Below are positions 1 to 18,767 of a DNA stretch of 18,767 nt, piece after piece; position 1 is the stretch's first letter, and every line of letters begins with the position of its first letter. Position numbers and translations under genes: made by a program. Source of the stretch: Alphaproteobacteria bacterium. GTDB taxonomy: Bacteria; Pseudomonadota; Alphaproteobacteria; UBA828. The notes under the pieces were generated by a model that worked only from the letters and a program-made list of their open reading frames with translations, was not told where the DNA came from and did no database searches. The DNA is taken from the NCBI GenBank assembly GCA_022826345.1, contig JAJDVB010000030.1, forward strand, positions 1 through 18,767. Reading direction: 5' to 3'.

Positions 1-1
1 G

Positions 2-115
2 CGGCTGGTGCGCCTCAACATCATGCACCGCCGATGCATCCTCAACATCAAGGACCCGCCCAAAACCCCGCCAAACGATGACAGGCAAATCGAACTCCAA
101 CTTACCTCTGCCTAA
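2..115 (+). other. Possible 3' end of an unidentified ORF entering from the left edge
   Basis: One frame is open from the window edge to a TAA at 113-115 and would give a 37-residue basic tail that includes the string NIKDPPKTPP. I do not recognise it. A transposase or other accessory-gene tail is possible but unproven. The stretch is visibly less G+C-rich than the genes that follow, and no ribosome site or start is visible because the frame begins outside the window. From 116 to 185, up to the secB stop codon, I see no gene and no convincing terminator. Confidence 0.2.
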
Positions 116-185
116 ACCGGACAGCAGTGGAACGAGTCCGGCCATGACGCGGTAGGGGCGTTGTAAGCGTGGCGAAAGCCGTGGG

Positions 186-797
186 CTAATCTCCCCCACC
201 GCCGCCGTCGACCGTAGGCACGACTTCGGCCGGATCGACGAAGGTCGGCTCGGCTTCGGGCGGCCGGGCCTCAGCGCCCACTGCCTCGCCCGCCTGCGCC
301 TGAGCCGCCTGCTGCTGGCGGTTGCGATAGAGGGCGAGAAAGTCGATCGGCGCGAGCAGGAGCGGCGGGAAGCCGCCGTCGCGGGTGACGTCGGCCACGA
401 TGCGCCGCGCGAACGGGAAGAGCAGCCGCGGGCATTCGATCAGCAACGCCGGCTCCATGGCGTTATCGGGGATGCCGATGAAGTTGAAGACTCCGGCATA
501 GCTCAGCTCCACCAGGAAGACCGGCTTCTCTTCGTGGCTGGCTTGCGCGGTGATCTGCAGGACGACCTCGAAGGTCTGCTCGTTCAGCCGGCGCGCCTCG
601 ACCTGCACATTGACCGTGATCTGCGGCGAACGCTCCGCCTCGGGGGGCCGCTCCAGGGCAGAGGGGTTCTCGAACGAGAGGTCCTTCACGTATTGGGTCT
701 GTATCCCGAGCTGCGGGCGTGTTTCCTGCGCCCCTTGCGCGTTGCCTGCGCCTGCGGTGGCCGGCGTGGGGGGTGTGGTGCCGGTCTCGTCAGCCAT
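186..797 (-). CDS. secB: Protein-export chaperone SecB
   Basis: SecB is a cytosolic tetrameric chaperone that holds preproteins unfolded and delivers them to SecA for Sec export. The recognisable SecB core runs from about residue 30 (QYVKDLSFENP) through VELSYAGVFNF and the LLFPFARRIVADVTRDGGFPP block to PIDFLALY near residue 160; these are hallmark family segments. The product is about 203 residues against about 155 in E. coli; the extra length is an Ala/Pro/Thr-rich N-tail and an acidic, glycine-ending C-tail. Two consecutive ATG codons are available (800 and 797). An AAGGAG Shine-Dalgarno at 805-810 lies 7 nt from the second and only 4 nt from the first, so I chose 797. The fxsA stop (TGA, 797-799) overlaps this start region, so the two are translationally coupled. 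This is a standard alphaproteobacterial neighbourhood. Confidence 0.95.
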   Translation of the reverse strand: MADETGTTPPTPATAGAGNAQGAQETRPQLGIQTQYVKDLSFENPSALERPPEAERSPQITVNVQVEARRLNEQTFEVVLQITAQASHEEKPVFLVELSYAGVFNFIGIPDNAMEPALLIECPRLLFPFARRIVADVTRDGGFPPLLLAPIDFLALYRNRQQQAAQAQAGEAVGAEARPPEAEPTFVDPAEVVPTVDGGGGGD

Positions 798-1282
798 CAT
801 TGCTCTCCTTGGGGGCGCACATTCCGGGGGCCGGGTTTGGGTGTCTCGTCGAGCACGGTGTATTCGCCGTCGATCACTCGCCCGCCGTCGGCGGTCGACG
901 CGGGGCCGGCATCGGAGCCGGCATGGCGGGCGTGCGGCGCGAAACGGGCCAGCAGCGGGCGCAGGAGACTACGGCGGAGCGGCGGCAGCAACAACAGGGT
1001 CCCCAGCACGTCGGTGAAGAATCCGGGCGTGAGCAGCAGCACCGCCGCGAGCGCCAGCGCCGCGCCTTCGGCCATCTCGGCCACCGGCAGGCGATTCGCC
1101 GCGAGCTGCTGGCGCGCCCGCGCCAGGGTCTGCAGGCCCTGCCAGCGCAGGATCAGGCCGCCGACCACGGCGGTGCCGACGATCAACCCGATGGTCGGCC
1201 ACGTCCCGATGACGCTCCCGACTTCGAGGAAGATGAACACCTCGCCAACCGGAATCGCCAGCAACAGCAGAAGAAGGGGCAT
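797..1282 (-). CDS. fxsA: FxsA family membrane protein
   Basis: This 161-residue inner-membrane protein belongs to the FxsA family, whose E. coli member affects exclusion of phage T7 by F plasmids; the general role is unknown. Hydrophobic segments are seen at about residues 1-23 (LLLLLLAIPVGEVFIFLEVG), 25-45 and 70-95, with the family signature LTPGFFTDVLGTLLLLPP. The hydrophilic tail carries VIDGEYTVLDE, a typical alphaproteobacterial FxsA ending. The ATG at 1282 is placed directly before the first hydrophobic stretch, as in homologues, but has no clear Shine-Dalgarno. It lies upstream of secB in the same leftward operon with stop/start overlap. Confidence 0.93.
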   Translation of the reverse strand: MPLLLLLLAIPVGEVFIFLEVGSVIGTWPTIGLIVGTAVVGGLILRWQGLQTLARARQQLAANRLPVAEMAEGAALALAAVLLLTPGFFTDVLGTLLLLPPLRRSLLRPLLARFAPHARHAGSDAGPASTADGGRVIDGEYTVLDETPKPGPRNVRPQGEQ

Positions 1283-1302
1283 AAAGGCGGTGTGCTCCGT
1301 GC

Positions 1303-1331
1303 TTGCGCTCGCGCGGCGCTCTACCTATCTT
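1303..1331 (+). promoter_or_regulatory. Possible sigma70-type promoter for the Tim44-like/mltA genes
   Basis: TTGCGC at 1303-1308 and TATCTT at 1326-1331 are separated by exactly 17 nt, with four of six bases matching each consensus box. Initiation near 1338 would leave a leader of about 144 nt before the ATG at 1482. The remainder of the fxsA/Tim44 divergent gap (1283-1481) is G+C-rich and shows no other clear signal. The call rests on box similarity only. Confidence 0.3.
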
Positions 1332-1481
1332 GCGTTATGTCGGCTCCCCGCGCCGGGCTTCGGCGGGACCGTCGCTCGTGCCGGGGTCGCCGGCGAGGGC
1401 CGCCGACGGTGGCCCAGGGTCTGGTGGCCGAATTCGGCAGCATTGTGCGACGGAACGCCGCCTGCCCACAAGGTTCGGGAC

Positions 1482-2273
1482 ATGTCCGACGGATTTCAAT
1501 TCTACGACATCATATTTTTCGCGCTGATCGCGATCTTCATTATCTTGCGCCTGCGCGGCGTACTCGGCCGGCGAACCGGCCAGCATCGCCAGCGCCATCC
1601 CGATCGTTTCGCCCGAACCGAGCAGCCGCCTGAGGAAAGCCAGGGCCAGGGGCCGAGCCAAGGCCAGGGCGAGGTCGTCCAGCTGCCGGATCGCACCCGG
1701 CCCGCGGGCGAGGCGCCGCAGGATATGGCCCCGCAGGACGAAGAACCGGAGCCAGCCGCGCCACGGCCGGCGTTCGCGGCACCGAGGGACGCGGCGACGG
1801 ACCGGGACGAGGCTATCGGTGGGCTCAGGGCCGGCCTGGAGCAGATCAGGAGGGCGGACCACGAATTCTCGCCGAAGCGCTTCGTCTCAGGCGCGCAGGC
1901 TGCCTTCGAGATGGTGGTGGACGCCTTCGCCAAGGGCGATACGGCGACGCTCCGGCCGCTCTTGGGCGACGATGTCTACGACGAGTTCGCGGCGGCGATC
2001 CGCGAGCGCATGGCGGATGGCCACCTTCAGGAGACCACCATCGTCGCCCTCGATGCTGCCGAGATCATCAGCGCCGAGATGCGCTCCAGCACCGCGCGGG
2101 TGACGGTGAAGTTCGTGAGCCAGCAGATCAACGTGGTTCGCGACAAGGACGGCGAGGAGGTCGGCGGTGACCCCAGCCTGATTGAGCGGGTTACCGACAT
2201 CTGGACCTTCGCGCGCAACACCCGCTCGTCCGATCCCAACTGGGCGCTGATCGAGACCAGCATCCCCAATTGA
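1482..2273 (+). CDS. Tim44-like domain protein, membrane-anchored (TimA type)
   Basis: The 263-residue product has one N-terminal transmembrane segment (about residues 8-25, FYDIIFFALIAIFIILRLRG). It is followed by a low-complexity linker rich in Gln, Glu, Pro and Ala (about 30-110), and a C-terminal Tim44/mL45-type domain (about 115-263; HEFSPKRFVSGAQAAFEMVV, then a beta-sheet-like region to WALIETSIPN). Bacterial members are inner-membrane proteins related to the mitochondrial import motor component Tim44; their precise role is not settled. A much longer frame opens far upstream at 534, but the ATG at 1482 gives the standard N-terminus with the anchor, so I chose it. The stop overlaps the TTG start of mltA, which suggests coupled translation. 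Confidence 0.9.
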   Translation: MSDGFQFYDIIFFALIAIFIILRLRGVLGRRTGQHRQRHPDRFARTEQPPEESQGQGPSQGQGEVVQLPDRTRPAGEAPQDMAPQDEEPEPAAPRPAFAAPRDAATDRDEAIGGLRAGLEQIRRADHEFSPKRFVSGAQAAFEMVVDAFAKGDTATLRPLLGDDVYDEFAAAIRERMADGHLQETTIVALDAAEIISAEMRSSTARVTVKFVSQQINVVRDKDGEEVGGDPSLIERVTDIWTFARNTRSSDPNWALIETSIPN

Positions 2274-3481
2274 GCGCCAACCTCCGGCGCTGGGCATGGG
2301 TGCTGGCCGCCGTCGTGATCCTCGTGCAAGGCTGCGCCCCCCAACCCGAGCAACCGGAGCCCGACCGGTTGGTGCTGCGGGCCGTCTCGTTCCAGGACCT
2401 GCCCGGCTGGGAGGCTGACGACCATAGCGCCGCGCTGGGGGCACTGCAGCGTTCGTGCACGGCGCTCGAGGAACGCGCCGACGACGAGCCAATGGATACC
2501 GCAGCGCTGGGCGGGCGCGTGGGCGACTGGCGCGCGGTCTGCACGGCCGCCGCCGGGCTGGAAGGCGCGGACAAGGCACGCGAATTCTTCGAGGCACACT
2601 TCGCGCCTTACGAGGCGCGGAACGGCGCCAAGGCCGAGGACCTCTTCACAGGCTACTTCGAGCCCGAGTTGCGCGGCGCCAGGCAGGCGGACGGGCGCTA
2701 CGCGGTGCCTGTCTACGCGCGCCCGCACGATCTGGTGACGGTCGATCTCGGCCTGTTCCGGTCCGCGCTTGTGGGCGAGCGGATGGCGGGGCGGGTGGCG
2801 GACGGCGCGCTGAAGCCCTACGCGACGCGGGCCGAGATCGACGGTGGCGCGCTGGCGGCGCAGGGACTTGAGCTCGTCTGGGTGGATGACCCCATCGACG
2901 CTTTCTTCCTCCACATCCAGGGCTCCGGCCGGATCGTCTTCGAGGACGGCACGACCCGCCGCCTCGCCTACGCCGCCACCAACGGGCACAGCTACGTCGC
3001 CATCGGCCGGCGGCTGGTCGATCTCGGCGCGCTCAGCCGCGAGGACGTGTCGATGCAGACCATTCGGGACTGGCTGACGGCGAACCCTGAGCGGGCGTCC
3101 GAGGTCATGCACGAGAACGCGTCCTACGTCTTTTTCCGCTGGCTCGAGGAGGAGCAGGCGACGGATGGCCCGGTCGGCGCGCAGAAGGTGGCGCTCACCG
3201 CCGGACGCTCGCTTGCGGTGGACCGCCGCTTCGTACCGATGACCGTGCCGGTCTGGCTGGAGAGCGCGGCGCCCGACCCCGATCCCGCCAGGGAGGATCG
3301 CCCGCTCAGGCGCCTCATGGTGGCGCAGGACTCGGGCGGCGCGATCCGCGGCCCGGTGCGGGGCGACGTGTTTTGGGGCACGGGTGCAGAGGCCGGCGCG
3401 GTGGCCGGGCGCATGAAGCACGCGGGCCGCTACTGGCTGCTCCTGCCCCGCGGTCTCGACGTAAGCGCGCACCTCGATTAA
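2270..3481 (+). CDS. mltA: Membrane-bound lytic murein transglycosylase A (MltA)
   Basis: MltA cleaves the MurNAc-GlcNAc bond of peptidoglycan, forming 1,6-anhydro ends, and acts from the periplasm side as a lipoprotein. The 403-residue protein starts with a lipoprotein signal (RRWAWVLAAVVILVQGC; probable lipidated Cys22). It carries the MltA core (LFTGYFEPELRG at about 125, then AFFLHIQGSGRI and AATNGHSYVAIGR) and the C-terminal 3D domain with VAQDSGGAIRGPVRGDVFWG. Asp354 in AQDSGG is the likely catalytic acid, and Asp366 is also retained. The start is TTG at 2270, overlapping the previous stop; the next in-frame option, GTG at 2300, would remove the basic n-region of the signal, so TTG is preferred. 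Expected length for the family. Confidence 0.95.
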   Translation: MSANLRRWAWVLAAVVILVQGCAPQPEQPEPDRLVLRAVSFQDLPGWEADDHSAALGALQRSCTALEERADDEPMDTAALGGRVGDWRAVCTAAAGLEGADKAREFFEAHFAPYEARNGAKAEDLFTGYFEPELRGARQADGRYAVPVYARPHDLVTVDLGLFRSALVGERMAGRVADGALKPYATRAEIDGGALAAQGLELVWVDDPIDAFFLHIQGSGRIVFEDGTTRRLAYAATNGHSYVAIGRRLVDLGALSREDVSMQTIRDWLTANPERASEVMHENASYVFFRWLEEEQATDGPVGAQKVALTAGRSLAVDRRFVPMTVPVWLESAAPDPDPAREDRPLRRLMVAQDSGGAIRGPVRGDVFWGTGAEAGAVAGRMKHAGRYWLLLPRGLDVSAHLD

Positions 3482-3517
3482 CCTCCCCCCTCCGTTTTCC
3501 ACGATTTCGAACCGTCC

Positions 3518-4291
3518 ATGCCCGCAACGCCTCGCCGGGTCGGCCTCTTCGTGACGTGCCTCGTCGACCTGTTCCGGCCGACGGTGGGCTTCGCCGCGGC
3601 GACGCTGCTGGAGCGCGCTGGCTGCGAGGTGGTGGTGCCGAAGGCGCAGGTCTGCTGCGGCCAACCCGCCTACAACTCGGGCGACCGCGCCGATACCAAG
3701 GCGATCGCGCGCAACGTGATCGAGGCTTTTGAGCCCTTCGATGCCACAGTCGCGCCGTCGGGCTCCTGCGCCGGCATGATCAAGCGCCACTACCCGGCGC
3801 TCTTCGCTGGCGATGCTCACTGGGAGCCGCGCGCTCAGCGTCTCGCCGAGCGCACCTCCGAGCTGGTCTCGTTCCTGACCGATCAGTGCGGCGTCGACTC
3901 CGTGGACGCGCGCCATGAGGGAACCGTCGCCTACCACGACTCCTGTTCTAGCCTGCGCGAGCTCGGGGTCCGGGCGCAGCCGCGGCGTCTGCTCGCGAGC
4001 GTCGATGGACTGGAGCTGGCGGAGCTCTCGGCGCCCGATGTCTGCTGCGGCTTCGGCGGAACCTTCTGCGTCAAGTATCCCGACATCTCGGGCCGCATGG
4101 TGGCGGACAAGGCGAAGGACATCGCCGCGACCGGTGCGGACACGGTGCTCGCCGGCGACATGGGCTGCCTGCTCAACATCGCAGGCCGGCTGAGCCGCGA
4201 AGGCTCAAGCGTGAAGGCCCGTCACGTCGCCGAGGTGCTGGCAGGCATGGACGACCGCCCGGCCATCGGCGAGCCGGCGCGGGGCCGCTGA
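3518..4291 (+). CDS. lutA: L-lactate oxidation complex subunit LutA (CCG-domain iron-sulfur protein)
   Basis: LutA is one of three subunits of the flavin-independent L-lactate oxidation complex (LutABC/LldEFG) that converts L-lactate to pyruvate. The 257-residue protein has two cysteine-rich CCG domains. The first holds Cys14 (VTCLVDLFRP), Cys46-Cys47 (VCCGQPAYNSGD) and Cys84 (GSCAGM). The second holds Cys143 (YHDSCSSLRELG), Cys176-Cys177 (DVCCGFGG), Cys184 and Cys217 (GDMGCLLN). CCG domains are known to bind a noncubane [4Fe-4S] cluster in heterodisulfide reductases. All expected cysteines are present, so it should be functional. ATG at 3518 is the natural start 36 nt after mltA; no strong Shine-Dalgarno is visible. 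It is the first gene of the lut operon. Confidence 0.94.
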   Translation: MPATPRRVGLFVTCLVDLFRPTVGFAAATLLERAGCEVVVPKAQVCCGQPAYNSGDRADTKAIARNVIEAFEPFDATVAPSGSCAGMIKRHYPALFAGDAHWEPRAQRLAERTSELVSFLTDQCGVDSVDARHEGTVAYHDSCSSLRELGVRAQPRRLLASVDGLELAELSAPDVCCGFGGTFCVKYPDISGRMVADKAKDIAATGADTVLAGDMGCLLNIAGRLSREGSSVKARHVAEVLAGMDDRPAIGEPARGR

Positions 4292-4314
4292 GGGCCGCGC
4301 GAGGGCGCCGGGCC

Positions 4315-5733
4315 GTGGACGCCACCAGCCGCACCTTCGTCGCCAACGCGCGCGCCGGGCTGCAGGACGCCGATCTGCAGACCTCGCTCGCGCGCTTCCA
4401 GGGCGGCTTTCAGGTCAAGCGGGTCGAGGCAGCCAAGCGCCTGCCGGAGTTCGAGGCGCTGCGCGACGAGGCGCGCGCCATCAAGGACCATACGCTGGCG
4501 CACCTCGACCACTACCTGGAGCGCTACGAGGAGCAGGTGATGGCGGCGGGCGGGACCGTCCACTGGTGCCAGACGCCGGAGGAGGCGCGGCAGGTCATCC
4601 TCGCCCTCTGCCAGGAGGCGGACGCCAAGACGGTGACCAAGAGCAAGTCCATGATCGCCGAGGAGATGGAGCTCAACCCTTTCCTCGAAGAGCATGGCAT
4701 CGCGCCGGTGGAGACCGACCTCGGCGAGTACGTGGTCCAGCTTGCCGAGGAGCGGCCGAGCCACATCATCGCGCCGGCGGTGCACAAGACCCGGGATCAG
4801 GTCGCCGATCTCTTTCACGAGAAGCACACGCCGCTCGGCCGCACCCGCCGGCTCGAGCGCGTCGAAGAGCTGGTGGAGGAGGCGCGCGAGGTGCTGCGCC
4901 CGCGCTATCTCGCGGCCGATGTCGGGATCACCGGCGCGAACTTCCTGATTGCGGAGACAGGCTCTTCCGCCATCGTCACCAACGAGGGCAACGGGGACCT
5001 GACCCAGATCCTGCCGCGCATGCACATCGTGATCGCGACGCTGGAGAAGGTCGTGCCGACCCTGGAGGACGCGACCACGATCATGCGCGTGCTCGCGCGC
5101 TCGGCGACGGGGCAGGAGTTCTCCACTTACACCACCGTTTCGACCGGCCCGCGCCGGCCGGACGATGCCGACGGCCCCGAGGCCTACCACGTGGTGCTGC
5201 TCGATAACGGCCGCTCGCGGATGCTGGGCTCCGAGTTCCGGGAGGTGCTGCGCTGCATCAAGTGCGGCGCCTGCATGAACCACTGCCCGGTCTACGGCAC
5301 GGTGGGCGGCCACGCCTACGGCTGGGTCTATCCGGGGCCGGTGGGTGCGGTGCTGACGCCCAACCTGATCGGCCTCGAAGAGGCGCGCCACCTGCCCAAC
5401 GCATCGAGCTTCTGCGGCCGCTGTGAGGAGGTCTGCCCCATGCGCATCCCGCTGCCGGGGCTGATGCGCAAGCTCAGGGAGCAGGAGTTCGAGCGGCGGT
5501 TGAACCCGGCGGCTATCCGCACCGGGATCGGCGCCTGGGCCTGGCTCGCCCGGCGGCCCGCGCTTTATCGCTGCTTGACCGGCTTCGGCATCCGCGTGCT
5601 GGGCGCGATGGGCCGGCGGCGCGGGCGCTTCACGCGGCTGCCGCTCGCTGGCGGCTGGACCGCGGCGCGCGACCTGCCTGCGCCCGAGGGGGCGACCTTC
5701 CACGCGCTCTGGCGCAAGGGGCGGCGGGCATGA
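4315..5733 (+). CDS. lutB: L-lactate oxidation complex subunit LutB (LUD domain and ferredoxin domain)
   Basis: LutB is the iron-sulfur electron-transfer subunit of the LutABC lactate oxidation complex. Its 472 residues comprise an N-terminal LUD domain (about 60-300; TVTKSKSMIAEEMELNPFLE, GITGANFLIAETGSSAIVTN, NEGNGDLTQILPR) and a double [4Fe-4S] ferredoxin-like domain. The cysteines are 314, 317, 320 and 324 (CIKCGACMNHCP) and 367, 370 and 374 (CGRCEEVCPMRIP). The C-terminal 90 residues are the usual LutB tail. The start is GTG at 4315, which gives the N-terminus seen in homologues and lies 23 nt after lutA; only a weak GAGGG precedes it. The last codon overlaps lutC as ATGA. Confidence 0.95.
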   Translation: MDATSRTFVANARAGLQDADLQTSLARFQGGFQVKRVEAAKRLPEFEALRDEARAIKDHTLAHLDHYLERYEEQVMAAGGTVHWCQTPEEARQVILALCQEADAKTVTKSKSMIAEEMELNPFLEEHGIAPVETDLGEYVVQLAEERPSHIIAPAVHKTRDQVADLFHEKHTPLGRTRRLERVEELVEEAREVLRPRYLAADVGITGANFLIAETGSSAIVTNEGNGDLTQILPRMHIVIATLEKVVPTLEDATTIMRVLARSATGQEFSTYTTVSTGPRRPDDADGPEAYHVVLLDNGRSRMLGSEFREVLRCIKCGACMNHCPVYGTVGGHAYGWVYPGPVGAVLTPNLIGLEEARHLPNASSFCGRCEEVCPMRIPLPGLMRKLREQEFERRLNPAAIRTGIGAWAWLARRPALYRCLTGFGIRVLGAMGRRRGRFTRLPLAGGWTAARDLPAPEGATFHALWRKGRRA

Positions 5734-6434
5734 GCGCGGCAGGCGGACGCGACGCCATCCTTGGCTCGATCCGCCGTTCGCTTGGCCGCGGGCCGCTGGA
5801 CGAGGCGGAGCGCGCCGCGCTCGACGAGCGTATGGCGAAGCCCAAGCCCAACCTCTTGCCTGCGCGCACCGATATTTCCCAGGACGAGAGAGTCGAACTT
5901 TTCGCCTCGATGGCGGAGGCGGTGTTCGCGACCGTGGATCGCGTCTCCGGTGTCGGCGCGGTGCCGGGCGCGGTCGCCGACTACCTGGCGCAGCACAACC
6001 TGCCGCCCGCGCTGGTGATGGCGCCCGATTCCGCGCTCGACGTCTATCCCTGGGGCGAGCGCCCCATGCTCGCGATCCGCCGGGGTCGGGCGGAGGAGGC
6101 CGACCGGGTCGGCGTGACCGGGGCCGTGATGGGCTTCGCCGAGACCGGCACCTTGATGATGGCCTCCGGTCCGGACCATCCCTCCACGCTCAACTTCCTG
6201 CCCGAGACTCACATCGTGGTGCTGCCGGCGGAGAAGATCGGCGGCGCCTACGAGGAGGGCTGGGTGCATCTGAGGGCCGAAGGGGGGTCGGATGCAGACG
6301 GTGGCTTCATGCCGCGCACGGTCAACCTCGTCACGGGCCCGTCGCGCACCGCCGACATCGAGCAGACTATCGCGCTCGGCGCCCACGGGCCGCGCCGGCT
6401 GCATATCGTCATCGTGGAAGGCGGCGAGTCATGA
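5730..6434 (+). CDS. lutC: L-lactate oxidation complex subunit LutC (LUD domain protein)
   Basis: LutC is the third subunit of the LutABC lactate oxidation complex. The 234-residue protein is a single LUD domain. The characteristic core begins near residue 134 with MGFAETGTLMMASGPDHPS, followed by LNFLPETHIVVLPAEKI. The N-terminal region with ILGSIRRSLGRGP matches the usual opening of LutC. The ATG at 5730 overlaps the lutB TGA by 4 nt, and its own TGA overlaps the Smr gene ATG in the same way, so lutB-lutC-Smr are translationally coupled. No LutR- or LldR-type regulator is adjacent, and no separate promoter is evident. Confidence 0.94.
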   Translation: MSAAGGRDAILGSIRRSLGRGPLDEAERAALDERMAKPKPNLLPARTDISQDERVELFASMAEAVFATVDRVSGVGAVPGAVADYLAQHNLPPALVMAPDSALDVYPWGERPMLAIRRGRAEEADRVGVTGAVMGFAETGTLMMASGPDHPSTLNFLPETHIVVLPAEKIGGAYEEGWVHLRAEGGSDADGGFMPRTVNLVTGPSRTADIEQTIALGAHGPRRLHIVIVEGGES

Positions 6435-7033
6435 GCGAGGGCGGTCGCCGCATACGGAACGAGGAGGCGGCGCTCTGGCAGCGCGTCTCCCGCGACGTGA
6501 CGCCGTTGCCCCGCGCCATCGTGGCGCCGGAGGAAGCTGAAGCGCCGGAGGAGGAGGCTCCGTCGCCGCCTCCGAAAAAGGTCAAGAAGCCCCGCCGTGC
6601 GGCGCCCGCGGCGCGTCCGGCGCCCCCGGCGCCCCCCCCTCCGCCGATACTCCCCGAACTCGACCCGGTGTTGCCTGCGGGCGTCGACCGGCGCACGGCA
6701 CGGCGGCTCAAGCGCGGGCAGCTCCCGGTCGAGGCGCGTCTCGATCTCCACGGCAGGACGCAGGACCAGGCGCACGACGCGCTCCAGAGCTTCGTCGAGG
6801 AGAGCCGCATGGCGCGGCGGCGCTGTGTGCTGGTCATCACCGGCAAGGGCTCGGTCGCGAGCGGCAAGGGCGGCGTGCTGCGTCAGATGGTGCCGCGCTG
6901 GCTCAACGAGCCCGCGCTGCGCCGGCACATCATCGCCATCACCAACGCGCCCGAGAGCAGCGGCGGCACCGGCGCGCTCTACGTGCTGCTCAAGAGCCGG
7001 GAGCCGCTCGAGCGCGACCGTGGCGCCGGCTGA
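6431..7033 (+). CDS. Smr-domain protein (MutS2 C-terminal type)
   Basis: Smr domains are found at the C-terminus of MutS2 and in small stand-alone proteins; several have nuclease or nucleic-acid-binding activity, some acting on stalled ribosomes. In this 200-residue protein the first 80 residues are a charged Pro/Ala/Glu-rich linker. The Smr domain spans about 100-190, with LDLHG at 104-108, VLVITGKG at 134-140 and the ending ALYVLLKS. The Smr signature motifs are intact. In many alphaproteobacteria this gene directly follows mltA; here lutABC intervenes, while the 4-nt overlap with lutC keeps it in the operon. The substrate of this stand-alone form is not established. Confidence 0.9.
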   Translation: MSEGGRRIRNEEAALWQRVSRDVTPLPRAIVAPEEAEAPEEEAPSPPPKKVKKPRRAAPAARPAPPAPPPPPILPELDPVLPAGVDRRTARRLKRGQLPVEARLDLHGRTQDQAHDALQSFVEESRMARRRCVLVITGKGSVASGKGGVLRQMVPRWLNEPALRRHIIAITNAPESSGGTGALYVLLKSREPLERDRGAG

Positions 7034-7430
7034 GCCGGAGCCGGACAAGCCGGAGGCCGGCGAGGTCGCCGACGGGCTGATTGCCTTCCTCGACCGGCTG
7101 GCGCGGCGCCTTGCGCTTGAGGTCCACACCCTCTGGCTGGTGTTCCGTCACCGCGAGACTCCCTGGCCAGTCAAGGCGGTGCTGATCCTCCTGCTGGCCT
7201 ATCTCGCGAGCCCCGTGGACCTCATTCCCGACGTGATCCCCGTGCTCGGGATGCTCGACGACCTCGCCGTCGCGGCGGTGGCGCTCTGGCTCGCCTATCG
7301 CCTGACGCCCCGCCACGTGATGGAGGAATGCCGCGCCAAGGCGAGCGAAGCGGCTGCGGGGAAGGAAGGCTGGGTCTCGAAGCTCTGGCGCTGGCTCAAC
7401 GGGCGGGAACGCCCTCATCGCGGAGGCTGA
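7020..7430 (+). CDS. DUF1232 (YkvA-like) small membrane protein
   Basis: The frame is open further upstream, but the GTG at 7020 gives a 136-residue product that overlaps the Smr gene by 14 nt and removes an unlikely Arg/Ser-rich extension. The DUF1232 signature is clear: a hydrophobic segment (about 51-63) followed by the Asp/Pro motif ASPVDLIPDVIPVLGMLDD at 63-81 and a second hydrophobic helix (82-94). The C-terminus is basic and ends in an amphipathic-looking KLWRWLNGRE. Members are small predicted membrane proteins of unknown function. It is the last gene of the run that begins at lutA. Confidence 0.85.
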   Translation: MAPAEPEPDKPEAGEVADGLIAFLDRLARRLALEVHTLWLVFRHRETPWPVKAVLILLLAYLASPVDLIPDVIPVLGMLDDLAVAAVALWLAYRLTPRHVMEECRAKASEAAAGKEGWVSKLWRWLNGRERPHRGG

Positions 7431-7585
7431 AGACCGCCGCCGCGGGTCGCGAATTGCACTGAAAGGTCATACCAATAGCCGCCCTTGTCATGGCTGAAAC
7501 CGTGGGGCAATTTGCCGCCGGTTCCGTCGGCCGTCCTGGCTCTCGCGGCTGAGGGAGAGGCGGGACGCGCGTTAGGGAGGAAAGG
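7431..7585. other. Intergenic region upstream of the dimethylformamidase genes
   Basis: This 155-nt gap separates the Smr/DUF1232 genes from the accessory amidohydrolase cluster. It holds an A/T-richer patch, AGGTCATACCAATA (about 7464-7477), whose right half resembles GntR/FadR-type operator halves (ATACCAAT). The left half does not match, so I treat it only as a weak lead. I see no convincing -35/-10 pair. The 3' end carries the strong ribosome site for the next gene. Confidence 0.3.
7574..7580 (+). promoter_or_regulatory. Strong Shine-Dalgarno of the small dimethylformamidase subunit
   Basis: AGGGAGG lies 5 nt before the ATG at 7586 and fixes that start. It is clearly stronger than the ribosome sites of the housekeeping genes in this window, which suggests high expression. 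Confidence 0.7.
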
Positions 7586-8014
7586 ATGCGACCGAATATC
7601 CCCGAAGAGACCGGCATACAGCTCGATCAGGGCCGGGCCTCGACCGATGACTTCATCACCCGCACTTATGTGCTGCCGCTGCTCACCGATCCGGCGACGC
7701 GCGAGCGGCTGATCGAGGAGCACCGCAACAACCCGGTCGGCAAGCCCGGCAAGGCCGGCAAGGCCGGCGTCGGCCACAGCCCCGATCTCATCACGGTGAT
7801 CGACAAGCTGCGGCGCGCACCGATGACGGGCAAGTACGTGCGGATCTGCACCAGGCCCCACGAGGAATACCGCATCGGCATCACCTCCGGCGTGCGCGGT
7901 GAGCCGGTCAAGATCCTGGAGGACGAGGCGTATCCGAGCGAGGACGCGTGCGAGCACGCGATCTTCGTGAAGCGCGTGCACGACCTGCTCTCGCTCTACG
8001 GCTACAGCGCGTAG
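7586..8014 (+). CDS. dmfA1: N,N-dimethylformamidase small (alpha) subunit-like protein
   Basis: N,N-dimethylformamidase hydrolyses dimethylformamide to dimethylamine and formate; it is built of a roughly 15-kDa small and an 85-kDa large subunit. This 142-residue protein has the expected size and lies immediately before an unmistakable large subunit. The conserved part is the C-terminal half: GKYVRICTRPHEEYRIG at 82-98, then a linker to SEDACEHAIFVKRVHDLL, which I recognise as the small-subunit pattern. The N-terminal half is helical and charged. A short Lys-Pro-Gly/Lys-Ala-Gly run (52-60) lies in the linker. The small subunit has no catalytic site of its own; it is structural in the characterised enzyme. 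A related gene lies downstream of the large subunit (10475). Confidence 0.82.
   Translation: MRPNIPEETGIQLDQGRASTDDFITRTYVLPLLTDPATRERLIEEHRNNPVGKPGKAGKAGVGHSPDLITVIDKLRRAPMTGKYVRICTRPHEEYRIGITSGVRGEPVKILEDEAYPSEDACEHAIFVKRVHDLLSLYGYSA
7739..7765 (+). repeat. Three tandem 9-bp units inside the small-subunit gene
   Basis: GGCAAGCCC followed by two copies of GGCAAGGCC encodes GKPGKAGKA. The repeat stays in frame and sits in the linker before the conserved HSPDL segment. It is a likely slippage expansion, and its copy number may differ between strains. Confidence 0.6.
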
Positions 8015-8058
8015 ACGCCCCCTCTGAATTCGACGAACACACGGTTGGGAGACACGAC

Positions 8059-10407
8059 ATGCTTCGGATCACCGGATACAGCGACCGCTACTCGATCCAT
8101 CCGGGCGATGACATCACGTTCTATGTGAACTCCGAGAAGGGCGAAGACTACGAGGCCAAGCTCGTCCGCCTGATTCACGGCGACACCAACCCCGACGGGC
8201 CGGGCTACAAGGAAGAAGAAATCGACGCGCCGTTCGACGGCAACCACACGGGGCGCAACCAGAAGATCCACGGCGGCTCCTACGTGATCGTGCCGCACGA
8301 CGAGCGCATGTCCGTGTCGAGCTTCACCGTCCAGGCCTTCATCTTCCCGACGACGCCGACCAAGGGCCGCCAGGGCATCCTGACCAAGTGGGTGAACGAC
8401 ACCGGCTACGGGCTCTTCGTGGACGACGACGGCTGCCTCGCACTCTGCATCGGCGACGGCAACCACGTGCACAAGCTTTCCAGCGGCAAGCCGCTGCTGC
8501 GGAAGGTCTGGTACCTCGCAGCCGCCTCCTACGATGCCGAGACCGGCGCGATCCACCTCTATCAGGAGCCGGTGGTGACATCGGCGAACGGCGGCCTCGG
8601 CATGGCGCTGCTGCATCCGGCCGAGGAGACCACGGCCGAGGTCTCGGACACCTGCAGCACCGGACCCGGCGCCAACGACGCGCCCTTCCTCATGGCGGCA
8701 TCGACGAAGGTCTCGGATTCGGGCCGCTCGATCTGCGGCGCGCACTACAAGGAGGCGCTGACACCCGTTGGGCTGCCGGAGCAGTGCGACACCTACAACG
8801 GCAAGATCGACCGGCCCCGGCTCACCGCCGCCGCGCTCGGCAAGCACGAGATCGATGCATTGGCGCGCGGCTTCAAGGGCTGCCCGGCGGACTTGCGCCG
8901 CATTGTGGTCGGCGCCTGGGACTTCCAGGCCAACATCACCAAGAACATCTCGTCCACCTATATCATCGACACCTCGCCGAATGTGCTGAACGGCCACGCC
9001 ATCAACCTGCCGGCGCGCGGCATGACCGGCTACAACTGGACCGCCGACGAGATCGTCTACCACCACGCGCCGGAGGAGTACGGCGCGATCCACTTCCACG
9101 ACGACGATATCGACGACGCCAGGTGGGACGCGGACTTCGGCTTCACCGCGCCCGAGGGGCTGAAGAGCGGCTTCTACGCTGCGCGGCTCCGCATCGGCGG
9201 CGAGGAATCGTCGGCGACCGAGGACTACATCCCCTTCGTGGTGCGGCCGCCCAAGGACCGGCCCTCGGCAAAGGTCGCGGTGATCATCCCGACCAACAGC
9301 TACCTCGCGTACTCCAACGACAACCTGGCGACCAACTCGGTGGTGGCGCAACTGCTCGCCGGCAAGGTGCCGCTGATGCAGGCCTCCGACCTCTACCTCA
9401 ACGAGCATCGCGAGTACGGGCTCTCGACCTACTCGCTGCATTCGGACGGGAGCGGCGTCTGCTACTCGTCGAGGCTCCGGCCGATCCTCAACATGCGCCC
9501 CAAATACCGGCACTGGCTCTCGCCCTCGCTCTGGCAGCTCAACGGCGACCTGCACCTGACCGACTGGCTGGAGGCCGTGGGCTTCGACTACGACCTGCAC
9601 ACCGACGAAGACCTGGACCGCGAGGGCGTCGCGCTCTTGAACCAGTACCGCGTGGTGCTGACCGGCTCGCATCCGGAGTACTCGTCCGAGGCCATGATCG
9701 ACGCCTACGAGGCCTACCAGCACCAGGGCGGCCGCTGGCTCTACCTCGGCGCCGACGGGTTCTATTGGTGCAGCCAGTATCACCCCGACAACGGCAACAT
9801 CATCGAGGTGCGCAAGGGCGAGGCCGGGACGCGCGCATGGACCGCCAATCCCGGCGAGTACAACAACGCCTTCGACGGCAAGTTCGGCGGCATGTGGCGG
9901 GCGCGGGGGCGCATTCCGAGCAAGGTCTGCGGACTCACCTTCACGGCCTACGGCTTCGACGTGTCGTCCTACTACCGGCGCGAGGCCGACAGCTTCCGCT
10001 CCGAGTGCGAATGGATCTTCGAAGGCATCGGCGATGACGAGATCATCGGCGACTTCGGCCTGGTGGGCGGCGGCGCCGCGGGGCTCGAGCTCGACCGGTA
10101 CGACCTCGAGTTCGGCACGCCGCACCACGGTTATCTGCTCGCCCGCTCCGAGGGCCACACCGACCTGATGCTCCAGGTCAACGAGGAGATCCACTTCGCC
10201 TGCCGCGGCTACTACGGCGGCGGCCACGAGAACCCGCAAATCCGGGCCGACATGATCTATTACAAGACGCCGAATGATGGCGCGGTGTTCGGGCCCGGCT
10301 CGCTGGTCTGGTGCGGTAGCCTTTCGCACAACAACTACAACAACAACGTCTCCAAGATCATGGAGAACGTGATCAACGGCTTCCTCAAGGACGGACCGCT
10401 GCCCTGA
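8059..10407 (+). CDS. dmfA2: N,N-dimethylformamidase large (beta) subunit-like amidohydrolase
   Basis: This is the catalytic subunit of an N,N-dimethylformamidase-type enzyme (782 residues; characterised Paracoccus/Alcaligenes subunits are about 762). An N-terminal beta region (1-80) and a LamG/concanavalin-like domain (about 85-275) precede the C-terminal catalytic domain (about 395-775), which has a glutamine-amidotransferase-like fold. The Paracoccus enzyme binds one iron through two tyrosines and a glutamate (reported as Tyr399, Tyr440, Glu521). With an offset of about 19, the counterparts here are most likely Tyr418 (PTNSYLAYSN), Tyr458 (STYSLHSDG) and Glu540 (GSHPEYSSEAM). The frame opens upstream, but the ATG at 8059 has a GGGAG 7 nt before it and gives the standard N-terminus. 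True substrate may be DMF or another small N-substituted amide. Confidence 0.92.
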   Translation: MLRITGYSDRYSIHPGDDITFYVNSEKGEDYEAKLVRLIHGDTNPDGPGYKEEEIDAPFDGNHTGRNQKIHGGSYVIVPHDERMSVSSFTVQAFIFPTTPTKGRQGILTKWVNDTGYGLFVDDDGCLALCIGDGNHVHKLSSGKPLLRKVWYLAAASYDAETGAIHLYQEPVVTSANGGLGMALLHPAEETTAEVSDTCSTGPGANDAPFLMAASTKVSDSGRSICGAHYKEALTPVGLPEQCDTYNGKIDRPRLTAAALGKHEIDALARGFKGCPADLRRIVVGAWDFQANITKNISSTYIIDTSPNVLNGHAINLPARGMTGYNWTADEIVYHHAPEEYGAIHFHDDDIDDARWDADFGFTAPEGLKSGFYAARLRIGGEESSATEDYIPFVVRPPKDRPSAKVAVIIPTNSYLAYSNDNLATNSVVAQLLAGKVPLMQASDLYLNEHREYGLSTYSLHSDGSGVCYSSRLRPILNMRPKYRHWLSPSLWQLNGDLHLTDWLEAVGFDYDLHTDEDLDREGVALLNQYRVVLTGSHPEYSSEAMIDAYEAYQHQGGRWLYLGADGFYWCSQYHPDNGNIIEVRKGEAGTRAWTANPGEYNNAFDGKFGGMWRARGRIPSKVCGLTFTAYGFDVSSYYRREADSFRSECEWIFEGIGDDEIIGDFGLVGGGAAGLELDRYDLEFGTPHHGYLLARSEGHTDLMLQVNEEIHFACRGYYGGGHENPQIRADMIYYKTPNDGAVFGPGSLVWCGSLSHNNYNNNVSKIMENVINGFLKDGPLP

Positions 10408-10428
10408 CCCGGAAGAGGCGACGCAAGC

Positions 10429-10448
10429 GGCGGCTGCGCAAGGCCGCC
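10429..10448 (+). other. Stem-loop between the large subunit and the second small-subunit-like gene
   Basis: GGCGGC (10429-10434) and GCCGCC (10443-10448) can pair around an 8-nt loop in the 67-nt gap. No T-run follows, so it is not a classical terminator. It could be an mRNA processing or stability element, or chance in G+C-rich DNA. Confidence 0.3.
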
Positions 10449-10474
10449 TCAGCCTGGGCGGAGAGAGTCTGCGG

Positions 10475-10861
10475 ATGAGCATTTCGGACAAGACCCGCAG
10501 CTCTCTCATGCCCATGATCATGCCCCCGCCGGGCAAGAAGATGCTGCCGACGCGCGCGCAGGCGACCGCGCTGGAGGAGGCGCTGCTCGGCGACCTCGAC
10601 CCCGACAAGCTCAACGATCTCTCCGAGGTGCTGTTCGCGCTGAACGCGCACAAGCTCGGGCCGATCCCCGGCTTCTACGTCGTGGTCTGCACCAAGCCGG
10701 ACGAGGAGTGGTGCGTGGGCCAGCTTGCGGCGGACCGCGCCAAGCCGCTGATCATGTTCGAGGACATGCGCTTCGATAAGCCGGAGGCGGCGCTGGCCGC
10801 CGCCGAGAAGCTCAAGGCCGAGGACGACGCCGCAGGCCGAAGCCCCATCGTCACGGGCTGA
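10475..10861 (+). CDS. Second dimethylformamidase small-subunit-like protein
   Basis: I do not know a named family for this 128-residue protein, but it is visibly related to the small subunit at 7586. GFYVVVCTKPDEEWCVG (66-82) aligns without gaps to GKYVRICTRPHEEYRIG (82-98), with 9 identities in 17. The following 15 positions still align to a shared Pro and an ED pair. The N-terminal half differs: a Met/Pro-rich start (MPMIMPPPGKKMLP) and an acidic helix (EEALLGDLDPDKLNDLSEVL). A GGAGAG at 10460-10465 lies 9 nt before the ATG. It is 67 nt downstream of the large subunit and almost certainly co-transcribed. It could be an alternative structural subunit, an assembly factor or a regulator. The last 36 bases, including the stop, are duplicated at 11267-11302. 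Confidence 0.8.
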   Translation: MSISDKTRSSLMPMIMPPPGKKMLPTRAQATALEEALLGDLDPDKLNDLSEVLFALNAHKLGPIPGFYVVVCTKPDEEWCVGQLAADRAKPLIMFEDMRFDKPEAALAAAEKLKAEDDAAGRSPIVTG

Positions 10862-10864
10862 TGC
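10829..10864 (+). repeat. Direct repeat, copy 1 (3' end of the second small-subunit-like gene)
   Basis: This 36-nt segment contains the last ten codons (AAGRSPIVTG) and stop of the 10475 gene. It matches 11267-11302 at 34 of 36 positions; the differences are at 10840 (A versus G) and 10859 (C versus T), and both are synonymous. Similarity stops abruptly on both sides. Confidence 0.85.
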
Positions 10865-10970
10865 ACGCCGGGTTCCACGGTTCGGTGAGACCCCGACGTG
10901 CGCTTGATCTTTCAACCGATGCGCTCTAAAGCGGTGAGCACGCGGCGCGCTCGTGCGCTGCCCCATCGGC

Positions 10971-11177
10971 TCATGCGGCGGCGAAGGTGATCCTGATCGG
11001 CTCGGCAGGCTGCTCTCCCGCTTCGATCCTTTCCGCCAGGACCCGGAGTGCCAGGGCCTCGACCCTGGCGATCGCCTCGTCCCGGTTCGTCCCATACGAC
11101 ATTGCACCCGGGATCTCGGGGATCTCGGCAATCCAGCGCCCGTCTTCTTCCCGCTCGACCTCTATCGTGAACTGCAT
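10971..11177 (-). CDS. hicB: HicB-family antitoxin-like protein, apparently solitary
   Basis: HicB proteins neutralise the HicA mRNA interferase and often repress their own operon. This 68-residue product is a minimal HicB partial-RNase-H fold: FTIEVEREEDGRWIAEIPEIPG at the N-terminus, then GAMSYGTNRDEAIARVEALALRVLAERIEAGE. A longer frame starts at 11258, but its extra 27 residues are Arg/Ala-rich and unrelated to HicB; the ATG at 11177 gives the canonical MQFTIEVE start. No HicA-like ORF (60-80 residues with the GSHH motif) is present on either side, and no DNA-binding domain is attached. It lies convergent to the 10475 gene and divergent from the 11334 gene, between the two copies of the direct repeat. 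It may be an orphan antitoxin or a partner for a distant toxin. Confidence 0.82.
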   Translation of the reverse strand: MQFTIEVEREEDGRWIAEIPEIPGAMSYGTNRDEAIARVEALALRVLAERIEAGEQPAEPIRITFAAA

Positions 11178-11266
11178 CCGCCTATCGCCCGCTCGAGGAG
11201 CGCCCGCTGCCAATTTCGCGCGCCGCTCTCGAATGCGAGCTTCACCGAGCAAGGGCATGTTGTCCA

Positions 11267-11302
11267 GCCGCAGGCCGGAGCCCCATCGTCACGGGTTGAT
11301 GC
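11267..11302 (+). repeat. Direct repeat, copy 2 (gene-end remnant)
   Basis: This is the second copy of the 36-nt segment at 10829-10864. Read in the same phase it still encodes AAGRSPIVTG and a TGA stop, but no ORF of the small-subunit type continues upstream; similarity ends at 11267. It is therefore either a remnant of a duplicated gene end or the right-hand boundary of a short inserted segment that carries hicB. Confidence 0.85.
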
Positions 11303-11333
11303 GGAACGGCGCTGCTCGATCGCCTCGTAGCCG

Positions 11334-12113
11334 ATGACTGCCGAAACGCGCCTCGCCAGCCTGCCGATGTACTGCGAGGACGAGGTCCGCCCCGCGACGG
11401 AGCGCTGGTGGGCGGGCCTCGCAAGGCACCTGCGGGATCAGGGCGTGCGGGACGTCCCCGACGCGCTGACCTGGCCGGACGACTATCAGGGCCACTGGCG
11501 TGCGCCTGGCCTCCTGTTCAGCCAGACCTGCGGCTATCCCTATGTGAACGTCCTCGGCTCGGCGGTGAGGCTGATCGCGACCCCCAGTTACGACGCGCCC
11601 GGATGCGAGCGCGCCCGCTATGGGGCGCACGTCATCGTTGGCGATGATGCTGGTGCCAAGAGCATCGCCGCCCTGCGGGGCAGCCGGCTCGCCGCGAACG
11701 GCACGGGCTCGTATTCGGGCTATCACGTCTGGCGGCGCATGCTGCCGGCCGGCGATGACCCGCCGTCCTTCTTCGGAGAGATCGTCACATCCGGGTCGCA
11801 TCGCGCCAGCATCCGCTGCGTCGCGGCGGGGGAGGCGGACGCGTGCGCGGTCGATTGCGTGACTCACGCGCTGCTTTCCGACCAGGCCGGGGACGAGCTG
11901 CGCGGCACCCGGATTTTGGCGTCGTCGCCGACCGCGCCGGCCATGCCATTCGTGACCAGCGCCGGGACATCGGATGAGGACATCACGAAGATGCGGGAGG
12001 GGCTCCGTGCCGCCATCGCCGACCCGTCGCTCGCGCCCGCGCGCAGGGAACTTCGCCTCACTGGCGCGAGCGTCCTGACGGATGAGGAGTACCGGAACGC
12101 GTTCGCGGATTAG
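11334..12113 (+). CDS. PhnD/SsuA-type substrate-binding-fold protein without signal peptide
   Basis: The 259-residue product matches a family of compact phosphate/phosphonate-type binding-fold proteins (annotated PhnD/SsuA/transferrin). The conserved segments are ASLPMYCEDEVRPATERWW at the start, LFSQTCGYPY near 62, the small loop GSYSGYHVWRR, and AVDCVTHALL. Unlike true periplasmic binding proteins it begins straight into the first strand (RLASLPMY) and has no signal peptide, so it is probably cytosolic; I recall that the same N-terminus is common in this family. The ligand is unknown. The ATG at 11334 follows an in-frame TAG closely and lacks a clear Shine-Dalgarno; Met12 is an alternative start but would cut a conserved strand. 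Its stop overlaps the stop of the convergent permease gene. Confidence 0.78.
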   Translation: MTAETRLASLPMYCEDEVRPATERWWAGLARHLRDQGVRDVPDALTWPDDYQGHWRAPGLLFSQTCGYPYVNVLGSAVRLIATPSYDAPGCERARYGAHVIVGDDAGAKSIAALRGSRLAANGTGSYSGYHVWRRMLPAGDDPPSFFGEIVTSGSHRASIRCVAAGEADACAVDCVTHALLSDQAGDELRGTRILASSPTAPAMPFVTSAGTSDEDITKMREGLRAAIADPSLAPARRELRLTGASVLTDEEYRNAFAD

Positions 12114-12832
12114 CGCGGCGCGGAAGCGGCGCTGCCGCTCGCGGGGCGCTCGCGCATGTGGCCGGAGAGGCGGTGCTCGAGGAAGCGCGAGAGCAGGATG
12201 AAGAAGTAGCTCATCGCGAGGTACATCAGCCCGGCCGTGATGTAGAGCTTGTAGGGCTCGAAGCTGCGGGCGACGATGATGCGGGCAACGCCGGTGAGGT
12301 CCAGCAGCGTGATGATCGAGACCAGCGAGGTCGCCTGGAGCAGGAACACGACCTCGTTGGTGTAGGCCGGCAGCGCGAGGCGGAAGGCCTTGGGAAGCAC
12401 GATGCGCCGGTATAGCAGGGTGCCCGACATGCCAACCGCCCGCGCCGCCTCGATATCGCCGCGCGGCACGCCCTGGATCGCACCCCGCAGAATCTCGGCG
12501 GTGTAGGCGGCGGTGTTGAGGGTGAGCGTTAGGACGGCGCAGAAATAGGCCTCGCGGAACAGCACCCAGAGCCCGATCGAGTCGAGGAAGGGCCGGAACT
12601 GCCCGGAGCCGTAATAGACCAGGAAGAGCTGCACCAGCAGGGGAGTGCCGCGGAAGTAGAAGATGTAGCCGTAGACCGGCATCCACAGCAGCGGGTTGGA
12701 CGAGAGCCGCAGGATCGCGAGCGGCACCGCCAGCGCCAGGCCGATCACCAGGCTGATGATGGAGATCTCGACTGTGAGCGCCGCGCCGTCCAGCAGGCGG
12801 GGCAGGCTCTCCCATATGATACGGAGGTCCAT
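12110..12832 (-). CDS. Polar amino acid (HAAT) ABC transporter permease, HisM type
   Basis: This 240-residue inner-membrane permease forms the transport channel with the HisQ-type subunit encoded just upstream. The HAAT permease pattern is clear: an N-terminal amphipathic segment, LTVEISIISLVIGLALAVPLA as the first membrane helix, and FRGTPLLVQLFLVYYG. The EAA loop is RGAIQGVPRGDIEAARAVGMS, which contacts the ATPase, and further helices follow to about residue 222. The stop (TAA, 12110-12112) overlaps the stop of the convergent 11334 gene. It is the last gene of the leftward operon that starts at the hydantoinase, 7 nt after the HisQ-type gene. Confidence 0.93.
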   Translation of the reverse strand: MDLRIIWESLPRLLDGAALTVEISIISLVIGLALAVPLAILRLSSNPLLWMPVYGYIFYFRGTPLLVQLFLVYYGSGQFRPFLDSIGLWVLFREAYFCAVLTLTLNTAAYTAEILRGAIQGVPRGDIEAARAVGMSGTLLYRRIVLPKAFRLALPAYTNEVVFLLQATSLVSIITLLDLTGVARIIVARSFEPYKLYITAGLMYLAMSYFFILLSRFLEHRLSGHMRERPASGSAASAPR

Positions 12833-12839
12833 GTCGGCC

Positions 12840-13529
12840 TCAGGCCCTGCGCACGCCGCGGTTGGCCCACGCCTCGGCGCGCCGCTGCACCACCATCGAG
12901 ACGATGGTGATGCCGAGGTAGAAGAGCGAGGCCACGAAGAAGAAGGTGAACGGCAGCTTGGTCGCGCCCATGGCGATCTGAGCGTTGCGCATGAGCTCAG
13001 GGAGCTGGATCACCGAGATCAGCGCCGTGGCCTTGATCAGCACCATCCACACGTTGCCGAGGCCGGGCAGCGCGAAGCGCCACATCTGCGGCAGCACGAT
13101 GCGGCGGAAGGTGAGCGCGCGGCTCATGCCGATGGCGCGCGCCGCCTCGATCTGGCCGCGCGGCACGGCGAGGAAGGCACCGCGGAAGACCTCGGTGGCG
13201 AACGCGCCGTAAATGAAACCGATGGTGACGACACCGGCTACGAAGGGGTTGAGGTCGACGATGATCTCGTAGCCGGCGCCTTCGGCAATGTCCTGGATCA
13301 GCGTGGGCACGCCGTAATAGACGAGGAGGATGAGCAGCAGCTCCGGCACCCCGCGGATGACAGTGGTGTAGGTGCCGGCGGCCCAGCGGCCGGCGCGAGC
13401 GCGCGAGAGCTTGCCCCAGGCGCCGATGAGGCCGAGCGCGAGCGCCACCGCCATGGCCCCGAGCCCGACCAGAATGGTGAGCTCGAGGCCCTGCCACAGC
13501 ATCCAGCCGTAGCCCCTGAGATCGAGCAT
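12840..13529 (-). CDS. Polar amino acid (HAAT) ABC transporter permease, HisQ type
   Basis: This 229-residue permease has the same architecture as its neighbour: LTILVGLGAMAVALALGLIG as first helix, IRGVPELLLILLVYYGVP, and the EAA loop RGAFLAVPRGQIEAARAIGMS. These are typical of the histidine/arginine/ornithine-type HAAT transporters, where two different permeases form a heterodimer. The ATG at 13529 is the natural start. A strong stem-loop separates it from the upstream binding-protein gene, so its expression is likely lower than that of the binding protein. Confidence 0.93.
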   Translation of the reverse strand: MLDLRGYGWMLWQGLELTILVGLGAMAVALALGLIGAWGKLSRARAGRWAAGTYTTVIRGVPELLLILLVYYGVPTLIQDIAEGAGYEIIVDLNPFVAGVVTIGFIYGAFATEVFRGAFLAVPRGQIEAARAIGMSRALTFRRIVLPQMWRFALPGLGNVWMVLIKATALISVIQLPELMRNAQIAMGATKLPFTFFFVASLFYLGITIVSMVVQRRAEAWANRGVRRA

Positions 13530-13554
13530 CGGCCCGACCCGCTAGCTCAACGGG

Positions 13555-13584
13555 GGGCGGGCGGCTCGGAACAGCCGCCCGCCC
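13555..13584 (-). terminator. Strong stem-loop after the HAAT binding-protein gene
   Basis: A perfect 12-bp G+C stem (13555-13566 with 13573-13584) encloses a 6-nt loop, just downstream of the binding-protein stop on the minus strand. No T-run follows, so read-through is expected. In ABC transporter operons such hairpins protect the binding-protein mRNA or partly terminate, giving more binding protein than permease. Confidence 0.65.
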
Positions 13585-13599
13585 ATGCGTGTGTGGCGA

Positions 13600-14376
13600 T
13601 CAGTCGCCGTAGACGTCGAAATTGAAGTACTTGTCGTTGATCGCCTTGTAGGTGCCGTCGGCGCGGATCGCCGCGATGGCGCCGTTGAGCGCGTCGAGCA
13701 GCTCGGTCTCGCCCTTGCGCACCGCGATGCCGGCGCCGTCGCCGAACCAGCGCGGATCGGTGAAGTCGGGCCCCACGAACTCCGCGTTCTCGCCATCCGG
13801 CGTGTCGAGGAAGCCCCCTTGCAGGGCCATCGAATCCGCCAGCAGCAGATCGACGCGGCCTGCGACGAAGTCGAGGTTGGCCTCGTCCTGGGTGGCGTAG
13901 GCCCTGATGGTGACGATGTCGCCGTAGTTGTCGCGCAGGAAGTTCTCGTGGATGGTCGCCCGCTGCACGCCGACCGCCAAGCCGTCCAGGCCCTCGTTCG
14001 TGATCTCGATGCCCGAGCCCACCATGCGCACGAATTTGGCCGGCGTGGTGTAGTACTTGCCGGTGAAGTCGACCTTCTTCTTGCGCTCCTCGGTGATCGA
14101 CATCGAGGCGACGATGGCGTCGTACTTCTTGGCCAGCAGGCCGGGAATGATGCCGTCCCAATCCTGCACCGCCCAGGTGCACTCCAGGTTGGCCGCGGCG
14201 CAGAGCGCGTTGCCGATCTCGACATCGAAGCCCTGGAGATCGCCGTTCTCATCGATCCAGTTGAAGGGCGGGTAGGCGCCCTCGGTGCCGAGCGTGACCT
14301 TTTTCATGTCGGCCGCCGCCGTGCCGGCCGCGAGCGCGAGTGCTGCGAGCACGCCCAAGAATGTGAGTTTCTTCAT
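13600..14376 (-). CDS. Polar amino acid (HAAT) ABC transporter periplasmic binding protein, LAO/HisJ-like
   Basis: The 258-residue precursor has a Sec signal peptide (MKKLTFLGVLAALALAAGTAAA) and aligns over its whole length with the lysine/arginine/ornithine protein LAO, down to the identical ending DVYGD. By that alignment the alpha-carboxylate and alpha-amino ligands are kept: Ser91, Ser93, Arg98 and Asp181 (LAO Ser70, Ser72, Arg77, Asp161), plus Tyr35. Side-chain pocket positions differ: Glu32 for Asp11, Ala90 for Ser69, Gln138 for Leu117 and Ile142 for Thr121. So it most likely binds an alpha-amino acid, but not necessarily a basic one. Its place behind a hydantoinase gene makes an amino-acid derivative of ureide metabolism possible. 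A GGAGA precedes the ATG at 14376. Confidence 0.92.
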   Translation of the reverse strand: MKKLTFLGVLAALALAAGTAAADMKKVTLGTEGAYPPFNWIDENGDLQGFDVEIGNALCAAANLECTWAVQDWDGIIPGLLAKKYDAIVASMSITEERKKKVDFTGKYYTTPAKFVRMVGSGIEITNEGLDGLAVGVQRATIHENFLRDNYGDIVTIRAYATQDEANLDFVAGRVDLLLADSMALQGGFLDTPDGENAEFVGPDFTDPRWFGDGAGIAVRKGETELLDALNGAIAAIRADGTYKAINDKYFNFDVYGD

Positions 14377-14418
14377 TTCTCCGTTCTCCCTCGCTGGTGG
14401 TTAAGTCGTTTACGTAGG

Positions 14419-15243
14419 CTAGGCGTCGCCGCGCTCGCCCGAGAGGAACCGCTTGAGCCGTGGCGACTGCGGATCGTCGAGCACGGCTCGCGACGGGCCT
14501 TCCTCCTCGATCTGGCCTTCGTGCAGGAACACGGTGCGCGACGAGACCTCGCGGGCGAAGCCGACCTCGTGGGTGACGATCAGCATGGTCCGCCCTTCCT
14601 CGGCGAGATCGCGAATGACCTTCAGCACCTCGCCGACGAGCTCGGGGTCGAGCGCCGAAGTGGGCTCGTCGAAGAGCATGACGTCGGGCTCCATCGCGAG
14701 CGCGCGGGCAATCGCGGCGCGCTGCTCCTGCCCGCCCGAGAGGTGGGCGGGGAAGTAGTCGTGCTTGTCCGCGAGGCCGACCTTGTCGAGCAGCGCCCGC
14801 GCCCTGTCCACCGCCTCGCGCCGGGGCAGCCTGAGCACGTGGACCGGCGCCTCGATGATGTTCTGCAGCACGGTCAGGTGGGACCACAGGTTGAACTGCT
14901 GGAACACCATGCCGAGCCGGGCGCGGATGCGATCGACCTGGCGCCGGTCCGCCGGCAGCGCCCGGCCGCGCCGGTCGCGCTTCATGCGGATCAACTCGCC
15001 GCCGACATGGACCTCGCCTGAGTCGGGGACCTCCAGCAGGTTGATGCAGCGGAGCAGGGTGCTCTTGCCGGAGCCGCTGGCGCCCAGAATGGCGATGACA
15101 TCGTGCTCGTAGGCGGTGAGCGAGACACCCTTGAGCACCTCCAAATCGCCGAAGCTCTTGTAAAGGTCGTCGACGCGGAGCGCGGTGCCGGGCTCCGCCC
15201 GAGGCTCGTCCTGTGGGCTTGCGGCCTCCAGCGCCTGCGCCAC
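14419..15243 (-). CDS. Polar amino acid (HAAT) ABC transporter ATP-binding protein, HisP type
   Basis: This is the ATPase that powers the transporter encoded downstream. The 274-residue product has Walker A GASGSGKST (54-62), Q-loop FQQFNLWSH (about 114-122), signature LSGGQEQRAAIARA (168 onward), Walker B DVMLFDEP (187-194) and the switch His225 in VTHEVGFA. The FNLWSH, MEPDVMLFDEPTSALDPELV and FLHEGQIEEEG blocks are strongly HisP-like. The frame runs open far upstream through the antisense of the hydantoinase; the GTG at 15243, 20 nt after the hydantoinase stop, is the first suitable start and adds only a 20-residue acidic leader. Alternative later starts are not obvious. Confidence 0.93.
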   Translation of the reverse strand: MAQALEAASPQDEPRAEPGTALRVDDLYKSFGDLEVLKGVSLTAYEHDVIAILGASGSGKSTLLRCINLLEVPDSGEVHVGGELIRMKRDRRGRALPADRRQVDRIRARLGMVFQQFNLWSHLTVLQNIIEAPVHVLRLPRREAVDRARALLDKVGLADKHDYFPAHLSGGQEQRAAIARALAMEPDVMLFDEPTSALDPELVGEVLKVIRDLAEEGRTMLIVTHEVGFAREVSSRTVFLHEGQIEEEGPSRAVLDDPQSPRLKRFLSGERGDA

Positions 15244-15263
15244 CCGACCGGCCCCGCTCGCGG

Positions 15264-16628
15264 CTAAGAGGTGAACGTGCGGCGCTTGACCAGCTTGCCG
15301 CGTCCGGGTTCGGCGTTCACCTTGCCGTTCTCCACGATGATGTCGCCGCGCGAGATCGTCAGCGCCGGCCAGCCGGTGACCTCGGAGCCCTCGTGCAGCT
15401 CCCAGTCCTGCTTCGAGTGCATGTCGCGCTGGCGGATGGTGACGGGCTTCTCCGGATCGAAGACCATGACGTCGGCGTCGGAGCCGACCGCGATGGTGCC
15501 CTTCTGCGGATACATGCCCATGAGCTTGGCCGGCTTGGTGGCGCTCACGTCGACGAAGCGGTGGGGCGAGAGCCGGCCCTGGCGTACGCCCTCGGAATAG
15601 AGCATGGGGAGCACCGTCTCCAGGTTCGACATGCCGGGCAGCAGCTCGTCCACGGTCACGCTCGCCTTCTTCTGCTTCATGTTCCAGCCGACATGATCGG
15701 TGGCGACGGTCTGGAGCACGTTGCTGTCGAGCGCCTGCCACATCACCTCCATCTGGTCGGCCTCGCGCAGCGGCGGCCAGCCGACGTAGCGCTCGGGGTC
15801 CACTTCCTCGTTGAAGCGCTCGCGCGAGAGGTGGAGGTAGATCGGCCGGGTCTCGCCGTAGCAGGTCTGGCCGCGGCCGCGCGCGTCGTTCAGCGCATCC
15901 AGCCCTTCCTGACACGAAAGGTGGACGAGGTAGGCCGGAACGTCGGCCACGTGGGCCATCCAGAGCGCGCGTCGGGCGGCGAGCCCCTCCGAGATGCGCG
16001 GCCTGGAATCCGGGAAGGTGCGGACGTTGGAGTTGTTCTCCTCCTCGAGCTTCTGGGTCATGTAGGAGATGCAGCACTGGTCCTCGCAATGGATGTTGAC
16101 CATCGCGCCGAGCTTGCCGGCCTCCTCCATGCAGCGCAGGTACTCGGCCGCATACTTGTCGAACTCGGCGAAGCCGACCATGAAGATCTTGAAGCTGGTG
16201 TAGCCGTCGGCGACGCAGTCCCGCATCTGGCTGAGGGTGTGCTCGCCGGGCTGGAAGATGGTCGGGTGCAGGCCGTAGTCGATCACCGACTTCTCGCCGC
16301 GCTGGTTCCAGCGGACCAGGCAGTCCTGAAGCGACTGGCCGGGCTCCGGGAAGGCGTAGTCGCAGATCGTCGTGATGCCGCCGCAGGCGGCCGCCACCGT
16401 GGACGAGTGGAAGTCGTCGGCGGTCTCCTGCCCCATCAGCTCGAACTCGACGTGGGTGTGCACGTCGACGCCGCCGGGGAACAGGATCTTGCCGCTGCAA
16501 TCGACGGTGCGGCCGGCGGGCCCGAGGCCGTGGCCGATCTGCTTGATGACGCCGTCTTCGATGCCGATGTCAGCGTCGTAGCTTTCGTGGGCGGTCACGA
16601 TCTTGCCGTTCGTCAGAATCAGGTCCAT
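15264..16628 (-). CDS. Hydantoinase/dihydropyrimidinase, cyclic amidohydrolase
   Basis: The enzyme opens six- or five-membered cyclic ureides (dihydrouracil, hydantoins) to N-carbamoyl amino acids in the cytosol. The 454-residue protein keeps every binuclear metal ligand of the family: His57 and His59 (DVHTHVEF), carbamylated Lys147 (TSFKIFM), His180 (NIHCED), His236 (YLVHLSC) and Asp311 (VATDHVGWN). Length and the ending GRGKLVKRRTF are typical of D-hydantoinase/dihydropyrimidinases. Two ATGs exist (16640 and 16628); GGAGGGG lies 3 nt before the second and partly overlaps the first, so I chose 16628. No carbamoylase or beta-ureidopropionase is within the window. It is the first gene of the HAAT transporter operon, which suggests a link between ring opening and uptake. 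Confidence 0.94.
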   Translation of the reverse strand: MDLILTNGKIVTAHESYDADIGIEDGVIKQIGHGLGPAGRTVDCSGKILFPGGVDVHTHVEFELMGQETADDFHSSTVAAACGGITTICDYAFPEPGQSLQDCLVRWNQRGEKSVIDYGLHPTIFQPGEHTLSQMRDCVADGYTSFKIFMVGFAEFDKYAAEYLRCMEEAGKLGAMVNIHCEDQCCISYMTQKLEEENNSNVRTFPDSRPRISEGLAARRALWMAHVADVPAYLVHLSCQEGLDALNDARGRGQTCYGETRPIYLHLSRERFNEEVDPERYVGWPPLREADQMEVMWQALDSNVLQTVATDHVGWNMKQKKASVTVDELLPGMSNLETVLPMLYSEGVRQGRLSPHRFVDVSATKPAKLMGMYPQKGTIAVGSDADVMVFDPEKPVTIRQRDMHSKQDWELHEGSEVTGWPALTISRGDIIVENGKVNAEPGRGKLVKRRTFTS

Positions 16629-16671
16629 CGTCCCCTCCATTCCCTGTCGTGAAATTTATTCGTTGCCTCGA

Positions 16672-16701
16672 AGTATGGGCGCGTTCGTGCCGGAGGGTCC
16701 A
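16672..16701 (-). promoter_or_regulatory. Possible promoter and operator half-site for the hydantoinase operon
   Basis: On the minus strand TGGACC is followed after 18 nt by CATACT, a weak sigma70-type pair (four of six in each box), upstream of the ATG at 16628. The plus-strand sequence GTATGGGCGC at 16673-16682 overlaps the -10 box and is identical to 10 bases of the palindrome at 16862-16877. The same regulator could therefore touch both divergent promoters. Promoter assignment is tentative; the shared 10-mer is directly visible. Confidence 0.35.
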
Positions 16702-16851
16702 GCGTCTCGTTGGTCGCATTGCATTTCCTTCGGCACGGCGCGCCGTGGCATCGGGGTGCTCCTGTTCGTGGCTCTTGGCCAACCATAGGGAGTGTCCCTT
16801 TCACCCCTGACACATGATCGATCGCCTGGGCCGCGCCGGGACTGCCGCTGC

Positions 16852-16880
16852 TTGACGGTGGGTATGGGCGCCCATACGAT
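16852..16880 (+). promoter_or_regulatory. Sigma70-type promoter with a palindromic operator in the spacer
   Basis: TTGACG (16852-16857) and TACGAT (16875-16880) are separated by 17 nt, a good match to TTGACA/TATAAT (five and four of six). A perfect 16-bp palindrome, GTATGGGC-GCCCATAC at 16862-16877, fills the spacer and reaches into the -10 box. This arrangement is expected of a repressor that blocks RNA polymerase. Transcription from about 16887 would give a 240-nt leader before the amide-binding-protein gene. Confidence 0.6.
16862..16877. promoter_or_regulatory. Perfect 16-bp palindrome, candidate operator
   Basis: GTATGGGCGCCCATAC reads the same on both strands. Its position between the -35 and -10 boxes and the 10-base match to its half 180 bp away near the opposite promoter suggest binding by a dimeric transcription factor. 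No regulator gene is present in the window, so the protein is unknown. Confidence 0.6.
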
Positions 16881-16977
16881 ACTTGCGACGTGTCTAGGCG
16901 GCATGCCCTTGGGCACCTCGTTCGCTGCGTTGGGATCGAGGGTAAACTGGGCAAGCCTGTGCGGACCGCCAGGGAGA

Positions 16978-17025
16978 AAAAGGTGGGTGCAGTTCGTTCA
17001 GTTTTGTTTGCACATCCCACCTTTT
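16978..17025 (+). other. Large leader stem-loop with terminator-like A/T-flanked stem
   Basis: AAAAGGTGGG (16978-16987) pairs perfectly with CCCACCTTTT (17016-17025). A further GTGC/GCAC extension inside is separated from the outer stem by a 2-nt bulge, around a U-rich loop. In the predicted transcript it lies about 90 to 140 nt into the leader. Stem chemistry resembles a two-way terminator, but only four T residues follow. It may be an attenuator or an mRNA-stability element. Confidence 0.5.
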
Positions 17026-17114
17026 CGGCCGCATTGAAATTCGATCCGATGCCGGCCATCAACCACGCAAACGACAACCATAGATCGCTCTGTGAACGTG
17101 CACAGTTCAGGGCG

Positions 17115-17120
17115 AGGAGG
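17115..17120 (+). promoter_or_regulatory. Consensus Shine-Dalgarno of the urea/amide-binding protein
   Basis: AGGAGG ends 5 nt before the ATG at 17126. It is a full-strength site that fixes the start and predicts abundant translation. Confidence 0.75.
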
Positions 17121-17125
17121 GAGCT

Positions 17126-18400
17126 ATGAGACGTCGAGACTTCTTGAAGAAATCCGGTATCGCACTCGGTGCCGCCGGGCTGACCACGTTCCCGCACGTC
17201 TGGGTGAAGGACTATCAGTTTGCCTGGGCCGACGACGACGAGATCGAGGTCGGCGTTCTTTATTCGCTGACCGGTACGACGGCCATCGTCGAGAAGCAGT
17301 TGAGCAAAGTCACCGAGATGGCCATCGATCAGATCAATGCCAACGGTGGCGTGCTCGGCAAGAAGGTGGTGCCGATCATCGAGGACCCGGCCTCCGACCC
17401 GCGCACCTTCAACGAGAAGGCCAACAAGCTCGTGGTGCGGGACCGGGTGCCGTCGGTCTTCGGCTCCTACACCTCGGCGAGCCGCAAGGCAGCGCTGCCG
17501 GTGTTCGAGAAGCGCAAGAACCTGTACTGGTATCCCACGTTCTACGAAGGGTTCGAGTGCTCGAAGAACGTCATTTACACGGGCGCCGTTCCCAACCAGC
17601 AGCAGGAGAACTTCGTCCCCTGGATCACGAAGCAGGGCTACAACAAGTTCTTCATCGTCGGGTCGAATTACATCTACCCGCGTGAGATGGCCAAGGTCTG
17701 CAAGATCCTGGTGGAGAGAGAAGGCGGTTCCTGGGTGGCCGACGAGTACCTCGAGCTCGGTCATACCGAATGGGGCTCCATGGTCAACAAGATGAAGACC
17801 ATGTGGGAAGCCGGCGAGTGCGACTGCGTCTATTCCAACGTCGTCGGCGATTCGATCGTTGCCTTCCGCCGCGAGTTCATCAACCAGGGTCTGAGCTACG
17901 ACAAGTTCCCAATCTTTGCCACCGTGTGCTCGGAAATTGAGGTGCAGGCGATGGGGGCAGACTATGCCGCAGGCAGCGTCACGTCCTTCCCGTATTTCCA
18001 GTCGGTGAGCAACCCGGCGAACGAGAAGTTCGTGGAAGACGTGAAGAGCACGATGGGTGGCGATACCGTCACCTATCACGCCATGGAATGCGCTTATTTC
18101 CAGGTGTTCCTGTGGGCGCAGTCGGTGGAGAAGGCGGGCGAGGTCGATCCTCTCTCGGTTCGCGAAGCGTCCAAGGGACAAGAGGTCGATGCGCCGGAAG
18201 GGCGTGTGAGAATCGAGCCCGAAAACCTGCACTGCTGGCTGACGCCGCGTATCGGGGTGTGGGGCTCCGACGGTCAGGCCGAGATCGTCGACGAGTACGC
18301 GGAGCCACTGATGCCGCTTCCTTATTCGGCATACGGCGAAGCGCCCGACAATCTCTTCTGCACGCAGGCGGGCCTGGATTCCAGCAAGCTCAAGACCTAA
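17126..18400 (+). CDS. Urea/short-chain amide ABC transporter binding protein (UrtA/FmdD family), Tat-exported
   Basis: This 424-residue periplasmic type I binding protein belongs to the UrtA/FmdD/AmiC group, whose members bind urea or short-chain amides such as formamide. The leader RRRDFLKK plus a weakly hydrophobic stretch to about Ala35 (FAWA) is a twin-arginine signal, implying export in folded form. The body shows the family pattern: VGVLYSLTGTTAIVEK, VFGSYTSASRKAALPVFEK, TGAVPNQQQENFVPW, YIYPREMAKV, NVVGDSIVAFRREFI and DAPEGRVRIEPENLH. The extended ending with PLPYSAYGE resembles the FmdD-like amide binders more than compact UrtA, but sequence reading alone cannot decide the ligand. 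The ribosome site at 17115 fixes the start. A LivH/UrtB-type permease gene follows. Confidence 0.9.
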   Translation: MRRRDFLKKSGIALGAAGLTTFPHVWVKDYQFAWADDDEIEVGVLYSLTGTTAIVEKQLSKVTEMAIDQINANGGVLGKKVVPIIEDPASDPRTFNEKANKLVVRDRVPSVFGSYTSASRKAALPVFEKRKNLYWYPTFYEGFECSKNVIYTGAVPNQQQENFVPWITKQGYNKFFIVGSNYIYPREMAKVCKILVEREGGSWVADEYLELGHTEWGSMVNKMKTMWEAGECDCVYSNVVGDSIVAFRREFINQGLSYDKFPIFATVCSEIEVQAMGADYAAGSVTSFPYFQSVSNPANEKFVEDVKSTMGGDTVTYHAMECAYFQVFLWAQSVEKAGEVDPLSVREASKGQEVDAPEGRVRIEPENLHCWLTPRIGVWGSDGQAEIVDEYAEPLMPLPYSAYGEAPDNLFCTQAGLDSSKLKT

Positions 18401-18413
18401 CCGTTGACGGTGC

Positions 18414-18441
18414 GGGGGCTGGCGTCTCGACGCCGGCCCCC
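18414..18441 (+). terminator. Strong stem-loop after the amide-binding-protein gene
   Basis: A 12-bp stem with one G-U pair (18414-18425 with 18430-18441) closes on a tetraloop, 14 nt downstream of the stop codon and 48 nt before the permease start. No T-run follows. As in the HAAT operon of this window, it probably sets the binding protein above the permease in expression. Confidence 0.6.
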
Positions 18442-18488
18442 GTCAGCCTGGAGTCGCGCATCGTCGGAACCGGAACGGCTCACATAGT

Positions 18489-18767
18489 ATGGCCGACGTA
18501 ATTTTCATCGGACTGAGTCTTTCGTCCATTTTGCTGTTGGTCGCTCTCGGGCTCGCCATCACCTACGGCACCATGGGTGTCATCAACATGGCGCATGGCG
18601 AGCTCGTCATGATCGGCGCCTATGTAACCGTTCTCTGCCAGACCCATTTCGGACTTCATTTTCTCGCCTGCATTCCGGTTGCCTTCGTCGTCACCGGCGC
18701 ATTCGGCTACGCCATCGAGCGCTTCGTGGTGCGACGATTGTATGGCCGCCTGTTGGATACGCTGCTG
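18489..18767 (+). CDS. Branched-chain/urea-type ABC transporter permease (LivH/UrtB family), cut by window end
   Basis: The 93 codons present from the ATG at 18489 encode a hydrophobic protein with the LivH/UrtB opening: ILLLVALGLAITYGTMGVIN followed by MAHGELVMIGAYV, a family hallmark, then a second long hydrophobic segment and IERFVVRRLYGR. It forms the membrane channel for the binding protein encoded upstream; the second permease and the two ATPases are expected beyond the window. No clear Shine-Dalgarno is seen. Codon use is slightly less G+C-rich here than in the housekeeping genes. Confidence 0.92.
   Translation, partial: MADVIFIGLSLSSILLLVALGLAITYGTMGVINMAHGELVMIGAYVTVLCQTHFGLHFLACIPVAFVVTGAFGYAIERFVVRRLYGRLLDTLL

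Follow-up and report, generated by a model that had tools for sequence, protein, structure and literature searches.

The N,N-dimethylformamidase (DMFase) of Paracoccus sp. strain DMF is built of two kinds of chain, arranged as alpha2beta2 or as a dimer of that unit; its iron ligands are Tyr399, Tyr440 and Glu521, His519 is essential, and Asn547 lies in the active site (PMC7686228, accessible part). According to the same part of that paper, the large subunit alone is inactive, and the small subunit is said to stabilise and is suggested to take part in substrate entry (PMC7686228). The DmfA1-DmfA2 pair encoded on pAMI2 of Paracoccus aminophilus and the related one on pAMI5 are two-subunit members of the family to which the locus described below belongs, and the accessible text of PMC4543880 establishes no link between the pAMI5 pair and the use of DMF. 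A DMFase has also been listed in the flotillin-associated rhodopsin (FAR) cluster of SAR11, HIMB59 and Pseudothioglobus, together with an "inner membrane translocator", and three co-transcribed genes are reported as conserved in Pseudothioglobus in the accessible part of that work (PMC10308929). In a search that mostly covered literature outside subscription, the accessible parts of PMC7686228, PMC10308929 and PMC4543880 described no third DMFase subunit.

The window analysed here is the whole stretch of 18,767 nucleotides from contig JAJDVB010000030.1 of an alphaproteobacterium of the UBA828 lineage. It carries three consecutive genes, S, L and T (Table 1), and all three open reading frames were found where the first-pass annotation had placed them. 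The L coding sequence is counted from the ATG at 8059, the mechanical ORF beginning upstream of that codon, and 67 bases separate the stop of L from the start of T. The two chains of the Paracoccus enzyme (6lvb) are homologous to L and S, with the iron ligands and the essential His in common; that enzyme is nevertheless two-chain, whereas the window adds the third gene T and has Asp in place of Asn547. A locus on pAMI5 (L153), presumably the second Paracoccus aminophilus pair, has no T downstream.

Table 1. The trio in the window and the L codons aligned with active-site residues of Paracoccus DMFase (equivalences from the alignment to 6lvb_A and PMC7686228).
Feature	Coordinates	Strand	Description
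S	7586..8014	+	small subunit, dimethylformamidase-family amidase, 142 aa
L	8059..10407	+	large catalytic subunit, 782 aa
T	10475..10861	+	paralogue of small subunit, 128 aa
L Tyr418 codon	9310..9312	+	iron ligand Tyr399
L Tyr458 codon	9430..9432	+	iron ligand Tyr440
L His538 codon	9670..9672	+	essential His519
L Glu540 codon	9676..9678	+	iron ligand Glu521
L Asp566 codon	9754..9756	+	substituted; site of active-site Asn547

In a Pfam scan, L matched the PF20254 DMFA2_C domain at 312.3 bits (cut-off 27), and its residues 3-782 aligned with the Paracoccus DMFase large subunit 6lvb_A at 635 bits (E 1.9e-189). The two-Tyr, one-Glu iron site and the essential His are present in the window L (Y418, Y458, E540 and H538), and the four corresponding columns were invariant across 67 L rows with the sole exception of L060, which reads X at both Tyr positions. 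On the strength of the domain, the full-length match and the iron ligands, the earlier label "dimethylformamidase-type" proved right for family and active site. Since the iron ligands and the His are conserved, L would be expected to perform iron-dependent amide hydrolysis. Missing from the window L is the active-site Asn, replaced by Asp566 at a position that varies between N and D within the family: the column holds 21 D and 17 N in the 38 rows with T (T+) and 4 D and 25 N in the 29 rows labelled T-. The change may hint at a different chemistry or substrate, but no more can be read from it. The column of pocket residue Phe693 reads 36 F and 2 Y in the 38 T+ rows and is mixed in the T- rows. 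Stretches of L that are specific to T+ rows include positions 179-191, 239, 421-428, 689 and 716-720. Nothing in the analysis supports DMF as the substrate of the window enzyme. N-acetyl-(R)-beta-phenylalanine acylase (8huy) is also homologous to L over most of its length (433 bits), but is more distant than DMFase, and S matched no chain of it at E<=10.

The sole solved chain matching S at that threshold was the DMFase small subunit 6lvb_B, aligned over S residues 41-134 (phmmer, E 1.5e-4). Scans of S and T against local Pfam and NCBIfam libraries gave no match for either protein; among precomputed Pfam labels, PF26354.1 was carried by all 120 listed relatives of S (467 found at E<=0.01) and by 36 of 39 relatives of T. 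The first-pass annotation had proposed T as a paralogue of S from a 17-residue ungapped match, the nine identities of which we confirmed. BLASTP aligned the two proteins at 39.7 bits (E 9e-10, 21% identity over 94 residues), and their Smith-Waterman score of 89 was reached by none of 2000 shuffles (mean 26.9, sd 4.6, maximum 60). The two families were matched by hhalign with a probability of 96% (E 1.9e-9, 64 columns). Searched with filters off (E<10, Z=1000), the S model retrieved 37/37 T rows with a best E of 1.5e-7, and the T model 120/120 S rows with a best E of 1e-10. Chance likeness is ruled out by the BLASTP, shuffle and hhalign results, and together with the T clade described below they bear out the paralogy.

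Structure prediction gave T a low-confidence N-terminal arm (about residues 1-30), two helices, a three-stranded meander and a C-terminal helix. The modelled meander and C-helix may correspond to a core of the solved small-subunit fold, in a comparison made without an S model as control, which gives weaker evidence of kinship than the sequences do; querying the solved structures with a T profile returned nothing useful. Two motifs, both chosen after the alignments had been inspected, set T apart from near S: the C-helix motif HxxFx[KR]R was found in 0/38 T, 39/42 near S and 4/15 distant S, and the N-helix motif EHxxNP in 0/38, 27/42 and 0/15, respectively. As distant S mostly lack both, the motifs do not define the family. 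T has one conserved Cys, Cys80, which is invariant in 26 aligned T rows.

The distribution of T was determined by scanning one genome per species with the T alignment, which yielded 89 relatives, of which 80 loci were kept, all retrieved by T alone. These loci contain 82 T genes, and every one lies directly downstream of L, although these loci cannot be taken as independent: 28 records (L070-L097) give an identical match with an identical score, and one contig carries two copies, L054 and L058. The order was S-L-T in 65 cases and L-T-S in 11; in the other six, the contig begins within L, so that an upstream S cannot be judged. S accompanied all 76 T genes with readable surroundings, and in no case did T occur instead of S. 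Conservation of the three-gene set in relatives, on which the earlier proposal depended, is thus confirmed. T is carried by kin of the window, by marine alphaproteobacterial single-cell genomes and MAGs (five of these records being titled Pelagibacterales or Candidatus Pelagibacter), and by gammaproteobacteria; three records are titled SUP05 or Thioglobus. The trio therefore recurs in other water-dwelling bacteria, including relatives of SAR11 and SUP05. Among 191 relatives, 18 had a T match at E<=0.001, and ten of these matches were strong (E below 1e-17). A survey of 385 genomes of the class likewise gave 18 with a T match, six over 120 bits and the rest at 20-50 bits, the latter probably being S genes. 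With so few genomes giving a strong match, T is rare and patchy.

Two Aminobacter plasmids also carry the trio. On that of Aminobacter niigataensis DMFA1, flotillin, S, L and T are followed in this order by a branched-chain-type ABC transporter; a literature search for this strain found no publication. On pcAMD1 of the metformin-degrading strain MD1 the order is S, L, T, and the string "formamid" is absent from the main text of the metformin paper on that strain. Two gammaproteobacterial MAGs (L029 and L039) carry the complete trio twice in tandem, S-L-T-S-L-T. Three records titled Klebsiella pneumoniae MAG (L036, L037 and L046) contain the gene set, and two of them, L036 and L037, group in trees with MAGs titled Gammaproteobacteria (L029, L039, L044 and L049); the Klebsiella pneumoniae titles may therefore be wrong.

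To place T on the history of L, a tree was built by a quick method under a simple model after merging rows of at least 93% identity (130 to 67) and dropping L110 and L111, which left 65 rows. Rows were labelled T- when the model found no T within 700 bases downstream and at least 600 bases of contig remained; a downstream position was required because the T model, when iterated, drifts and retrieves distant S genes lying upstream as well. All 38 T+ rows fell inside one clade of 44 with a support of 100, no T being found for the other six members. In the 21 rows outside this clade an upstream small gene or none was detected, and T lay downstream in 0/21, so that T is ruled out as a trait of the whole family. 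In a tree of S and T (111 columns; two mislabelled rows taken out and two identical S pairs kept), the T rows formed one clade, supported at 100/100 and separate from every S row. A duplication specific to the window is ruled out as the origin of T, which is common to its relatives and forms a single clade. One gain of T followed by several losses would fit the L tree and the T clade; taken alone, the L tree needs two changes and does not distinguish gain from loss.

Compared with the window in five chosen relatives, T had dN/dS values of 0.026, 0.061, 0.095, 0.115 and 0.255, against 0.081-0.210 for S and 0.058-0.115 for L in the same comparisons. T is under purifying selection. From the stop of L to the first in-frame ATG or GTG of T, the distance was between -4 and +5 bases in 54/82 cases, with gaps of -4, -1 and +3 bases in 8, 10 and 27 of the 82, which suggests that L and T may be translationally coupled.

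Kin of the window have several L paralogues per genome, with nine matches each in G005 and G008, and only part of the lower-scoring L matches became loci. T accompanies each of the ten L matches that exceed 1390 bits. Among L133-L151, 18 of 19 loci extend past the stop of L and T is downstream in none of the 18, L148 being cut. One paralogous locus (L155, G005:C153, 1810-7162) consists of S, a tandem pair of large-subunit genes (68% and 66% identity to the window L) and an ABC substrate-binding protein; no T was found there. In L131 (G014) and L135 (G012), L contains one in-frame stop codon, TAA and TGA, respectively, reflecting either sequencing error or decay.

Flotillin was encoded within the fetched flank of 13/80 T loci, in four of them together with rhodopsin. 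Rhodopsin, flotillin, L, T, S is the gene order in L048, L050, L051 and L058. Four loci titled Pelagibacter or Pelagibacterales (L052, L059, L063 and L067) have flotillin upstream of S-L-T, right at the limit of the fetched flank, so that rhodopsin was not reached. The flotillin and rhodopsin beside the trio in some marine loci match the FAR gene set, as far as the accessible part of PMC10308929 gives it, and S and T are not described as subunits in that part. The FAR cluster is flotillin-linked, whereas 9/10 T-bearing kin genomes of the window gave no flotillin over the cut-off, one of them having a match below it; with 13/80 loci and 1/10 kin genomes over the cut-off, a constant link to flotillin is ruled out as a rule. 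Some sources label S-type proteins "inner-membrane translocator" or permease, and because one such protein (P0068) bears the former name, the "inner membrane translocator" gene listed for the FAR cluster may be S. The commonest neighbours in the 80 loci were a sodium:solute symporter (45), a metallo-beta-lactamase-fold hydrolase (44), an alpha/beta hydrolase (43) and a cupin (40), counts that come largely from near-copy records. None of these four, nor flotillin, was found in the window, where the neighbours include a dihydropyrimidinase-like amidohydrolase and a urea-type binding protein, which would fit amide or urea compounds.

We consider it probable, judging from sequence, that T is a stable third subunit of a heteromeric Fe(III) amidase and derives from an old small-subunit duplication. 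S, L and T would together form one such enzyme of the DMFase family, L carrying the essential His and an iron site made up of two Tyr and one Glu, S being the counterpart of the known small subunit, and T now binding L, or L and S, without replacing S. Beside the observed homology, gene order, T clade, selection and iron ligands, we infer that this association is physical, that T occupies a site different from that of S, that it stabilises the complex or shapes the substrate entrance, and that the substrate is a small imported amide. With the N-helix motif absent from distant S as well, the separate binding site is a guess.

Three other roles for T were weighed against a stable third subunit. 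The first-pass annotation had envisaged an alternative or mixed complex, assembly or iron loading, or a tuning of substrate range; its paralogy and conserved three-gene set stand, but the presence of S beside all 76 readable T genes makes T less likely as a stand-in for S. Were T an alternative small subunit, L would pair with either S or T and give two enzyme forms differing in substrate range, for which the homology of T to S and a possibly shared core of meander and C-helix would speak; yet T is never found instead of S, the near-S motifs of both helices occur in 0/38 T, although distant S often lack them too, and we regard this role as quite unlikely. An assembly factor or iron-loading helper, binding L briefly and remaining outside the finished enzyme, would agree with a gene immediately after L, with a T protein devoid of the sequence features of near S, and with some close L genes without T, as for a helper that is dispensable or supplied in trans. 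However, a protein of small-subunit descent might be expected to bind mature L, and the two Aminobacter T proteins lack Cys80, the one conserved Cys; such a helper seems unlikely. That T is an operon neighbour with a separate job, for instance as a regulator or ligand sensor making no contact with the amidase, is very unlikely, given its membership of the small-subunit family and its position next to L in 82/82 cases, while other neighbours vary between backgrounds.

What is known of the folds and iron site of DMFase comes from an enzyme that degrades a pollutant and whose natural substrates, to our knowledge, are not settled. The retention of T, the presumed third subunit, in marine single-cell genomes, some titled Pelagibacter or SUP05, suggests a natural task for a related enzyme, and the trio is a concrete enzyme candidate for the flotillin-rhodopsin cluster. 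More tentatively, and in our view with less than even odds, water-dwelling bacteria may possess a three-subunit DMFase branch (L2S2T2 or similar) in which T reshapes the entrance for a natural amide; the trio, and not only rhodopsin, might then be a conserved metabolic core of the SAR11/Pseudothioglobus flotillin cluster, and L-T-S beside flotillin would correspond to the three co-transcribed Pseudothioglobus genes (PMC10308929).

Other gene associations were seen around T-less pairs and elsewhere in the window. In a sister genome, the S-L pair of L156 (G002:C103) is followed by nitrile hydratase alpha and beta genes, the latter in two pieces, and by accessory genes, which suggests that this branch may act on amides derived from nitriles; at the T-less S-L pairs of L157 and L133, comparable alpha-like and beta-like ORFs were recognised by eye. 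On the minus strand of the window, 10971-11258 encodes a short HicB-like protein (Pfam 24.6 bits, below the cut-off of 27), and the urea-type ABC transporter binding protein, encoded at 17126-18400, has a twin-arginine signal match. Upstream of the trio, 3518-6434 encodes a cysteine-rich CCG protein, an iron-sulfur LutB-like protein (by eye) and a LUD-domain protein, which would make up a lactate-utilisation-like cluster.
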